Source: Janthinobacterium sp.
GTDB lineage: Bacteria > Pseudomonadota > Gammaproteobacteria > Burkholderiales > Chitinibacteraceae
Direction of reading: 5' to 3'
Length of the DNA: 64,000 nucleotides
NCBI GenBank assembly: GCA_025360045.1
Contig: JANYCY010000070.1
Location: 1-64,000, forward strand
Shown here: positions 1-64,000 of the stretch, in pieces
Layout: each line of letters starts with the position of its first letter
Position numbering within the stretch: position 1 is the first letter of the stretch
Notes under the pieces: model-generated
What the model saw: the letters and a program-made list of their open reading frames with translations, nothing else
Told to the model about the DNA's origin: nothing
The model's database searches: none
Position numbers and translations under genes: made by a program

Positions 1-417
1 TGCGTGCCGTTTATCGTGTTTGCCCAATGCATATCAAAACAATTTTGACCGACAATGGCACACAATTTACCGACCGGTTTACCAGTAAAAGCAAGGTTCC
101 CAGTGGTAATCATGTATTTGATCGTGAGTGCACGCGCCTAAAAATAGACCATCGCTTAATTCCGCCACGCCACCCGCAAACCAACGGTATGGTAGAGCGA
201 TTTAATGGTCGCATTAGCGAAGTGGTGCAACAAACACGCTTCGCCTCTGCTGCCGAACTAAAAGGCACGTTAAGCAATTATTTGAAGATCTACAACCAGC
301 ATATTCCCCAGAAAGCATTGGGTCATGAAACACCCATTCAAGCAATGAAAAAATGGCAAAAAGCCAAACCCGAATTATTTAAAAAACGAGTCTACAATCA
401 GGCGGGACTTGATACTC
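1..417 (+). mobile_element. 3' part of an IS481-type insertion sequence, cut by the window edge
   Basis: The transposase reading frame is open at the left edge, so most of the element lies outside the window. Its right boundary falls within a few bases of position 417, because the next bases are the stop codon and last codons of the minus-strand M13 peptidase gene. The terminal inverted repeat cannot be confirmed without the left end of the element. Confidence 0.7.
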
Positions 418-479
418 TTACCAGATACGGATGCGCTCTTTGCTCGGCTTATACATCGCGTCGCCTTCTTTTACGTTAA
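3..479 (+). CDS. IS481-family transposase, C-terminal part (partial)
   Basis: This is the DDE integrase core of an IS481-like transposase. The visible segment has LTDNGTQFTDRF, which carries the second catalytic Asp, then HPQTNGMVERFNGRI with the catalytic Glu region, and ends KKRVYNQAGLDT. IS481 transposases normally stop right after such a GxD(S/T) tail. Here no stop follows; the frame runs about 20 codons antisense into the M13 peptidase gene and ends at 479. The tail after LDT is therefore probably not native and suggests loss of the last bases of the element or an insertion that removed the stop. The start is upstream of the window (the frame is open from base 3), so the Met at 27 is internal. 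Confidence 0.75.
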   Translation, partial: RAVYRVCPMHIKTILTDNGTQFTDRFTSKSKVPSGNHVFDRECTRLKIDHRLIPPRHPQTNGMVERFNGRISEVVQQTRFASAAELKGTLSNYLKIYNQHIPQKALGHETPIQAMKKWQKAKPELFKKRVYNQAGLDTLTRYGCALCSAYTSRRLLLR

Positions 480-2427
480 AAGCTTTATAAAAAGCATCGC
501 TATTCACCGCTGCGCCATTGGCGCGGAATTGGCCGGGGCTGTGGGGGTCGGTTAGCAGCATTTGTAGGGTCATGGGTTCGCGCATTTTGCTGGCCCATAC
601 TTGGCTCCAGCCTAGGAAAAAGCGCTGCTCGCCGGTGCGCCCGTCTATTTTGGCTGCGGGCTTGCCGCCTAATGACAATAGATAGGCTTTATGCGCCACC
701 GCTAGGCCCGATAAATCGGCGATATTCTCACCCAAAGTGAGTTGGCCATTTACATGCTTGCCAGGAATAGGCTCGTAGGCATCGTATTGGGCGACTAATT
801 TGCTGGTGAGTGCTTTAAATGCTTTGTCATCTTGCTTGCCCCACCAATTTTTTAAATTGCCATCGCCATCATATTGGCTACCTTGATCATCAAAGCCATG
901 TGATATTTCATGGCCAATGACGCCGCCAATTGCGCCGTAATTCACCGCATCATCTGCATTTGGATCAAAAAATGGTGCTTGCAAAATAGCGGCAGGGAAA
1001 ACAATTTCATTCATGCTGGGGTTGTAATAGGCATTGACGGTTTGTGGTGTCATTCCCCATTCTTTACGATCAATGGGTTTACCTAGTTTATTCAGCTCAC
1101 GCGCGCTAGAAAACAACTGGGCACGTTGTAAATTACCCAATAAATCATCCGCTTTAATTTCTAATGCGCTGTAATCAATCCACTGATCTGGATAGCCAAT
1201 TTTTACGGTAAATTTAGATAATTTTTCTTGCGCTTTTAGCTTGGTTGCCGCACTCATCCAAGTTAAATCTTTAATCGAGCTACGATAAGATGCCAATAGA
1301 TTATTGACCATCACATCCATTTTAGCTTTTGCTGCTGGCGTAAAATGCTTGGCAACATATAATTCGCCTACCGCTTCACCTAAGCTACTACTTGTGGCGG
1401 CAATGGCTTTTTTCCAACGCGGCTTTTGCTCTGGCACGCCAGAGAGGGCTTTACCATGAAAGTCAAAAGCTAGATCGGCATAGGCTTTGGGCAAGGCATT
1501 GGCGTATTGATCTAATACTTTAAATTTAAGCCATACTTTTACCGTGGCTAATGGCGTTTTTGCGAGTGTTTCACTCATTGCTTTAATATAACTAGGCTGA
1601 GAAACGATAACTGGCCCAGATTGATTGGCGATGCCCATTGCTTGCCAATATTCATCCCATGCAAAATCTGGGGCTAGTTTTTTTAATTCAGCTAATGACT
1701 TTTTATTATAGGTTTTTTGCGGATTGCGATTATCTACCTTGGTCCATTGCGCTTGCGCCAGCTCGGTTTCCAGTGCCAATAAAGACGCAACATCGACCTG
1801 TGTTTCACCAGATAATTTTAATAGACTTTCAAAATAAGTGCTTAAGGCTTTACGTGCAGCAAGGAATTTCTCGTCCGATTTTAAATAATAATCGCGATCA
1901 GGCAAGCTTAGGCCCGATTGATGCACATTTACAATATATGCCGTTGAGTTTTTTTCATCTTGCCCAACATAAATACCTAAAGGCGCATAGAGGCCTGCTT
2001 TACTCAGCTGAGCCAATTGCCCAGCTAATGCTTTCTGATCATCAATAGCGGCAATGGCGGTAAAATTTGCTTGCAAAGGCGCTAAGCCACGCTGCTCTAC
2101 CAAGGCTTCATTCATATAGCTTTGGTATAAATCACCGACTTTTTTAAGTGCTGTGCCTGGCGCGCCATTTTGGCTTGCAGCCGTTTCAACAATAGAGCGA
2201 ACTTGTGCTTCAGAGAGATCTCTTAAAATAAGAAACGCACCATGCGAAGGCTTATCGCTAGGGATTTCAGTATTTTTCAACCAATGACCATTTACCGCAT
2301 GATATAAATCATCTTGTACTCGAACGCTTGGATCAAAACGCCCAGCATCCAGCCCAGAATAGCTTGCAGCCTGTGCGCCAAACGCTAAAGTTGCAGCAAT
2401 AAGAGTTAAAGCAAACTTTTGTTTCAT
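418..2427 (-). CDS. M13 family zinc metallopeptidase (neprilysin/PepO type), secreted
   Basis: 669-residue M13 peptidase of usual family length. It starts with a clear Sec signal peptide (MKQKFALTLIAATLAFGAQA), so it is expected to be periplasmic or secreted. The zinc site is complete: HEISH at residues 506-510 supplies two His and the catalytic Glu, and GENIADLSG around 567-571 supplies the third ligand (Glu567) and the conserved Asp571. NAYYNPSMNEIVFPA, the substrate-cleft motif of the family, lies just upstream. The protein ends ERIRIW, the typical M13 terminus, so the gene is complete although an IS element begins at its stop codon. M13 enzymes cleave short peptides; the substrate here is unknown. 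It is divergent from flgM and appears monocistronic. Confidence 0.9.
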   Translation of the reverse strand: MKQKFALTLIAATLAFGAQAASYSGLDAGRFDPSVRVQDDLYHAVNGHWLKNTEIPSDKPSHGAFLILRDLSEAQVRSIVETAASQNGAPGTALKKVGDLYQSYMNEALVEQRGLAPLQANFTAIAAIDDQKALAGQLAQLSKAGLYAPLGIYVGQDEKNSTAYIVNVHQSGLSLPDRDYYLKSDEKFLAARKALSTYFESLLKLSGETQVDVASLLALETELAQAQWTKVDNRNPQKTYNKKSLAELKKLAPDFAWDEYWQAMGIANQSGPVIVSQPSYIKAMSETLAKTPLATVKVWLKFKVLDQYANALPKAYADLAFDFHGKALSGVPEQKPRWKKAIAATSSSLGEAVGELYVAKHFTPAAKAKMDVMVNNLLASYRSSIKDLTWMSAATKLKAQEKLSKFTVKIGYPDQWIDYSALEIKADDLLGNLQRAQLFSSARELNKLGKPIDRKEWGMTPQTVNAYYNPSMNEIVFPAAILQAPFFDPNADDAVNYGAIGGVIGHEISHGFDDQGSQYDGDGNLKNWWGKQDDKAFKALTSKLVAQYDAYEPIPGKHVNGQLTLGENIADLSGLAVAHKAYLLSLGGKPAAKIDGRTGEQRFFLGWSQVWASKMREPMTLQMLLTDPHSPGQFRANGAAVNSDAFYKAFNVKEGDAMYKPSKERIRIW

Positions 2428-2592
2428 TCAATAGCCCCGTTATGGGTGCGCCATCCATTTTAATAAATGACACACAGGAATTAGTTTAAGCAATCGGTGG
2501 CATATAATGCCCTAAGCATGTTCAATCGTGAAATAAAAACAAAGCAATACAATAAAAACACATTAGAGCCACCTTATATACAAAAGATGTGC

Positions 2593-2619
2593 TAAAGTTT
2601 TCACGAATTGCGTCGATAC
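2593..2619 (+). promoter_or_regulatory. Sigma-28 (FliA)-type promoter upstream of flgM
   Basis: TAAAGTTT at 2593-2600, an 11-nt spacer, then GTCGATAC at 2612-2619. The FliA consensus is TAAAGTTT-N11-GCCGATAA, so the -35 is perfect and the -10 matches 6 of 8. It lies 57 nt before the flgM start. Late flagellar control of flgM by FliA is standard in flagellated proteobacteria, which supports the call. Confidence 0.7.
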
Positions 2620-2676
2620 TTGGCATAATGACTGAATTAGCAAGTCACACTGGCCAGTGACGAAGGATGACATACC

Positions 2677-2961
2677 ATGAAAATCGACCAATCAAAACCT
2701 CTCAATCCTGCACTCACCCGCAGCAATGACCGCGTAGCCCCCAATAATTCAGCCAACACTGAACGCAGCAGCTCAGACAGCGTCACCATCAATCCGCTGG
2801 CAGCTAAACTCAACCAAATCGAGCAAAGCAGCAAGCCTACATTTGATGCAGAGCGTGTTGAATCGCTCAAAAAAGCTATCAGCGAAGGCCGCTTCACGGT
2901 GCGTACTGACGCCATTGCTGGCAAAATTATTCAGAGCGCGCAAGAACTTCTAGGCAAGTAA
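2677..2961 (+). CDS. flgM: FlgM, anti-sigma-28 factor
   Basis: 94 residues, the usual size of FlgM. The N-terminal half is polar and probably disordered (MKIDQSKPLNPALTRSNDR, then Ser/Asn-rich). The C-terminal half has the sigma-binding pattern FDAERVESLKKAISEGRF followed by VRTDAIAGKIIQSAQEL. FlgM holds FliA inactive until the hook-basal body is finished and FlgM is exported. A sigma-28-like promoter lies upstream, and flgN starts one base after the stop codon, the classic flgM-flgN pair. The product is cytoplasmic until exported through the flagellar apparatus. Confidence 0.93.
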   Translation: MKIDQSKPLNPALTRSNDRVAPNNSANTERSSSDSVTINPLAAKLNQIEQSSKPTFDAERVESLKKAISEGRFTVRTDAIAGKIIQSAQELLGK

Positions 2962-2962
2962 A

Positions 2963-3427
2963 ATGACAACGATCGAGCCTTTAGATGGGCTGCTTCAACA
3001 AGCAAGCAGCAGCATGCATACGCTACTGGGCCTGCTGCAAGAAGAACAAAGCTTTTTGGTATCCAATCAACTCGATTCCTTACTGCTGCTGACTACAAAA
3101 AAACAATCCGCTGCATTTGAAGCAGAGCAAGCAGGGCAAGCACTTAGCCAATACTTTAGCGCGCAAGGCATTAACCCTCAGAGCGATATTGATACTTGGT
3201 TTATGGAGCAGCACCCCAGCGCTTTAACAGCGTGGCATTTATTATTAGAAAATACCCGCCAAGCCGCCGCATTCAATAACAGCAACGGCAAATTAATTGA
3301 AGTTCGTCAGCAGCTAATCAATGGCTTTATGCAGCAAGTTTTAGATGCTAGCCATAACAGCCCTCTTTACGCCCCCGATGGCAAATTGACCTCGCTCCCA
3401 CAAGGGCAGCGACGCGATCTGGCCTAA
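2963..3427 (+). CDS. flgN: FlgN, flagellar export chaperone
   Basis: 154 residues, predicted mostly helical with a long N-terminal coiled-coil-like segment (LLGLLQEEQSFLVSNQLDSL). That pattern and the position directly after flgM identify FlgN, the cytosolic chaperone for the hook-filament junction proteins FlgK and FlgL. Sequence conservation in this family is low, so the call leans on gene order. It starts one base after the flgM stop, so translational coupling is likely. No FlgK/FlgL genes are in the window. Confidence 0.88.
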   Translation: MTTIEPLDGLLQQASSSMHTLLGLLQEEQSFLVSNQLDSLLLLTTKKQSAAFEAEQAGQALSQYFSAQGINPQSDIDTWFMEQHPSALTAWHLLLENTRQAAAFNNSNGKLIEVRQQLINGFMQQVLDASHNSPLYAPDGKLTSLPQGQRRDLA

Positions 3428-3442
3428 GCCTAGCTTAAACAC

Positions 3443-3943
3443 TCAAGGGTTTTGCGCAAGCAAACTACGCCCGCCTTCAAAGCGTTGCGCAAAATAGGGG
3501 CTGGACATCGACTCCACCCTGACCTTTCCCTTAGACGAAGGCGCATGAATAAAGCGCCCATCGCCCAAATAAATCCCCATATGCGAGAACGAGCGACCTA
3601 GTGTATTAAAAAACACCAGATCCCCTGCCTGCAGTTGATCGGTGGCCACGGGGCGAGCTAGGCTGGCAATTTGCGCGGCATTATGCGGCAGCACCGCGCC
3701 CACGGCGTTTTTAAATACAAAACTCACCATCCCACTGCAATCCAAGCCCGCTTCGGGGTTGTTGCCACCAAATTGATAGCTCACATCCAGCAAACCTAGC
3801 GCATACATCACGACTTCGCGCCCAGCACCATCGGCTTGAATATTACTCAAGGATTTAGAGGCCGAATAAGCCACTTTAGGCCGCGTTGGCGTAGAGCTAC
3901 ACGCGCTTAAAACTAAAATACTCAGCAATATTATCTTCTTCAA
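3443..3943 (-). CDS. NlpC/P60 (C40) family peptidoglycan hydrolase, lipoprotein
   Basis: C40-type cysteine peptidase that probably cleaves peptide bonds in peptidoglycan stems. The catalytic elements are LDCSGMVSFVF (Cys), FSHMGIYLGDG (His) and RFIHAPSSKGKV (second His). The N-terminus is a lipoprotein signal, LLSILVLSACSS, with lipidation expected at the Cys. A TTG start at 3943 is preferred: it is preceded by AAAGGA six bases away and gives MKKIILLSILVLSAC, an ideal lipoprotein signal. The ATG at 3967 would add eight residues with no clear ribosome site. Length is then 166 residues. The gene is convergent with flgN, with only 15 bp between them. Confidence 0.88.
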   Translation of the reverse strand: MKKIILLSILVLSACSSTPTRPKVAYSASKSLSNIQADGAGREVVMYALGLLDVSYQFGGNNPEAGLDCSGMVSFVFKNAVGAVLPHNAAQIASLARPVATDQLQAGDLVFFNTLGRSFSHMGIYLGDGRFIHAPSSKGKVRVESMSSPYFAQRFEGGRSLLAQNP

Positions 3944-3993
3944 TCTAAATCCTTTATGGCTTGGCACATATTCACTTCCCGCGACGAAACGTC

Positions 3994-4066
3994 GTCATTC
4001 CCGCGTGCCTTGAGCGGGAATCCAGCGGCGCTACTGGATCCCCGATAAAACCATTCGGGGATGACG
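3994..4066. repeat. Short palindromic intergenic repeat (dRS3/REP-like)
   Basis: A 73-bp element with terminal inverted repeats: CGTCATTCCCG at 3994-4004 and CGGGGATGACG at 4056-4066 (10 of 11 complementary). It also contains the inner arms GCGGGAATCCAG and CTGGATCCCCG. This ATTCCCGC...GCGGGAATCCAG...CTGGAT pattern is common in dispersed repeats of Neisseriales and other proteobacteria. The element sits between the NlpC/P60 and GNAT genes. Confidence 0.7.
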
Positions 4067-4118
4067 ATTTGATAAGTCATACGAGATGCTATTTCGAACT
4101 TATCCCAAGTACTTTTAA

Positions 4119-4640
4119 TTAGCCATCCACCGGGTTTTGCGGAGTCGCTAGAATCAATTGATAAAACACTAAATCCAGCCAACGACCAAATTTAAATCCT
4201 GCTTGCTTAATGGTGCCCGCATGATTAAAACCCAGCTGCTGATGCAGGGCAATGCTGGCGGTATTTTCTGCATCAATTCCACCAATTAAGGTGTGATAGC
4301 CCTGCTCTTGGGCTTTTTCAATAATAAGTAGCAATAATTGTTTACCCAAACCTTGCCCACGATAATCAGGATGGATATAAATCGAATGTTCAATGGAGTA
4401 TTTATAGGCAGGACGCACACGAAATGCGCCATAAGATGCAAAGCCTAATAAAACACCGGCCTCATTCTCAATCCCTATCACTGGCAAATGATGGGCTTCT
4501 TTATCAGCGAACCAATCCACCATACTCGCTAAGGGCCGAGGAGTGTAATCATAAAGCGCTGTTGAGCTTGCAATAGCCTCGTTGAATATAAAGAGAATCT
4601 GCTCAGCATGCAGTGCATAAGTACAAGAAACAATCCGCAT
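4119..4640 (-). CDS. GNAT family N-acetyltransferase (phosphinothricin acetyltransferase-like)
   Basis: 173 residues with a full GNAT fold. Motif A, the acetyl-CoA pyrophosphate loop, is IHPDYRGQGLGKQLLLLII around residues 92-110. It is preceded by YSIEHSIYIH and followed by GGIDAENTASIALHQQLGF, which is characteristic of the Pat/Bar/YncA (MnaT) subfamily that acetylates methionine derivatives or phosphinothricin-like amino acids. The substrate cannot be told from sequence. The gene lies downstream of the nagB terminator and is probably transcribed on its own. Its start has GAAGAG six bases upstream. Confidence 0.85.
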   Translation of the reverse strand: MRIVSCTYALHAEQILFIFNEAIASSTALYDYTPRPLASMVDWFADKEAHHLPVIGIENEAGVLLGFASYGAFRVRPAYKYSIEHSIYIHPDYRGQGLGKQLLLLIIEKAQEQGYHTLIGGIDAENTASIALHQQLGFNHAGTIKQAGFKFGRWLDLVFYQLILATPQNPVDG

Positions 4641-4670
4641 TATTTACTCTTCGCTCTATTTATTAAATCA

Positions 4671-4706
4671 AAAAAAACACCGCAGGATTGCTCCCACGGT
4701 GTTTTT
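4671..4706 (-). terminator. Intrinsic terminator after nagB
   Basis: Arms AAAAACACCG (4673-4682) and CGGTGTTTTT (4697-4706) form a stem with a short loop. On the minus strand it ends in a run of T (A run at 4671-4677 on the plus strand). It lies 32 bp beyond the nagB stop. Confidence 0.88.
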
Positions 4707-4738
4707 GTACCTACCACCTTCTAAATAGAAGGCCGCTA

Positions 4739-5473
4739 TTAAGAATGCGAGCGCTTGTAATCTACATCGCAATCAGTCAGTACAATCACACGTGGATGTG
4801 TTTGCAAGAATGATGCTGGCACTTGAGTCGTGATTGGGCCATTTAATGTGCGATCAAGGATTTCTGCTTTTTCTGCGCCTTTAACTACCAATAGAATAGA
4901 CTTGGCATGCAAGATTGAACCCATGCCCATCGTTAATGCATGGGTTGGCACTTCATCAATGCTATTAAAAAAGCGTTTATTCGCTTCACGCGTTTCTGGC
5001 TTTAAAGTCACTTTATGGGTAAAGCGAGATAACGCTTCATCTGGCTCATTAAAACCAATATGCCCATTATGGCCAATACCCAAAATCTGCATATCAACCA
5101 AGCCTTTTTGATAAATCAGCTCGTCATAACGACGGCCTTCTTCATCTAAATCATCCGCATTGCCATTAGGCACATAGGTATTTTCTGGCTTAATGTCGAT
5201 ATGATTAAACAAATGGCTTTGCATAAAGCTGCGATACGATTCCGGATGAGAAACGGGCAAACCAGCGTATTCATCCAGATTAAAGGTGGTGACTTCTTTA
5301 AAACTCACCAAGCCTTTCTGGTAAGTCTTTACTATTTCCTGATAAATACCGACGGGTGTACTGCCTGTTGCCATGCCCAAAATAGCATTAGGCTTGGAGC
5401 GGACGATAGATAGCAATAAATCAGCACCAACGCGATTCAGCTCATTTTGATCTTTAAATTTATGTAAAATCAT
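4739..5473 (-). CDS. nagB: NagB, glucosamine-6-phosphate deaminase
   Basis: 244 residues. It converts glucosamine 6-phosphate to fructose 6-phosphate and ammonia, the last step of N-acetylglucosamine use. GMATGSTPVGIY near residue 35 is the phosphate-binding loop, FNLDEYAGL contains the general-base Asp, and LGIGHNGHIGFNEP carries the catalytic Asp-His-Glu region. The protein is slightly shorter than E. coli NagB (266 residues) and lacks the allosteric C-terminal tail. It is monocistronic with its own terminator. Together with the GH18 gene at 61.5 kb it suggests chitin or aminosugar use; other nag genes are not in the window. Confidence 0.95.
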   Translation of the reverse strand: MILHKFKDQNELNRVGADLLLSIVRSKPNAILGMATGSTPVGIYQEIVKTYQKGLVSFKEVTTFNLDEYAGLPVSHPESYRSFMQSHLFNHIDIKPENTYVPNGNADDLDEEGRRYDELIYQKGLVDMQILGIGHNGHIGFNEPDEALSRFTHKVTLKPETREANKRFFNSIDEVPTHALTMGMGSILHAKSILLVVKGAEKAEILDRTLNGPITTQVPASFLQTHPRVIVLTDCDVDYKRSHS

Positions 5474-5565
5474 GATTGTATGAATTCCGGAATAAGTAAA
5501 ACAACCTAGATACTATACGCGACTCATAACAGTTTGTTGATGCAAAGCACGCTAGGCGTAAAAAA

Positions 5566-6204
5566 TCAGGAAAATAACCAAGGTTGCGCAATTTTTCGCT
5601 GCGCTTCAAAGGCCTTAATCTCTTCTGCGTGATTCAGAGTCAAACCAATTTCATCTAAACCATTTAACAAGCAATGTTTGCGATGGCCGGTAATGTCAAA
5701 ACCAAATACTTGGCCTGATGGCGTCGTTACCGTTTGAGCAAGTAAATCTACATTCAGACGATAACCTTCTGCGGCCACGCTTTCTGCAAACAGCTGTTCA
5801 ACAATGGCGCTATCCAAAACAATCGGCAGCAAACCATTTTTGTAGCAGTTATTAAAGAAAATATCGGCAAAGCTAGGGGCAATCACCACGCGAAAGCCAT
5901 AATCATCGATCGCCCACGGCGCATGTTCGCGGCTTGAGCCACAGCCAAAATTATCCCTAGCCAACAACACCTCTGCGCCTTGATAGCGCGGAAAGTTCAG
6001 CACGAAGTCAGGGTTTGGCTGGCGCTGGCTATTATCCATCCCTGGCTCGCCGTGATCCAGATAACGCCATTCATCAAATAAATTCGGACCAAACCCAGCG
6101 CGCTTAATCGACTTTAAAAACTGCTTAGGAATAATGGCGTCGGTATCCACATTGGCGCGATCCAACGGACATACCAAACCATTTAATTGAGTAAATGCTT
6201 TCAT
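5566..6204 (-). CDS. leuD: LeuD, 3-isopropylmalate dehydratase small subunit
   Basis: 212 residues, full length. With LeuC it isomerises 2-isopropylmalate to 3-isopropylmalate in leucine synthesis. Family hallmarks are [18 protein letters not shown] near the N-terminus, [16 protein letters not shown], which shapes the substrate pocket, and [17 protein letters not shown]. The start codon overlaps the stop of the entericidin-like gene as ATGA (6204-6201), so translation is probably coupled. leuB is not found downstream within the window. Confidence 0.96.
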
Positions 6205-6329
6205 TTATTGGCTGCCTTTTCGATGGCTTCGCCACCTTTTTTAATATCTTTGCCCATGCCTGATACGGTATTACACGCCGTTAGCCCAAGCATCAGAAAC
6301 ATCACGATAACTGTTGCGATTCGTTTCAC
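6201..6329 (-). CDS. Entericidin A/B family small lipoprotein
   Basis: 42 residues, beginning with a GTG at 6329 that has AGGAG six bases upstream. The sequence [20 protein letters not shown] is a lipoprotein signal with the lipid-attached Cys at residue 19. It is followed by [20 protein letters not shown], the amphipathic tail typical of entericidins. Entericidins are small membrane lipoproteins linked to stress or lysis in enteric bacteria; the function here is unknown. The gene sits 10 bp after leuC and overlaps leuD by 4 bp. This leuC-entericidin-leuD order is seen in other betaproteobacteria. Confidence 0.85.
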
Positions 6330-6339
6330 TTCACTCTCC

Positions 6340-7746
6340 TTAAGCAAACTGGCGCACATCAACAAAGTGGCCCGCAATCGCCGCTGCTGCCGCCATTTCT
6401 GGGCTGAGCAAATGGGTGCGCCCGCCTTGGCCTTGGCGGCCTTCAAAATTACGATTACTGGTGGAAGCACAACGCTCGCCCGGCTCTAAGCGATCCGCAT
6501 TCATCGCTAAGCACATGGAGCAGCCCGGCTCACGCCACTCGAACCCTGCCGCGATAAATATTTTGTCTAAACCCTCCGCCTCAGCCTGCGCCTTCACAAG
6601 GCCGGAGCCTGGCACCACCAGCACCAGCTTCACATTGGCCGCCTTAGTTTTACCCTTAGCAATGCCTGCTGCTGCGCGCAAATCTTCGATACGGGAGTTG
6701 GTACAGGAGCCGATAAACACTTTATCGATTTGAATATCAGTCAGCGGCGTGTTGGCGGTTAGGCCCATATATTGCAGCGCGCGCTCATAGCTACCGCGCT
6801 TGACTAAGTCGGCCTCGGCAGCTGGGTCTGGCACAGCGCCAGAGATGCCTAATACTTGCTCTGGCGAAGTACCCCAAGTGAGCTGAGGCTCAATCTCGGC
6901 CGCATTCAGCGTCACCAGCGCATCAAATACCGCGCCTTCATCAGAGACCAGTGTTTTCCAATGCGCCACAGCGGCATCCCACTGGCTGGCATTCGGAGAA
7001 TAAGGTCGACCTTTCAGGTATTCGATGGTTTTATGATCCACCGCGATCATGCCAGCGCGTGCGCCCGCCTCAATCGCCATATTGCACAGCGTCATCCGCC
7101 CTTCAACCGATAAGGATCGAATCGCCTCACCGCCAAACTCAATCGCGTAGCCTGTGCCGCCAGCGGTGCCGACCTCGCCAATAATCGCCAGCGCCACGTC
7201 TTTGGCCGTTACACCACGGCCCAACACGCCATCCACACGGATTAACATCGCTTTAGATTTTTTGGCAACCAGCGTTTGCGTGGCCATGACGTGCTCTACT
7301 TCAGACGTGCCAATGCCATGCGCAAGGGCGGCAAAAGCACCGTGTGTCGAAGTGTGACTATCGCCACAAACAACCGTCATACCGGGCAAGGTTGCGCCTA
7401 CTTCTGGACCAACCACGTGCACAATGCCTTGCTTTTGATCTTTAAATGGATAGTAAGCCAGCGCGCCAAATTCTTTGATATTGGCGTCCAGCGTTTCTAC
7501 TTGCAGACGGGAAATAGGGTCTTGAATGCCCATATCCCAATGATCAGTTGGCGTATTATGATCGGCAGTCGACACAATCGAAGACTTGCGCCATAGCGAT
7601 CTACCCGCTAACTTCAAGCCTTCAAAGGCTTGCGGGCTGGTCACTTCATGCACTAGGTGACGATCAATATAAATAAGGCAGGTGCCATCGTCTTCGGTGC
7701 GAACGACGTGGGAATGCCAAAGTTTGTCATAAAGTGTCTGAGCCAT
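6340..7746 (-). CDS. leuC: LeuC, 3-isopropylmalate dehydratase large subunit
   Basis: 468 residues from the preferred start ([15 protein letters not shown]), which matches the conserved N-terminus of LeuC. A longer frame upstream adds 47 residues that do not look like LeuC. The [4Fe-4S] cluster ligands are visible: [14 protein letters not shown] (first Cys) and GCSMCLAMN (two further Cys). [17 protein letters not shown] is another signature. It forms the isomerase with LeuD from the same operon. No strong ribosome site is visible before the start. The operon is divergent from the barnase-type gene, with 128 bp between them. Confidence 0.96.
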
Positions 7747-7874
7747 GGCGATCATCAAAAATGTCAGGGCCCTCGAAACTAGCATAGAAGGCCTTTTGCC
7801 ACAACTGCGTAAGCAAGACTTATGCCGATGTAGTTTAAATTTAAATATTACATTCAAATAAAGAAGGAATCTCC

Positions 7875-8306
7875 ATGCACCGATCACTCCTCGCCCTGAT
7901 TCTGCTTGCTAGCGGATGGGCTCAAGCGGCATCTTGCCAAAGCGTGGTAGAAAGTTTAAACCGTCAACTGCGCCCCAGCGTCCAAGCCAGCGAACTAGTA
8001 GAAATTCTCAACAGCCTCAATCAACAAAACCGCCTACCTAGCAAATTTGTCACCAAGCGCGAGGCGCAGGCAGCAGGATGGCGGCCTGGTAGCAGCCTTT
8101 GGCAGAGCCTGCCGGGCAAATCAATTGGCGGCGATCGCTTTGGCAACCGTGAAAACCGCCTGCAGCGTGGCCAGTACCAAGAGGCCGACTTAGATTACCA
8201 AGGTGGCAAGCGCGGCGCGAAACGTATAGTTTTTAGCAAGAACGGCCCACGCTTTATTACTGTCGATCACTACCAAACCTTTACCGAGGTGTCATCATGT
8301 CAATAA
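7875..8306 (+). CDS. Secreted barnase-type ribonuclease (N1/T1/U2 family)
   Basis: 143-residue precursor with signal peptide [18 protein letters not shown]. The mature part aligns with barnase: [34 protein letters not shown], then YQEADLDY with the catalytic base (Glu103), GKRGAKR with two Arg four residues apart (113 and 117, equivalents of barnase Arg83 and Arg87), and VDHYQTF with the catalytic His132. It should be an extracellular guanyl-preferring RNase. Cys21, just after the signal cleavage site, and Cys142, the penultimate residue, could form a disulfide tying the ends, which barnase lacks. The ribosome site is AAGGA. It overlaps the barstar gene by 10 bp. Confidence 0.92.
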
Positions 8307-8578
8307 CTCAGAAAGTGGTACTCAAGCATATTCGTACGCTCAACGATGCTTACCAGCAATTGGCTGAGCAATTGGATTTTTCTAGTGATTTTATTAACAA
8401 TCTTGACGCGCTTTATGATGAACTCAGCGCTAATTTAGAAGGGCCAATTCAGATTACTTGGCAAGACAGCACCGAGGCAAAAACGGCATTAGGCAAAGAT
8501 GATTATGCCGCCTTACTTGCGGTATTTAATGATGCCATTGCTGATCGAGATGATTTAAGCCTGATTCTCAAGCCCTAA
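8297..8578 (+). CDS. Barstar family ribonuclease inhibitor
   Basis: 93 residues, no signal peptide, hence cytoplasmic. FINNLDALYDELSANLEGP matches the barstar binding helix; Asp37 and Asp41 correspond to barstar Asp35 and Asp39, which plug the barnase active site. The C-terminal DDLSLILKP resembles barstar's last strand. It overlaps the RNase gene by 10 bp in another frame, so the two are made together and the inhibitor protects the producing cell. A hairpin follows at 8637-8670. Confidence 0.92.
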   Translation: MSITQKVVLKHIRTLNDAYQQLAEQLDFSSDFINNLDALYDELSANLEGPIQITWQDSTEAKTALGKDDYAALLAVFNDAIADRDDLSLILKP

Positions 8579-8636
8579 GTATTGCACCGCAGCAAAAACA
8601 AGCTTGGATCATGGCTTGCGCTTTCCTATACTCAGG

Positions 8637-8687
8637 CGATGACAGAGCCAGCTCAAGGGCTCTGCCATCGTCACGCGTCATTTTTTT
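8637..8687 (+). terminator. Probable terminator after the barnase-barstar pair
   Basis: Arms GATGACAGAGCC (8638-8649) and GGCTCTGCCATC (8658-8669) pair at 11 of 12 positions around an 8-nt loop. A run of seven T follows at 8681-8687, 11 nt beyond the stem, so the spacing is looser than ideal. Confidence 0.55.
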
Positions 8688-8709
8688 GCTGCAGCACCAA
8701 GGGGGCAAT

Positions 8710-9423
8710 ATGGATTTTGAATATCAAAACTATCCAAAGAAAATAAATATCGGCTGTGGTTATGATTTAAAAAATGGCTTTTTAAATATTGATTTAAATG
8801 AATATCATCAGCCTGATTTGGTGGCCAACTGCACCCACCTTAAATGTCTACCCTCAGCTTATTACGAATATATTCTTGCCAACGATATACTCGAGCATAT
8901 TCCCCGACTAAAAACCAGCACCACCTTAAGAGAATGGAATCGGCTTTTAACTCAAGGTGGCATACTGGAATTGCAAATACCCAATGTCATTGGCTTATTA
9001 AATTTATTAAAAAAACCAGAAAATCAAACCCTCGCCAAGCATGAAGAACTACTTCGCTGCCTATTTGGCACACAATGTTATAACGGTGACTTTCATTTTA
9101 TTGGCTTTACCGAAATCACCATCAAAAGCGCCTTGCTTGAAGCAGGCTTTGCGATTAAAAGCTTAGATTCCGTTGATAATTGGCTATTTAACGTTAAAGC
9201 AATCAAAACAAGTGTGCCCTTACACGATGGGCTAATTGATATCGAAGACGATGATGCTTTTCTATTTGCGGCCTTTATGCAATTACTCAAACGAAAGCCA
9301 GATAGCGGCGGCATGGATCACTACAAAGCGCAATTAAGCAAGGGAATGGAAAGAGAAGCCATTGTAGAAAACATCAAGGGCAGTCAGGAATACCTAACGA
9401 TTCAGCAAAATAAATCTTTTTAA
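8710..9423 (+). CDS. SAM-dependent methyltransferase with C-terminal DUF4214 domain
   Basis: 237 residues from the ATG at 8710, which has a purine-rich AAGGGGGC just upstream; the longer frame from 8611 runs through the preceding hairpin and is unlikely. The N-terminal part is a class I methyltransferase: INIGCGYDLKNGFLNIDL is the SAM-binding loop and LANDILEHIPRLKT the following motif. This pattern occurs in glycan or surface-polymer methyltransferases. From about residue 170, DDAFLFAAFMQLLKRKPDSG and the following YKAQLSKGMEREAIVENI match DUF4214, a domain often found in secreted or glycosylation-linked proteins. The partner and substrate are unknown. It is a single gene closed by a terminator. 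Confidence 0.75.
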   Translation: MDFEYQNYPKKINIGCGYDLKNGFLNIDLNEYHQPDLVANCTHLKCLPSAYYEYILANDILEHIPRLKTSTTLREWNRLLTQGGILELQIPNVIGLLNLLKKPENQTLAKHEELLRCLFGTQCYNGDFHFIGFTEITIKSALLEAGFAIKSLDSVDNWLFNVKAIKTSVPLHDGLIDIEDDDAFLFAAFMQLLKRKPDSGGMDHYKAQLSKGMEREAIVENIKGSQEYLTIQQNKSF

Positions 9424-9441
9424 GCGCCATCGCTCACATGC

Positions 9442-9473
9442 AAAAAATGCCGCCATTTATAGGCGGCATTTTT
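9442..9473. terminator. Bidirectional terminator between the methyltransferase gene and tamB
   Basis: AAAAATGCCGCC and GGCGGCATTTTT form a 12-bp stem with a 7-nt loop. The A run on one side and T run on the other let it stop both convergent genes. Confidence 0.92.
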
Positions 9474-9477
9474 AGGC

Positions 9478-12400
9478 TTAATCAAAAGCAAAGGTGTAGT
9501 ACGCATCCCCCGTGGTTTCATCCGTGCCAATGCGAGACACCAAGGACCATCCCTTAGACAGCTGCCAAGTAAACTTTACCGCATCACGCAAGCCATTGAT
9601 GCTCTTTTCGAGTGAAACTCGGACATTTTTACCTAGCTGCTTACCAACCGAAACCACTTGAGTCGAGGTGCCGTCTTTCTCTTTTTGGCTACTAAAACCG
9701 ACATCGTCCAAGCCTACTTTACCCAAAACCCCTTCGGTAAAGCCTGGGCTACCATCATCCGAGCTCAGTAGTGCATTGGCCACTTGCAGCATCAAGGCAC
9801 TATCTGATTTTTCCATGCTGTCAGAGCCATGCCCAAATAAGAGCCAGCTGAGCTTCTCACTATCGGGCACACCAGGCTCAGAATACAACAGCACCTTAGG
9901 CCGTAATACAGTGCCTGAGACTTGCACTCCGGCCTCTACCTGCTGGCCTCGACGCATGGCTAAAATATCTAAGCTTGGATTATCAATCGGTCCTTGAAAA
10001 GCTAAAACACCGCGCTCAATATCCAGCTTTTGCCCATAAGCACTATAAGTGCTACGCTGATTACCCGTGTTTTCTGCCACTTGCACCACGCCATGTGCGG
10101 TAGGCGATTGGTTTGCCTGAGTGCGCAAACGCAGCAGCCCCATCAAGCGAGCATCCAGGCCATAGGCTCTAAAGCGAAAGTTATTACCTAGGTCAATATC
10201 CATTTGCAAGCTCAGCTTAGGCCCAGCTTCCGCAGCTACTTTTTCTCGGCCCTTAACCACCACATCATCGGATAAGCGCGGCACATCGTTCGATTGAAAA
10301 CGAATATCGCCTTCATCGGCCTTGAGCTGCCCACTGACACTCAATGCCTTATCTTTAAGTGTGATCTTGCCCTGCCCTGACATCACCACAAGCATATCGG
10401 CCTTGCTGATTAAAGTCAGCTTATTCGCCGTGACTTGAGCACTGGCACTGGGGCTAGGGCCAGCCAAATCAAATGTTCCCTTCGCATCCAAAGTGCCCTG
10501 CCCACCTTTAAACTGGAACTGCTGCAAATTAATCAGCCGCTTATCCAAGCTCATCCTGACCTTGCCTTCTTGCAAGGCCAAGCCGGTAGCAGCATCTCGC
10601 ACCTCTAAGCCATCGCCATACACAAAGCCAGTCCAATTATTCTCTTTTAACAAGCCAGAGTGGCGAACTTCAAAGCGCCCATTGCCTGCCAGCGTTAAAT
10701 CTGGCCCAAGCAAGGGGCCCAACATCGCCAACTTTGGCAAATCACCTTTAACAAAGACATCCACCGGCGCGTGTTCGGCCAAACACCAATTAATGGCATC
10801 CCACAAGCCGCTACCGTTGGCTTGCATCTGCCCAAAGCGCCCCGAACTGAGATTGCCAGCAAAATCCAGCGCGGATTGTTTGGCATTGATTTGCAACTTC
10901 AAATCTTGCAAATCAAATTTTTGCGCCGCTGAGTTTTGCGTCACATATTTCAAATCACCCGATTGCCGATGGATTTCTACCTGCCCATCCAAAACACCCG
11001 CCGATTTCAGTGCCCAGCGTCCACCTAACATCAAATTACCGCTTAGCTCTTTTTGCCCCAGTAAGGGCAGCCATTGGCCTACAGATAGCTGTTCTAATTC
11101 GCCAGCCGTATCTAAATGGCCGTCTTGCCACACGAGCCGCTGAATATGCAAGCGCGTGTCGCCCATCAGCAAACGGGCATCGCCCATACGCAGTAAATCA
11201 GCCCCCACCTCTAAAGGGGTCGCTGCGGCCAAATTCAGCGCCACGGGCTGATTCACCTGTAAACCCAGCACATTGCCATGCCAAACCCATTGCTCGTTTA
11301 AGCCACCCTCAAGGCGTGATGACACATCAATCAAGCGCTCATCTTGCTTGCCCTTAAGCTGCAAGCTGGCACTATGCTTGGCACGACTACCATCAACCTT
11401 AAAGTTGAGGTTTTGTATCTGCACCCCAGCGGCTTTGGCATCATTAACATCTGCGCGGATGTGCATGGGGCCTTTTAAATCAGACTGCAATTCGGCTTCT
11501 AAAACGGCTTGATTCACCGACACCCCAAACGGCGTTTTCAAGCCTGCTACTGCCAACTGCGTCGCAATTTGCGGGCTGAGCATGGCACCTTTTAATTGCG
11601 CATCACCGCTCATTTTTCCCGCAAAGCTAGGGCCAAATTGTTGAAGCTGCGGCAAGCTAATTTTAAGTTTTAAAACATCATTAACAAGCCCCAAAGCACC
11701 CTGAGCATCAATGCGATTAGCACCCAGCGCCAACCATAAATCAGCATTAGAAACACGGGTTTCTTCTACATTAAGCTGGCCCTTACCACTGAGCACTTCA
11801 CCGTTAAAACGGCTATCGCTCAGGCTGTAATCCACACTGGCTTTAAATGCCGGCTGTAAAGCCCCTGCTACTTTAAACTGCCCAGTCAGCGAGCCTTTAG
11901 GGCTAGCTACAAATTCAGCAGGATTAAGCCCTGCAAATTCACCTACCAATTTAAAATCATGTTTAGCCACGCCCTTTGCATCCAGCAGACCCAATTCCCC
12001 CTGCAAAGACACACGGCTATTTGCCCGAGATAATCGAGCCTGGCGCAGAGCAATACGGCGCTCATGCTTAGGATTTAACCAACCCATATCTAGATCGAGC
12101 GATACATTGCGCTGCGCATCGGCTAATTTAGCCAAGACATCAGGCGCTAACCACGGGCCTTTCAGCGCAATCGTTCCACCTAGAGATGCAGGTGGCTGGC
12201 GGGCGAATAATTTCGCGGGGTCAATCTTAGCCAAATCGAGTTGTAATTTAAGCTGGCCTTTATCTAACTTACCCGCGCCTTTAATCTGCCCCTGCCCGAG
12301 CAAATCAAGCGACATCGATTGCAGCGTCACCGCTTCTTTTAAATAAGCCAATTTGCTACTGATTTGCGTAAATGGCAGCCCGCCCTGATCCACCGTTAAG

Positions 12401-13365
12401 GGCATAGCATTATGGATTTCTAACGAGCCACTGGCGGCATTTTCCCCAAGCGGGATCACTGACAAAGACACATCCAGCAGCGCCTTAGGCAAGCTGGGCA
12501 TCAGCACAGCAGGATTAAGCTGCTGCAGTTTGATTTGGCCCTCATTAAGCAATTGGTAGGTGTAGGGCGCAAATACGTCGAGCCTTGCATTGATCATGGC
12601 CTTGAGCTGATTGCTTTTAATATCGCCGTTTAATTGCAATTTTCGCAACTCACCATCGAGCTTAATTTGTGATTGCAAAGGTTGATTCTCAACCTTACCC
12701 GACAAGGCGAGCTGACCAGACGTCACAAAGGGCTGCGTCCCTACAAGCGCTAGATGGCCTTTTAAATTGGCGTCCACCTGCGGCAATTTCAGCCTTAGCT
12801 GATCCAAAGTAAGCTGATGAAAGCGACCATTACTCGCCAATTTAAAGCGAATTGCATCAATATCGGGTGAGTCCTTGATACTCAGACGAGCAATCTGAGC
12901 ACGATCGATATGCAGGCCAATCGGCAAAGTAATACTCGTTGGCGGAGGCGATGGCGCTTTATCCGGAGGACTGGGTTTAATGTCGATTTCTAAATGCCCA
13001 ATGCTTAATTCCTCGAACGACAAATCCCTTGCCAAAAGGCTGTACGGACTCCATGCGAGACTTACTTTATCGATAGCTATTTTGATATCGGCGGTATTGA
13101 CGACCAGACCACGCAGGGCGAAGTCCGACCATAAAGAGCCGTCAATCGCGTGCAGCTTTGCTACGCCACTGTGGTTGACTTGCTTCACCAACCAGTCTCG
13201 CCCCATTTGTGAATCAAAAAAGGCCAGTGCACTCGTCAGCAATAAAATAGGAATAACTAATAAAAGCAGCAGCCCGCCAATCCAGCGGCGAAGTCGTGAG
13301 TATTTTGGCTTTGCAGCAGGCTCAGCCGCTGGCGTATCAGGCGTAGTAGGTGGATTTGTTTGCAT
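9478..13365 (-). CDS. tamB: TamB, inner-membrane component of the translocation and assembly module
   Basis: 1295 residues, the usual TamB size. It has a short cytoplasmic N-terminus, one membrane anchor (WIGGLLLLLVIPILLLTSAL, about residues 28-47), then a very long repetitive beta-rich region, which in the family forms a periplasm-spanning groove. The C-terminus is the conserved DUF490 domain, including YGQKLDIERGVLAFQGPIDN and the final VSRIGTDETTGDAYYTFAFD. TamB works with TamA in outer-membrane protein assembly and, as an AsmA-like protein, in lipid transport between membranes. It starts one base after the tamA stop, so the two are an operon. Confidence 0.95.
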   Translation of the reverse strand: MQTNPPTTPDTPAAEPAAKPKYSRLRRWIGGLLLLLVIPILLLTSALAFFDSQMGRDWLVKQVNHSGVAKLHAIDGSLWSDFALRGLVVNTADIKIAIDKVSLAWSPYSLLARDLSFEELSIGHLEIDIKPSPPDKAPSPPPTSITLPIGLHIDRAQIARLSIKDSPDIDAIRFKLASNGRFHQLTLDQLRLKLPQVDANLKGHLALVGTQPFVTSGQLALSGKVENQPLQSQIKLDGELRKLQLNGDIKSNQLKAMINARLDVFAPYTYQLLNEGQIKLQQLNPAVLMPSLPKALLDVSLSVIPLGENAASGSLEIHNAMPLTVDQGGLPFTQISSKLAYLKEAVTLQSMSLDLLGQGQIKGAGKLDKGQLKLQLDLAKIDPAKLFARQPPASLGGTIALKGPWLAPDVLAKLADAQRNVSLDLDMGWLNPKHERRIALRQARLSRANSRVSLQGELGLLDAKGVAKHDFKLVGEFAGLNPAEFVASPKGSLTGQFKVAGALQPAFKASVDYSLSDSRFNGEVLSGKGQLNVEETRVSNADLWLALGANRIDAQGALGLVNDVLKLKISLPQLQQFGPSFAGKMSGDAQLKGAMLSPQIATQLAVAGLKTPFGVSVNQAVLEAELQSDLKGPMHIRADVNDAKAAGVQIQNLNFKVDGSRAKHSASLQLKGKQDERLIDVSSRLEGGLNEQWVWHGNVLGLQVNQPVALNLAAATPLEVGADLLRMGDARLLMGDTRLHIQRLVWQDGHLDTAGELEQLSVGQWLPLLGQKELSGNLMLGGRWALKSAGVLDGQVEIHRQSGDLKYVTQNSAAQKFDLQDLKLQINAKQSALDFAGNLSSGRFGQMQANGSGLWDAINWCLAEHAPVDVFVKGDLPKLAMLGPLLGPDLTLAGNGRFEVRHSGLLKENNWTGFVYGDGLEVRDAATGLALQEGKVRMSLDKRLINLQQFQFKGGQGTLDAKGTFDLAGPSPSASAQVTANKLTLISKADMLVVMSGQGKITLKDKALSVSGQLKADEGDIRFQSNDVPRLSDDVVVKGREKVAAEAGPKLSLQMDIDLGNNFRFRAYGLDARLMGLLRLRTQANQSPTAHGVVQVAENTGNQRSTYSAYGQKLDIERGVLAFQGPIDNPSLDILAMRRGQQVEAGVQVSGTVLRPKVLLYSEPGVPDSEKLSWLLFGHGSDSMEKSDSALMLQVANALLSSDDGSPGFTEGVLGKVGLDDVGFSSQKEKDGTSTQVVSVGKQLGKNVRVSLEKSINGLRDAVKFTWQLSKGWSLVSRIGTDETTGDAYYTFAFD

Positions 13366-13366
13366 T

Positions 13367-15139
13367 TTAGAATGTCACTCCCATGGAAAAATGCACACGG
13401 AATTGATTCTCTTCAACACCTCTTGCCACATCTAATCCGATAACTCCAACAGGGCTTACCCAGCGCGTACCCACACCTACCCCAGTTGAACCCCGCCAAT
13501 CCTTCCACTGATCACCAACGCCGCCGTGATCAACAAACACAGCGCCCAGCCAATCTTTATACACAGGCGTCTGAAACTCTAAGGAGCTCACCGCCATTAC
13601 TCGACCAGGAATGGTCGATCCACCGACACTCAAGCCCAAGCTTTGATAATCGTAACCCCGCACCGAGGACGAGCCACCGGTTCGAAACAACCAATCCGTC
13701 GGCACACGCAAGGGGTCTTTCGTGAAGGTGTCACCCAGCTCTAAACGAGCCACCACCACACTTTTCTCTCCAACAGGCCAAAACTGCACACCGCGCCCAT
13801 AAAGGCGCACAAAGCTTTCATCCGACAACAGCCCTTTAAGTGCCCCACCGCCCTCTACGGTAATCACATTGCCTGAACGAGGATTGCGGATGCGATCGAC
13901 ATCGCGGCGCACCCATTGATATTTGGCGGTTAAGGACTGCGGATCAAACACCGTGCCATCATTGAGCGCGCGTCGCTCCATTTGGTATTCAATCGCCATT
14001 AATCGATCAATGTATTTCTCGGTACTACTGCGGGACACACCCGCTTTCCATGTACTGGTATCTAAGCCCTGAATATTTTCATTCACATAGCTGGCATAAA
14101 CTCGGTGCTCATAGCCCGAAGCAAAGCGAGGAAAGGTAATCCCTGCGCTAACGGCCTGCTCTTTTTGCTGTAGGCGCAGGCCGGTATCGAGCACCCAAGC
14201 CCTATCCATTAAATTAAGATAGCGATAATCAAAAGAGCCGCGCATACCGGTATTGGTGCTAAAGCCCAACCCCGTACTGATTTTGCTTAATGGTGCTTCT
14301 TGCACGGTGACTTTCACAGGCGCAATAAAAGGGGGATCGGCCGGCAAATCGACATCGACTAAAACCAAAGAAAAATGAGGTAAATTCTGTAAATCAGTTT
14401 GTAAATCTAATAAATCATTCCGACGATATTCAGCGCCCTCACGAAACTGCACATTATTGAGGATCAATTTTTCAGGGTAGCGCGATAAGCCAGTAATACT
14501 AAGCGGACCATAAAAATAGGCAGGCCCGCTATCCACATCCACCGTCAAATCAACCGTGTGGGCTTCAGGATTAACATTGGCTTCGGCATGCACTAATTTA
14601 GCTGCCGGATAACGGCGATTAAGTAATGTATTTACCGCGCCACGCTTCGCACTATCCCAAGCACTTTGGCGAAACACGCTACCTTTAGGCAAGGGCCACG
14701 TTTGCTCTTGGCGCTCTTCTAAACGCTTCATTCGCACTTCATCTGGAACAATATCGCCAAGGTAATTTACATCCACACTGCGAACCAAAGTCGGCTGTCC
14801 CGCATCCACTTTTAAAGAAACAAGGGCGGGGACAGTGGATTCATCGAGCTTGATTTTTACCGTGGGCGAAAAATACCCCTCAGTCGATAACAAACTGCTC
14901 ACCGCTTCAGGCGCATTATCCATCAGCCTGCCAAGCTGCTCTTTCGTCATCCTTTTCTCAGTTTCCATGCGCGACAAATCCAGATGCTTATCGAGAAGAT
15001 CGAATAAATCATCGAGCGCATCAATCTCTAAAACATAGGGAAAATAGGCGTTTTGCTCTACATCAATAGCAGGCAGCTCATCAGCAAGAGCCAGCACAGG
15101 GAGTGCCAAAACAAAGACGAAAAATGACCGAACAATCAT
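13367..15139 (-). CDS. tamA: TamA, outer-membrane BamA-family barrel protein
   Basis: 590 residues from the ATG at 15139. The start is uncertain; a TTG at 15163 would add eight residues, and neither has a good ribosome site. The signal peptide is FFVFVLALPVLALA, followed by POTRA domains to about residue 270 and a 16-strand-type surface-antigen barrel. The barrel has the conserved RGYDYQSLG segment and ends with an aromatic residue (FSMGVTF), the outer-membrane insertion signal. This is TamA rather than BamA because of its size and the adjacent tamB. Confidence 0.93.
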   Translation of the reverse strand: MIVRSFFVFVLALPVLALADELPAIDVEQNAYFPYVLEIDALDDLFDLLDKHLDLSRMETEKRMTKEQLGRLMDNAPEAVSSLLSTEGYFSPTVKIKLDESTVPALVSLKVDAGQPTLVRSVDVNYLGDIVPDEVRMKRLEERQEQTWPLPKGSVFRQSAWDSAKRGAVNTLLNRRYPAAKLVHAEANVNPEAHTVDLTVDVDSGPAYFYGPLSITGLSRYPEKLILNNVQFREGAEYRRNDLLDLQTDLQNLPHFSLVLVDVDLPADPPFIAPVKVTVQEAPLSKISTGLGFSTNTGMRGSFDYRYLNLMDRAWVLDTGLRLQQKEQAVSAGITFPRFASGYEHRVYASYVNENIQGLDTSTWKAGVSRSSTEKYIDRLMAIEYQMERRALNDGTVFDPQSLTAKYQWVRRDVDRIRNPRSGNVITVEGGGALKGLLSDESFVRLYGRGVQFWPVGEKSVVVARLELGDTFTKDPLRVPTDWLFRTGGSSSVRGYDYQSLGLSVGGSTIPGRVMAVSSLEFQTPVYKDWLGAVFVDHGGVGDQWKDWRGSTGVGVGTRWVSPVGVIGLDVARGVEENQFRVHFSMGVTF

Positions 15140-15197
15140 GAGGAGGATTTTAATAAGAGACAAGGCCGCTACTTTACCGCATGGCGCTTAGACAGAC

Positions 15198-15251
15198 AAA
15201 AAAGAACCCGGTCTATGCACGCATCGAAAGACGCAGAACACAGAGCCGGGT
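15198..15251 (-). terminator. Intrinsic terminator downstream of the 28-residue ORF
   Basis: On the minus strand, ACCCGG (from 15251) pairs with CCGGGT (to 15206) around a loop with a partial inner stem, and a TTCTTTTTT tail follows directly. It separates the small unit at 15.35-15.5 kb from tamA. Confidence 0.65.
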
Positions 15252-15344
15252 AACAAAGAAGACCAGATGAAGAGTCAAAACATACTACACACACAACAAC
15301 TTACCACTACCACACTTACCAACAACTACAACAAAACCGCTAGA

Positions 15345-15431
15345 TCAACGAGTAGCGATAAAACCTTGGGACTTCAACAATAGGTTTTGGGCAGACTCGA
15401 TGTTCTTAAAAATAATTTGCAAGGTACGCAT
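15345..15431 (-). CDS. Putative 28-residue small protein in its own transcription unit
   Basis: I do not recognise this peptide. The ORF begins MRTLQIIFKNIESAQN and ends KSQGFIATR: a hydrophobic start, then a probable amphipathic helix. Support comes from its surroundings. AAGGAG lies six bases before the ATG, a sigma-70-like promoter sits at 15489-15517, and an intrinsic terminator lies at 15198-15251, all on the minus strand. The stretch between the stop codon and terminator is unusual, almost only G and T on the coding strand (15265-15345), so the transcript could also be a small RNA with a short ORF. No homology can be claimed. Confidence 0.4.
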   Translation of the reverse strand: MRTLQIIFKNIESAQNLLLKSQGFIATR

Positions 15432-15488
15432 TTGCAGCTCCTTAAAGTGCTTGGGGCAGAAATCTGTTCCCAATCAAGCAATGACGCT

Positions 15489-15517
15489 ACTTTAACAAGA
15501 CTACAGAGCGAATGCAA
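15489..15517 (-). promoter_or_regulatory. Candidate sigma-70 promoter for the 28-residue ORF
   Basis: Read on the minus strand: TTGCAT (15517-15512), a 17-nt spacer, then TAAAGT (15494-15489). Each hexamer matches the consensus at 4 of 6. The expected start of transcription is near 15482, about 50 nt before the ORF. Confidence 0.4.
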
Positions 15518-15807
15518 GTATTTTTGTAGTAAAACTACCTATATACTCACACAAATATCGAGTTACAACTACATTAACAGCAAGATTAATGAACATATAC
15601 AACAACATACGATGTAATAAAATAGATTATAGACAATATTTATATGTAATTTAACTACATAAAAATATGACGACAATCCAAACTCTGTTTTGCGAGCATC
15701 AAACCAAAAAAATTGACTAGGCGCGAATGAGCGCTAGCCCAGACTACAGCCATACACAGAAGGAAAAATAGAAGGGTTGGCAGCAGGGACGCCGCTCATA
15801 TCAAACA
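15518..15807. other. Gene-free AT-rich stretch
   Basis: About 290 bp of AT-rich sequence with stops in all frames. A plus-strand frame at 15387-15617 crosses into it but has no ribosome site and overlaps the small minus-strand unit. I see no promoter or repeat here that I would defend. Confidence 0.5.
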
Positions 15808-15863
15808 AAATGGAGGCACTACACAGTGGCGGCAGCGCGCGCCTCTGTGTAGTGCCTCCATTT
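15808..15863 (-). terminator. Long perfect hairpin after the CHI-like gene, probable terminator
   Basis: The 19-nt arms 15808-15826 and 15845-15863 (inner sequence GGAGGCACTACACAG / CTGTGTAGTGCCTCC) are exactly complementary around an 18-nt GC-rich loop. On the minus strand the stem ends in CCATTTTGTTTG, a T-rich tail. It lies 40 bp past the stop of the CHI-like gene. The stem is much longer than normal terminators here and may derive from a repeat. Confidence 0.65.
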
Positions 15864-15902
15864 ACATGCAGAATTAATTCAGCTCAAGCAGTGTGATGTA
15901 AA

Positions 15903-16466
15903 TCACTTACCTAGCAAAGCCGCCTTCAATGAATCGTTCACCGGCGCTTTTCCTAGCCAGATCGACAACATGGCCGCCGCAAAATCATCGCCAGCAATCG
16001 TCGCATAGGTTTTGCCACGCACCGTAACGCGTGTACCTTGGCCAGGCATAAAGTCGAGCACAATCACATCCCCCTTAGCCGCAGTCTTTACCTGCTTGAA
16101 GATTTGCTCTAACTCAGCAATTTTAGGCGCTAAGGCGGTCAGTGTGGCTTCGCTTTGATTGGCCTTTAAGCCATCCACGAAACCTTCATGCATGGTTGCA
16201 GCCGAAACTTCACGCAGCATGCGCAGCTCCATACGGCGTGGCACAGGCGAACTCACCACGGCACTGGCATCCTGGCTTTTTACCGGCAGGTAAAGTGCAG
16301 CCAGATACACATCAAAGAATACTTTTTTACGCACCCCTGCACCGTTGAGTGCCAAAGACTGGCTGGACAACTCAGCGCGATCAGCTAAATTCACCCCAGC
16401 CACTTCCAGCGCCATACTGCTTTGTGCTGCCAGCACAAAGGAAGCACCTATCAGTAATTTTTTCAT
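15903..16466 (-). CDS. Chalcone isomerase-like periplasmic protein
   Basis: 187 residues from the ATG at 16466, which has AAGGAA eight bases upstream; the ORF extends further upstream but through the preceding terminator. The signal peptide is MKKLLIGASFVLAAQSSMA. The body matches the chalcone isomerase-like superfamily: GVRKKVFFDVYLAALYLP, MRMLREVSAATMHEGFVDGL and IAGDDFAAAMLSIWLGKAPVN. Bacterial members are not flavonoid enzymes; related folds bind fatty acids, which would suit its place beside beta-oxidation genes. That link is inference. It lies behind the thiolase terminator, so it may have its own promoter or be made by read-through. Confidence 0.8.
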   Translation of the reverse strand: MKKLLIGASFVLAAQSSMALEVAGVNLADRAELSSQSLALNGAGVRKKVFFDVYLAALYLPVKSQDASAVVSSPVPRRMELRMLREVSAATMHEGFVDGLKANQSEATLTALAPKIAELEQIFKQVKTAAKGDVIVLDFMPGQGTRVTVRGKTYATIAGDDFAAAMLSIWLGKAPVNDSLKAALLGK

Positions 16467-16481
16467 TTTTTCATTTCCTTG

Positions 16482-16511
16482 AAAAAAAACCCACGGATTT
16501 GAATCCGTGGG
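16482..16511 (-). terminator. Intrinsic terminator after the thiolase gene
   Basis: CCCACGGATT (16490-16499) and AATCCGTGGG (16502-16511) are perfectly complementary with a 2-nt gap, giving a stem of about nine pairs and a tight loop. The A run 16482-16489 gives an eight-T tail on the minus strand. Confidence 0.9.
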
Positions 16512-16538
16512 CAAAAGCCTTGATCTGTGAATAAAGCC

Positions 16539-17744
16539 TTACAAAGATTGAATAATCCCTGCCGCGCCCATGCCCGTGCCAATACACATTGAAATCATGC
16601 CGTATTTGCCAGCCATACCGTGACGACGCATACCGTGCACGATGGTGGCCGCGCGAATCGCGCCGGTTGCTCCCAGTGGGTGGCCTAAAGCAATCGCGCC
16701 GCCCAGTGGATTAACCTTGCTCATATCCAGATTAAGATCACGCGCCACAGCTAGTGCTTGCGCAGCAAAGGCTTCGTTCAGCTCAATCCAACCCAAATCA
16801 TCCAGCGTCAGGCCAGCTAACTTCAGCGCAGCCGGAATCGCTTCTTTCGGGCCAATACCCATGATATGTGCCGGAACGCCTTTTACTGCAAAGGTCACAT
16901 AACGCGCCAAAGGCACAAGGTTAAATTGCTTCAGAATGCGCTCGGAAACCAAAATCACCGCACCTGCACCATCAGACATTTGCGAGCTATTACCCGCAGT
17001 CACTGAGCCTTTAGCCGCGAATACGGTTTTGAGCTTAGCCAGGCCTTCCATGGTAGTGCCAGCACGCGGGCCTTCGTCGGTATCACAAATCTTGCTCGTG
17101 ACTTCAACTTCGCCAGTCGCCAAATTTGGCGTGCGTGCAAATACTTCTAGCGGGCTGATTTCGTCTTTGAATTCGCCAGTGGCAATCGCATGCAGCGCAC
17201 GGCGGTTAGACTCCACCGCAAATGCGTCTTGGTCTTCACGGGAAACATTCCACTGCTCGGCTACTTTTTCTGCCGTCAGGCCCATACCGAAGGCAATACC
17301 GAGGTTTTCGTTTTTAGTGAAAATCTCAGGATTCAGGGAGATTTTATTTCCCATCATTGGCACTTGCGACATGCTTTCTGTACCCGCCGCAATCATCACA
17401 TCGGCTTCGCCCAAACGGATTTTATCCGCCGCCATAGCAATGGCATTCACGCCTGAGGAGCAGAAACGATTGATGGTTACACCACCTACCGTATCCGGCA
17501 AACCCGCCAGCAGCACCGCCATACGAGCAATATTCATCCCCTGCTCGGCTTCTGGCATGGCGCAACCCACAATCACGTCTTCGATTAGCTTAGGATCAAG
17601 CTGAGGCACTTGCGCCAGCGCACTTTTTAATACATGGGCCAGCAAATCATCCGGGCGAACATTGCGCAGCATACCGCGCGGTGCTTTACCAACCGGGCTG
17701 CGAGTCGCAGCAACGATATAAGCTTCTTGAATCTGTCTGCTCAT
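16539..17744 (-). CDS. Acetyl-CoA acyltransferase (3-ketoacyl-CoA thiolase)
   Basis: 401 residues, a full-length thiolase. Nucleophile Cys95 lies in INRFCSSGVNAIA; the other catalytic elements are GHPLGATGA (His) and CIGTGMGAAG (second Cys). The enzyme cleaves 3-ketoacyl-CoA to acetyl-CoA and a shortened acyl-CoA. Its position downstream of the FadB-like gene makes it the degradative partner (FadA/FadI role) rather than a biosynthetic acetoacetyl-CoA thiolase. Both genes are on the minus strand, but the 217-bp gap holds a long inverted repeat, so separate transcription is possible. Confidence 0.93.
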   Translation of the reverse strand: MSRQIQEAYIVAATRSPVGKAPRGMLRNVRPDDLLAHVLKSALAQVPQLDPKLIEDVIVGCAMPEAEQGMNIARMAVLLAGLPDTVGGVTINRFCSSGVNAIAMAADKIRLGEADVMIAAGTESMSQVPMMGNKISLNPEIFTKNENLGIAFGMGLTAEKVAEQWNVSREDQDAFAVESNRRALHAIATGEFKDEISPLEVFARTPNLATGEVEVTSKICDTDEGPRAGTTMEGLAKLKTVFAAKGSVTAGNSSQMSDGAGAVILVSERILKQFNLVPLARYVTFAVKGVPAHIMGIGPKEAIPAALKLAGLTLDDLGWIELNEAFAAQALAVARDLNLDMSKVNPLGGAIALGHPLGATGAIRAATIVHGMRRHGMAGKYGMISMCIGTGMGAAGIIQSL

Positions 17745-17770
17745 TTTGAGCTCCTAAAGTATTAGATCGC

Positions 17771-17951
17771 CACAACATCCCAAATCTAAAAACCATAAAA
17801 CTTCAACACGGAGAACACGGAGGAAAAGGAGAAAATCAAACAAAACCATATATCCGCAAACAGATTTATAAGTGGAAACAAGCATGCTCTTCTCCGTGAA
17901 ACTCTGTGTTCTCTGTGTCCTCTGTGGTTCAAGATTTGGGTGTTGCAGTTT
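17771..17951. repeat. Long imperfect inverted repeat built on CACRGAG/AACACRGAG units
   Basis: The left arm contains ACATCCCAAATCT, then CACGGAGAACACGGAGGA and GGAGAA. The right arm, read in reverse, contains AACACCCAAATCTT, then CACAGAGAACACAGAG and CACGGAGAA. Arms are roughly 60 nt and imperfect. It lies between the thiolase and FadB-like genes. A decayed similar string (CACAGAGATAAGGAGAACAC) occurs at 63298, suggesting a dispersed family. Confidence 0.55.
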
Positions 17952-17961
17952 TAGATATCAA

Positions 17962-20337
17962 TTAGTTACGCAGCGGCTTGTTGTTTTCCAGCATATACAT
18001 GATGCGCTCTTGCGTTTTGCCAGTTTTGAGCAGCTTCATAAAGCGCTCACGTTCCAGCTTCAAGATCCATTCTTCATCCACCAACGTGCCAGCATCTACA
18101 TCACCACCGGTCATGATTTCGGCGATATGGCCGGCAATCAGGTAGTCATGCTTAGAGATAAAGCCGCCTTCCAGCATATTGATCAACTGGCCTTTGATGG
18201 TGGCAGCGCCTGCGCGGCCCGCTACAGCAAATGCTTTTGGCTTCACCGGTGCTTTGTAGCCTGATTCGCTCATGGCGCGTACTTGCGCTTTGGCCACGTA
18301 GAGCAATTCATTCGGGTTAAACACAATAATGTCGGAGCTGCGCAGATAGCCGATTTGCTGGCCTTCTTCTGCACTCGTACCCACTTTCGCCATCGCTACC
18401 GACAGGTAGTAATCTTTCAGTGCGCCAACGATATCGCCCTTCGCTTCTTGCGAAGCGCGTAGTGCAAATTCTTTACAACCGCCACCAGCCGGCAAGAGGC
18501 CCACGCCGACTTCAACTAAGCCGATATAGGTTTCAAGGCTGGCCACAACGCGTGAGCAGTGCATTAGGAATTCGCAACCACCACCAAAGGCATAGCCCTG
18601 AGCCGCGCCAACCACCGGCACAGCTGCATATTTAATGCGCATGCTGGCTTTTTGGAATTCGGCCACCATGTTTTCGATCGAAGCAAAGTCACCCGTCATA
18701 AAGGCTGGGCCCATACTCACCAGATCTGCCCCAACCGAGAACGGCGCTTCCGGATGCCATACCACCAGCCCCGCAAAGCGTTCTTCCGCAATGGTAATCG
18801 CCTGATTTACACCTGCCAGTACATCTGGGCCTATGCAATGCGCTTTGGTTTTAAAGCTTAATACGGCAACATCTTCACCCGGCTGCACCCAGAGGCGAAC
18901 GCCGTCATTTTCAAAAATCGTTTCGCCATACACGGGTGCTGCATCACCGACCACGGTTGGCGGATAAAGCTGACGCTGATAAACCGGCAAGTTGGAGCGT
19001 TGTTTCAGGGCATTGTCTGCCGCGCTGAACGAGCCTTCTGGCGTGTGCACTGCATCACGCGAAGCCACCCAAGCTGGCAGAGCCACATCGCTCATTGCCT
19101 GGCCTGCTGCTGAATCAGCAGCAATCGCTGCTGCGATATCCTTCCAGCCAGCGGCTTGCCACTGCTCAAACGGGCCTTGATTCCAGCCAAAACCCCAGCG
19201 AATCGCAAAATCCACATCGCGTGCATTGTCTGCGATCGTATCGAGGTGATAGCTGATGTAATGCCATACATCGCGCATGCAGGCCCAGAGAAATTGCGCT
19301 TCTGGGTGAGCCGATTCGCGCAGTGCTTTAAAGCGTGCGGCCGGATCAGTGATTTTCAGCAGCGCTTTAACTTCATCGCTACCCTTCTGGCCGCCGGCAA
19401 TATATTCGCCAGTGCTAGGATCAAGCATCAATACATCACGGCCTACTTTCTTGAATACGCCCGCTTTGGTTTTTTGGCCCAAAGCGCCGTTTTCAATCAG
19501 CTTTTGCATCCAAGCCGGAACAGTAAAGTATTTGTGCCAAGGGTCTGACGCCAATTGCTCGGTCATGGTTTTAACTACATGAGCAAAGGTATCCAAACCC
19601 ACTACGTCGGCAGTGCGGAAAGTCGCTGATTTCGGACGACCCAAGCGCGGGCCAGTCAGATCATCAACCACATCAAAACGGATGCCGAGGCGTTCGGCGT
19701 GATAAATCGTTGCCAGCATGGAGAACACACCAATGCGGTTGGCAACAAAGTTAGGCGTGTCTTTAGCGCGTACTACGCCCTTGCCCATGCGGGTAGCAAG
19801 GAAGCTTTCCAGCGCGTCCATCATCGCAGGGTCAGTCTGGGAATCGGCAATCAACTCAACCAGATACATATAACGTGGTGGATTAAAGAAATGGATACCG
19901 CAGAAACGGCTGCGTAATTGCTCAGGCACACCACCCGCCAAGGAATTAATCGATAGGCCGGAAGTATTAGAAGCCAGAATAGCGTGTGGCGCTACAAAAG
20001 GAGCAATCTTGGCATAAAGATCGAGTTTCCAATCAAGGCGTTCAGCAATGGCCTCAATAATTAAATCGCAATCTTTTAATTTTTCTAAATCAGAACCATA
20101 ATTCGCTGGCTCAATATGATCCGCACGCATCGCTGACGCTAATGGCGACGGTTTCATTTTTTTTAGATTGGCAATTGCCTTTGTTGCAATGCTATTTGCA
20201 TCGCCTTCTTTGGCTGGAGCCGGTAAGTCAAATAAAACGGTTTTAATTCCCGCATTGGCAAGATGGGCAGCAATTTGCGCTCCCATAACGCCCGCGCCGA
20301 GAACGGCAACCTGACGGATATGCACGGTATTGGCCAT
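17962..20337 (-). CDS. 3-hydroxyacyl-CoA dehydrogenase / enoyl-CoA hydratase fusion (FadN/FadB type)
   Basis: 791 residues doing hydration and oxidation steps of beta-oxidation. Unlike E. coli FadB, the dehydrogenase is N-terminal: VAVLGAGVMGAQIAAHLA (residues 9-26) is the NAD-binding GxGxxG loop, and GIHFFNPPRYMYLVE is the family's HFFNP motif. The hydratase/isomerase domain is C-terminal (from about residue 480, with YAFGGGCEFLMHCSRV). This order is that of Bacillus FadN-like proteins, common in beta- and gammaproteobacteria. The likely partner is the thiolase downstream. Only a weak ribosome site precedes the start. Confidence 0.93.
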   Translation of the reverse strand: MANTVHIRQVAVLGAGVMGAQIAAHLANAGIKTVLFDLPAPAKEGDANSIATKAIANLKKMKPSPLASAMRADHIEPANYGSDLEKLKDCDLIIEAIAERLDWKLDLYAKIAPFVAPHAILASNTSGLSINSLAGGVPEQLRSRFCGIHFFNPPRYMYLVELIADSQTDPAMMDALESFLATRMGKGVVRAKDTPNFVANRIGVFSMLATIYHAERLGIRFDVVDDLTGPRLGRPKSATFRTADVVGLDTFAHVVKTMTEQLASDPWHKYFTVPAWMQKLIENGALGQKTKAGVFKKVGRDVLMLDPSTGEYIAGGQKGSDEVKALLKITDPAARFKALRESAHPEAQFLWACMRDVWHYISYHLDTIADNARDVDFAIRWGFGWNQGPFEQWQAAGWKDIAAAIAADSAAGQAMSDVALPAWVASRDAVHTPEGSFSAADNALKQRSNLPVYQRQLYPPTVVGDAAPVYGETIFENDGVRLWVQPGEDVAVLSFKTKAHCIGPDVLAGVNQAITIAEERFAGLVVWHPEAPFSVGADLVSMGPAFMTGDFASIENMVAEFQKASMRIKYAAVPVVGAAQGYAFGGGCEFLMHCSRVVASLETYIGLVEVGVGLLPAGGGCKEFALRASQEAKGDIVGALKDYYLSVAMAKVGTSAEEGQQIGYLRSSDIIVFNPNELLYVAKAQVRAMSESGYKAPVKPKAFAVAGRAGAATIKGQLINMLEGGFISKHDYLIAGHIAEIMTGGDVDAGTLVDEEWILKLERERFMKLLKTGKTQERIMYMLENNKPLRN

Positions 20338-20387
20338 GTTTAGCCTCGCTAAAAGGAAAGGAAGAGCGGCGAGAGCCGCCCAGAGTC

Positions 20388-20416
20388 AAACGAAACCTCC
20401 CCCGCAAAGGGGAGGG
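20388..20416 (-). terminator. Terminator between fadL and the FadB-like gene
   Basis: CCTCCCC (20396-20402) and GGGGAGG (20409-20415) form a GC-rich stem. On the minus strand it is followed by TTTCGTTT. Some read-through to the gene below is likely because only 91 bp separate the two genes and no other clear promoter is seen. Confidence 0.65.
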
Positions 20417-20428
20417 ATAAACAAAAAG

Positions 20429-21736
20429 TTAGAAGCGGTAATTCAATTGCGCGCCAAATACATTGGCATAGGCAGAAACATCAGCATTTGTTTTTACGCT
20501 ATTACTGCTGTCTATATTTGCCATACTTGAATCTTTAAATTTAACGTAGGTATAAGCCACATCAACCGACATATTTTTATCGATTGCGTAGTTAAACCCT
20601 GTTGAGAACCAATAACGATCGCTGTCTGGCAAGTTAGCAATACGATATTCAGCGGCATCTGCCGGAGATTGATCATAAGCCAAACCCACACGCAACTTCA
20701 AAGGATCATTGTATTGATAGCTCAGCCCCATCGAGAAGCGATCAGTATCACGCCATTTTTGCGCGATATCCGCATTAAATCCTGCATCTGTTTTCAAAAT
20801 TAAATCTTGAAACTTTGAATGCCAAGTATGCGTCCAATCACCCGTCAATGCGAATTGATGATCTAATTTTTTATAGAAGTTAATTGCGAATGAATCTGGC
20901 GTATCTAAATCAACCGTACCATTTGAATTAAGCAGCTTTGCACCAATAGCAACACCCGGTGGAAATACGCTAGGTACAGTAAATTTAGTATCACCTTGCA
21001 AGCTATGGCTTAAGCTAGAACGATAAGCAGCACCAAAGCGCAGGCTATCATCTACTTTCCAAGTGACACCCAAATTAAAGCCATAAGCCCAGTTATCCCC
21101 TTCGTAATCCATCGAGCCATCCAAGGCTGAAGAAGGATTACCGCCCACAGTCGCTTTACCACCCAAATCAATCATCTTCTTAAAGCGTGCCTTCATATAT
21201 TGGGCGGTAACACCTACCCCTACAGAAAACTGCTCATTGATTTTGTAGGCTACCGAAGGGTTTAGAGCCAAAGTCATTAATTCAAGATCGGTGCCGTTGT
21301 AACGACCAATCCATTTATCATCAAAATTGGTTTTGTCGCCAAACGGCACAAACATGGCCAAGCCCACAAACAGCTGCTCATTCACTTGATGGGTGATATA
21401 GCTTTGCGGAACAAACACAGGGGCTGTAGGTGATCCACCATCATTGCCTGTCACTGGTTTTTTACGGCTATTGCTCGCATTAAGATTAGAGAAGCTAATG
21501 TGTGGGTCTACTACGATCAAAGCACCCGATATATTAGTGCCGCGTAAATTAGTCATGCCTGCAGGGTTGTAAAACAAGACAGAAGCGTCTTCTGCCTCCG
21601 CCGCGTTTGAATTAGCAACCCCTTGCGAGCTGACACTTTGCACACCAAAGTGATAACCAGAAGCAAGGGCATTACCGGCTAAAAATAAGCTTGCCACACC
21701 TAAAGTACGAATTGCCATACGAATAATTCCAGACAT
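20429..21736 (-). CDS. fadL: FadL family outer-membrane long-chain fatty acid transporter
   Basis: 435 residues. The signal peptide is followed by mature ASGYHFGVQSVSSQGVANSN. ASVLFYNPAGMTNL carries the NPA motif that forms the FadL N-terminal hatch. The rest is a repeating beta-barrel pattern, and the protein ends in FGAQLNYRF with a terminal Phe, as outer-membrane proteins do. It imports long-chain fatty acids across the outer membrane. The start has GGAG eight bases upstream. A PsrA-type box lies about 180 bp upstream of the start. Confidence 0.92.
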   Translation of the reverse strand: MSGIIRMAIRTLGVASLFLAGNALASGYHFGVQSVSSQGVANSNAAEAEDASVLFYNPAGMTNLRGTNISGALIVVDPHISFSNLNASNSRKKPVTGNDGGSPTAPVFVPQSYITHQVNEQLFVGLAMFVPFGDKTNFDDKWIGRYNGTDLELMTLALNPSVAYKINEQFSVGVGVTAQYMKARFKKMIDLGGKATVGGNPSSALDGSMDYEGDNWAYGFNLGVTWKVDDSLRFGAAYRSSLSHSLQGDTKFTVPSVFPPGVAIGAKLLNSNGTVDLDTPDSFAINFYKKLDHQFALTGDWTHTWHSKFQDLILKTDAGFNADIAQKWRDTDRFSMGLSYQYNDPLKLRVGLAYDQSPADAAEYRIANLPDSDRYWFSTGFNYAIDKNMSVDVAYTYVKFKDSSMANIDSSNSVKTNADVSAYANVFGAQLNYRF

Positions 21737-21830
21737 CGTTTATCTCCGACTGTGGCCTAAGGCCTGTGGTTTAAACCTAAACAATCAATCTGTAACAAAC
21801 CCCAAGTAATCTAATCGTCACCTTATAAAA

Positions 21831-21861
21831 AGTACAATGGGCTATTTATAACCTTTGTACT
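21831..21861. promoter_or_regulatory. Imperfect palindrome upstream of fadL
   Basis: AGTACAATGG (21831-21840) and CCTTTGTACT (21852-21861) are complementary at 9 of 10 with an 11-nt spacer, about 95 bp before fadL. It may be a regulator site or an RNA hairpin; no known motif fits. Confidence 0.3.
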
Positions 21862-21911
21862 AAGGGGTTCTTTGATTTAGGTCTTTAAATTAGTGCAAGC
21901 TTATTTATATT

Positions 21912-21925
21912 CAAACAACTGTTTT
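21912..21925. promoter_or_regulatory. PsrA-type operator half-match upstream of fadL
   Basis: CAAAC-AACT-GTTTT fits the PsrA box (G/C)AAAC-N4-GTTT(G/C) at all but the last base. It resembles the perfect box at 25206-25219 ahead of the TetR gene. It lies about 180 bp upstream of fadL and just past the fadE stop. Confidence 0.5.
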
Positions 21926-21968
21926 AGCGCATTGGGGATTTCCGCAGAAGGCGAAATCCCCCTCCTTT

Positions 21969-24506
21969 TTATGACACTGGACGTGTTTCTGTTGCTATTT
22001 TTACACTTTCTTGACTAGCGGTTTTAGCCGCTACTGCTTTTGGCTCGCTGATAATGTCGCGGTGAATGGCGTTATCGTCAGAGAATGTGAGTGTGGCGTC
22101 AAAATCATCCACCATAATCACTTCACGACGTAAGCGACGCGCCCGCTCTACCGCAGCAAATTCAGCAGCAGAGATCAAGCCTGCACTCTGTGCCTCAACC
22201 AAGCGCTCGGCCGCGGTAATGCTCTTTAAAGTGCCTTTGCGATGCGCGTTGCGCAGCTTACCTTCCAACGCTTCAGTTTCAATTACCGCTTTCAGGGCAT
22301 GCTCTAATACACCAACAGGATCATTTTCGTCTTTAGAGCGATACATGTATTGAGTCAGGCGATCGCGGGCAACCGATGGCTCCATTAACAGACGCGCAAT
22401 CTGGGTGCCATCGCTATCTGTCGCCGCTTTTAAGCTTAAGCCCAGCGGAAACACCAGCACGCGCATCAGCAAGGCCAGCACACGGCTTGGGTGATTCGCC
22501 ATAAAGCCATCCATGGCCACCTGGCAATCGTAAAGCGCCGAATCAACAGCCCAAGCCACAAGTGGCAAGTCTTCTTTCGGTGCGCCATCGTCGTTAAATT
22601 TCTTCAGTGCTGCCGTCGCAATATAAAGACCCGACAACATATCGCCCAAGCGAGCAGATAGTTTTTCACGGAACTTCAAGCTACCGCCAAGGGAAGCCAT
22701 ACCCATATCAGCGAGGAAAGCAAAAGCTGAAGAGAAACGAACCACATTGCGATAACGCTGGGCCATTGCACCAGATTTTGGCGAGCCGACCAATTTAGCG
22801 CCGGTCAAACCCATTACAAAAGCACGCACCGCATTCGATATTGCAAAGCCGATATGGCCAATCACTGCAGTATCAAAAGCAGCTAAATCTTTATTCATTG
22901 CAGCACGTAATTCAGTCAGTACAAAAGGATGGCAACGGATTGCGCCCTGACCAAAGATAATCATGCTGCGCGTCAGAATATTCGCGCCTTCAACCGTAAT
23001 CGCCACAGGGATGGCACCATAAGCACCGGCCAGATAGTTACGTGGGCCTGTACATACCGCTTTACCGCCGTGTACATCCATTGCATCGTTAATCACCTTA
23101 CGCATACGCTCGGTGTTGTGATACTTCAAGATGCCTGACAATACCGAAGGCTTTTCGCCCATATCAAGACCTGCCAAAGCTAAGCGCTGTGCAGCATCCA
23201 TCTGGTAAGTCATCCCACCGATACGGCCCAGTGCTTCATCCACACCTTCAAAGCGACCAATCGACAAACCAAACTGATTACGAATCCGCGAGTAAGCACC
23301 GGTGGTGTAAGACGACACCATACCTGACGCTACCGACATCGCTGGCAGAGAAATACAACGACCTACCGACAAACATTCAACCAGCATGCGCCAGCCTTGG
23401 CCCACGTATTCCTTACCGCCAATCACCCAATCCAGCGGGATAAACACATCCTTACCCCAGTTCGGGCCGTTTTGGAATACAGCCGTACCAGGATAATGGC
23501 GGCGACCAATATGTACGCCTTCGTGAGCCGTAGGAATCAGCGCACAAGTGATACCAATATCTTCTTTATCACTGAGTAAATGCTCAGGATCGTAAAGCTT
23601 GAACGCCATACCGAGCACGGTAGCGATAGGGCCTAGCGTGATATACCGCTTTTCCCAAGTCAGGCGAACGCCCAAAACATTTTCGTGATGCACACCGGTA
23701 CGTGGATCGGTGTAACTACCGCGACACACATGACCAAAGTCAGGAATACCCCCTGCGTCAGAACCGGCATCTGGGCTGGTCAGCGCAAAGCAAGGAATAT
23801 CAATCCCTTTAGCCAAGCGTGGCAGGTAGTAATTCTTTTGCTCGTCCGTACCATAGTGCTGCAATAGCTCGCCGGGTCCGAGTGAGTTAGGCACCATCAC
23901 CGAAACAGCCGCCGAACCCGAACGCGTAGCGATCTTGGTGACCACACGGGCGTGAGCAGTATTGCTGAATTCTTTACCGCCGTACTTCTTCTTGATGATC
24001 ATGCCCAAGAAGCCTTGGTCTTTAATAAACTGCCAAGCTTCAGGTGGCAGATCTTTATGCTGGGTAGAGATTTTCCAATCATCTAACATCGCGCAAAGTT
24101 GCTCGGTTGGGCCGTCTAAAAAGGCTTGTTCTTCTGGGGTTAAAGTCGCTTGCGGAATCGCATGCAGGCGATCGAAATCAGGCTTGCCCGAGAACAAATC
24201 GCGATCCCACCATACCGTGCCGGCATCAACCGCTTCTTGCTCGGTTTGCGACATGGCTGGGGTGATCTTGCGGAACACATTAAAAATAGGGCCGGTTAAA
24301 ATGGCGCGGCGAATGGGCTTGATATTAATCAGCACCAGCAGCACAGCCACCCCAATCAAAATACCGACAGGCATCGCCGAGGTTTTAACCCCAACTGCCG
24401 TTGCCACTAAAAGCAGCAAGGAGCTAAGCCAAAGCGGAGCACGCCAATAGGCGAGCAGCAAAAACGCGCCAAAAATAGGCAATATATGCAGCAATACGTT
24501 AGTCAT
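21969..24506 (-). CDS. fadE: FadE-type acyl-CoA dehydrogenase
   Basis: 845 residues, the large FadE class. The ATG at 24506 (MTNVLLHILPIFGAF) has GGAG six bases upstream and is preferred over a TTG four codons earlier. Two or three N-terminal membrane segments lie within residues 1-65. The acyl-CoA dehydrogenase fold follows, with CFALTSPDAGSDAGGIPDFG and MDVHGGKAVCTGPRNYL, then the C-terminal DUF1974 domain of FadE. It catalyses the first, FAD-dependent step of beta-oxidation. It starts 12 bp after the stop of the TetR gene, so the two form an operon. Confidence 0.93.
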   Translation of the reverse strand: MTNVLLHILPIFGAFLLLAYWRAPLWLSSLLLLVATAVGVKTSAMPVGILIGVAVLLVLINIKPIRRAILTGPIFNVFRKITPAMSQTEQEAVDAGTVWWDRDLFSGKPDFDRLHAIPQATLTPEEQAFLDGPTEQLCAMLDDWKISTQHKDLPPEAWQFIKDQGFLGMIIKKKYGGKEFSNTAHARVVTKIATRSGSAAVSVMVPNSLGPGELLQHYGTDEQKNYYLPRLAKGIDIPCFALTSPDAGSDAGGIPDFGHVCRGSYTDPRTGVHHENVLGVRLTWEKRYITLGPIATVLGMAFKLYDPEHLLSDKEDIGITCALIPTAHEGVHIGRRHYPGTAVFQNGPNWGKDVFIPLDWVIGGKEYVGQGWRMLVECLSVGRCISLPAMSVASGMVSSYTTGAYSRIRNQFGLSIGRFEGVDEALGRIGGMTYQMDAAQRLALAGLDMGEKPSVLSGILKYHNTERMRKVINDAMDVHGGKAVCTGPRNYLAGAYGAIPVAITVEGANILTRSMIIFGQGAIRCHPFVLTELRAAMNKDLAAFDTAVIGHIGFAISNAVRAFVMGLTGAKLVGSPKSGAMAQRYRNVVRFSSAFAFLADMGMASLGGSLKFREKLSARLGDMLSGLYIATAALKKFNDDGAPKEDLPLVAWAVDSALYDCQVAMDGFMANHPSRVLALLMRVLVFPLGLSLKAATDSDGTQIARLLMEPSVARDRLTQYMYRSKDENDPVGVLEHALKAVIETEALEGKLRNAHRKGTLKSITAAERLVEAQSAGLISAAEFAAVERARRLRREVIMVDDFDATLTFSDDNAIHRDIISEPKAVAAKTASQESVKIATETRPVS

Positions 24507-24518
24507 GACCGTCTCCAA

Positions 24519-25166
24519 TTATTGGGACGCTGGCGCATTCAAGCCAGCACTGATAAAAGGCATTAACATACGAACCACCAATGCAGGGTCCCGAGCATTG
24601 ACGAGTGAGCTTTCGGTAAATAAACGTAAAACATTATTACCAGCGAATGCATTAAACATAGCACTGGATAAAAAATGAAAACGCCATTGCACTTCTAATT
24701 CAGACAAATGTGGCAAAGCTCGCCCTAATGCCGCTAAATATCGCCGAGTTAATTCACCATATCGTTGTGGCATGGTTGCTTTTAATTCCGGATGCGGCTC
24801 AACAAAGGTGCGGGCAAGCAAGCGAACAAACAACAAACCGCCGTATTCTGGATTTCTTCCCATTTCTAAAGAAGCCATTACAAAGGCTTCTGCAACTTGA
24901 TCTGCAGTTGGCTTTGCAACGTTTTGTTCTAATTCCTCGAGCTTGCCTAATAATAATCGGGCAAATGGCTCAGCGCGGCGTTCAAATACCGCACGAAATA
25001 GGCCATCTTTAGAATGGTAGTAGTAATTAACCGCCGCAATATTGACTCGGGCCGATTGCGTAATCATGCGCATGGACGTGGCATCAAAGCCGTGTTCTAC
25101 AAAAAGAGGCTCAGCTGCATCTAAAATGCGATTTGCTGTGTCTTGCGCCTTAACCGATTCGACCAC
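24519..25166 (-). CDS. TetR family regulator, PsrA-like repressor of fatty-acid degradation
   Basis: 215 residues. The DNA-binding domain covers residues 10-56: ANRILDAAEPLFVEHGFDAT, then MRMITQSARVNIAAVNYYYHS and KDGLFRAVFERR. The VN(I/L)AAVNYxxxSK pattern is that of PsrA, which senses long-chain acyl-CoA and represses beta-oxidation in Pseudomonas. Directly upstream is a perfect palindrome that matches the PsrA box, so autoregulation and control of the downstream fadE are likely. This is inference from motif and position. Confidence 0.85.
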   Translation of the reverse strand: MVESVKAQDTANRILDAAEPLFVEHGFDATSMRMITQSARVNIAAVNYYYHSKDGLFRAVFERRAEPFARLLLGKLEELEQNVAKPTADQVAEAFVMASLEMGRNPEYGGLLFVRLLARTFVEPHPELKATMPQRYGELTRRYLAALGRALPHLSELEVQWRFHFLSSAMFNAFAGNNVLRLFTESSLVNARDPALVVRMLMPFISAGLNAPASQ

Positions 25167-25200
25167 GGTACGACTCCTGCTGGTGTAGTTGATTTAGAAC

Positions 25201-25224
25201 AATTTCAAACGACCGTTTGAAATT
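25201..25224. promoter_or_regulatory. Perfect palindromic operator (PsrA-type box) for tetR-fadE
   Basis: AATTTCAAACG-AC-CGTTTGAAATT is perfect over 11-bp arms and contains CAAAC-GACC-GTTTG, an exact fit to the PsrA consensus. It lies 35 bp before the TetR start codon, where it would overlap the promoter. Confidence 0.8.
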
Positions 25225-25255
25225 ATAAGAAGTTAACGTCCGTGTCAAGCCAAGA

Positions 25256-25290
25256 CGTAAAAATAGCGGAAAACCCCTAGGCTTTCCGCT
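25256..25290 (-). terminator. Terminator-like hairpin downstream of the YchJ-like gene
   Basis: AGCGGAAA (25265-25272) and TTTCCGCT (25283-25290) form a stem. On the minus strand ATTTTTACG follows. It lies about 130 bp past the YchJ-like stop, beyond the inverted repeat at 25316-25421. Confidence 0.6.
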
Positions 25291-25315
25291 CATCAATGCA
25301 ACAGATTGCTTGCTT

Positions 25316-25421
25316 TAAGTGCCAATGCAAAAGTTTTCCAGCTAGGCATGCCGACACAGACAGTATGTGTAATACGGCAAGAAGGCATAACGACGCTGGG
25401 GAATTTTTGCATCAGCACTTA
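25316..25421. repeat. 106-bp inverted repeat with 27-nt imperfect arms
   Basis: The left arm 25316-25342 and right arm 25395-25421 match at 22 of 27 positions; the shared ends are TAAGTGC / GCACTTA. The outer base of the right arm is part of the YchJ-like stop codon. The 52-nt centre holds a smaller GCCG...CGGC hairpin. It has the look of a small non-autonomous repeat or a strongly structured 3' untranslated region. Confidence 0.55.
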
Positions 25422-25811
25422 GCTGTCTAAAATATCGCCATCGACGTAATACCAACATCCGCCTTCAAAAACAAAACGACTTCTTTCATGTAATTTCCAA
25501 GCCTTACCCGCAATCTTATAGCGGGCAATAAACTCAACTTCGGCGTGTAACGCACCCGACTGCGCGTCTTTAATTTTCAACCCCAGCCAGCGAACCGGCT
25601 CATCATCAGCAAGCGTGGCTGGGCGAGTGGATACGTGCCATGTTTTCAATAGGTAATCATGCAAATTTAAAACAAACGCGCTATAGCGTGAGCGCATTAA
25701 TTGCTCGGCCGTCTCTGCGGCGGCACCTTGATGAAAAGGGCCACAACACTTGGCATAGAGCTGGCCGCTCTCACAGTGGCAATTTATTTCTTTCACCTTT
25801 ACAACTCCCAT
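25419..25811 (-). CDS. YchJ family protein with SEC-C zinc motif
   Basis: 130 residues. CHCESGQLYAKCCGPFH near the N-terminus is the SEC-C metal-binding motif (CxCxSGxx(Y)xxCC). The following MRSRYSAFVLNLHDYLLKTW and a C-terminal NTF2-like fold, RYKIAGKAWKLHERSRF, are typical of the YchJ/UPF0225 family. The cellular role of this family is not established. A single gene, probably on its own transcript. Confidence 0.85.
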   Translation of the reverse strand: MGVVKVKEINCHCESGQLYAKCCGPFHQGAAAETAEQLMRSRYSAFVLNLHDYLLKTWHVSTRPATLADDEPVRWLGLKIKDAQSGALHAEVEFIARYKIAGKAWKLHERSRFVFEGGCWYYVDGDILDS

Positions 25812-25935
25812 TTAAAACGCTTACATACACAACAGGCGCATCATACTAGTTTTCAAATGTCGCCGTAATAATACACAGCCCTGCAACTTGCTCTGTGGCG
25901 TAAAATGGAGCCCTTTTCTGCAACGGGGCTAGCTC

Positions 25936-26601
25936 ATGTATCTCACATCCAAACCTCAGGCTGCCTTGTTTGATATGGACGGGCTGATGCTAGACACAGA
26001 AAGCATCGGTATTGAATGCTGGGCCGCTGCCGCCGCCTCACTGGGTGTGGATATGCCGCGTGCCTTAATTATTGGCATGATCGGTATGTACTCCGGTAAA
26101 ACAGATGTTTATCTACAAGAACACTTAGGCAGCCACGCCCCCATTGCAGAATTACGTGCTGCTTGCAACACCCTTTACACGGAGCGCACCCAAGAGCCCA
26201 TCGCGCATCGTCCTGGTCTGATCGACATCCTAGATTGGCTAGAAGCCCACCATATTCCCAAGGCTGTTTGCACCTCTACCCGCCGCAGCGTTGCCGAGCA
26301 CCATTTGCGCGCGGCAGGAATTTGGCCACGCTTTGAGTTTGCGATTTGCGGCGATGAAGTCACGCACCCCAAGCCCGCACCCGAAATCTATCAAAAAGCG
26401 GCCGCAACATTTAATCTGCCGCCCGAATCTTGCATCGTGCTAGAGGATTCTGATTTTGGCGTGCAAGCTGCACATCAAGCGGGCTGCAAAATCATTATGA
26501 TCCCCGACCTGCGCCCAGCGTCCGTCCACTCTTTAGCGCTAAACATCCCGATTCTGGGATCCTTACTAGAAGCCAGGGATTTGCTCACACAAGCGGTTTA
26601 G
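25936..26601 (+). CDS. HAD superfamily IA hydrolase (beta-phosphoglucomutase-like)
   Basis: 221 residues. The HAD motifs are in order: motif I ALFDMDGLMLDTE with both catalytic Asp, motif II VCTSTRR (Thr/Ser), motif III around the Lys in HPKPAPEIYQKAA, and motif IV VLEDSDFGVQAAHQAG. The helical cap follows motif I. The set resembles phosphatases or phosphoglucomutases acting on small sugar phosphates; the substrate cannot be assigned. Confidence 0.87.
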   Translation: MYLTSKPQAALFDMDGLMLDTESIGIECWAAAAASLGVDMPRALIIGMIGMYSGKTDVYLQEHLGSHAPIAELRAACNTLYTERTQEPIAHRPGLIDILDWLEAHHIPKAVCTSTRRSVAEHHLRAAGIWPRFEFAICGDEVTHPKPAPEIYQKAAATFNLPPESCIVLEDSDFGVQAAHQAGCKIIMIPDLRPASVHSLALNIPILGSLLEARDLLTQAV

Positions 26602-26966
26602 GTCTCAGATCCAAAGGGGTGATAAGGGAGAAATTCGCCTTTATGGCTGTAACACGACAAAGCGGCGGGTTTCACCCCAAATCTATCAACTAGCTTTTGT
26701 TTTAGGATGAATCTGCATTTCGTAGGGTGTACAACGACGCAGTCGGAGCGCAAAGAGCGGTGCGCAAGAAAAACGACTTGCACACCCTACAAATGATGCA
26801 ATGCTTGCAAATAAGAGCGGGCATCATGACGAAAGCCTAATTTGAAGCGCATCCAGCCTTTACCCCCCCTCCAGCCATCCCCGCGTAAGCCACTCGTTTT
26901 TTGTATTCCCTATATCCCCAGCTATACTTCATTTTCAAGACAGAAACTCACCAAAGGCATTTCATC
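26602..26966. other. Intergenic region with one palindromic repeat
   Basis: No gene is supported here. It holds the GTAGGG-type repeat at 26721-26791 and the upstream region of the methyl-accepting protein gene. No convincing promoter is seen. Confidence 0.5.
26721..26791. repeat. GTAGGG...CCCTAC intergenic repeat, copy 1
   Basis: CGTAGGGTGTACAA at one end and TTGCACACCCTAC at the other form a 71-bp hairpin-ended element. A second element with the same end design is at 36734-36782. Confidence 0.5.
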
Positions 26967-28115
26967 ATGCTTTCACGGGGATATTTATGGCATGGGGTAA
27001 ATCTGCTCTGTGCCACGCTGGCTATTGCATGCGCAGGCTTATTCAATCTAACTTGGCTCGCGGCGCTCTATTTGCCGCTTGGTTTTTTATTGATGCGCTT
27101 AGCTTACGCACAAGCCACTGAAATAATCGAAAACCCCATCAGCCATCACGACTCGTCAGCGCCTTATGCCACGCTCCCTCCCCTCTTAACAGCGGTGCTA
27201 CCCATTTGGCGAGGCAACATCGAACTTGCGCGCAGGCAATCCGAAGAGGCAGGCAATCAACTCGGCATCACCTTGCGTGATATGGCCGTTGACCTGCAAG
27301 CCACCATCAGGGATTCACGCGGAGAATCAGAGCTAGGCAACAACAAGCAGCCTCTACTTAGTCATCTTATTGATAGCGTACTCGAGCGCACTGCCAGTCT
27401 TGCCGACATTCTGGCTCAAACAGGCATTCATCGCAGAGAGCTGATCGATCAAGTCACCAGCCTAGCCAGCTTCTCCACTGAGCTAGATTCAATGGCCAAG
27501 GGCGTGGCAGATATTGCCAATCAAACCAATTTACTGGCGCTTAATGCAGCCATTGAAGCCGCCCGCGCAGGCGAGTCAGGCAGAGGGTTTGCCGTTGTGG
27601 CCGATGAAGTCCGCAAGCTCTCTACGCTCTCAGCAGAAACGGGTAAGCAAATGTCGGTGAAAGTGGCCTCTATTGACCACGCATTACGAGATGCGGGTAA
27701 AAAAGCCACCACCATGAGTGCTACCGAAACAGAAAGGACCGCAGCCGCATTGGCCTTACTGAATGCCTCGCTCAATGATTTCACCAGCACCACACAACAA
27801 ATGTCGCAAATCAATAGCAACTTGCAAGCTCAGGGCAATAAAGTTGAACAAGAGCTGTTCCAAACCTTAGTTGAATTACAGTTTCAGGATAGAGTTTGTC
27901 AGATTATGTCGCACGTTGAGCAAGATCTCAGCCGTATGGAAGACCACTTAAGCGACCTATTGCACACGCCCAGCGATGTACCAACGCCCACAGTCTCATC
28001 ACAAGATTGGCTCACACGGCTAAGTAGCAGCTACTCCACCAAAGAACAAGCAGCCCTTCACGGCGGCGCAATCAAGCACAGCAGCACCATTGCAGGTGAT
28101 ACTGAGTTTTTTTAA
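26967..28115 (+). CDS. Methyl-accepting chemotaxis-type signalling protein without a sensor domain
   Basis: 382 residues from the ATG at 26967, which has AAAGG eight bases upstream; the frame extends 22 codons further without support. Two close membrane segments lie in residues 8-48 ([20 protein letters not shown] and neighbours), leaving no periplasmic ligand domain. The signalling tip is conserved: [20 protein letters not shown], then [18 protein letters not shown]. The part after the tip is short, and the protein ends DTEFF. It probably senses an internal or membrane cue. It lies 225 bp upstream of the che operon and may be transcribed separately. Confidence 0.88.
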
Positions 28116-28340
28116 GCCCGTTCATAATCACTCAATGAGATACACCACCCAACACAAACTACGGCACTCCATACGCCGCATTCTGACTCCAAATTTATAT
28201 TAATTGACACCTGCAGGAAACATGCCAAACCTAACTAAAGCAAATACTTACTAGCAAACAAACACTACCTAGCCCTTATTACTACAGAACACAGTAAGCA
28301 AAGATTTTTCCAACCCAAATTCACTACGGCAAACTACATC

Positions 28341-28712
28341 ATGGCAAAAAAAACGATTCTGATTCTCGATGACTCGGCCAGCATGCGAGCAACCGTTTCA
28401 ATCGCCCTTGGCGGTGCGGGCTACGACGTCGTTGAAGCCAAAGATGGCGCAGAAGGTTTAACAAAACTAAGCGGGCAGCGATTTAACCTCATTATTTCCG
28501 ACCTAAACATGCCAGGCATGGACGGCATCACTTTTCTCAAAAAACTAAAAGAGCACGCGGCTCTGCGTTATATCCCCGTCATCATGCTCACGACTGAATC
28601 CGCTGACGATAAGAAGCAGCAAGGCAAAGAAGCAGGCGCAAAAGCTTGGATTATCAAACCTTTCGACCCTGCAAAATTACTCGATGCGGTATCTAAACTA
28701 GTTCAACCCTAA
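28341..28712 (+). CDS. CheY-like single-domain response regulator
   Basis: 123 residues, a receiver domain only. The acidic pair DD10-11, phosphoacceptor Asp54 in IISDLNMPGMDG, Thr in MLTTES and Lys in AWIIKPFDP are all present. It is the first gene of the chemotaxis operon and would be phosphorylated by the CheA encoded 0.3 kb downstream. Whether it acts on the flagellar motor or on another output is not known. Confidence 0.9.
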   Translation: MAKKTILILDDSASMRATVSIALGGAGYDVVEAKDGAEGLTKLSGQRFNLIISDLNMPGMDGITFLKKLKEHAALRYIPVIMLTTESADDKKQQGKEAGAKAWIIKPFDPAKLLDAVSKLVQP

Positions 28713-28723
28713 GCGAGAAAACC

Positions 28724-29026
28724 ATGCCGCTGCTGCTGGAGCATAAAGATGACCATACAGAGGCTCGCCTACAAGGAGAGCTCACTATCTTTAATGTAGA
28801 AAAATCTCAGGATGAGTTACTCAGCTTACTTAACCACAAAGAAGTCATCCTTGATCTTTCTGAGCTCAGTGAGCTTGATGGCTGTGGTGCACAATTGCTG
28901 GCCATTCTACAAATTGAAGCACAGCGAGCAGGCAAAAGAATCACCCTTCTTGCCAACAATCTGGTCATTGAGCACACCATGCAGTGCCTAGGCATTACCG
29001 CCGTGCATCCAAGCAAGGGGCACTAA
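28724..29026 (+). CDS. STAS domain protein of the chemotaxis operon
   Basis: 100 residues, one STAS domain as in anti-sigma factor antagonists. The loop that carries the phosphorylated Ser in SpoIIAA reads LDGCGAQLL, with Gly and Cys in place of the Ser pair, so control by phosphorylation at that site is unlikely. Such STAS proteins often sit between cheY and cheA in alternative chemotaxis clusters; the role is uncertain. It lies 11 bp after cheY and 1 bp before cheA. Confidence 0.82.
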   Translation: MPLLLEHKDDHTEARLQGELTIFNVEKSQDELLSLLNHKEVILDLSELSELDGCGAQLLAILQIEAQRAGKRITLLANNLVIEHTMQCLGITAVHPSKGH

Positions 29027-29027
29027 G

Positions 29028-31214
29028 ATGGACCTCAGCAAAGCTAGGTTGATTTTCTTTGAAGAAGCTTACGAGCTCTGTGACGCATTCGAAACAGCCC
29101 TTCTCGACCCAGACACCTATCCACCCGGCACAGAAACCTATAATTTAATTTTTCGCACTGCCCATACGATCAAAGGATCGGCTGGCATCTTTGGGCTTGA
29201 AGCCTTGGTCAAATTTGCCCATGTGGTCGAAAATGTACTAGAGCGACTACGCAGCAATCAACTCCCTTTCACCGACGAGCTAGTTAATCTTTTATTAGCC
29301 AGCAACGATCACCTCAGGCGGCTACTTCTTACCAGCGCTGCCAGCGAGCTACAAGGCTTGGTCGACTTACCCGAAGGCATCCCCTTACTCGCAAACCTAG
29401 AGCAATATCAAACCGACCAAGTAGCCGTAGCCGCTGCTCCAGATACCGCAGCAGATGTAGATACAAGCGCCGATACCTCTCCCCTTTCCGCCACATCGCT
29501 CTGGCACTTATCGCTACGCTTTCATCCCAACACCTTTCGGGACGGCTTTGATCCACTGTCTTTTTTGCGCTATTTGCAAGGCATAGGCAGCATCAAAAAT
29601 ATTGATATGGTGTGGCGCGACTGGCCCCTTATTAGAACGTTCGACCCGACCGAATGCTTTATGGGCTTTGAAATCAGCATGGAGTCCGATGCCAGCTACG
29701 ACAAAATCAGTGGCACCTTTGATTTTGTTAAAGATGATAGCCTAATCGGCATTCTGCCCCCTCATTCCTCATTAGCTACTTTTCGCGCCCTCGCCCAGCA
29801 GCTTTGCGAGCAACGCAACGAAGAAATACCCGAGCAACTGGAGCGCTGGTGCAAGCACCATATCCTGACACGGGACGAGGCGATTCAAGTCGAAAACGGC
29901 CAATTCTCTACAACAGAATCAAGCTCGAGCCCCATCAATAATGCCAGCGTAGCCGACGCGCCCGACGCGGCGCCCGCCAGCACCGGCAAGCCTAAAATGG
30001 TTCGCGCCGAAAACCAATCAATCCGCATTGAAACCGCCAAACTCGACCGGCTGATTAATCGCGTGGGCGAATTGGTCATCGCCTCCTCAGGCACCAAGCT
30101 GATCGCCCAGCACCGCGGCGACGCCGAGCTGATTGAATCGGTGGCGATTATCAACGCCTTAGTAGAAAGCATACGCGACGACGCGCTCACCTTACGCATG
30201 GTGCCGGTCGACGAGATCTTCAGCCGCTTTCCGCGCATGGTGAGAGAGGTTTCCAAGCAGCTCAATAAAAACATTCATCTTGAGATTAAGGGCGCAGAAA
30301 CCGAAGTGGATAAATCCATGGTCGAGAAGCTGACCGATCCACTGATGCACATTATTCGCAATGCCGTAGATCATGGCTTAGAATCCGCAGAGCAGCGCCT
30401 TGCCGCCAATAAGCCCGAAGTCGGCACAGTCACGCTCAATGCCTATCACGATGCAGGCTCGGTGGTGGTCGAAATCAAAGACGATGGCGCGGGGATCAAC
30501 CGTGAAAGAGTACTGGCAAAAGCGATTGAACGCGGGCTAATCAGCGAAGATCGGCAGCTCAGCGATCAAGAAACCCTACAACTTATTTTTCTACCGGGCT
30601 TTTCCACCGCCGATACCGTCAGCGATATTTCTGGGCGCGGCGTGGGCATGGATGTGGTGAAACGCAATATTGAATCTTTGCGTGGCGAAATTGAGATTTA
30701 CTCCCGCCCCGGCGAAGGCTCCACCTTCCGACTGCGACTGCCGCTCACGCTGGCGATTATCGATGGCTTTCATGTTGAGGTGGGCGACTCTGCCCTCGTG
30801 ATGCCGCTGGATATGATGATCGAATGCGTCGACATGCCGCCAGAAACCATGAACCACAACACCCGCCAAGTAAATTTGCGCGGCGATTGGCTGCCGTTTA
30901 TTTCGCTACGCGAGCTATTTGACTTGCCTATCAAAACGCAGCCGGAATTCATCGTCATTGTTCATTACGGCGAAAACCGTGCGGGCATCGTGGTAGACCG
31001 CCTGATCGGCGAATTACAAGCCGTGATCAAGCCCTTAGGGGATATTTTTAAATCGCTACGTGGCATCAGTGGCTCCACCATTTTGGGCAATGGCAAACCG
31101 GCGCTGGTGCTCGATATTCCGCAACTTATACAACATGCTTGGCGGCGTGAACGAAGAATGATTCGTCAACATACCGAAGCCATCGCCAAAGAAAAACAAC
31201 ACCCCATCGCTTAA
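29028..31214 (+). CDS. cheA: CheA, chemotaxis histidine kinase
   Basis: 728 residues with the full CheA layout. The P1 HPt domain carries His46 in FRTAHTIKGSAGIFG. A P2-like region lies around 160-260 with a low-complexity linker after it. Dimerisation (P3) and the ATP-binding domain follow, with HIIRNAVDHGLE (N box), IKDDGAGIN (G1) and GRGVGMDVVKRN (G2). The C-terminal P5 CheW-like domain ends near residue 700. It phosphorylates CheY and CheB in response to receptor arrays. It starts one base after the STAS stop. Confidence 0.96.
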   Translation: MDLSKARLIFFEEAYELCDAFETALLDPDTYPPGTETYNLIFRTAHTIKGSAGIFGLEALVKFAHVVENVLERLRSNQLPFTDELVNLLLASNDHLRRLLLTSAASELQGLVDLPEGIPLLANLEQYQTDQVAVAAAPDTAADVDTSADTSPLSATSLWHLSLRFHPNTFRDGFDPLSFLRYLQGIGSIKNIDMVWRDWPLIRTFDPTECFMGFEISMESDASYDKISGTFDFVKDDSLIGILPPHSSLATFRALAQQLCEQRNEEIPEQLERWCKHHILTRDEAIQVENGQFSTTESSSSPINNASVADAPDAAPASTGKPKMVRAENQSIRIETAKLDRLINRVGELVIASSGTKLIAQHRGDAELIESVAIINALVESIRDDALTLRMVPVDEIFSRFPRMVREVSKQLNKNIHLEIKGAETEVDKSMVEKLTDPLMHIIRNAVDHGLESAEQRLAANKPEVGTVTLNAYHDAGSVVVEIKDDGAGINRERVLAKAIERGLISEDRQLSDQETLQLIFLPGFSTADTVSDISGRGVGMDVVKRNIESLRGEIEIYSRPGEGSTFRLRLPLTLAIIDGFHVEVGDSALVMPLDMMIECVDMPPETMNHNTRQVNLRGDWLPFISLRELFDLPIKTQPEFIVIVHYGENRAGIVVDRLIGELQAVIKPLGDIFKSLRGISGSTILGNGKPALVLDIPQLIQHAWRRERRMIRQHTEAIAKEKQHPIA

Positions 31215-31232
31215 TGACGTCTGGAGATCACC

Positions 31233-32894
31233 ATGAACTGGTTTCATAGCTGGCAAGTACGCAGCAAACTTATTCTTTCCTTTTTGATTGTGCTGCTAAT
31301 GCTGTTTTTAGTGGCCTTGCTCGGCTATTCATCGACCAGCAAAACCAATGATCTGGTTAGCAATATGCATGCTAATCAGCTCGTGCCAATTAAAGATGTC
31401 GCCAATGCCAATATGCAGGCCATCTACCATAACCGCGATCTGCTGCGCTACATTGCGGAAACCGAGCGCCCCCAAATGGACGCCGCCGAAAAGAGGATGG
31501 ATCAATATGAAAAAGACATGGGGCTATTGCTCGATAAATACCGAAAAACCGATCTCACCCCGCCCGAAACTGACGCGCTGAAACGTTTTGACGCCGCTTG
31601 GCCGCCGTATAAAGAGTATGCCAAGGAAGTGATGAAACATTCCTACGCCGACAAGGGCGATGGCAAAGAAAATAAAATTGCTTTAGAAATCCTCGCCAAA
31701 CAAACCGCCCCTGCCTTTAATAAGGCCGATGATATTCTCACCGAGCTAGTCAACATCAACTCCAAACTAGCCGATGACGCGCTTGAAGAGAGCAAAGCCG
31801 CCTATGCCAGCACAGTCAAAGAAATTAGCTTGCTATCGGCCACGGCCATAGTGCTGGGCATCTTTTTGGCTTTTTTGGTCACCCGCAGCATCCTGCGCCA
31901 ACTGGGCGGCGATCCATCCTATGCCATGGAAGTAGTAGGCCGCGTAGCCGATGGCGATTTAGCCGTGCCGATTCGCCTGCGCAGTGGCGACGACACCAGC
32001 TTGCTGGCGTCGATCAAGGGCATGTCGCATAAACTATCTGACACCCTTACCGAAGTCGGCACCATGGCCAGCGCCATTAGCGGCGCATCAGAGCAAGTTT
32101 CTGCCACGGCTAATTCGCTATCGCAAACGTCATCTGAGCTGGCGGCCAGCGTAGAGCAAACCAGCGCTTCGGTTGAAGAAATGGCCTCAACCATTAACCA
32201 AAACGCCGACAATGCGCGGGTTACCGAGAGCATTGCTTCTAAATCGGCAGGCAGCGCCACCGAAGGCGGCAAAGCCGTCGGCGATATGGTGCACGCCATG
32301 AAGGAAATCGCCTCACGCATCACGGTGATCAACGATATTGCCAATAAAACCGACTTGCTCGCCATCAACGCGGCGATTGAAGCGGCAAGGGCCGGCGAGC
32401 ACGGCAAGGGCTTTGCCACCGTGGCCGTGGAAGTACGAAAATTGGCCGAGCGATCGCAAGTGGCGGCCAAGGAAATTGGCGATTTAGCCAGCCGATCGGT
32501 CGGCGTCGCCGAGCGGGCGGGGGTTTTACTGCATGAAATGCTGCCCGGCATCGACCAAACCGCCACGCTGGTGCAAGAGATTTCTGCCGCATCCCGCGAG
32601 CAGCGCACCGGTATCGAGCAAATCAATAGCGCGGTTACGCAAATCAATGGGGGAATGCAATCCTCAGCAGCCTCCGCCGAGCAGCTGAGCTCCACCTCAG
32701 AAGAGCTCAGCGCAACGGCCATGCAGTTGCAAGCGCTGATGCAGCAATTTAATTTGCGCGGCACCACGAGAGGTCGCAAATCCGCACCGCAGCGCCCTCA
32801 AGCACGCAAAGTCGCTTTTTCCGCGCCCTCCGTCGCTCAATACGATGAAGAGTTTGAAGACGATGTGGATAACGACAAATTCAGTAAATTTTAA
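31233..32894 (+). CDS. Methyl-accepting chemotaxis protein with 4-helix-bundle sensor domain
   Basis: 553 residues. The first membrane segment is about residues 10-32, then a periplasmic helical region of about 160 residues (4HB_MCP type), a second membrane segment at 190-212 ([20 protein letters not shown]), a HAMP linker and the signalling domain. The tip is [20 protein letters not shown]. The tip's usual [11 protein letters not shown] reads [11 protein letters not shown], with Asp replaced by Val. The ligand is unknown. It starts behind GGAG and lies within the che operon, so it is probably the dedicated receptor of this cluster. Confidence 0.93.
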
Positions 32895-32905
32895 GGAGCA
32901 AGACC

Positions 32906-33445
32906 ATGAAAGAGCGTCTTGATCCCATCGCCATCAAGCACGATAACAAGTTTCATTGCGTCACTTTTATCTTGGGCGAGGATCTCTTTGGCATACAAAT
33001 TAATTTCATCCGTGAAATCATCGAGTTTGAGGGGATCACCCATGTGCCCATGATGCCCAGCTTTGTGCGCGGCATTATTAATCTACGAGGTTCAGTGGTA
33101 CCGGTGATTGATTTGTCGGTACGCTTTGGACGAGAGCAAACCCAGCTAAAACCCACCACCTGCGTTGCAATTCTCTCCTTACCGGGGGTAGAAAGTGGCT
33201 ACAGCGATGTGGGCGTGCTGCTCGACGCGGTGTGCGAGGTGCTGGAGATTCCAATGAGCGAGATTGACCCTTCGCCCAACTTTGGAGCCAGTATCAGTGG
33301 CGATTTTATTCAAGGTATTGCCACCATCAAGGAACGCTTCGCTATTTTGCTCAATGTACAACGGGCTTTGTCCGTCGCCGAGCTTAACGCCATGTCTGAA
33401 ACCGTGATGCAAATGCATTTTGCTGATGATGCCGAGGTGGCTTGA
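32906..33445 (+). CDS. cheW: CheW, chemotaxis coupling protein
   Basis: 179 residues with one CheW domain: TFILGEDLFGIQINFIREII, then MMPSFVRGIINLRGSVVPVI with the family's conserved (V/I)xGxxNLRGxxxPV(I/V) signature, then VLLDAVCEVLEIP. It links receptors to CheA. It has AAGGAG before its start and overlaps cheR by one base (TGATG). Confidence 0.95.
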   Translation: MKERLDPIAIKHDNKFHCVTFILGEDLFGIQINFIREIIEFEGITHVPMMPSFVRGIINLRGSVVPVIDLSVRFGREQTQLKPTTCVAILSLPGVESGYSDVGVLLDAVCEVLEIPMSEIDPSPNFGASISGDFIQGIATIKERFAILLNVQRALSVAELNAMSETVMQMHFADDAEVA

Positions 33446-34311
33446 TGCCCAAGAGGGAACCTCAAAACCCATTTGACTTACCAGAAACCGGCCCCATTCT
33501 GAGTCCGATGGAGTTTGAGCAGTTTCGTTCTTTTATTTTCACCGAAGCAGGCATTGATATGCCGCCCAGCAAACGGGCGCTAATTCAATCCAGATTATCC
33601 ACACGCCTGCGTGAATTGGGATTAGACGACTTTAGTAGCTACTGGAGAATACTCAAGCAAACCGATAACGCTGCAGAGCGGCAAAAAGCCATTAATCTGC
33701 TTTCAACCAACGAGACTTATTTTTACCGTGAGCCCGAGCATTTTTCTTGGCTGCAATACCATTTATTAGAATTAGAAAAACAAAAACACGGCCACATCAA
33801 ACTCTGGTCTGCGGCTTGCTCTACCGGCGAAGAAGCTTATACGATTGCCATTGTTTTGGCAGAAACCTTAGGCATAGACGGCAATTGGTCACTTTATGCA
33901 TCGGATATCAATACGCGAGTGACCGCCATCGCCAAACGAGCGGTTTACCCTGTAGAGCGGGTCAAGAAAACCCCGCCGCATTTATGGCAAAAATATTTTT
34001 TGCGCGGCCGCGATGAATACGCAGGGCAAATACGTGTTGTGCCAGAGCTTACCCGTCGCATCAATTTTTTTAATTTGAATTTATTGCAGCCGAAAAACTT
34101 TAATCAATGTGAGTTTGATATTGTTTTTTTACGCAATGTACTTATTTATTTTAATGAAGACACCAAGCAAGCCGCATTGAGCAATGTCTGCAGCAAGATC
34201 GCCGAAGGGGGGCATTTATTAATTAGCCATGCCGAATCGATACGCAATAAAGAATTGCCGCTCACGATGGAAGCGCCATCTCGTTATCGCGTAAAGAAAA
34301 CCACCGCATAA
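33445..34311 (+). CDS. cheR: CheR, chemotaxis protein methyltransferase
   Basis: 288 residues from the ATG that overlaps the cheW stop. The N-terminal all-helical domain recognises receptors. The SAM-binding part contains LWSAACSTGEEAYTIAIVLAE, YASDINTRVTAIAKRAVYP and VFLRNVLIYFNEDTKQ. It methylates receptor glutamates for adaptation. A second, separate CheR-type gene occurs at 38463. Confidence 0.95.
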   Translation: MPKREPQNPFDLPETGPILSPMEFEQFRSFIFTEAGIDMPPSKRALIQSRLSTRLRELGLDDFSSYWRILKQTDNAAERQKAINLLSTNETYFYREPEHFSWLQYHLLELEKQKHGHIKLWSAACSTGEEAYTIAIVLAETLGIDGNWSLYASDINTRVTAIAKRAVYPVERVKKTPPHLWQKYFLRGRDEYAGQIRVVPELTRRINFFNLNLLQPKNFNQCEFDIVFLRNVLIYFNEDTKQAALSNVCSKIAEGGHLLISHAESIRNKELPLTMEAPSRYRVKKTTA

Positions 34312-34323
34312 ACAGGGAACGAT

Positions 34324-35457
34324 ATGGGAATTAATGTGCTGATTGTTGATGACTCTGCCGTGGTAAGAGAAATCGTAACGCAAGTACTTAGCTCTACCAC
34401 GGATATCAAAGTGCTGGCCGCCGTGCCCGACCCTATCTTTGCCATGCAAAGAATGAAAATTCAGTGGCCAGATGTGATTGTGCTGGACATTGAAATGCCG
34501 CGCATGGATGGACTGACTTTTCTACGCAGAATCATGGCCGAGCGCCCCACGCCCGTAGTGATTTGCTCTTCGCTCACCGAAAAAGGCGCGGACATCACCA
34601 TCGACGCCATGTCGGCGGGCGCGATATCCATCGTGACCAAGCCCACCGTCAACCTCAAGGCTTTTTTAGAAGGGGCGGGCAATGATCTAATCCAAGAAGT
34701 GAGAGCTGCGGCGATGGCCAGAATGGGGGCGATTAAGCCTAGGCCCGCAACCAGCCCCACCCAAAGCAACCCAAGCCCCCCCCCTCACGCGAACAAACAC
34801 GCTAGTCAGCATGATCACCTATCGCCCGCCCCCAAACTCACCGCAGATGCCATGCTGGAAGCGCCTTCTGGCAAAGCGATGTTTCGCACCACAGACCGGC
34901 TGATTGCCATAGGCACATCGACAGGGGGCACGCAGGCGCTCGAGTTTTTGCTGCCACAATTGCAAGTCAATTGCCCCGCCGTGGTGGTGGTTCAGCATAT
35001 GCCGGAGAAATTTACGACCGCTTTTGCTGAGCGCTTAAATCGCCTTTCCAAAGTGGAAGTGCTTGAAGCCAAAGATGGTGATCGTTTGATTCCTGGCGTT
35101 GTGCTGATTGCGCCCGGTGGGCGGCATTTATTGGTAAAACGCAGTGGCGCTCAATACATTGCCGAGGTCAAAGATGGGCCGCTGGTTTCACGGCATAAGC
35201 CATCGGTTGACGTGCTATTTCGCTCGGTAGCGATCAGCGCGGGCGGCAATGCATTGGGGGTGATCATGACGGGCATGGGCGACGATGGGGCGCGAGGCAT
35301 CCGCGAAATGCACGATGCGGGGGCGCGTACCCTCGCTCAAGATGAAGAGAGCTGTGTTGTCTTTGGCATGCCCAAAGAAGCCATTGCCCACGGCGGCATT
35401 AGCGAGGTTCATTCCCTCACTCATATCGCCAATACACTCGCAACCATGAAGGGATAG
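34324..35457 (+). CDS. cheB: CheB, protein-glutamate methylesterase/deamidase with receiver domain
   Basis: 377 residues. The N-terminal receiver domain has DDSAVVREI and [20 protein letters not shown] (phosphorylation Asp). A proline-rich linker of about 50 residues (140-190) follows. The catalytic domain has Ser in [11 protein letters not shown], His in VQHMPEKF and Asp in [15 protein letters not shown]. With CheR it sets receptor methylation. AGGGA lies before the start. No cheD is present in this cluster. Confidence 0.95.
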
Positions 35458-35465
35458 TGCTCATC

Positions 35466-36668
35466 ATGCCTCACTTGGATAAATGGCGTGGCCGGATTGC
35501 CCTCGTTGTCGACGATTCGCCTAGCCATCGCTTTGTGGCCGTTGAATACCTCAAAGACCTTGGCTTTGCCAACGTTTATGAGGCAGAAGATGGCAATGGA
35601 GCACTCAGAATATTGCAAACACTAGAACAAGTTGACTTTATCCTTACCGATCTAAGCATGCCAGGCATGGATGGCATTGAACTACTCGGCTGTCTTGCCA
35701 AGGCGCCCAAGCATTATTTTATTTCGGTCATGAGCGGCGTGCCACGCGATGTGCTCGACACCGTGCAGGGAATTGCTGACGCCTCTAATCTAGAATTACT
35801 CGCCGTAATGCCCAAGCCGCTCACCATAGAAAGCATTAGCGCTCTATTAGAAAAATCCGACCCAGATTTGCATGCCATTGGCACCGCTTGGCCACAGTTT
35901 GAATTTAGCGTTGACGACGTTGCTTTAGCGATGGACGCACAAGAGCTGATCCTTTATTTCCAACCCAAAGTCACCATTGTCGATAGAAAAATAGTGGGCG
36001 TTGAGGCCCTCGCACGCTGGTTGCACCCAACGCACGGCGTTTTGCCGCCCATTGCATTTATTCATCATGTAGAGCAAGGCGATTTGGCGCTGCGCTTTTT
36101 TTATGCTTTATTGAGCTCCGCTTGCGATATGGTAAAAACCCTGCAAGCCACAGTAGAGGGGATTCATTGCTCTATTAACTTGCCCGTCCCCTTACTAGAC
36201 CATCCTGAGCTTGTGGATAAAATGCAGGCCATTGTCGAAGCAAAAGGAGTTGAAAGTAAATTTATTATCATTGAGGTTACAGAAACCACTTTAATGTCTA
36301 ATTTAGCCACTTTTTTAGGTGCTTTAGCGCGGTTGCGGCTCAAAGGGTTTGGTTTAGCAATGGATGATTACGGCACGGGGTATTCTTCAATGAAGCAACT
36401 TTCTCGCTGCCCATTTACCGAAATTAAAATCGATAAAGAATTCGTTCACGACGCAGCCCATAGCCCCAAAAAACTAGCTATTTTAACTTCCGCCATTTCC
36501 ATGAGCCAGCACCTCAATCTAAAAGTAGTGGCCGAGGGCGTTGAAACCGCCGCCGATTGGGAGCAGCTATCTGCCTTAGGCTGCGATATTGCTCAAGGCT
36601 ATTTTATTAGTAGGCCGATACCGGCCGAGAAAACATTGGAATGGATCACAAACTGGCAGCTCCCGTAG
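35466..36668 (+). CDS. Response regulator with EAL cyclic-di-GMP phosphodiesterase output
   Basis: About 400 residues (ATG at 35466; a GTG at 35457 overlapping the cheB stop is also possible). The receiver has VVDDSPSHR and DFILTDLSMPGMDGIEL. The EAL domain keeps its catalytic set: GVEALARW, CSINLPVP (Asn), IEVTETTLM (Glu), DDYGTGYSSM, IKIDKEFVHD (Lys) and VVAEGVET. It should hydrolyse c-di-GMP when active. As the last gene of the che operon it may link CheA signalling to c-di-GMP and hence to motility or biofilm; that link is inferred from position. Confidence 0.9.
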   Translation: MPHLDKWRGRIALVVDDSPSHRFVAVEYLKDLGFANVYEAEDGNGALRILQTLEQVDFILTDLSMPGMDGIELLGCLAKAPKHYFISVMSGVPRDVLDTVQGIADASNLELLAVMPKPLTIESISALLEKSDPDLHAIGTAWPQFEFSVDDVALAMDAQELILYFQPKVTIVDRKIVGVEALARWLHPTHGVLPPIAFIHHVEQGDLALRFFYALLSSACDMVKTLQATVEGIHCSINLPVPLLDHPELVDKMQAIVEAKGVESKFIIIEVTETTLMSNLATFLGALARLRLKGFGLAMDDYGTGYSSMKQLSRCPFTEIKIDKEFVHDAAHSPKKLAILTSAISMSQHLNLKVVAEGVETAADWEQLSALGCDIAQGYFISRPIPAEKTLEWITNWQLP

Positions 36669-36733
36669 CTAAAAACTGCAGCATATTGCATACGTTTAAT
36701 CTGCATGGAAGGATGAATAATCTATTATCTCCA

Positions 36734-36782
36734 TTGTAGGGTGATCCGTTTTGAGTGGGGACAAGCACGAAACGCCCTACAA
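36734..36782. repeat. GTAGGG...CCCTAC intergenic repeat, copy 2
   Basis: TTGTAGGGTG at one end and CGCCCTACAA at the other bound a 49-bp element. Its end design is shared with 26721-26791 although the centre differs. Confidence 0.45.
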
Positions 36783-36856
36783 TTTGTACTGCCCGCGCTC
36801 GAATCATCACCGAATCAAAAAAAACACCGTCACAAATATAATCAAAATTATTTTCA

Positions 36857-37819
36857 TCAAACCAATACATTTCTAGCCTCGCCCGCTAAAAACGCATCAA
36901 TATTATGAATCAGCTGATCCGCTAATTGCTGCATGGTAAATTGGCCTGCCCATGCAATATGCGGGGTAATGATTAAATTAGGCAGGCTGATATTCAATAA
37001 GGCATTGCCATTTTTAGGCGGCTCGGTGATTAAAACATCTAGCCCTGCCCCGCCTAATTGCCCCGTCTGCAAAGCATGTAATAAAGCCGCTTCATCGACT
37101 AAGCCGCCTCTTGCCGTATTAATCAACACCGCATCTTTTTTCATCAAGGCTAATTCTGCTTCGCCAATGAGATTGCTAGTTTGCTCATTAAACGGACAAT
37201 GCAAACTCAACACATCAGCACGGGACAGCGCCTCATTAAAATCAACAAAACCCTGCCGCACTTCCTTGGCGTGTTTCTTTTCTGCAAAGAGCACCGTCAT
37301 CCCTAAGGCGCGAGCCAAGTTCGCCATCGCCTGCCCTAGCGCGCCTGAACCAATTAAAGTCAAGGTACTGCCTGCTAAATCATGAATCGGCGCAGAAAAA
37401 TGGCAGAAGCTTGCAGCCTGCTGCCATTTGCCCGCCTCCACATCGGCTCGATAAACAAGTAGCTGTCGACGCAAAGCCAGCATCAGCATCAGGGCATGCT
37501 CAGGCACACCGGCTAGGGCGTAATCACGAATATTACAAACGCGAATCCCCCGCGCCTTGCAGGCGGCTAAATCTATTTGGTTATAACCGGTTGCAGCTAC
37601 CGCAATCAGTTTGAGATTTGGACAAGCCGCGATGGTGGCGGCCGTAATCGGCACTTTATTGCTAATGGCAATATCTGCATTAAATAGGCGATCGGCCACC
37701 TCATCATCGGTAGTATTGGCATATTCCTGCCATTGATACGGCGCTTTTAAGGGGAGTAGAGTAAGCGGCAAAGAGTCTCTATCTAAAAACACAATCTGTG
37801 GCAGAGTCCGTGGCAACAT
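36857..37819 (-). CDS. D-2-hydroxyacid dehydrogenase (glycerate/hydroxypyruvate dehydrogenase-like)
   Basis: 320 residues from the ATG at 37819, with GGAG nine bases upstream; longer forms begin with TTG or overlap the promoter of the divergent gene. The Rossmann loop is LTLIGSGALGQAMANLARAL, and the catalytic Arg, Glu and His appear in INTARGGLVDEAAL, LDVLITEPP and LPNLIITPHIAWA. The family reduces hydroxypyruvate, glyoxylate or similar keto acids with NAD(P)H. The gene is divergent from the DJ-1 gene. Confidence 0.88.
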   Translation of the reverse strand: MLPRTLPQIVFLDRDSLPLTLLPLKAPYQWQEYANTTDDEVADRLFNADIAISNKVPITAATIAACPNLKLIAVAATGYNQIDLAACKARGIRVCNIRDYALAGVPEHALMLMLALRRQLLVYRADVEAGKWQQAASFCHFSAPIHDLAGSTLTLIGSGALGQAMANLARALGMTVLFAEKKHAKEVRQGFVDFNEALSRADVLSLHCPFNEQTSNLIGEAELALMKKDAVLINTARGGLVDEAALLHALQTGQLGGAGLDVLITEPPKNGNALLNISLPNLIITPHIAWAGQFTMQQLADQLIHNIDAFLAGEARNVLV

Positions 37820-37853
37820 ATATTCGCGCTCCATTAATTTAAAAGGCAGCAAA

Positions 37854-38405
37854 ATGAATCAAGTCGATCTCTTTTTGGCAACAGGTTTTGAAGAAATAGA
37901 ATTAGTCACGGTGCTCGATATTTTACGCCGCGCCGATATTAGCACTCGCCTGATCTCGATTGATAGCAAGTTAGCCGTAACAGGAGCGCATCAAATCACC
38001 ATCAAGGCGGATCTTGCCATGAGCAGCGCAGATCACCATGCACACATGCTGGTACTGCCCGGCGGCGGGCATGGCACTCAGGCCATGCTGGCTTGCACCG
38101 ATTTGCACCTTCGCTTGCAACAGCACCTTGCGGAAGGTAAACCTATCGCCGCTATTTGCGCCGCACCTATGGTGCTGGCCAAAGCCAATCTACTCAAGGG
38201 AATCAATGCCATTTGCTACCCCGGCTGCGAAGCAGCTTTGCTTGAGGCCGGGGCAAATATCGTACTGAAAAACGTAGTAGTAGATGGTCTAATCACCACC
38301 TCACGCGGCCCCGGCACGGCTGCCGCATTTGCTTTCGAGTTAGTTCGCCAAATAAAAGGTGAGGCTCTATCGCAAAAGCTCAGCAAAGAAATGCTATTTT
38401 CATAA
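37854..38405 (+). CDS. DJ-1/PfpI (ThiJ/YajL) family protein
   Basis: 183 residues. The nucleophile elbow AAICAAP holds the reactive Cys102, and GFEEIELVTVLDIL holds the nearby conserved Glu. LVLPGGGHGTQAML and SRGPGTAAAFAFELV are further YajL/DJ-1 signatures. Proteins of this type are redox-stress chaperones or act on glyoxals; the exact activity is disputed. A terminator follows. Confidence 0.9.
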   Translation: MNQVDLFLATGFEEIELVTVLDILRRADISTRLISIDSKLAVTGAHQITIKADLAMSSADHHAHMLVLPGGGHGTQAMLACTDLHLRLQQHLAEGKPIAAICAAPMVLAKANLLKGINAICYPGCEAALLEAGANIVLKNVVVDGLITTSRGPGTAAAFAFELVRQIKGEALSQKLSKEMLFS

Positions 38406-38414
38406 GCCATCAAC

Positions 38415-38452
38415 CCAAAAAAGCCCGCACTCACATGCGGGCCTTTCTTTTA
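38415..38452. terminator. Terminator between the DJ-1 gene and the second cheR
   Basis: GCCCGCA (38423-38429) and TGCGGGC (38436-38442) form the stem, followed by CTTTCTTTT on the plus strand and preceded by an A run that gives T on the minus strand. Both convergent genes can use it. Confidence 0.88.
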
Positions 38453-38462
38453 AAGCATCGGT

Positions 38463-39278
38463 TTAAGCTAATTCATACACCGTTTTGCCACGCAATTTAA
38501 ATAACTGCACTGCGTGGTAAAGGTTTTCCGAATGGCCAACCACTAATAAACCTGATGATTTCATTTGCGGAGCAAAACGCTCTAGGATTTTAAGCTGGGT
38601 GGGCTTATCAAAATAAATCATTACATTGCGGCAAAAAACCACATCAAATGGACCACGAATTGCCCATGTGGCTTCAACTAAATTAAGCCGTTTAAATGTA
38701 ATCATATCGCGTAATTCTTGCTTGGCTTGATAGCGCCCATCGGCCAGCTTATCAAAGAAACGCTTCACCCTTTGCGGCCCCATGCGCTCGACTTCTTCCC
38801 CTGCATAAATACCAATGCGGCCTGTTTCCAATACATTGGTATCTAAATCAGTGGCCGTGACCTTAACGGGTGGGCGCATGCTATCAAAGGCTTCGCAGGC
38901 CGTCATGGCAATACTGTAAGGCTCTTCCCCAGTACTTGAGGCTGACGACCAAACATGCAGCGCCCCCGCACTACGATGTGCCAGTAAATGCTCGGCCAGA
39001 ATAGGGAAATGATGCGCTTCACGAAAAAACGAGGTTAGATTAGTCGTGAGTGAATTAGTAAACAATTCAAACTCTTTGCTATTGCCTTTTTCGAGCAGCT
39101 GTAAATAGTCATTAAATGACTGCAAGCCCAAAGCGCGTAAACGCTTAGCTAAGCGGCCATAAACCATATCTTGTTTAGCAGGAGAGAGCGCAATGCCCGC
39201 GTAGTTATAAATTAACTTACGCACCTTTTCGAAGTCTTGCTCCGTAAACTGAAATTCACGAGAAGGCGTTGGCAGCAT
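38463..39278 (-). CDS. Second CheR-type protein methyltransferase
   Basis: 271 residues with both CheR domains: FEKVRKLIYNYAGIALSPAK, then VWSSASSTGEEPYSIAMTAC, TATDLDTNVLETGRIGIYA and VVFCRNVMIYFDKPTQ. It lies outside the che operon, on the opposite strand, and so may serve a different receptor set. It shares domain order with the CheR at 33445 but differs clearly in sequence. Confidence 0.92.
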   Translation of the reverse strand: MLPTPSREFQFTEQDFEKVRKLIYNYAGIALSPAKQDMVYGRLAKRLRALGLQSFNDYLQLLEKGNSKEFELFTNSLTTNLTSFFREAHHFPILAEHLLAHRSAGALHVWSSASSTGEEPYSIAMTACEAFDSMRPPVKVTATDLDTNVLETGRIGIYAGEEVERMGPQRVKRFFDKLADGRYQAKQELRDMITFKRLNLVEATWAIRGPFDVVFCRNVMIYFDKPTQLKILERFAPQMKSSGLLVVGHSENLYHAVQLFKLRGKTVYELA

Positions 39279-39342
39279 GGTGATCCTTTAATCAATTTCT
39301 TATAAACAAGCATGACACATAAAAAATAGCTTCTTAATGATG

Positions 39343-40866
39343 TTATAGCCCCAAATCAGGCCAAATAGCATCTACTCGCGCTTTGACTGCATCATCCATT
39401 TTGATAGTTGTACCCCATTCACGGCTGGTTTCTCCAGGCCATTTATTTGTGGCATCCAAACCCATCTTGCCGCCTAAGCCGCTAATCGGTGAGGCAAAAT
39501 CCAGATAATCAATCGGCGTGCTTTCTACCAAAGTGGTGTCTCTTACCGGATCCATACGGGTAGTAATCGCCCAGATGACTTCTTTCCAGTCACGAATATC
39601 AATGTCGTCGTCCACCACCACAATAAATTTGGTGTACATAAACTGCCGCAAAAATGACCACACACCAAACATCACCCGCTTGGCATGGCCAGGATAGGAT
39701 TTTTTGATGGAAACAATCGCCATCCGATAGCTGCAGCCTTCTGGCGGCAAATAGAAATCGACGATTTCGCTAAATTGCTTTTGCAAAATAGGCACAAACA
39801 CTTCGTTTAAAGCCACGCCCAGCACCGCAGGCTCGTCTGGCGGCTTGCCGGTATAGGTGCTGTGGTAAATCGGATCTTTACGCGTGGTGATGCGCTCCAG
39901 CGTAAACACTGGGAACCAGTCTTTTTCGTTGTAATAACCGGTGTGATCCCCATATGGGCCTTCCAGCGCATACAGATAACCGCCCACTTCTTTCAGCGGA
40001 ACCCCTGCCTCACTCACGCCGCTGAAGCCTTTCTCAGCAGGCTGAATATGACCTTCAAGGATGATCTCGGCCCGTGCTGGCACTTGCAGATCGGAACCTA
40101 AACACTTGACCAGCTCGGTTTTTGAGCCGCGCAGTAAGCCTGCAAATTGATACTCAGAAAGGGTATCGGGAACAGGAGTGACGGCCCCAAGAATCGTGGC
40201 TGGATCGCAACCCAAAACCACGGCAATCGGAAAAGGCTGTCCTGGGTTTTGCAACGCGTGCTCTCTAAAATCCAGAGCACCGCCACGATGCGCCAGCCAA
40301 CGCATAATCACCTGATCGCGGCTAATCACCTGCTGGCGATAAATCCCTAAATTTTGGCGCTTTTTATTTGGGCCACGGGTCACTACCAAACCCCAAGTAA
40401 TCAACGGGGCTGCGTCTTCTGGCCAGCAGTGTTGTATCGGAATACGCGCTAGATCAACCGCCTCGCCCTCCCAGACTACTTCTTGGCAGGGGCCGTTTTT
40501 GACTTCTTTGGGTGCCATATTCAAGATTTGCTTGAGTAACGGCAATTTATCCCAAGCATCCCGCAAGCCTTTGGGCGGCTCTGGCTCTTTTAAATACGCC
40601 AGCGTCTTGCCAATTTCGCGCAGCGCGCTAATTTCAGCCGCGCCCATGCCATTAGCAACCCTTGTTGGCGTGCCAAACAGGTTAGCCAGCACCGGCATCG
40701 TATGACCGGGCACATTCTCGAATAAAATCGCCGGCCCTGCTGCGCGCAGGGTGCGATCGCAGATTTCGGTCATTTCAAGGTAGGGCGAGACAGGCACTTT
40801 CACCCGTTTTAACTCACCACGCTTTTCTAGCTGCTCAATAAAATCACGTAAATCACGGTATTGCAT
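39343..40866 (-). CDS. ubiD: UbiD, 4-hydroxy-3-polyprenylbenzoate decarboxylase
   Basis: 507 residues, the usual UbiD length. It starts [20 protein letters not shown] and contains the family segments [20 protein letters not shown], then PHHTGYYNE-like [19 protein letters not shown], and [20 protein letters not shown]. It decarboxylates the ubiquinone precursor using prenylated FMN made by UbiX, which is not in the window. It stands alone on the minus strand. Confidence 0.95.
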
Positions 40867-40892
40867 CGGTGTAACTCAGGCAAAAACAACGA

Positions 40893-41789
40893 TTACTCGG
40901 ACAAACTCATGCTGGCTTGGTAAGACTCGCCGGGTGCAATCGGCACCGCGTTACCCAATACATCGCCCCGCTCTACACAAATAAAACCTAGGTGATTGTC
41001 TTGGCCAATATCGGCCACATTGGCCGCGCCTTCCCATGGATTCCAAACAATTGCGCAATGGGTATCGCTGACAATTTTAATTTGCCCCGCAGCATGCTTC
41101 ACACACTGCTCACTAGGAACGCCCAAATAGACACGATCCGTCATGGCCTGCACTTGCAAATTGCCCGATTGCAATAGCTGCGGACGGCCTTCTAGCAAGG
41201 TGTCTACATAATTGCAGCCATCTAAGCCGGTAATCTGTACGTCGCGCACATCGGGTACAGCCAAATAGCTATGGAAGGCTTGGGAGAATGGCGCGGCAAT
41301 GGCACTACGATTTTCTGCCGTCACTTTGACAGTCAGCTCGCGCCCGACCGTAATTTCTAAACGAAATTCAAATGCATGGGGCCAAAGCGCTTGTGTTTCC
41401 GCCGTATCATGCAGCTCCAGCACAACCTTGATCGCCCCATCATTTAAGATTTCTACTTCGCAAACATCCCAATTTAATGAGCGAGCAAAGCCATGCGCAG
41501 GCAAGCCATCAGGATGGCGACCAAACCACGGCATGCAGAGCGGAATCCCACCCCGAATCGCCTTCGTTTTAACAAAAAGCGCCTTAGGTGACAACCACAG
41601 CAGCTCACGCCCACCTTGTGGCACAAAAGACACCAAGTGCGCACCTTGCAAAGCGAGTGTGGCCGAGCCTAGCTCACTCTTAATTTGCAGCAGTGGCAAG
41701 CCTGGCTCTTCACCACCGTATAGATCGACCGATGAACAAAGGCTAATTTCAGGGATAGTTGCCAGCAAGGTGGCAAGGTTTGCTTGCAT
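40893..41789 (-). CDS. D-hexose-6-phosphate mutarotase (YeaD type)
   Basis: 298 residues of the aldose-1-epimerase-like family. The segments LLWLSPKALFVKTKAIRGGI, CMPWFGRH (conserved pocket), HGFARSLNW with a catalytic His, and FSQAFHSYLAVPDV with a second His are typical of YeaD. It interconverts the anomers of glucose 6-phosphate and related sugars. Operon status with ubiD upstream is open; 26 bp separate the two on the same strand. Confidence 0.87.
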   Translation of the reverse strand: MQANLATLLATIPEISLCSSVDLYGGEEPGLPLLQIKSELGSATLALQGAHLVSFVPQGGRELLWLSPKALFVKTKAIRGGIPLCMPWFGRHPDGLPAHGFARSLNWDVCEVEILNDGAIKVVLELHDTAETQALWPHAFEFRLEITVGRELTVKVTAENRSAIAAPFSQAFHSYLAVPDVRDVQITGLDGCNYVDTLLEGRPQLLQSGNLQVQAMTDRVYLGVPSEQCVKHAAGQIKIVSDTHCAIVWNPWEGAANVADIGQDNHLGFICVERGDVLGNAVPIAPGESYQASMSLSE

Positions 41790-41828
41790 AGAAAAACTCC
41801 TTAATAGGTCATCATTAAAAGCCGATCA

Positions 41829-42248
41829 TTACGCTGGGCGGCGAGGCACCCAAACCAAGGCATCACCATCAATCACTTTTTCGCCTTTTACCCAGCATTC
41901 TGTTTGTAGGCGAACACGTTGCTTATCTTGTAATACTTCTAACACGGTGACTAAAGCAGTCACGGTATCGCCAATTTTTACCGGCTTTAGAAACTTTAAA
42001 TTTTGCCCCATATAAATCGCACCCGGCCCCGGCAGACGCGTGCCGATCACCGTCGAAATAAGGCTAGCACTTAACATCCCATGTGCAATACGCCCACCAA
42101 AACGAGTATTGGCGGCATATTCTTCATCAATATGCATGGGATTATTATCGCCAGATATTCCGGCAAACAAGATGACATCAGTTTCTGTGAGTGTTTTGCG
42201 ATATTCAGCAGTCAAATTTACCTGCAAATCTTCAATGTAATAGCTCAT
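41829..42248 (-). CDS. MaoC family (R)-specific enoyl-CoA hydratase-like protein
   Basis: 139 residues from the ATG at 42248, which follows AGAGG. The hot-dog fold hydratase motif is AGISGDNNPMHIDEEYAANT, with the catalytic Asp and His, then GRIAHGMLSASLIS. This is the PhaJ-type arrangement, which feeds (R)-3-hydroxyacyl-CoA into polyhydroxyalkanoate, or hydrates enoyl-CoA in other pathways. No pha genes are in the window, so the pathway is open. Confidence 0.85.
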   Translation of the reverse strand: MSYYIEDLQVNLTAEYRKTLTETDVILFAGISGDNNPMHIDEEYAANTRFGGRIAHGMLSASLISTVIGTRLPGPGAIYMGQNLKFLKPVKIGDTVTALVTVLEVLQDKQRVRLQTECWVKGEKVIDGDALVWVPRRPA

Positions 42249-42470
42249 ATAAAACCTCTGCATTTATTGCGTGTTAAGGGATTGAATTTCAAACAAAATG
42301 ACAATGTATTTTATTTGCTTCAATAAAAGCACCATCAATATAAAGCAAAACATGAAATCAACAATTTAATCCGTCACAAAAAATACCCGCACTCCGTAGC
42401 ACCGCCAACAAGCCTAGCGATCGATAAGCCCACGCAGTGTTTTTTAAAAAAGAAGAAATACCTAGCGCTA

Positions 42471-43343
42471 CTAAGGCCCTATCGTCTTCCCTAGCCCCGC
42501 GCCACTATGGCGATAGGAAGGTGAAACGACAGGCATGCGATTTAAATCGAGCCAAGGAGAGAGCCACTTAAAAGTACGCCGGTAAGCATCTGAGCTGGCC
42601 TCTGGATTAAATCCGACAGAAACACTCGTTCCACCCAAAACCAAACGCTTTTTGTCGTCCGCTTTCAAGCTTGCGTTATCAAAGTCATGAAATGTTTCAG
42701 GATAAGTAACCAAGCGAAAAGTCGGCTGATCAGACTTGGCAACGAGGGCACGACAAGGCTCTGCAGGCGTCCAATCATCATCCTCTCCCACCAATAATAA
42801 TAGTGGCGCAGTCACTTGAAACTTATCTCGCAGCAGGTAGGAGCTACAAGAAGGAAAGAACCCTACCGCTACCCGCACCGAGGGTTGCTTTTGCCCCAAG
42901 AGCGCCAAAATAGAAGTCGCCCCATGTGACCAGCCAATAACCCCTAAGCGGTCCCCATCAATTTCTTTACGTGTTTTCAGCCAATCCAAAGCATGGCGAG
43001 CATCTTCTGCACGCATTCTTGGGCTAAGAGTGCGTTTACTCAGCGGCACAGAGCAAATCTCTTGTAGATCTCGCCCGCTAAAACTATCGAGCATCAATAC
43101 TGCATAGCCTTTTTCTTGCAAAAGACTCGCCATCTTATCGGGGCGCGGATTCAACCCCGTCGTCTGGCCGACCCCATTACAACCATGAAGCAATAAAACC
43201 GCCGCAGCAGGACCCGCCTCAGGAAAAGGCGGCGGCAGATACTTCGCGGATAGAGTGATCTCTGCCCCAGGAATCAGAACACGCTCAGCCCTAGCGGGCA
43301 AAGCAAAAACACTGAGCAGGCAAAACCAGTAAGTAATTCGCAT
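42471..43343 (-). CDS. Exported dienelactone hydrolase-like alpha/beta hydrolase
   Basis: 290 residues. The signal peptide is MRITYWFCLLSVFALPARA. The fold is alpha/beta hydrolase of the dienelactone hydrolase type: VLLLHGCNG (oxyanion region), nucleophile Ser139 in GVIGWSHGATS, the acid near Asp190 in VGEDDDWTP, and His219 in ETFHDFDN. Six or so Cys suggest disulfides in the periplasm. The natural substrate is unknown. Confidence 0.85.
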   Translation of the reverse strand: MRITYWFCLLSVFALPARAERVLIPGAEITLSAKYLPPPFPEAGPAAAVLLLHGCNGVGQTTGLNPRPDKMASLLQEKGYAVLMLDSFSGRDLQEICSVPLSKRTLSPRMRAEDARHALDWLKTRKEIDGDRLGVIGWSHGATSILALLGQKQPSVRVAVGFFPSCSSYLLRDKFQVTAPLLLLVGEDDDWTPAEPCRALVAKSDQPTFRLVTYPETFHDFDNASLKADDKKRLVLGGTSVSVGFNPEASSDAYRRTFKWLSPWLDLNRMPVVSPSYRHSGAGLGKTIGP

Positions 43344-43790
43344 CGCATCTATAAATCAAACGTAGTACCCAACGATAAATTTGGTTTTTATTTATAACCA
43401 CATCAAGATAAACATAAATAAAAACCAAACCCCCAACTGTAACCATCTCGACGGATTTGACCCGTCCTACACGCATTTCTATCCTTAAACTATCTTTTTC
43501 CGACCATACAGCTTACCTCTACATACCCACAACAGGCAGAAAAAAAGTGCTTCATTACGGCTCAGCCAAGATCAAACATTACTACAAGCTTGCCTAATCC
43601 AAAGCAATAATGAAGTCAATACTTCCACTACCTCCTGTCTACCCAGAGTGGCGCGCACTCTAACACATGGCGCAGTGCTTTACTAAACTGACTCGCTTAA
43701 AACCCTAAGCTCCTGCCCGCAAGCACAATACCGCAGTTTCTTTACATACGATCAAGATCAAATCAATGTAAGTTAAATCAAGGTGCAAGT
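43344..43790. other. 447-bp intergenic region
   Basis: No ORF is supported. Noted: a small hairpin AGAGTG...CACTCT near 43651, a region CGATCAAGATCAA about 40 bp before the LiuC-like start that resembles an FNR site but lacks the full TTGAT half, and inverted TTACAT/ATGTAA around it. I see no clear promoter. Confidence 0.5.
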
Positions 43791-44621
43791 ATGAGCGATA
43801 CGATACACACACACTTTAGCCATGGCATTGCCACAATTACACTCAACCGACCCGAGCTGTGTAATGCCTTTGATGACATGCTGATCGCAGAGCTCACCGC
43901 CACGCTTACTGCATTTGGCCAAAACTCAAATTTACGGGTTGTGGTGCTCGCCGCCGAAGGGAGCACATTTAGTGCAGGCGCAGATTTAAGTTGGATGCAT
44001 CATGCCACTCAATTTGACCAACATCGCAATTTTGAAGACGCACTCAAGCTAGCTAGGCTGATGCAAACATTAGAGCGACTATCCGTCCCTACCATTGCCC
44101 GTATTCAAGGGCCAGCATTTGGAGGAGGAGTAGGATTAATTGCTTGCTGTGATTTGGCCGTAGCCAGTTCTGATACTTGGTTTCGGATCAATGAAGTACG
44201 CCTCGGCCTCATTCCTGCCGTCATTGGCCCTTATATCATTAGTAAAATTGGGATCAGCGCGGCAAGGCGCTATATGTTGACGGCAGAGCGGTTTGATAGC
44301 CATACCGCACTGCAATTAGGTTTAATACATGAAGTCAAAGAAGGCGCCGCAGCCATTGATCAGCAGGTGCAAACATGGATAAACGAGTTACTACAAAATA
44401 GCCCTCATGCCTTAACTGCCGCAAAAAGACTGATTACATCCGTGGTGCATCGCCCGATCGACGATGCAATGATTTCTGATACCGCACACCGCATCGCCCA
44501 CATCAGAACGCACGAAGAAGCCCGTGAAGGAGTCGCCGCCTATTTAGGCAAGCGCCCCCCTTCATGGCATATCAACCGAGCGTCGAAACCGAGTGTCGAT
44601 GACGCACTTGCAAGCGAGTAG
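43791..44621 (+). CDS. Enoyl-CoA hydratase, methylglutaconyl-CoA hydratase-like (LiuC type)
   Basis: 276 residues of the crotonase fold. GSTFSAGADLSWMHHATQFD is close to the FCAGADLxWM motif of methylglutaconyl-CoA hydratases, and IQGPAFGGGVGLIACCDLA holds the oxyanion loop. The C-terminal REGVAAYLGKRPPSW is also typical of LiuC. Leucine catabolism is therefore likely, but no other liu gene is in the window. About 18 residues follow the usual LiuC end (HINRASKPSV onward), and this extension is where an antisense ORF overlaps. Confidence 0.82.
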   Translation: MSDTIHTHFSHGIATITLNRPELCNAFDDMLIAELTATLTAFGQNSNLRVVVLAAEGSTFSAGADLSWMHHATQFDQHRNFEDALKLARLMQTLERLSVPTIARIQGPAFGGGVGLIACCDLAVASSDTWFRINEVRLGLIPAVIGPYIISKIGISAARRYMLTAERFDSHTALQLGLIHEVKEGAAAIDQQVQTWINELLQNSPHALTAAKRLITSVVHRPIDDAMISDTAHRIAHIRTHEEAREGVAAYLGKRPPSWHINRASKPSVDDALASE

Positions 44622-44754
44622 TTTCTGATTCTGCAACGCTCAGCAATTGCAAGCTGGGCACTTCAAAAGGGCGAAGGATGTCTTCACGGGTAGCGAGGAT
44701 GTCCACGTTTTCTAGCTCAGTGCTTCCGTCATCCATATTGAATACGGTCATCAT
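44572..44754 (-). CDS. 60-residue ORF of unknown function, overlapping the LiuC-like gene antisense
   Basis: I do not recognise this protein. It starts MMTVFNMDDGSTELENVDI and continues LATREDILRPFEVPSLQL, acidic in the first third and hydrophilic with His/Arg near the end. It has a strong ribosome site, GAGGAG, eight bases before the ATG, which argues for translation. Its last 50 bp overlap the 3' end of the LiuC-like gene on the other strand, which lowers confidence. No membrane segment or signal is present. A bidirectional terminator lies upstream at 44841-44876. Confidence 0.4.
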   Translation of the reverse strand: MMTVFNMDDGSTELENVDILATREDILRPFEVPSLQLLSVAESETTRLQVRHRHSVSTLG

Positions 44755-44840
44755 GGCAATATCTCCTCGGGTATACAGCAGAAACCAGCCTGCTTATTCT
44801 TAATATCGGCATATCAGTAAGAAAATACAATCCTCTTACA

Positions 44841-44876
44841 AAAAAAATGGCAAGGCACAAGTCCTTGCCATTTTTT
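44841..44876. terminator. Bidirectional terminator
   Basis: AAAAAATGGCAAGG (44841-44854) and CCTTGCCATTTTTT (44863-44876) are perfectly complementary around an 8-nt loop, with A and T runs at the ends. It can stop transcription from both sides, next to the palindrome at 44881. Confidence 0.9.
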
Positions 44877-44880
44877 GGCT

Positions 44881-45036
44881 GCCTGTCGGGCTTAAGCGAT
44901 CGTAGCGAGGAAAAGTCCGGTTTGAGACAGATTTCATGCATTTTCGAGGCGAATAGCCAGCTATTCAACGAGAAAATGCGTGAAATATGGCCAAATTCGG
45001 CTTTTCCGCAGTAGATCAGCCTTAAGTCCGACAGGC
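44881..45036. repeat. 156-bp near-symmetrical palindrome, probable MITE-type repeat
   Basis: The ends GCCTGTCGGGCTTAAG (44881-44896) and CTTAAGTCCGACAGGC (45021-45036) match at 15 of 16. The centre is the perfect hairpin GAATAGC-CA-GCTATTC (44951-44966), and its midpoint is exactly the midpoint of the whole element. In between, ATTTCATGCATTTTC pairs with GAAAATGCGTGAAAT, and GGAAAAG with CTTTTCC with a one-base shift. Repeats of this design occur in other betaproteobacteria from memory; copy number here is unknown. Confidence 0.8.
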
Positions 45037-45052
45037 TGCTGAGGCTAAAGCA

Positions 45053-46885
45053 TTACTCTACAGAGCTTGCCTTCAGTTTGTAATCCACCTTAATTTGCGA
45101 TTTAAGCGCTTGTAAATAACTAGCCACTTCAACCTGACCATACATCTGCGCCATATTGTCACTCAACTGGCGGCTCAATTCAGCATTCATCGCCGGAGCA
45201 GCGGTGGTTTGCACCACTTTAAATATGGCAAACCCTTGGCCTTTCACTTCCGCGCCTACATAGGCAGGGAGCTTTGCCGCAGATGCTGCAAATATTTCCT
45301 TAAGCTGTGCGGCAGGTACTGCGGATTGCCCCATGCGCAACATTGCTTGTGCAGGCGACCAAGGCAAGCTATCTGCCCCACCCTTTTTAAGCTCAGCAAG
45401 TTTTTTAGTGCCTTCTTCAACCGCCAGCTTAAGTGCTTTTTCTTGCTTAAGCTTGTTCACAATCTCCGCACTCACCACCTCTAGCTTTTGCGCTTGAGCA
45501 GGCTTAGCTTCAATCACTCGTACCGATACCAAAGTACCTGCGGCCACTTCAATGGCCTCTGAGTTGTGTTTTTTCTTTAACACATCATCGCTAAAGGCCG
45601 CATCACGCAGCTTGTCGCTATTCAGCAGCTCCTCGCTTGCCTTAGCGCGGGTCATCCAGCCACTTTGCTGCACAGCCAGTTTAAACGCCTCTGCTGCTGG
45701 CTTTAAACTGTCTGCTTGCTGATAAACCAACTCGTTAAATTTATCAGCTTGTGCCTGAAAGCCTTGGCTTACTTTTTCAAGCTTTAGTTTTTGCTCAACT
45801 TCAGGCTGAACTTCAGCAAAGGTTTTGCTACGGATATCGTCAAGACGAATAATGTGCAAACCAAAATCACTCACTACTACGCCGCTAATCTCGCCTTTCT
45901 TCAGCTTAAACGCAGCATCATCAAAAGGCTTCACCATTGCGCCATGAGCAAAAAAGCCCAAATCACCGCCATTTGCTGCCGAACCTGGATCTTGCGATTC
46001 TTTTTTTGCTATTTCAGCAAACTGAGCAGGATTGGCTTTAAGCGCCAACAAAATGGCATCTGCTTTAGCTTGAGCGGCCTTTTTGGCTTCAGGTTTTGCA
46101 TCTTTAGGCACAGCAATTAAAATATGGCTGGCTTTACGCTCTTCACCCGTTAATTGCGCTTTGTGTGCTTCAAAATACTTTTGCACGTCGCTTGAGCTAA
46201 CAGAAATCGTCTTGGCTAAGTCCTGCTGCGAAAACGCAACATATTCTAGCTTGACCATTTCTGGCAATTTAAACTCAGCGGTGTGGCTATCGTAATATTT
46301 TTTAACGTCGCTATCGCTCACGCTCACTTGCGACATAAATCCAGCAGGTGAGATTTGCAGCATCGCTACATCTCTTTTTTCACCTAATAGCTTGGCCATG
46401 TATTCAGTCATCGCACTCGATTGAATACTGCTCGAAAAACCAGCCAACAAGTGACTACTGGCTAAATCATCACGCACACGCTGCTGAAAAGTCAGCGGCG
46501 TCATTTGCTGCGCGGCTAACAATTCTTTATAACGCTGTGGGCTAAATTTGCCGTTTTCTTGAAAATCAGGAATGGCAGCAATGGCATCGCGAATCTGATC
46601 ATCAGATACCTTGAGATGCAGCAGGCCTGCCTGCTCTAGCAAGAGCTGCTTTTTAACCAGCTGCTCGAGCACCATCGGCTTCATTTCATTCGGGACAGGG
46701 CGATTACCAATGGCTTCGGCAAGCTCACGAGGTGTAATGCGTGTTTGGCCAACCTTGGCCAGATACGCTTCGCCATCTTCCATCGCGCTATAGCCGGTTA
46801 AACCCACACCAACAACCAACCCTAAAGATACCAGGCCAAGGACCACCTGAACGGCGGTTTTGTTCTTTTCAACAAAGGAAAACAT
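45053..46885 (-). CDS. ppiD: PpiD, membrane-anchored periplasmic peptidyl-prolyl isomerase
   Basis: 610 residues from the ATG at 46885 (MFSFVEKNKTAVQVVLG). One membrane anchor at about 11-33 (VVLGLVSLGLVVGVGLTG) is followed by a SurA-like N-terminal chaperone region, a parvulin domain near residues 235-330 (ASHILIAVPKDAKPEAKKA, NGGDLGFFAHGAMVKPF), and a C-terminal helical region. It helps newly exported proteins fold at the Sec translocon. A GCCTGCC/GGCAGGC hairpin lies at 46935-46959, before the start. Placement after tRNA-Asp, hupB and lon is typical of this group. Confidence 0.92.
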   Translation of the reverse strand: MFSFVEKNKTAVQVVLGLVSLGLVVGVGLTGYSAMEDGEAYLAKVGQTRITPRELAEAIGNRPVPNEMKPMVLEQLVKKQLLLEQAGLLHLKVSDDQIRDAIAAIPDFQENGKFSPQRYKELLAAQQMTPLTFQQRVRDDLASSHLLAGFSSSIQSSAMTEYMAKLLGEKRDVAMLQISPAGFMSQVSVSDSDVKKYYDSHTAEFKLPEMVKLEYVAFSQQDLAKTISVSSSDVQKYFEAHKAQLTGEERKASHILIAVPKDAKPEAKKAAQAKADAILLALKANPAQFAEIAKKESQDPGSAANGGDLGFFAHGAMVKPFDDAAFKLKKGEISGVVVSDFGLHIIRLDDIRSKTFAEVQPEVEQKLKLEKVSQGFQAQADKFNELVYQQADSLKPAAEAFKLAVQQSGWMTRAKASEELLNSDKLRDAAFSDDVLKKKHNSEAIEVAAGTLVSVRVIEAKPAQAQKLEVVSAEIVNKLKQEKALKLAVEEGTKKLAELKKGGADSLPWSPAQAMLRMGQSAVPAAQLKEIFAASAAKLPAYVGAEVKGQGFAIFKVVQTTAAPAMNAELSRQLSDNMAQMYGQVEVASYLQALKSQIKVDYKLKASSVE

Positions 46886-46970
46886 GAGACAGTCAACTCC
46901 GCAAGTGATTCGCGGCATATGATGCCAGATTGACGCCTGCCTGTCTCCCTCCGGCAGGCAATAGACAAAC

Positions 46971-47000
46971 AAAAAGCCAAACATTTCTGTTTGGCTTTTT
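46971..47000. terminator. Terminator after the tRNA-Asp gene
   Basis: AAAAAGCCAAACA (46971-46983) and TGTTTGGCTTTTT (46988-47000) form a perfect 13-bp stem with a 4-nt loop and a T-rich tail. It lies 14 bp past the tRNA-Asp 3' end. Confidence 0.9.
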
Positions 47001-47014
47001 GTTTTAATCTTTAT

Positions 47015-47091
47015 TGGCGGAGCGGACGGGACTCGAACCCGCGACCCCCGGCGTGACAGGCCGGTATTCTAACCAACTGAACTACCACTCC
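47015..47091 (-). tRNA. tRNA-Asp (anticodon GTC)
   Basis: Reads GGAGTGGTAGTTCAGTTGGT from 47091 on the minus strand. The anticodon loop is CTGTCAC within the GCC/GGC stem, giving GTC. The T arm contains GGGTTCGAGTCCC, and CCA is encoded (47017-47015). Acceptor and T stems pair fully. It is nearly identical in layout to E. coli tRNA-Asp. Confidence 0.97.
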
Positions 47092-47119
47092 TCATTGCAA
47101 CTATTTCTTACACAGTAAG

Positions 47120-47195
47120 TGGTGGGTGATGACGGGGTCGAACCGCCGACATTCTGCGTGTAAGGCAGACGCTCTACCAACTGAGCTAATCACCC
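47120..47195 (-). tRNA. tRNA-Val (anticodon TAC)
   Basis: Reads GGGTGATTAGCTCAGTTGGT from 47195 on the minus strand. The anticodon loop CTTACAC gives TAC. GGTTCGACCCC is the T-loop region, and CCA is encoded (47122-47120). Acceptor GGGTGAT pairs with ATCACCC. It precedes tRNA-Asp by 28 bp, so the two are probably co-transcribed. Confidence 0.97.
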
Positions 47196-47336
47196 TTTCT
47201 ATTCCCATAGCACCAGCCGTTATGCTACTGCAAAACGGCTGTGTTACGTGTTAGGCAACAACTCTAGCAAACCAAGTTAATTACCTAACATCCACATTAC
47301 CGCACCAAAAAAGATTTAGTCAGCAAAGTAAGTTGA

Positions 47337-47609
47337 TTATTGTACTGCATCTTTCAGTGATTTGCCAGCCCTAAATTTAGGCTGTTTCGCTGCTGCAATC
47401 GCAATAGTCTCACCAGTGCGTGGATTACGGCCACTGCGCTCAGCACGCTCAGACACATAGAAAGAGCCAAAGCCGACCAGCGTTACTTCGTCGCCGCCCT
47501 TCAGTGCGTTAGTAACGGCTTCTACTGTTGCATCCAGAGCTTTACCTGCATCAGCCTTGGAGAGACCAGCGGATTCTGCGATGGCGTTGATGAGTTCCGA
47601 TTTATTCAC
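47337..47609 (-). CDS. hupB: HU family DNA-binding protein
   Basis: 90 residues. The body [20 protein letters not shown] and the DNA-arm [20 protein letters not shown] are typical of HU beta. It is a nucleoid protein. It lies between lon and the tRNAs, as in many betaproteobacteria. A hairpin of CAGCCGTT/AACGGCTG at 47214-47241 and a second inverted repeat at 47249-47290 lie downstream without a T tail and may slow or process the transcript. Confidence 0.96.
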
Positions 47610-47693
47610 TTACGTCCCCTTACAATTCTGATTGGATTGATACGATTAACTATTGACTACAGCTTTATAGCAAGCCACAAAATCTTGTGTCAA

Positions 47694-50108
47694 CTAATGT
47701 TTTGTAAGCTGCCCAGATACTTCTGCCCCAGCTTGCGGCAGAACAGGCTCAACACCCACAATTTCTTCCGGCAAAACCTCCGGCAAACGCTCTAAGGCAA
47801 ACCCCAGCACCTGGTCGATCCACTTAACCGGATGAATGGTAAGTCCACGCTTCACATTGTCAGGAATCTCTGCAAGATCCTTAACATTGCCCTCGGGAAT
47901 CAATACCTGCTTAATGCCACCGCGGTGAGCAGCAAGCAGTTTCTCCTTTAAACCACCAATTGGCAACACTTCACCGCGTAGCGTGATCTCCCCTGTCATT
48001 GCAACATCGCAACGAACGGGAATACCCGACAATACCGACACCATTGCGGTCGCAATACCAATCCCTGCTGAAGGGCCATCTTTTGGCGTGGCGCCTTCAG
48101 GAAAGTGAATGTGCATATCAATTTTCTGATAAAAATCAGGGTCAATTCCCAACGCTTTTGCACGACTACGCACAACCGACAAGGCCGCTTGAATAGATTC
48201 TTGCATCACATCACCGAGCTTACCGGTTTGAATCATTTTCCCCTTGCCTGGGAATTTTACCGCTTCGATGGTGAGCAATTCGCCGCCCACTTCGGTCCAT
48301 GCAAGGCCGGTTACCTGCCCAACTTGATTGGTTTGCTCGGCCATACCGTAGTCAAAACGATGTACGCCGAGATATTTTTCCAAGTTCTTAGGGGTCACCG
48401 TGATCTTTTTATCACTTGGTTTCATCAAAAGGCTTTTCACTACCTTACGGCAAATCCTAGCGATTTCTCGATCCAAGCTACGCACACCCGCCTCACGTGT
48501 GTAATAACGCACCACATCACGCACCGCAGTGTCGGAAATCAGCAACTCACCCTCTTGCACCCCATTGGCCTTAATTTGCTTTGGCACGAGGTATTTAAGC
48601 GCAATATTTACTTTTTCGTCTTCGGTATAGCCAGACAAACGAATCACTTCCATCCGATCCAACAATGCCGGAGGAATATTCAAAGAATTAGCCGTTGCAA
48701 CAAACATCACATCCGACAAATCAAAATCGACTTCTAGATAGTGATCGCTAAATGCATGGTTTTGTTCTGGATCTAAGACTTCCAACAAGGCCGAAGAGGG
48801 AACGCCACGGAAATCCGCGCCCATCTTATCGACTTCATCGAGTAAAAATAGCGGATTTTTCACGCCAATTTTAGTCATCGATTGCAAAATCTTGCCCGGC
48901 ATTGAGCCGATATAGGTGCGGCGATGCCCACGAATTTCAGATTCATCACGCACACCACCTAAGGCCATGCGCACAAACTTGCGATTGGTTGCGCGTGCAA
49001 TCGATTCGCCCAAGGAGGTTTTACCTACGCCAGGTGGCCCTACAAGGCACAGAATCGGCGCTTTAAGCTTTTCAACACGGCTTTGTACCGCGAGGTACTC
49101 AACAATGCGCTCTTTCACCTTTTCTAGGCCGTAATGATCGGTATCGAGCACCAATTCAGCGGCAGGCAATTCCTTGCTGATTTTGGTTTTCTTTTTCCAC
49201 GGTAGATCAAGCAGCGTATCGATGTAATTACGCACCACGGTCGCTTCAGCGGACATCGGCGACATCATGCGTAATTTTTTAAGCTCGGATTCTGCTTTAT
49301 CACGGGCTTCTTTACTCATGCCGGCGTTCTTGATTTTTTTATCAAGCTCGTCAATATCGGCGTTTTCATCTAACTCGCCCAGCTCTTTCTGAATCGCCTT
49401 AACCTGCTCATTCAGATAATACTCGCGCTGGCTTTTTTCCATTTGGCGCTTCACGCGGCCGCGAATGCGCTTTTCAACCTGCAAGATATCCAACTCGGAT
49501 TCCAGCTGCTTTAACAGCTGTTCCATGCGGCGGCGCAGATCAAACATTTCTAAGATCTCTTGCTTTTGCTCCAGCTTTAGAGGCAGGTGCGCAGCAATGG
49601 TATCGGCCAAGCGATGAGCATCTTCGATCCCTGCAAGGGAAGTCAGAATTTCAGGTGGGATTTTTTTATTAAGCTTAACAAACTGATCAAATTGAGTCAG
49701 CAAAGCGCGGCGCATGGCTTCTACTTCATGCCCCTGCTCACCGCTTACATCAACCGGATGTGCGATGGCACTATAAAAGCCCGCCTCTTCATCGATATCT
49801 GTGACTTCAGCTCGCTGGCCCCCTTCCACCAACACTTTTACCGTGCCATCTGGAAGCTTCAGCATCTGTAAGATACTGGCAATCGTACCTACTGGATAAA
49901 TGTCAGCCAAGCCTGGCTCATCTTTCTGGGCGTTCTTTTGCGCAACCAACAAGATATGGCGGCCATCTTCCATCGCGGCTTCTAGCGCGCGAATCGACTT
50001 TGGGCGACCCACAAAAAGCGGGATAACCATATGCGGAAATACCACCACATCTCGTAGCGGCAATAGCGGCAAATGGACATCGTCAGCAAACGCAATAGTT
50101 TGGGACAT
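47694..50108 (-). CDS. lon: Lon, ATP-dependent protease
   Basis: 804 residues from the ATG at 50108, which has AGGA nine bases upstream; the TTG two codons before is less likely. Domains are the N-terminal substrate-recognition region ([20 protein letters not shown]), AAA+ core with Walker [14 protein letters not shown] and [13 protein letters not shown], and the C-terminal Ser-Lys peptidase with DGPSAGIG (Ser) and [14 protein letters not shown] (Lys). It degrades damaged and regulatory proteins. A possible heat-shock promoter lies just upstream. Confidence 0.97.
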
Positions 50109-50143
50109 TAACAAGGGTCCTCGAGGATGGATTTACCCCCCAA

Positions 50144-50172
50144 ATCATGGGGGCGCGGGCAAGGAAATACAA
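50144..50172 (-). promoter_or_regulatory. Candidate sigma-32 promoter for lon
   Basis: On the minus strand TTGTATT (50172-50166), a 13-nt spacer, then CCCCATGAT (50152-50144). The -10 fits the heat-shock CCCCATNT pattern well; the -35 is weak. lon is heat-shock controlled in many proteobacteria. The CCCCC/GGGGG symmetry here could instead be a hairpin. Confidence 0.35.
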
Positions 50173-50230
50173 TGCCCAAGAACACAATCTAAGCTGAATA
50201 TTCCAGTAGATTGCCTAGCCAATTGTTTTA

Positions 50231-50289
50231 CAGGGGATTTTAATTATGGCGGAGCGTGGTAATCTGCGCCGCTTTATTAAAATCCCCTG
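50231..50289 (-). terminator. Long hairpin between clpX and lon
   Basis: CAGGGGATTTTAAT (50231-50244) and ATTAAAATCCCCTG (50276-50289) are perfectly complementary; the loop contains a smaller GGCG...CGCC stem. It lies 71 bp past the clpX stop and lacks a clear T run, so termination is likely but unproven. Confidence 0.55.
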
Positions 50290-50359
50290 CAAGGTCTTTC
50301 ATATTTTTTAATCTTTTTAAGTAACGCCTGCACACAAGGCATGCAGACGTCATTTAAAA

Positions 50360-51613
50360 TCAATCCGCTACAACAGAATCCGCATACACAATCGTTGGCG
50401 CTGTCGCATTTTTAATCACATCCTCATCCACCACCACACGAGAAACCCCTTTTAAGGAAGGCAGCTCGTACATGATATCTAAGAGTGATGACTCAACAAT
50501 CGAGCGCAAACCACGCGCGCCAATCTTACGTTCCATCGCCTTATGTGCAATCGAAGCCAAAGCCTCTTTACCCACCTCCAGCTCAACGCCCTCTAGCGAG
50601 AACAATTTCTGATATTGCTTGATCAGTGCGTTTTTTGGCTCAGTAAGGATAGACACCAGCGCGGCTTCATCCAGCTCTTCAAGAGTAGCTGTAACTGGCA
50701 AGCGACCAACAAATTCTGGAATCAAACCAAAACGGATTAAATCGTCCGGCTCAACCGTGTGTAACATTTTGCCCACACTGGTGTTTTCGTCTTTACTCAT
50801 TACTTCGGCACCAAAACCAATGCCGCTTTTCACCGAGCGATTACGAATAATCTTGTCCAAACCTTCAAATGCACCACCACAAATAAATAAGATATTAGTG
50901 GTATCGACCTGCGGCATATCTTGATTTGGGTGCTTACGACCCCCTTGCGGCGGCACAGAGGCAACGGTACCCTCTACCAGCTTCAAGAGCGCCTGCTGTA
51001 CACCTTCACCGGACACATCACGGGTAATCGAAGGGTTTTCAGATTTGCGGGCAATTTTATCGATTTCATCGATATAGATAATGCCGCGCTGGGCTTTTTC
51101 TACATCGTAATCGCACTGCGCCAAGAGCTTAGCAATAATGTGCTCAACGTCCTCACCCACATAACCGGCTTCGGTTAGCGTGGTGGCATCCGCAATCACA
51201 AACGGCACATCCAGCAGCTTAGCCATGGTTTGCGCAAGCAAAGTCTTGCCTGAGCCTGTTGGCCCAATCAGGAGAATATTGGACTTGGCTAATTCCACAT
51301 CATTATCGCTCGACTTATTGCTAGTCAGACGTTTGTAATGGTTGTAAACCGCCACGGCCAAAATCTTTTTAGCGCGCTCTTGCCCGATTACATAAGAATC
51401 GAGCGTGGTCCGAATTTCCATCGGCGTAGGTACACGCTTGCCATCTGTTGCCTGCGCAGTTTCGCCAATGACCGCAGCGGCTTCGTCTTTCAATACATCG
51501 CGACAAAGCTCAATACATTCGTTGCAGATAAAGACTTGCGGGCCAGCAATCAGCTTAACCACTTCGTGCTGGCTCTTACCGCAAAAAGAACAATAAAGGA
51601 GTTTTTCTGACAT
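50360..51613 (-). CDS. clpX: ClpX, ATPase subunit of the Clp protease
   Basis: 417 residues. The N-terminal zinc-binding domain has YCSFCGKS and [10 protein letters not shown] (four Cys). The AAA+ core has Walker [17 protein letters not shown], Walker [12 protein letters not shown] and the sensor [16 protein letters not shown]. The IGF-type loop that docks ClpP is [10 protein letters not shown]-like KSGIGFGAE. It unfolds substrates for ClpP, encoded 0.1 kb upstream in the same direction. Confidence 0.97.
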
Positions 51614-51690
51614 TGCCTAACCTACACCCCAAAAAACGGGCCATTGCAGCCTGTCTCATTTAAAACCACAAACCGACAGGCCACTAGAAT

Positions 51691-51715
51691 AAAAAACCGC
51701 CAGGCACGCTGGCGG
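51691..51715 (-). terminator. Terminator or attenuator between clpP and clpX
   Basis: CCGCCAG (51697-51703) and CTGGCGG (51709-51715) form a stem. The A run at 51691-51696 becomes a T tail on the minus strand. Located between clpP and clpX, it may reduce but not abolish clpX expression. Confidence 0.85.
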
Positions 51716-51737
51716 CATTGTCACGACTCAAGCCCGC

Positions 51738-52370
51738 TTATTTAGCTGTTGGCACGCTACGAGACTGCAAGACTTCATCAATCAGACCGTAATCTTTTGA
51801 TTCTGCAGCACTCATAAAGTTATCGCGATCAGTATCATGCTCAACCGTTTCGATGCTTTGGCCAGTATGCTTGGCCAACATTTCATTCAGGGAGCGTTTA
51901 GTTTTGATCAATTCACGGGCATGAATTTCAACATCAGAAGCCTGCCCCGATAAACCGCCAATCAATGGCTGGTGAATCATAATGCGTGAATTAGGCAAGG
52001 CAAAGCGCTTACCCTTAGCACCGCTGGACAATAAGAACGCACCCATACTGGCGGCCATCCCTACGCACATGGTCGATACATCAGGCTTGATAAAATTCAT
52101 TGTGTCGTAAATCGCCAGACCAGCCGTTACCGAGCCACCTGGGGAGTTGATATACAGATGAATATCTTTATCTGGATTTTCGGATTCCAAAAACAACATC
52201 TGCGCAACAATCAGATTTGCGCTTTGATCGTTTACTGGGCCGACCAAGAAAATTACACGCTCTTTTAAGAGGCGCGAGTAGATATCATAAGAACGCTCGC
52301 CACGACCGCTTTGTTCAACGACCATAGGGATATACCCAAGGTTTTGCGGATCAAATTCTTGTCTCGACAT
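51738..52370 (-). CDS. clpP: ClpP, proteolytic subunit of the Clp protease
   Basis: 210 residues. The catalytic Ser108 is in [14 protein letters not shown] and His133 in [11 protein letters not shown], with the Asp further on. [20 protein letters not shown] is the family's structural signature. It forms the tetradecameric peptidase that pairs with ClpX. The usual tig-clpP-clpX-lon order is kept. Confidence 0.97.
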
Positions 52371-52449
52371 CTTTTTCTCTCAGAAATAAAGGCTCAATTG
52401 ACTGCGTATTTTGGCAAACACATCAATAGAACCCATATGGTCATTCAAA

Positions 52450-52481
52450 CGATAAAGTGCCACCTTAATGACACTTTATCG
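52450..52481 (-). terminator. Hairpin downstream of tig
   Basis: CGATAAAGTG (52450-52459) and CACTTTATCG (52472-52481) are perfectly complementary with a 12-nt loop. There is no T run on the minus strand, so it may be a processing or stability element. Confidence 0.5.
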
Positions 52482-52501
52482 TAGCACCTAACTGAGAATG
52501 A

Positions 52502-53809
52502 TTAGCCTTGTTGGCCCATCAGCTCTTCAAAGGACATGCCTTTTTCAGTTACTTGTGCCTTAGCCAATACAAACTCAACCACATTGTCTTCCAATGCCAT
52601 TGATTCTGGACCCGCCAAACGCTCACGATCTTCAAAGTACCAAGCTACAACTTCGCTTGGATCTTCGTAATTCTGCGCCAAGTCTTCAACAACCGCTTTC
52701 ACTTGTTCTAGCTTAGCTTCTAATGCATTGCCTTTCACCAATTCAGCCAAAGCTAAACCAAGGTGAACACGGCGCTGTGCTTGCGCTTCAAACATTTCTG
52801 GCGAGAACGGAACATACTTTGGGTCGATACCGCGTGCTTTCAAGTCTGCTAGTGCACCTTCAGCCAAACGACCGATTTCTAATTGCACTAAAGCCTTAGG
52901 CAAATCAGTCGGCGCAGCAGCGATCAGCGCAGTCATCACGTTTTCTTTAGCACGGGCTTTCAGGCGGAAACGTACTTCGCGTTCCAGATTGCCACGTACT
53001 TCAGCGCGCATTTTCTCTACATCGCCATCAACAATACCGAGGCTTTTTGCGAAATCTGCATCAACTTCTGGCAAGATTGCAGCAGCAACGTTTTTAACTG
53101 TGATTTCGAATACTGCAGTTTTGCCTGCAACATCTGCACCATGGTAATCAGCAGGGAATTCAACGCTCACCGATTTGGTTTCGTCTTCTTTCATGCCAAT
53201 CACACCGGCTTCAAAACCTGGCAACATTTGACCCTTGCCCAGCAAGAAAGCGTGGTTCTCAGCAGAGCCACCATCAAACAATACGCCGTCGATCGAGCCT
53301 TTGAAATCAACAATCACGCGATCGCCATCTGCTGCTTCACGCTCTACACGCTCAAAGCGAGTACGTTGACGACGCAGGATATCAACTGTTTTTTCTACTT
53401 CAGCATCGGACAAATCCAACACTGGTTTTTCAATTTGAGCCGCAGCCAAATCGCCGATCACCACTTCTGGGTACACTTCAAAGGTAGCCGAGAATTGGAA
53501 ATCGCCTGTTTCTTCCGCCGCATCTTTTGGCTCGAAACGTGGGTAGCCTGCTACGCGCAGCTTTTGCTCGTGTACAGCCTGACCAAAACTCACTTCAACC
53601 GTTTCACCCAATACTTCTTCTTGGATGCGGAAGCCGTAGTTTTGTGCAACGATTTTCATCGGAGCCTTACCTGGACGGAAACCAGCAATTTTTGCTGTTT
53701 TTGCAACGTGCTTTAAACGCGCGTTAACTTGTTCGGTAATTTCTTCCCGAGGCACGGAAATAGACAGGCGACGCTCGAGTTGATTCAGGGTTTCTAGTTG
53801 TACTTGCAT
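52502..53809 (-). CDS. tig: Tig, trigger factor
   Basis: 435 residues. The ribosome-binding N-terminal domain contains the signature GFRPGKAPMKIV. The FKBP-type isomerase domain follows (GDRVIVDFKGSIDGVLFDGG, GFEAGVIGMKEDE), then the helical C-terminal chaperone arms. It acts on nascent chains at the ribosome exit. It is the first gene of the tig-clpP-clpX-lon series. Confidence 0.97.
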   Translation of the reverse strand: MQVQLETLNQLERRLSISVPREEITEQVNARLKHVAKTAKIAGFRPGKAPMKIVAQNYGFRIQEEVLGETVEVSFGQAVHEQKLRVAGYPRFEPKDAAEETGDFQFSATFEVYPEVVIGDLAAAQIEKPVLDLSDAEVEKTVDILRRQRTRFERVEREAADGDRVIVDFKGSIDGVLFDGGSAENHAFLLGKGQMLPGFEAGVIGMKEDETKSVSVEFPADYHGADVAGKTAVFEITVKNVAAAILPEVDADFAKSLGIVDGDVEKMRAEVRGNLEREVRFRLKARAKENVMTALIAAAPTDLPKALVQLEIGRLAEGALADLKARGIDPKYVPFSPEMFEAQAQRRVHLGLALAELVKGNALEAKLEQVKAVVEDLAQNYEDPSEVVAWYFEDRERLAGPESMALEDNVVEFVLAKAQVTEKGMSFEELMGQQG

Positions 53810-54155
53810 TTCAAACCATTCCTATGGGGGATCAACGCGCGTACACGCATCTTAATAAATAGGGGATAAAGCCAGCTCATCAACAGGCAAGGTCAGTATG
53901 ACCTGCTTGGCAGACCTACGAAAGATCTAACAAGCACAAGCGCCCAGTACGACTTGCCAACAAAGTCGGTAAGTTTAGCGCACAACAGGGCGCAAATCCA
54001 AACAGAATTATTAACCAGCGACAGAAGCGACCCAAACACAGCCACCATCAGGCGCGAGCAGGGCAAAATAGTAATGGCAAAGCATAAAAAAACAAGCCAC
54101 ACACAATCACCCTCTTCAAGCCACGAAAAACACACCCACAAAAATAGCAGGCATG
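53810..54155. other. Intergenic region before tig
   Basis: About 345 bp between the tRNA-Leu terminator and tig. No gene is supported; the frames that cross it lack ribosome sites and run into the tRNA or its terminator. The tig promoter must be here, but I cannot pick it with confidence. Confidence 0.5.
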
Positions 54156-54192
54156 AAAAAAGCCGCAAGAGCATGACTCTTGCGGCTTTTTT
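54156..54192 (-). terminator. Terminator after tRNA-Leu
   Basis: AAAAAAGCCGCAAGAG (54156-54171) and CTCTTGCGGCTTTTTT (54177-54192) form a perfect 16-bp stem with a 5-nt loop and a T tail. It lies 10 bp past the tRNA. Confidence 0.95.
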
Positions 54193-54202
54193 CAGAATAT
54201 TT

Positions 54203-54287
54203 GGTGGGGGATAAGAGACTCGAACTCTTACACCTTACGGCGCTGGAACCTAAATCCAGTGCGTCTACCAATTCCGCCAACCCCCCA
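54203..54287 (-). tRNA. tRNA-Leu (anticodon TAG)
   Basis: 85 nt, a class II tRNA with a long variable arm. The anticodon stem-loop is CTGGA-TTTAGGT-TCCAG, giving TAG. GGCGGAATTGGTAGACGC is the D-arm region, AGTTCGAGTCT the T loop, and CCA is encoded. Acceptor GGGGGGT pairs with ATCCCCC, with one G-T pair. Confidence 0.95.
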
Positions 54288-54521
54288 CTTCACTTCGCTG
54301 CGTTTGCTTGTGCACCGAAGGAAGACCCGCATTCTATGTGAAGAACTCCACCTTGCCAAGCGTTTTTTTAAATTATTTTGAAATACTTTTACAAAGCCGC
54401 ATCATAAACACGATTTTGTTTAATATATCAGTAAGACAATCGCAATCTACACAGCCCACAAAAAGTTTATGTCATACTCCGCACAGATTTTTACCCCAAC
54501 CACTCTAACGTCACTCCGCCC

Positions 54522-55583
54522 GTGAACGATCCTATATATACACTCCTACGCATCCTTCCTGCTGGTGATCTTGCTACGACAGAAGTCCGCTGGTTTGCTG
54601 AGCAAAAATCTGGCTCCGCAATATTAAGCGAACTCCCTCGTGCACAGCGCATCGAGCTTATCGTCCCTGCGGCACGCTCTAATATTTATATTGCGGAGCT
54701 ACCAAGGCAATCCATGGCAAGGCGGCAGAAGCTGCTGCCGCATTTATTAGAGGATCGCCTGCTCAGCCCTGCGGCTATGCTTCATTTTGGCCTTAAAGAT
54801 AACAGCAGCAAAATTATTGCCGTAGAGCGTAAATGGCTAGAACATTGCCTGCGCCTACTGACTGAACACCAAATCACCCCCGCAGCCGTCTGGAGTTTGT
54901 ACGACTTTTTACCTGATGGCAGTGACTGGTGTGTCGCCAAAGACCAGCAAACCTGCCTTGTGCGGACACCTGAGGGGCAATATAGCCAGTTTGAAGACGC
55001 CCATATTCTTGACTCATTGATTGGCGATGCGCCACGTGAAGATTTAATCTTGGCCAATTTAATTCAAAACACCGAGCCTGGCACCAATTTGCTCCAGGGT
55101 GATTTTGCGCAGCGCAGCCAGCAATGGTCTATCGACTGGAAAACACTGCAAACACCCGCACTACTATTAAGTGCTATTTTTGCGGTGGTCTTGCTCGGGC
55201 AAGTGGGAGATTGGTGGCAATTACGCAGCACCAAGCAAGCTTTGCAACGCGAAATGCGCCAAACCTATGCTGCAGCCTTTCCTGGCGAACCGGTCTTTGA
55301 CCCTGTCTTACAATTGCAAAGCAAGCTACGCGAACGAGGCGGCCTGCGCTCCTCAAGCAATGGCGACAGCCTAGATTTACTCCTGCAAGTCGCCAATATT
55401 GCGGGCAATGGCCTGCAATTAGAGCAATTGGAATACGCCAATGGCTTGCTCAGTATGCAAATGCCTGACTCCCAAGCCAGCAGCTTGCAAGCTCAACTCA
55501 AAGGAGCTGGCCTGTCCGCAGAAACACAAGCAGCAGCAACCGGGCATATGAAAGTATTGATTCGCCCCCAAGCCGTAAAATGA
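54522..55583 (+). CDS. gspL: GspL, type II secretion inner-membrane protein
   Basis: 353 residues starting with a GTG. An actin-like cytoplasmic domain covers the first 220 residues (ELIVPAARSNIYIAELPRQS, RRQKLLPHLLEDRLLSP). One membrane segment follows at about 222-240 (PALLLSAIFAVVLLGQVGDW), then a periplasmic ferredoxin-like domain. GspL recruits the GspE ATPase to GspM. The rest of the gsp operon is not in the window. Confidence 0.9.
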   Translation: MNDPIYTLLRILPAGDLATTEVRWFAEQKSGSAILSELPRAQRIELIVPAARSNIYIAELPRQSMARRQKLLPHLLEDRLLSPAAMLHFGLKDNSSKIIAVERKWLEHCLRLLTEHQITPAAVWSLYDFLPDGSDWCVAKDQQTCLVRTPEGQYSQFEDAHILDSLIGDAPREDLILANLIQNTEPGTNLLQGDFAQRSQQWSIDWKTLQTPALLLSAIFAVVLLGQVGDWWQLRSTKQALQREMRQTYAAAFPGEPVFDPVLQLQSKLRERGGLRSSSNGDSLDLLLQVANIAGNGLQLEQLEYANGLLSMQMPDSQASSLQAQLKGAGLSAETQAAATGHMKVLIRPQAVK

Positions 55584-55595
55584 GTCCTAACACTA

Positions 55596-56063
55596 ATGAA
55601 TAAATTGAAAGAATTTTGGCAACAGCGCCAGCCCAGAGAACAGCTCTACCTCAGCGTTTGCGGGGCTTTTGCTGCTTTTGCCATACTTTATGCAGGTATT
55701 TGGCAGCCCATCAGCGATTCTCGCGCCCAGCTAAGCAAGCAAGTGCCTCAAATGCAGCTGCAACTCGCCGAATTACAAAGGCAACTCGCCCAAGTTAAAG
55801 CGACACCGGCGGGGCCAAGCCGCAATGGTGATTTGCGGGCTGCGGTGCAAGCTAGCTTGGATGCGAAAGGCGCGAGTGCCGATATTCAGGCGCTCTCTGC
55901 CGACAAACTGCAAATTAAAATTGCCCAAATCCGCTTTGCCGACGCCCTACCTTTACTTGCCGCCCTGCGCAGCGAAACAGGTTCGCGCATTAGCGCACTG
56001 AACGTCAGCGGAGCGGCACACGACGGCCTAGTCCAACTTACGGCTTTGGTAGAACGCCAATGA
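55596..56063 (+). CDS. gspM: GspM, type II secretion inner-membrane protein
   Basis: 155 residues. A short cytoplasmic start (FWQQRQPREQLYLSV) is followed by one membrane segment (VCGAFAAFAILYAGIW, about residues 21-36), a coiled-coil-like stretch and a small periplasmic domain. It begins 12 bp after gspL. The last ~25 codons (SALNVSGAAHDGLVQLTALV) are duplicated just downstream at 56090-56167. Confidence 0.88.
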   Translation: MNKLKEFWQQRQPREQLYLSVCGAFAAFAILYAGIWQPISDSRAQLSKQVPQMQLQLAELQRQLAQVKATPAGPSRNGDLRAAVQASLDAKGASADIQALSADKLQIKIAQIRFADALPLLAALRSETGSRISALNVSGAAHDGLVQLTALVERQ

Positions 56064-56167
56064 GTCAATTAGCCGACGCCGCCCTGAGCAGCAAAACGGG
56101 TTTGCACATCAGCGGAGCGGGGCATAACAGCCTCGTTCACCTTACGGCTTTGGTAGAACGCCAATGA
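56060..56167 (+). CDS. 35-residue ORF made from a duplicated gspM 3' end
   Basis: This ORF begins MSQLADAALSSKTGLHISGA and ends HLTALVERQ, ending exactly like GspM. Its DNA repeats the last ~75 bp of gspM, including TTACGGCTTTGGTAGAACGC, with scattered base changes and small deletions. Its ATG overlaps the gspM stop (ATGA), and its stop overlaps the gspN start (ATGA). It could be a relic of a tandem duplication, or be translated as a small coupled peptide. It has no membrane segment. Confidence 0.45.
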   Translation: MSQLADAALSSKTGLHISGAGHNSLVHLTALVERQ

Positions 56168-56883
56168 AACAATTTATAGTCCACCGTAGTAAATTCCTTA
56201 TCCCGCTGCTGATCTTATTTTTGATTCTGCAATTTCCTGCCTCATTTATTTTGAAATTTGTTCCCGCGCCGGTGCAATTAGGCGGAGTGAGCGGCACCAT
56301 TTGGTCGGGGCGGCTCACCCCGCTTGGCATCAATGGGCAGCAGCTTCTAGATGAAGTGCGCTGGCAATGGCAACCCATACGGCTGTTCGCAGGGCAATTG
56401 GTTTGGCAACTAGAAACCCGCTATGGTCAACAAGCAGGTCAGGCGCGCTTAGCGCTTGGGGTAGGCGGCAATCGGCTAGAGGCGATTAAACTCACCCTAC
56501 CTGCTGCACCCTTATTTGCTTTAGATAAAAAACTCAGCCCGTTTCAGCTTAGCGGGCAATTAGAACTTGAAGCACTGACCATCAGCGCCAAGCAATCCAG
56601 TGAAATATCGCTACTTTGGCAAAACGCTAGCTCGCTCGTCACGCCGCAAGCCAACCCTTTTGGCAGCTATCTGATCAAGCTGCAACCCAATTTAGATTGG
56701 CGCATCGCGCCGCAAGGCAGCGCGCTATTGGTGATTAATGGCCAAGGAAAAATCGATCCTAAGCGTGGCCCCCAAGGCTCACTCCTACTAAAAGCTGCCA
56801 GCGACAAAGAAAGCCTCTTTGCCCCACTACTCGATCGCATGCCGTTAAACGGCGATCAGCGTGAACTCAAGCTAGGCAGCTAA
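56164..56883 (+). CDS. gspN: GspN, type II secretion system protein N
   Basis: 239 residues with an N-terminal membrane segment at about 11-33 (FLIPLLILFLILQFPASFIL). Then come VQLGGVSGTIWSGRLTPLG and QQLLDEVRWQWQPIRLFAGQL, both typical of GspN. The role of GspN in secretion is accessory and not present in all systems. It overlaps the duplicated ORF by four bases and is the last gene of this gsp group. Confidence 0.9.
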   Translation: MKQFIVHRSKFLIPLLILFLILQFPASFILKFVPAPVQLGGVSGTIWSGRLTPLGINGQQLLDEVRWQWQPIRLFAGQLVWQLETRYGQQAGQARLALGVGGNRLEAIKLTLPAAPLFALDKKLSPFQLSGQLELEALTISAKQSSEISLLWQNASSLVTPQANPFGSYLIKLQPNLDWRIAPQGSALLVINGQGKIDPKRGPQGSLLLKAASDKESLFAPLLDRMPLNGDQRELKLGS

Positions 56884-56917
56884 GCTACCACCCTATACTC
56901 CAGCAAATCGCCTATAG

Positions 56918-57283
<366 letters not shown>

Positions 57284-57361
57284 ACCAGAAACCGCTTACA
57301 AAATATTTCCAAAGCATATAAACACTTCAGAAATAAGGCAGTGCCTACTGCCGATCCAATG

Positions 57362-57390
57362 AAAAATGCGGCCGACTAGGCCGCATTTTT
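57362..57390. terminator. Terminator after glnB
   Basis: AAAAATGCGGCC and GGCCGCATTTTT form a 12-bp stem with a 5-nt loop, flanked by A and T runs. It can serve glnB and the convergent peptidase gene. Confidence 0.93.
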
Positions 57391-57452
57391 TACAACCATA
57401 AAACCGAGACATTCTTTATTTCAACCTTAACTCCACACCGTCTACCCGATGG

Positions 57453-58989
57453 CTATTGCGGCCGGTACGTTACTTTCAAGATGTAATCTGCTGCTGAATA
57501 GCCATTAAGCAGCAGATATACATCGCCATTTGCCGCTAGGCTCAGCTCGCACTTCTCCGTGCTATTCGGACCATCTGACTTGCAATCAAATACGGTTGTT
57601 GTGGGTGCGCTGCCTTTGCGTAAATACAAATCTGCATCGCCTGTGCCACTCAACACCGCACTAATACTCCCTCCTGCCCCAACTTTAAACGGGCCAAAGC
57701 TTTGTTTTTGACTTAAAGCCAGTTTACCGGAAAAGTTTTCTACTTTATCAACAGGGCCAGGGCCTGCGGGACCGTCGCTGCCTAATTCCACCATAAAGGC
57801 CAGCGCCATTTTAGAGAACTTCAGGGCATGCTGGGCTTGATTGCCACTATTGGCGTAGGTGTCGTTGGCCGTATGGATATAAGGGTTGTCTTGGGTAAAT
57901 GAGGATTCAAAAGGCATGGAGGCAAAATAGCCCTGTGCATTCCATGAGGCATGATCTGAGCAGGCATAGCCGCATTTATCGTAGCCAATTTTAATGCTCG
58001 GTAAATAGCTGGTGAGCAGATTGGCTACAAACTGGTTTTGCGCGTTATCGGTGTAATCAGTGTAAAGATAGATATCTTTATCCGAGCCTTTATAGTTGGT
58101 CATATCCAGCTGCATGACCCCCACTACATTGGTATTGGCCGCTTTAAAGCTTTTGGCAATTTCTTGCGAGCCGCGCAGGCCCACTTCTTCTGCCGCATAG
58201 CCCATTAATTTAAGCGTACGACGAGGCTTGTAGCCGCCTGCCACCATCACTCGCAAGACCTCGGTCATGCTGGCAATGCCGGATGCATCGTCATGCCCCT
58301 GGCGCGCGGGTACTTTCGCTCGTTCCTTGCCCATTAATGGAATCAAGGTGCCCGCCCAAAACCACCACCTCCCCCGCATTGTCTGTGCCTTTAATCGTTA
58401 AGATCACCGATTTTTGCGCCCAAGCTGCATGGGTAAATTGCTCAACCGTGATATCGCTACGCCCTGCAGCCATTTGCTGCCAGCGTGTCTTTAGCCAATT
58501 TGAAGCATTCACGCCATGGCTGGTGGTGTAATAACGATTAGTAAATGCAGATAAATCGTTAATGGTTTGCGCAATATTGCTGTCCTGCATTTGTGGCAGC
58601 AAAGCATTCACCACCGCTTGATTATCCAGCACATAGGATGGCCTTGCCGCCGCCAACAGGCTGGCAGATGGCTGTAGGGCTTGGCGCCCAGCCGCTTCAC
58701 TCGCATGGAACATAAAGCCACCGCAGCGATGCAGCTCATGATGCACGGCGGCCGACAGACCCAGTAACTGCTGCTCATCCACCTCGACTAAATGCACACG
58801 CTCCGCCGCCAACAAGCCCTCCTGTGGCAACAGACTTTGGCTTTCTTTGGCGATTGTTTTAGGCGCTAATTTTTGTAATTGTGCATAGGCTGCATCGCCC
58901 AAGGTAATCCAGACTTTCTTAGGAGCGGCTTCTGCGGCAGAGGTGGCCAATATGCCGCATAGAAGCAGAGGGATCACTTTAAATTTCAT
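57453..58989 (-). pseudogene. M28 leucyl aminopeptidase (Vibrio type) with a frameshift
   Basis: Two overlapping frames together make one secreted M28 aminopeptidase. The first (58989 to about 58297) has a signal peptide, a propeptide and the start of the catalytic domain, ending VVVLGGHLDSINGQG, then TSESTRAPGA and a stop. The second continues HDDASGIASMTEVLRVM, includes AAEEVGLRGSQ and CGYACSDHASWN, then a PPC domain. Vibrio-type homologues read APGADDDASG at the join, so two bases appear lost near 58297. The metal-bridging Asp lies in this stretch. Start at 58989 has AAGGA. It could be a true pseudogene or a sequence error. Confidence 0.85.
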
Positions 58990-59020
58990 CGCAATATCCT
59001 TTGAATGATTTTTAAAAATC

Positions 59021-59053
59021 AAAAAAAGCCCTGCATACCTTCGTAGCAGGGCT
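59021..59053 (-). terminator. Terminator after the M4 protease gene
   Basis: AGCCCTGC (59027-59034) and GCAGGGCT (59046-59053) form a perfect stem. The A run 59021-59027 makes a T tail on the minus strand. It isolates the M28 gene from the M4 gene. Confidence 0.88.
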
Positions 59054-59094
59054 AGCGGCCTACCCTATTAGGCGGGCTGCTTGGCTTCACTTCA

Positions 59095-61433
<2,339 letters not shown>

Positions 61434-61461
61434 AATAAGGCCACTCGAAAGTGGCCTTATT
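61434..61461 (-). terminator. Terminator after the GH18 gene
   Basis: AATAAGGCCAC (61434-61444) and GTGGCCTTATT (61451-61461) form an 11-bp stem with a 6-nt loop. The tail on the minus strand is TATTGCGG, weak in T. Confidence 0.75.
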
Positions 61462-61470
61462 CTCAAACTT

Positions 61471-62703
61471 TTATTGCATTAAAGACTCGTTAATCACCCG
61501 AGGCAGCTCGCTATCCATATCATGGCCGTACTCCCAAACCATGATGCCACCAAGGTGCTTGCTCTTAATATATTGCGCTTTGTATTTCAAACTTTCTTGG
61601 TCTTCATAAGTCACCATCAGATCACCATCAAATAGCCATGGTGCTTTGGCAACTGGGTCCCAATAACGCGTCGCCCCTTTGGCTTTTAATGCCTTAATAT
61701 CTTGCCAAGTAATGCCATCATCGTAAGCCGCTTTCTTATAGGCATTAAATAAGCCGTTATTTGTTGCCGCCACACCCTGCCATGCACGGCCATAGAACGC
61801 ACTGCCCATCAACAACTTCTCAGGCTTCACACCGGCATCTAAGTACAAATTCATCGCTTGATCGGCGCTCCAACCACCACCTTCAGGGTCTGCTTTGTTT
61901 TGATATAGATTAGTGTGATGGCTGGTTTTTTTACTCCAAGAACCGGCAAAGTCATAAGCCATAACTTTCATAAAGTCGACCGATTTAGCCACACGCACTA
62001 CATCAATATTTTGCAAAAACCACGCAGCAGCAGGCACGGCGACCGACAATTGATATTGCTTGCCGGTTTTTGCACCATATTGATTTAAAGCAGCTTTAGT
62101 TTCCTCTAAAAGCTTAGGGTAGTTTTCTTTATCACTTGGGTCTTTTGCAATTGGCAACCAATCTGGGCCAACAGGGTACTCCCAATCGTAGTCAATTCCT
62201 GCTAGTTTATGCTCGTCAATTAACTTAACAACGTTCGCAATAAACTGTGCTCGGGTTTCAGGTGTTCTAGCCAACTGTGAAAAACCATCCGCCCCCCAGC
62301 CACCAATGGATACATTGACTTTTAAATGCGGGTATTGGCTTTGCAATTTAGCCACTTCATCCCACATATTTGCAAATGGGGCGATGATAGCGGTTTTATC
62401 TGAATTAGGCTGAGGCTCTAAATCTTTAATATAAACTTCGGTGCCATTACGAATTAAACCAAAGCTTAAATTCAAAGTAGTGAGCTGATTACCCTGAATA
62501 TCACTCGCTCGCCAGCGACGGCCCGCATCCATATCTTTTGGCGTAGAGCCAATAGGCCAAGTGCGAATATAAGCCACCACCTGCTTATCATGCGATTTAA
62601 CCGTTGGAATAAGAGATTCTGTAGATGCGACTGGCTTAGAGGGTGTTGAAGCACATGCACCAAGCAATGAAGCTGCGGCGAAGGCGATTAGTAATTGTTT
62701 CAT
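61471..62703 (-). CDS. GH18 family glycoside hydrolase (chitinase-like), lipoprotein
   Basis: 410 residues from the ATG at 62703, which has AGGA seven bases upstream. The lipobox SLLGACAS makes it a membrane lipoprotein. The GH18 motifs are VNVSIGGWG (SxGG) and AGIDYDWEYP, the DxDxE catalytic motif with Glu175 as the acid. The outer Asp of the usual DGxDxDxE is Ala here. VMAYDFAGSW and the C-terminal GGIMVWEYGHD are also family features. It should cut chitin or chito-oligosaccharide, matching NagB at 4.7 kb. No chitin-binding domain is attached. Confidence 0.9.
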   Translation of the reverse strand: MKQLLIAFAAASLLGACASTPSKPVASTESLIPTVKSHDKQVVAYIRTWPIGSTPKDMDAGRRWRASDIQGNQLTTLNLSFGLIRNGTEVYIKDLEPQPNSDKTAIIAPFANMWDEVAKLQSQYPHLKVNVSIGGWGADGFSQLARTPETRAQFIANVVKLIDEHKLAGIDYDWEYPVGPDWLPIAKDPSDKENYPKLLEETKAALNQYGAKTGKQYQLSVAVPAAAWFLQNIDVVRVAKSVDFMKVMAYDFAGSWSKKTSHHTNLYQNKADPEGGGWSADQAMNLYLDAGVKPEKLLMGSAFYGRAWQGVAATNNGLFNAYKKAAYDDGITWQDIKALKAKGATRYWDPVAKAPWLFDGDLMVTYEDQESLKYKAQYIKSKHLGGIMVWEYGHDMDSELPRVINESLMQ

Positions 62704-62783
62704 CCCCACATCCTAATAAAGAGTGAGGGCATAGTTTACGACTTAATTTAAATCAATGTAAATATTTTACAAAAAAGTGAAAT

Positions 62784-63743
<960 letters not shown>

Positions 63744-64000
63744 CTAAACCGCCACACCCAGCATTTCTGCCGCGTGTTGGCGTGTCGTGCCGGTGATTTC
63801 CACGCCGCCCAACATACGGGCGATTTCTTCGATGCGCTCTTCCACGCTTAGCATGCGAATGGTGCTTAACACGCCCGTCTTAGATTGTGTTTTGCTGACT
63901 TGTAGCTGTTGAAAACCGCAGGCGGCAACTTGGGGCAAATGAGTGATACACAGCACTTGTCGCGCCGCGCCAAGATCCGCCAGCATGCGCCCAACAATTT
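63744..64000 (-). CDS. recN: RecN, DNA repair protein, C-terminal end (partial)
   Basis: The visible 85 codons are the C-terminus of RecN, an SMC-like ATPase for double-strand break repair. MLADLGAARQVLCITHLPQV is the conserved RecN segment after the Walker B region, including the H-loop (THLPQVAACG). The family's final IARMLGGVEITGTTRQHAAE is also seen. The frame is open through the window edge, so the start lies outside. Confidence 0.9.
   Translation of the reverse strand, partial: IVGRMLADLGAARQVLCITHLPQVAACGFQQLQVSKTQSKTGVLSTIRMLSVEERIEEIARMLGGVEITGTTRQHAAEMLGVAV

Follow-up and report, generated by a model that had tools for sequence, protein, structure and literature searches.

Between gspM and gspN of an Iodobacter-type bacterium, within the small operon gspL-gspM-gspN, lies a second and diverged copy of the gspM 3′ end that forms a short reading frame of its own, joined by an ATGA to the gene on either side (at 56060 to gspM, at 56164 to gspN). 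Comparison of the sequence with that of related genomes shows a tandem duplication as its source. As a result gspM stop and gspN start stand 100 nt apart in the window – by which we mean the whole stretch of 64,000 nucleotides that was analysed. The explanation that we favour, albeit with modest confidence, is that the duplication is ancestral, that its peptide is inconsequential, and that ribosomes pass through the open frame on their way from gspM to gspN.

Table 1. Operon genes and parts of the duplication, in coordinates of the window
Feature	Position	Strand	Description
gspL	54522-55583	+	First operon gene; Pfam T2SSL 4e-14, GspL_C 1.9e-8; NCBIfam TIGR01709 4.2e-42
gspM	55596-56063	+	155 codons; stop TGA within ATGA; Pfam T2SSM 2.9e-31
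Source copy	55938-56063	+	gspM codons 115 to stop; from alignments of four copies and outgroups, and repeat finder
27-nt identical pair, member 1	56037-56063	+	gspM tail, with weak ribosome-binding site of the next ATG
Duplicate ORF	56060-56167	+	ATG, 35 codons, TGA; 49-codon counterpart in G008 (L003, L032)
Copy head	56060-56071	+	Putative; like gspN codons 1-4 (counterpart 56164-56175), from junction strings
First 15-nt in-frame deletion site	56077-56078	+	gspM codons 117-121 (hand alignment); GCC direct repeats at ends
Second 15-nt in-frame deletion site	56110-56111	+	gspM codons 133-137 (hand alignment); AGCG direct repeats at ends
27-nt identical pair, member 2	56141-56167	+	Upstream of and into gspN ATG
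gspN	56164-56883	+	239 codons, intact; Pfam T2SSN 4.1e-20; dN/dS 0.065 against G008

The operon and the repeated end of gspM

The repeat is not a chance resemblance: it comprises two pieces (72 nt at 83% identity and 37 nt at 84%), the longer with a blastn E of 1.4e-17; the last 27 nt are identical in both copies; and it is the sole exact direct repeat of at least 18 nt, at a spacing of 30–600 nt, in the 64 kb. The original prediction – that the end of gspM is repeated to give a 35-codon ORF with ATGA at both ends – is borne out by the ORF list and the repeat finder, and the alignments agree that the copy has suffered in-frame deletions and substitutions and holds no premature stop. The extent needed revision: a duplication there is, but its start had been put at 55970, and the part of gspM that is repeated begins at about 55938. 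Likewise, the copy does derive from the gspM end, but its first four codons resemble the start of gspN, so that the duplicated unit would span the boundary between the two genes.

The copy is not a GspM. Everything before gspM codon 115 is missing, the N-terminal membrane part included, and no signal or membrane segment is visible by eye in the window copy. The 35-aa product matches no Pfam or NCBIfam family at E up to 1, and a search of the bacterium's own genome finds one T2SSM match, gspM itself.

Between the window and its sister species (genome G008) dN/dS amounts to 0.034 for gspM, 0.065 for gspN and 0.106 for gspL; gspN is under purifying selection. The three GspG-family matches in the bacterium's own genome all lie on other contigs, so gspLMN is separate from at least those pseudopilin-type genes. 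A PDB sequence search with gspM gave no match below E 0.18. At 56945, 3′ of gspN, is a gene that, from its translation, we take to be GlnB/GlnK-like. Two peptidase loci are found on the minus strand nearby. At 57453-58379 and 58291-59022 overlapping ORFs in different frames jointly resemble one secreted M28 aminopeptidase, the downstream part matching Peptidase_M28 and PPC and the upstream part having a signal-like start and a GGHLDS stretch (with no Pfam match at E up to 0.001); the pair is probably split by a frameshift, be it real or a sequencing error. At 59095-60906, near gspLMN, stands an M4 protease of the thermolysin type that looks complete and carries FTP, PepSY and a PPC tail. Peptidases of the M28-like and M4-like kinds are often exported by type II secretion.

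Origin and distribution of the copy

The genus comparison comprised nine genomes, one per species, with that of the window (G000) included. Two of the nine carry the copy, G000 and G008; in the other seven it is absent, and gspM and gspN are joined directly by one ATGA, an overlap that is kept in 7/7. The two carriers are sisters with support 1.000 in a tree built on gspM codons 1–114 plus gspN, and over the same sequence they are 93.2% identical, other genomes reaching at most 76.5%. The two matches returned for G001 are two halves of one junction and not a second copy. A wider search took in 61 genomes, of which 39 matched; the 30 loci are the window, eight from the genus and 21 from other genera, and counts for other genera rest on these 21 loci read, with ten weaker matches in other genera outside them. 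An ATG at -1 is found in 17 of the 21 and other candidate starts (GTG or ATG at -1, +2 or +4) in four; a repeat of the gspM tail is found in none, save for a 17-nt match (E 0.007) in L018. With GspM as query four named loci were found: three labelled Iodobacter (L033, L034, L035) and one from a Lake Pavin MAG, L032, which contains the tested 3,000-base stretch of the G008 locus (L003) in identical form.

The G008 copy, of 49 codons, differs from the window copy by three indels (12, 15 and 15 nt), and neither copy contains a stop. Frame-breaking indels in the copies of relatives, which the original prediction held to speak against it, were sought in this sole other carrier – one of the eight further genus genomes – and none was found. 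Near the start of the G008 copy (L003/L032) 12 extra bases resemble the bases just before them (GCCAATGAAAC / GCCAATAAATC), and this insert may be a second, smaller tandem duplication across the same ATGA.

From codon 115 to the end both copies parallel gspM codon by codon, the window copy being without two five-codon blocks (117–121 and 133–137 by hand alignment) and the G008 copy having four extra codons near its start. Before codon 115 both read CAA TT(T/A), preceded by A(A/G)T: the window copy begins ATG AGT CAA TTA GCC, and that of G008 has ...AAT CAA TTT GCC. Set beside gspN (ATG AAA CAA TTT) and gspM (CAA ATC CGC TTT GCC), these heads fit the start of gspN better than the gspM codons before 115. 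The copy head at 56060-56071 would on this evidence mark the 3′ breakpoint. The simplest history would be a tandem duplication that took place before the window species and G008 diverged: its unit, about 134 bp long, would begin at gspM codon 115, run across the ATGA overlap and end at gspN codon 4, the two sides of the break having a TTT in common. The exact breakpoints and the single origin of the duplication are what we infer from these comparisons.

Other histories fit less well. A unit of 158 bp that starts at AAACTGC of gspM also matches the opening bases of the G008 copy, but it requires more later indels; like the 134-bp unit, it has a remainder of 2 when divided by 3. Separate duplications in each species came into consideration since four sites group the copies within species and one across species; they are disfavoured, given the same fusion point, the T shared before CAATT, and the position of the G008 copy, which branches outside g1, w1 and w2 in the tree of copies. 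What is left would be accounted for by conversion of the window copy from gspM. That the window lineage underwent a second, more recent duplication is less likely, since both copies have one and the same fusion point.

The newborn copy would have been an ORF of about 45 codons, running from the old gspN ATG to the new ATGA with gspN. Since 134 leaves a remainder of 2 on division by 3, and 2 is the frame offset of gspN at the ATGA, an ORF with ATGA at both ends follows; both junctions arise automatically when an overlap is duplicated, and the double ATGA is for this reason no evidence of selection in itself. About one third of such duplications would yield an ORF of this kind, and the neat double overlap is a by-product.

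Change in the copy since the duplication

All later indels keep the frame: +12 in G008, −15 and −15 in the window. If each of the three has a chance of 1/3 of doing so, the combined chance is 0.037; that no new stop arises has a probability of about 0.74 for 16 substitutions and 0.86 for eight; the joint chance of a kept frame and no stop is 0.024, a value that rests on two genomes and three indels and ignores repeats that may set indel lengths. Such repeats are present. The ends of the two deletions in the window copy lie in short direct repeats (GCC; AGCG) whose members are spaced at exactly 15 nt, in codon phase. That their length preserves the frame may therefore be owed to the mutational process and not to selection, and the figure of 0.024 is weakened to that extent. 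Selection on the reading frame of the copy is suggestive only.

The original prediction proposed a comparison of synonymous with non-synonymous change, and the outcome is divided. Between the window and G008 copies there are 13 synonymous and nine non-synonymous differences (dN/dS 0.149, P 0.002–0.012 against neutrality), an excess of synonymous change. A hand count along the window branch gives nine non-synonymous changes, seven of them within the 31 codons that are shared and two in the copy head, and between five and seven synonymous changes, of which two cannot be placed. Against a neutral synonymous share of 0.28–0.33, values of 5 of 14 to 7 of 16 give P 0.13–0.53; these counts are near the neutral expectation, so the amino acids of the window copy drift more or less freely. 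In G008, copy and GspM differ over 41 codons by three non-synonymous and ten synonymous changes.

Gene conversion may account for part of the excess between species. Over the region that the copies share, four sites (codons 139, 143, 150 and 151) show a conversion pattern, pairing the copies within species, and one (codon 128) pairs them across; codon 148 lies within the 27 identical nt. Without codons 139, 148, 150 and 151 the synonymous share is 9 of 18 (P 0.04–0.11), and without codon 143 too it is 8 of 17 (P 0.07–0.17). The tree of copies, built on 31 codons only, places the G008 copy outside (g1,(w1,w2)) with support 0.913, w2 joining w1 with 0.885. In our reading, a single duplication predates the separation of the two species, and the 3′ part of the window copy would later have been converted from gspM. 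The 27-nt tract at 56037-56063 is a probable conversion tract, and the 3′ end of the copy seems at times to be rewritten from its parent gene.

Possible coupling of gspN and the meaning of the arrangement

According to the explanation that we favour, ribosomes finishing gspM would reinitiate at the ATG of the copy, read it, terminate on the ATG of gspN and reinitiate there; the copy would bridge a gap of 100 nt that otherwise tends to uncouple gspN. The peptide probably has no role in the window species: what would matter is an open frame divisible by three and the coupling signal at its end. The bridging step, and selection for it, we infer from the geometry of the junctions and from published coupling data. 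Both the gspM-copy and the copy-gspN junction have the structure of a coupled pair, namely a stop/start overlap, and the gspM-gspN overlap is kept in relatives that lack the copy.

Published effects of spacing cut both ways. In the sections of PMC10666635 that we draw upon, reinitiation in six native pairs (three from Haloferax, three from E. coli) was almost abolished at a spacing of about 20 nt, and at 38 nt it fell by 80–90% in two E. coli pairs and wholly in the third; the last 15 nt of the upstream gene were enough for coupling in two pairs tested. The same sections cite studies with coupling across 73 nt and across 150–850 nt, so a gap of 100 nt might be tolerated unread. From the excerpted text of PMC6728339 we take it that reinitiation efficiencies differ by pair and that the overlapping E. 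coli pair bioBF is not coupled, though its Shine-Dalgarno sequence is very weak; translational independence of overlapping genes is the subject of a further paper (PMC2997769). On balance, an unread insert of 100 nt should reduce the coupling of gspN, and a read one should pass the ribosome on. That coupling of gspN is kept, as first suggested, is accordingly plausible in view of the conserved overlap and these spacing effects; the double ATGA lends the suggestion no support as a sign of selection.

Features of the start sites are of little help in deciding the matter. Shine-Dalgarno pairing at both window junction ATGs is −3.7 kcal/mol, which is weak but not unusual among ten window starts (−2.9 to −8.8, with gspL at −3.6 and clpP also weak). 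The ATG that overlaps the gspM stop has −3.7 in the window and −1.9 in G008, where the gspN start has −3.7; in the copy-free genomes the values are −3.9 (G001, G004), −5.6 (G007) and −8.0 (G002, G003, G005, G006). Since gspL, clpP and two copy-free genomes are weak too, Shine-Dalgarno strength tells little and has no clear link to the copy. In loci L004–L010 the gspN ribosome-binding site lies within the last gspM codons, and its strength varies between species. Predicted accessibility of the start does not differ between genomes with the copy (0.46–0.48) and without it (0.39–0.64). A pattern scan of 54100-57500 gave three promoter-like sites against 3.3 in shuffles, and nine terminator-like sites against 5.2 (sd 2.4), none of either kind inside the copy.

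The main competitor, a possibility that we take seriously while judging it rather unlikely, is that the duplication was a harmless accident that is still open by chance, with gspN initiating well enough by itself or the level of GspN being unimportant. The luck required, roughly 1 in 40 if every one of the three indels is given a chance of 1/3, becomes less unusual if the in-phase direct repeats set the deletion lengths; the window branch, with its nine or so non-synonymous and five to seven synonymous changes, is near neutral (P 0.13–0.53), bioBF illustrates an overlapping pair that is not coupled (PMC6728339, in excerpt), and in Acinetobacter baumannii, according to the portion of PMC12802150 concerned, GspN is dispensable for soluble T2SS substrates. 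Yet three of three indels are in frame with no stop in either species, purifying selection on gspN persists, and elsewhere most of the loci read from the family retain the overlap. If coupling does operate, a different consequence presents itself: the added cistron could lose ribosomes at each reinitiation, and so be retained because it lowers GspN relative to GspM. This follows from any coupling efficiency below 1, such efficiencies varying by pair (PMC6728339, same excerpt), and the 27 nt that lead up to the ATGA and include it are identical at the two window start sites; but there is no sign that lower GspN is favoured and the copy is present in only two of nine genus genomes, and we think selection for dosage improbable.

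Still more improbable, to our minds, is a functional peptide, a small product of the copy that would imitate the tail of GspM or titrate it. The G008 copy remains near GspM (three non-synonymous against ten synonymous over 41 codons), and the 13 to nine ratio between the two species' copies (P 0.002–0.012) is what such a role might produce; but that excess shrinks to P 0.04–0.17 once the probable conversion sites are left out, the product has no Pfam or NCBIfam family match, and the window copy has lost ten of 41 gspM codons on a branch that is near neutral. By the established topology of the family the C-terminal domain of GspM is periplasmic, and the window peptide, with no signal or membrane segment that the eye can find, would be cytoplasmic. 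Lost codons, near-neutral change of the amino acids and the wrong compartment lead us to reject the mimic originally proposed as the main reading for the window, a ruling limited to the window copy. An assembly artefact is hardly credible: G000 is an assembly of 97 contigs, and 3,000 bases of the G008 locus recur unchanged in the MAG locus, but two genomes have the copy, at different lengths and with diverged sequences.

The arrangement has precedents. The MIRUs of mycobacteria (Supply et al. 1997), as outlined in part of a review (PMC12548453), are apparently mobile elements that insert at start codons and whose ORF is coupled at −4 nt, a coupling that probably spares the gene. The copy, too, is a short ORF with a −4 nt overlap to the downstream gene; unlike the repetitive MIRUs it is single and came from the adjoining gene by tandem duplication. 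Searches of the bacterium's own genome place the junction DNA at one position (E up to 0.001) and match the peptide only to itself and gspM (E up to 1): the copy would work like a MIRU but, not being dispersed, is no member. Overlaps of −4 nt are, together with those of −1, the commonest kind in the genomes surveyed in the relevant parts of PMC6728339 and PMC10666635, and both junctions here are of this type; unlike the usual ATGA termination-reinitiation pair, one ancestral overlap has become two, with a minicistron between them. As in ribosome-delivering upstream ORFs and bicistronic design (PMC12548453, again in part), the short ORF may do nothing except hand on the ribosome, but it is natural, sits inside an operon and derives from the upstream gene's own end. 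With gspM (T2SSM) it shares its derivation from codons 115–155, and it differs in being without the N-terminal membrane part and without a family match. Among the matches listed in open-licence PMC literature we found no paper on a duplicate gspM-gspN junction, which is no proof of absence.

A more general conjecture, which we advance as speculation and regard as doubtful, is that tandem duplication across an ATGA overlap could be a self-protecting route to new minicistrons: about one third would from the outset yield an ORF coupled to both neighbours, which the downstream gene's need for ribosomes would then keep open while it drifts and possibly becomes a new small gene. The 49-codon copy of G008, the more GspM-like of the two, would represent an earlier stage of this process than the window copy. 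If true, an operon would gain a translated 'free' reading frame. The finding is a small event, a variant of a known arrangement and a curiosity more than a novel system. For type II secretion the consequence is at most one of GspN dosage; recent work in Acinetobacter baumannii links GspN to lipoprotein export (PMC12802150, the portion cited above). The interest of the duplication lies in translational coupling, for which it is a natural experiment: in one lineage about 100 nt came to separate the members of an ATGA pair, and the inserted piece has stayed readable in two sister species through separate indels. It offers a simple local route to a MIRU-like arrangement for which no mobile element is needed, and a cheap test case for the question whether a reading frame that means nothing can be kept open by coupling alone.
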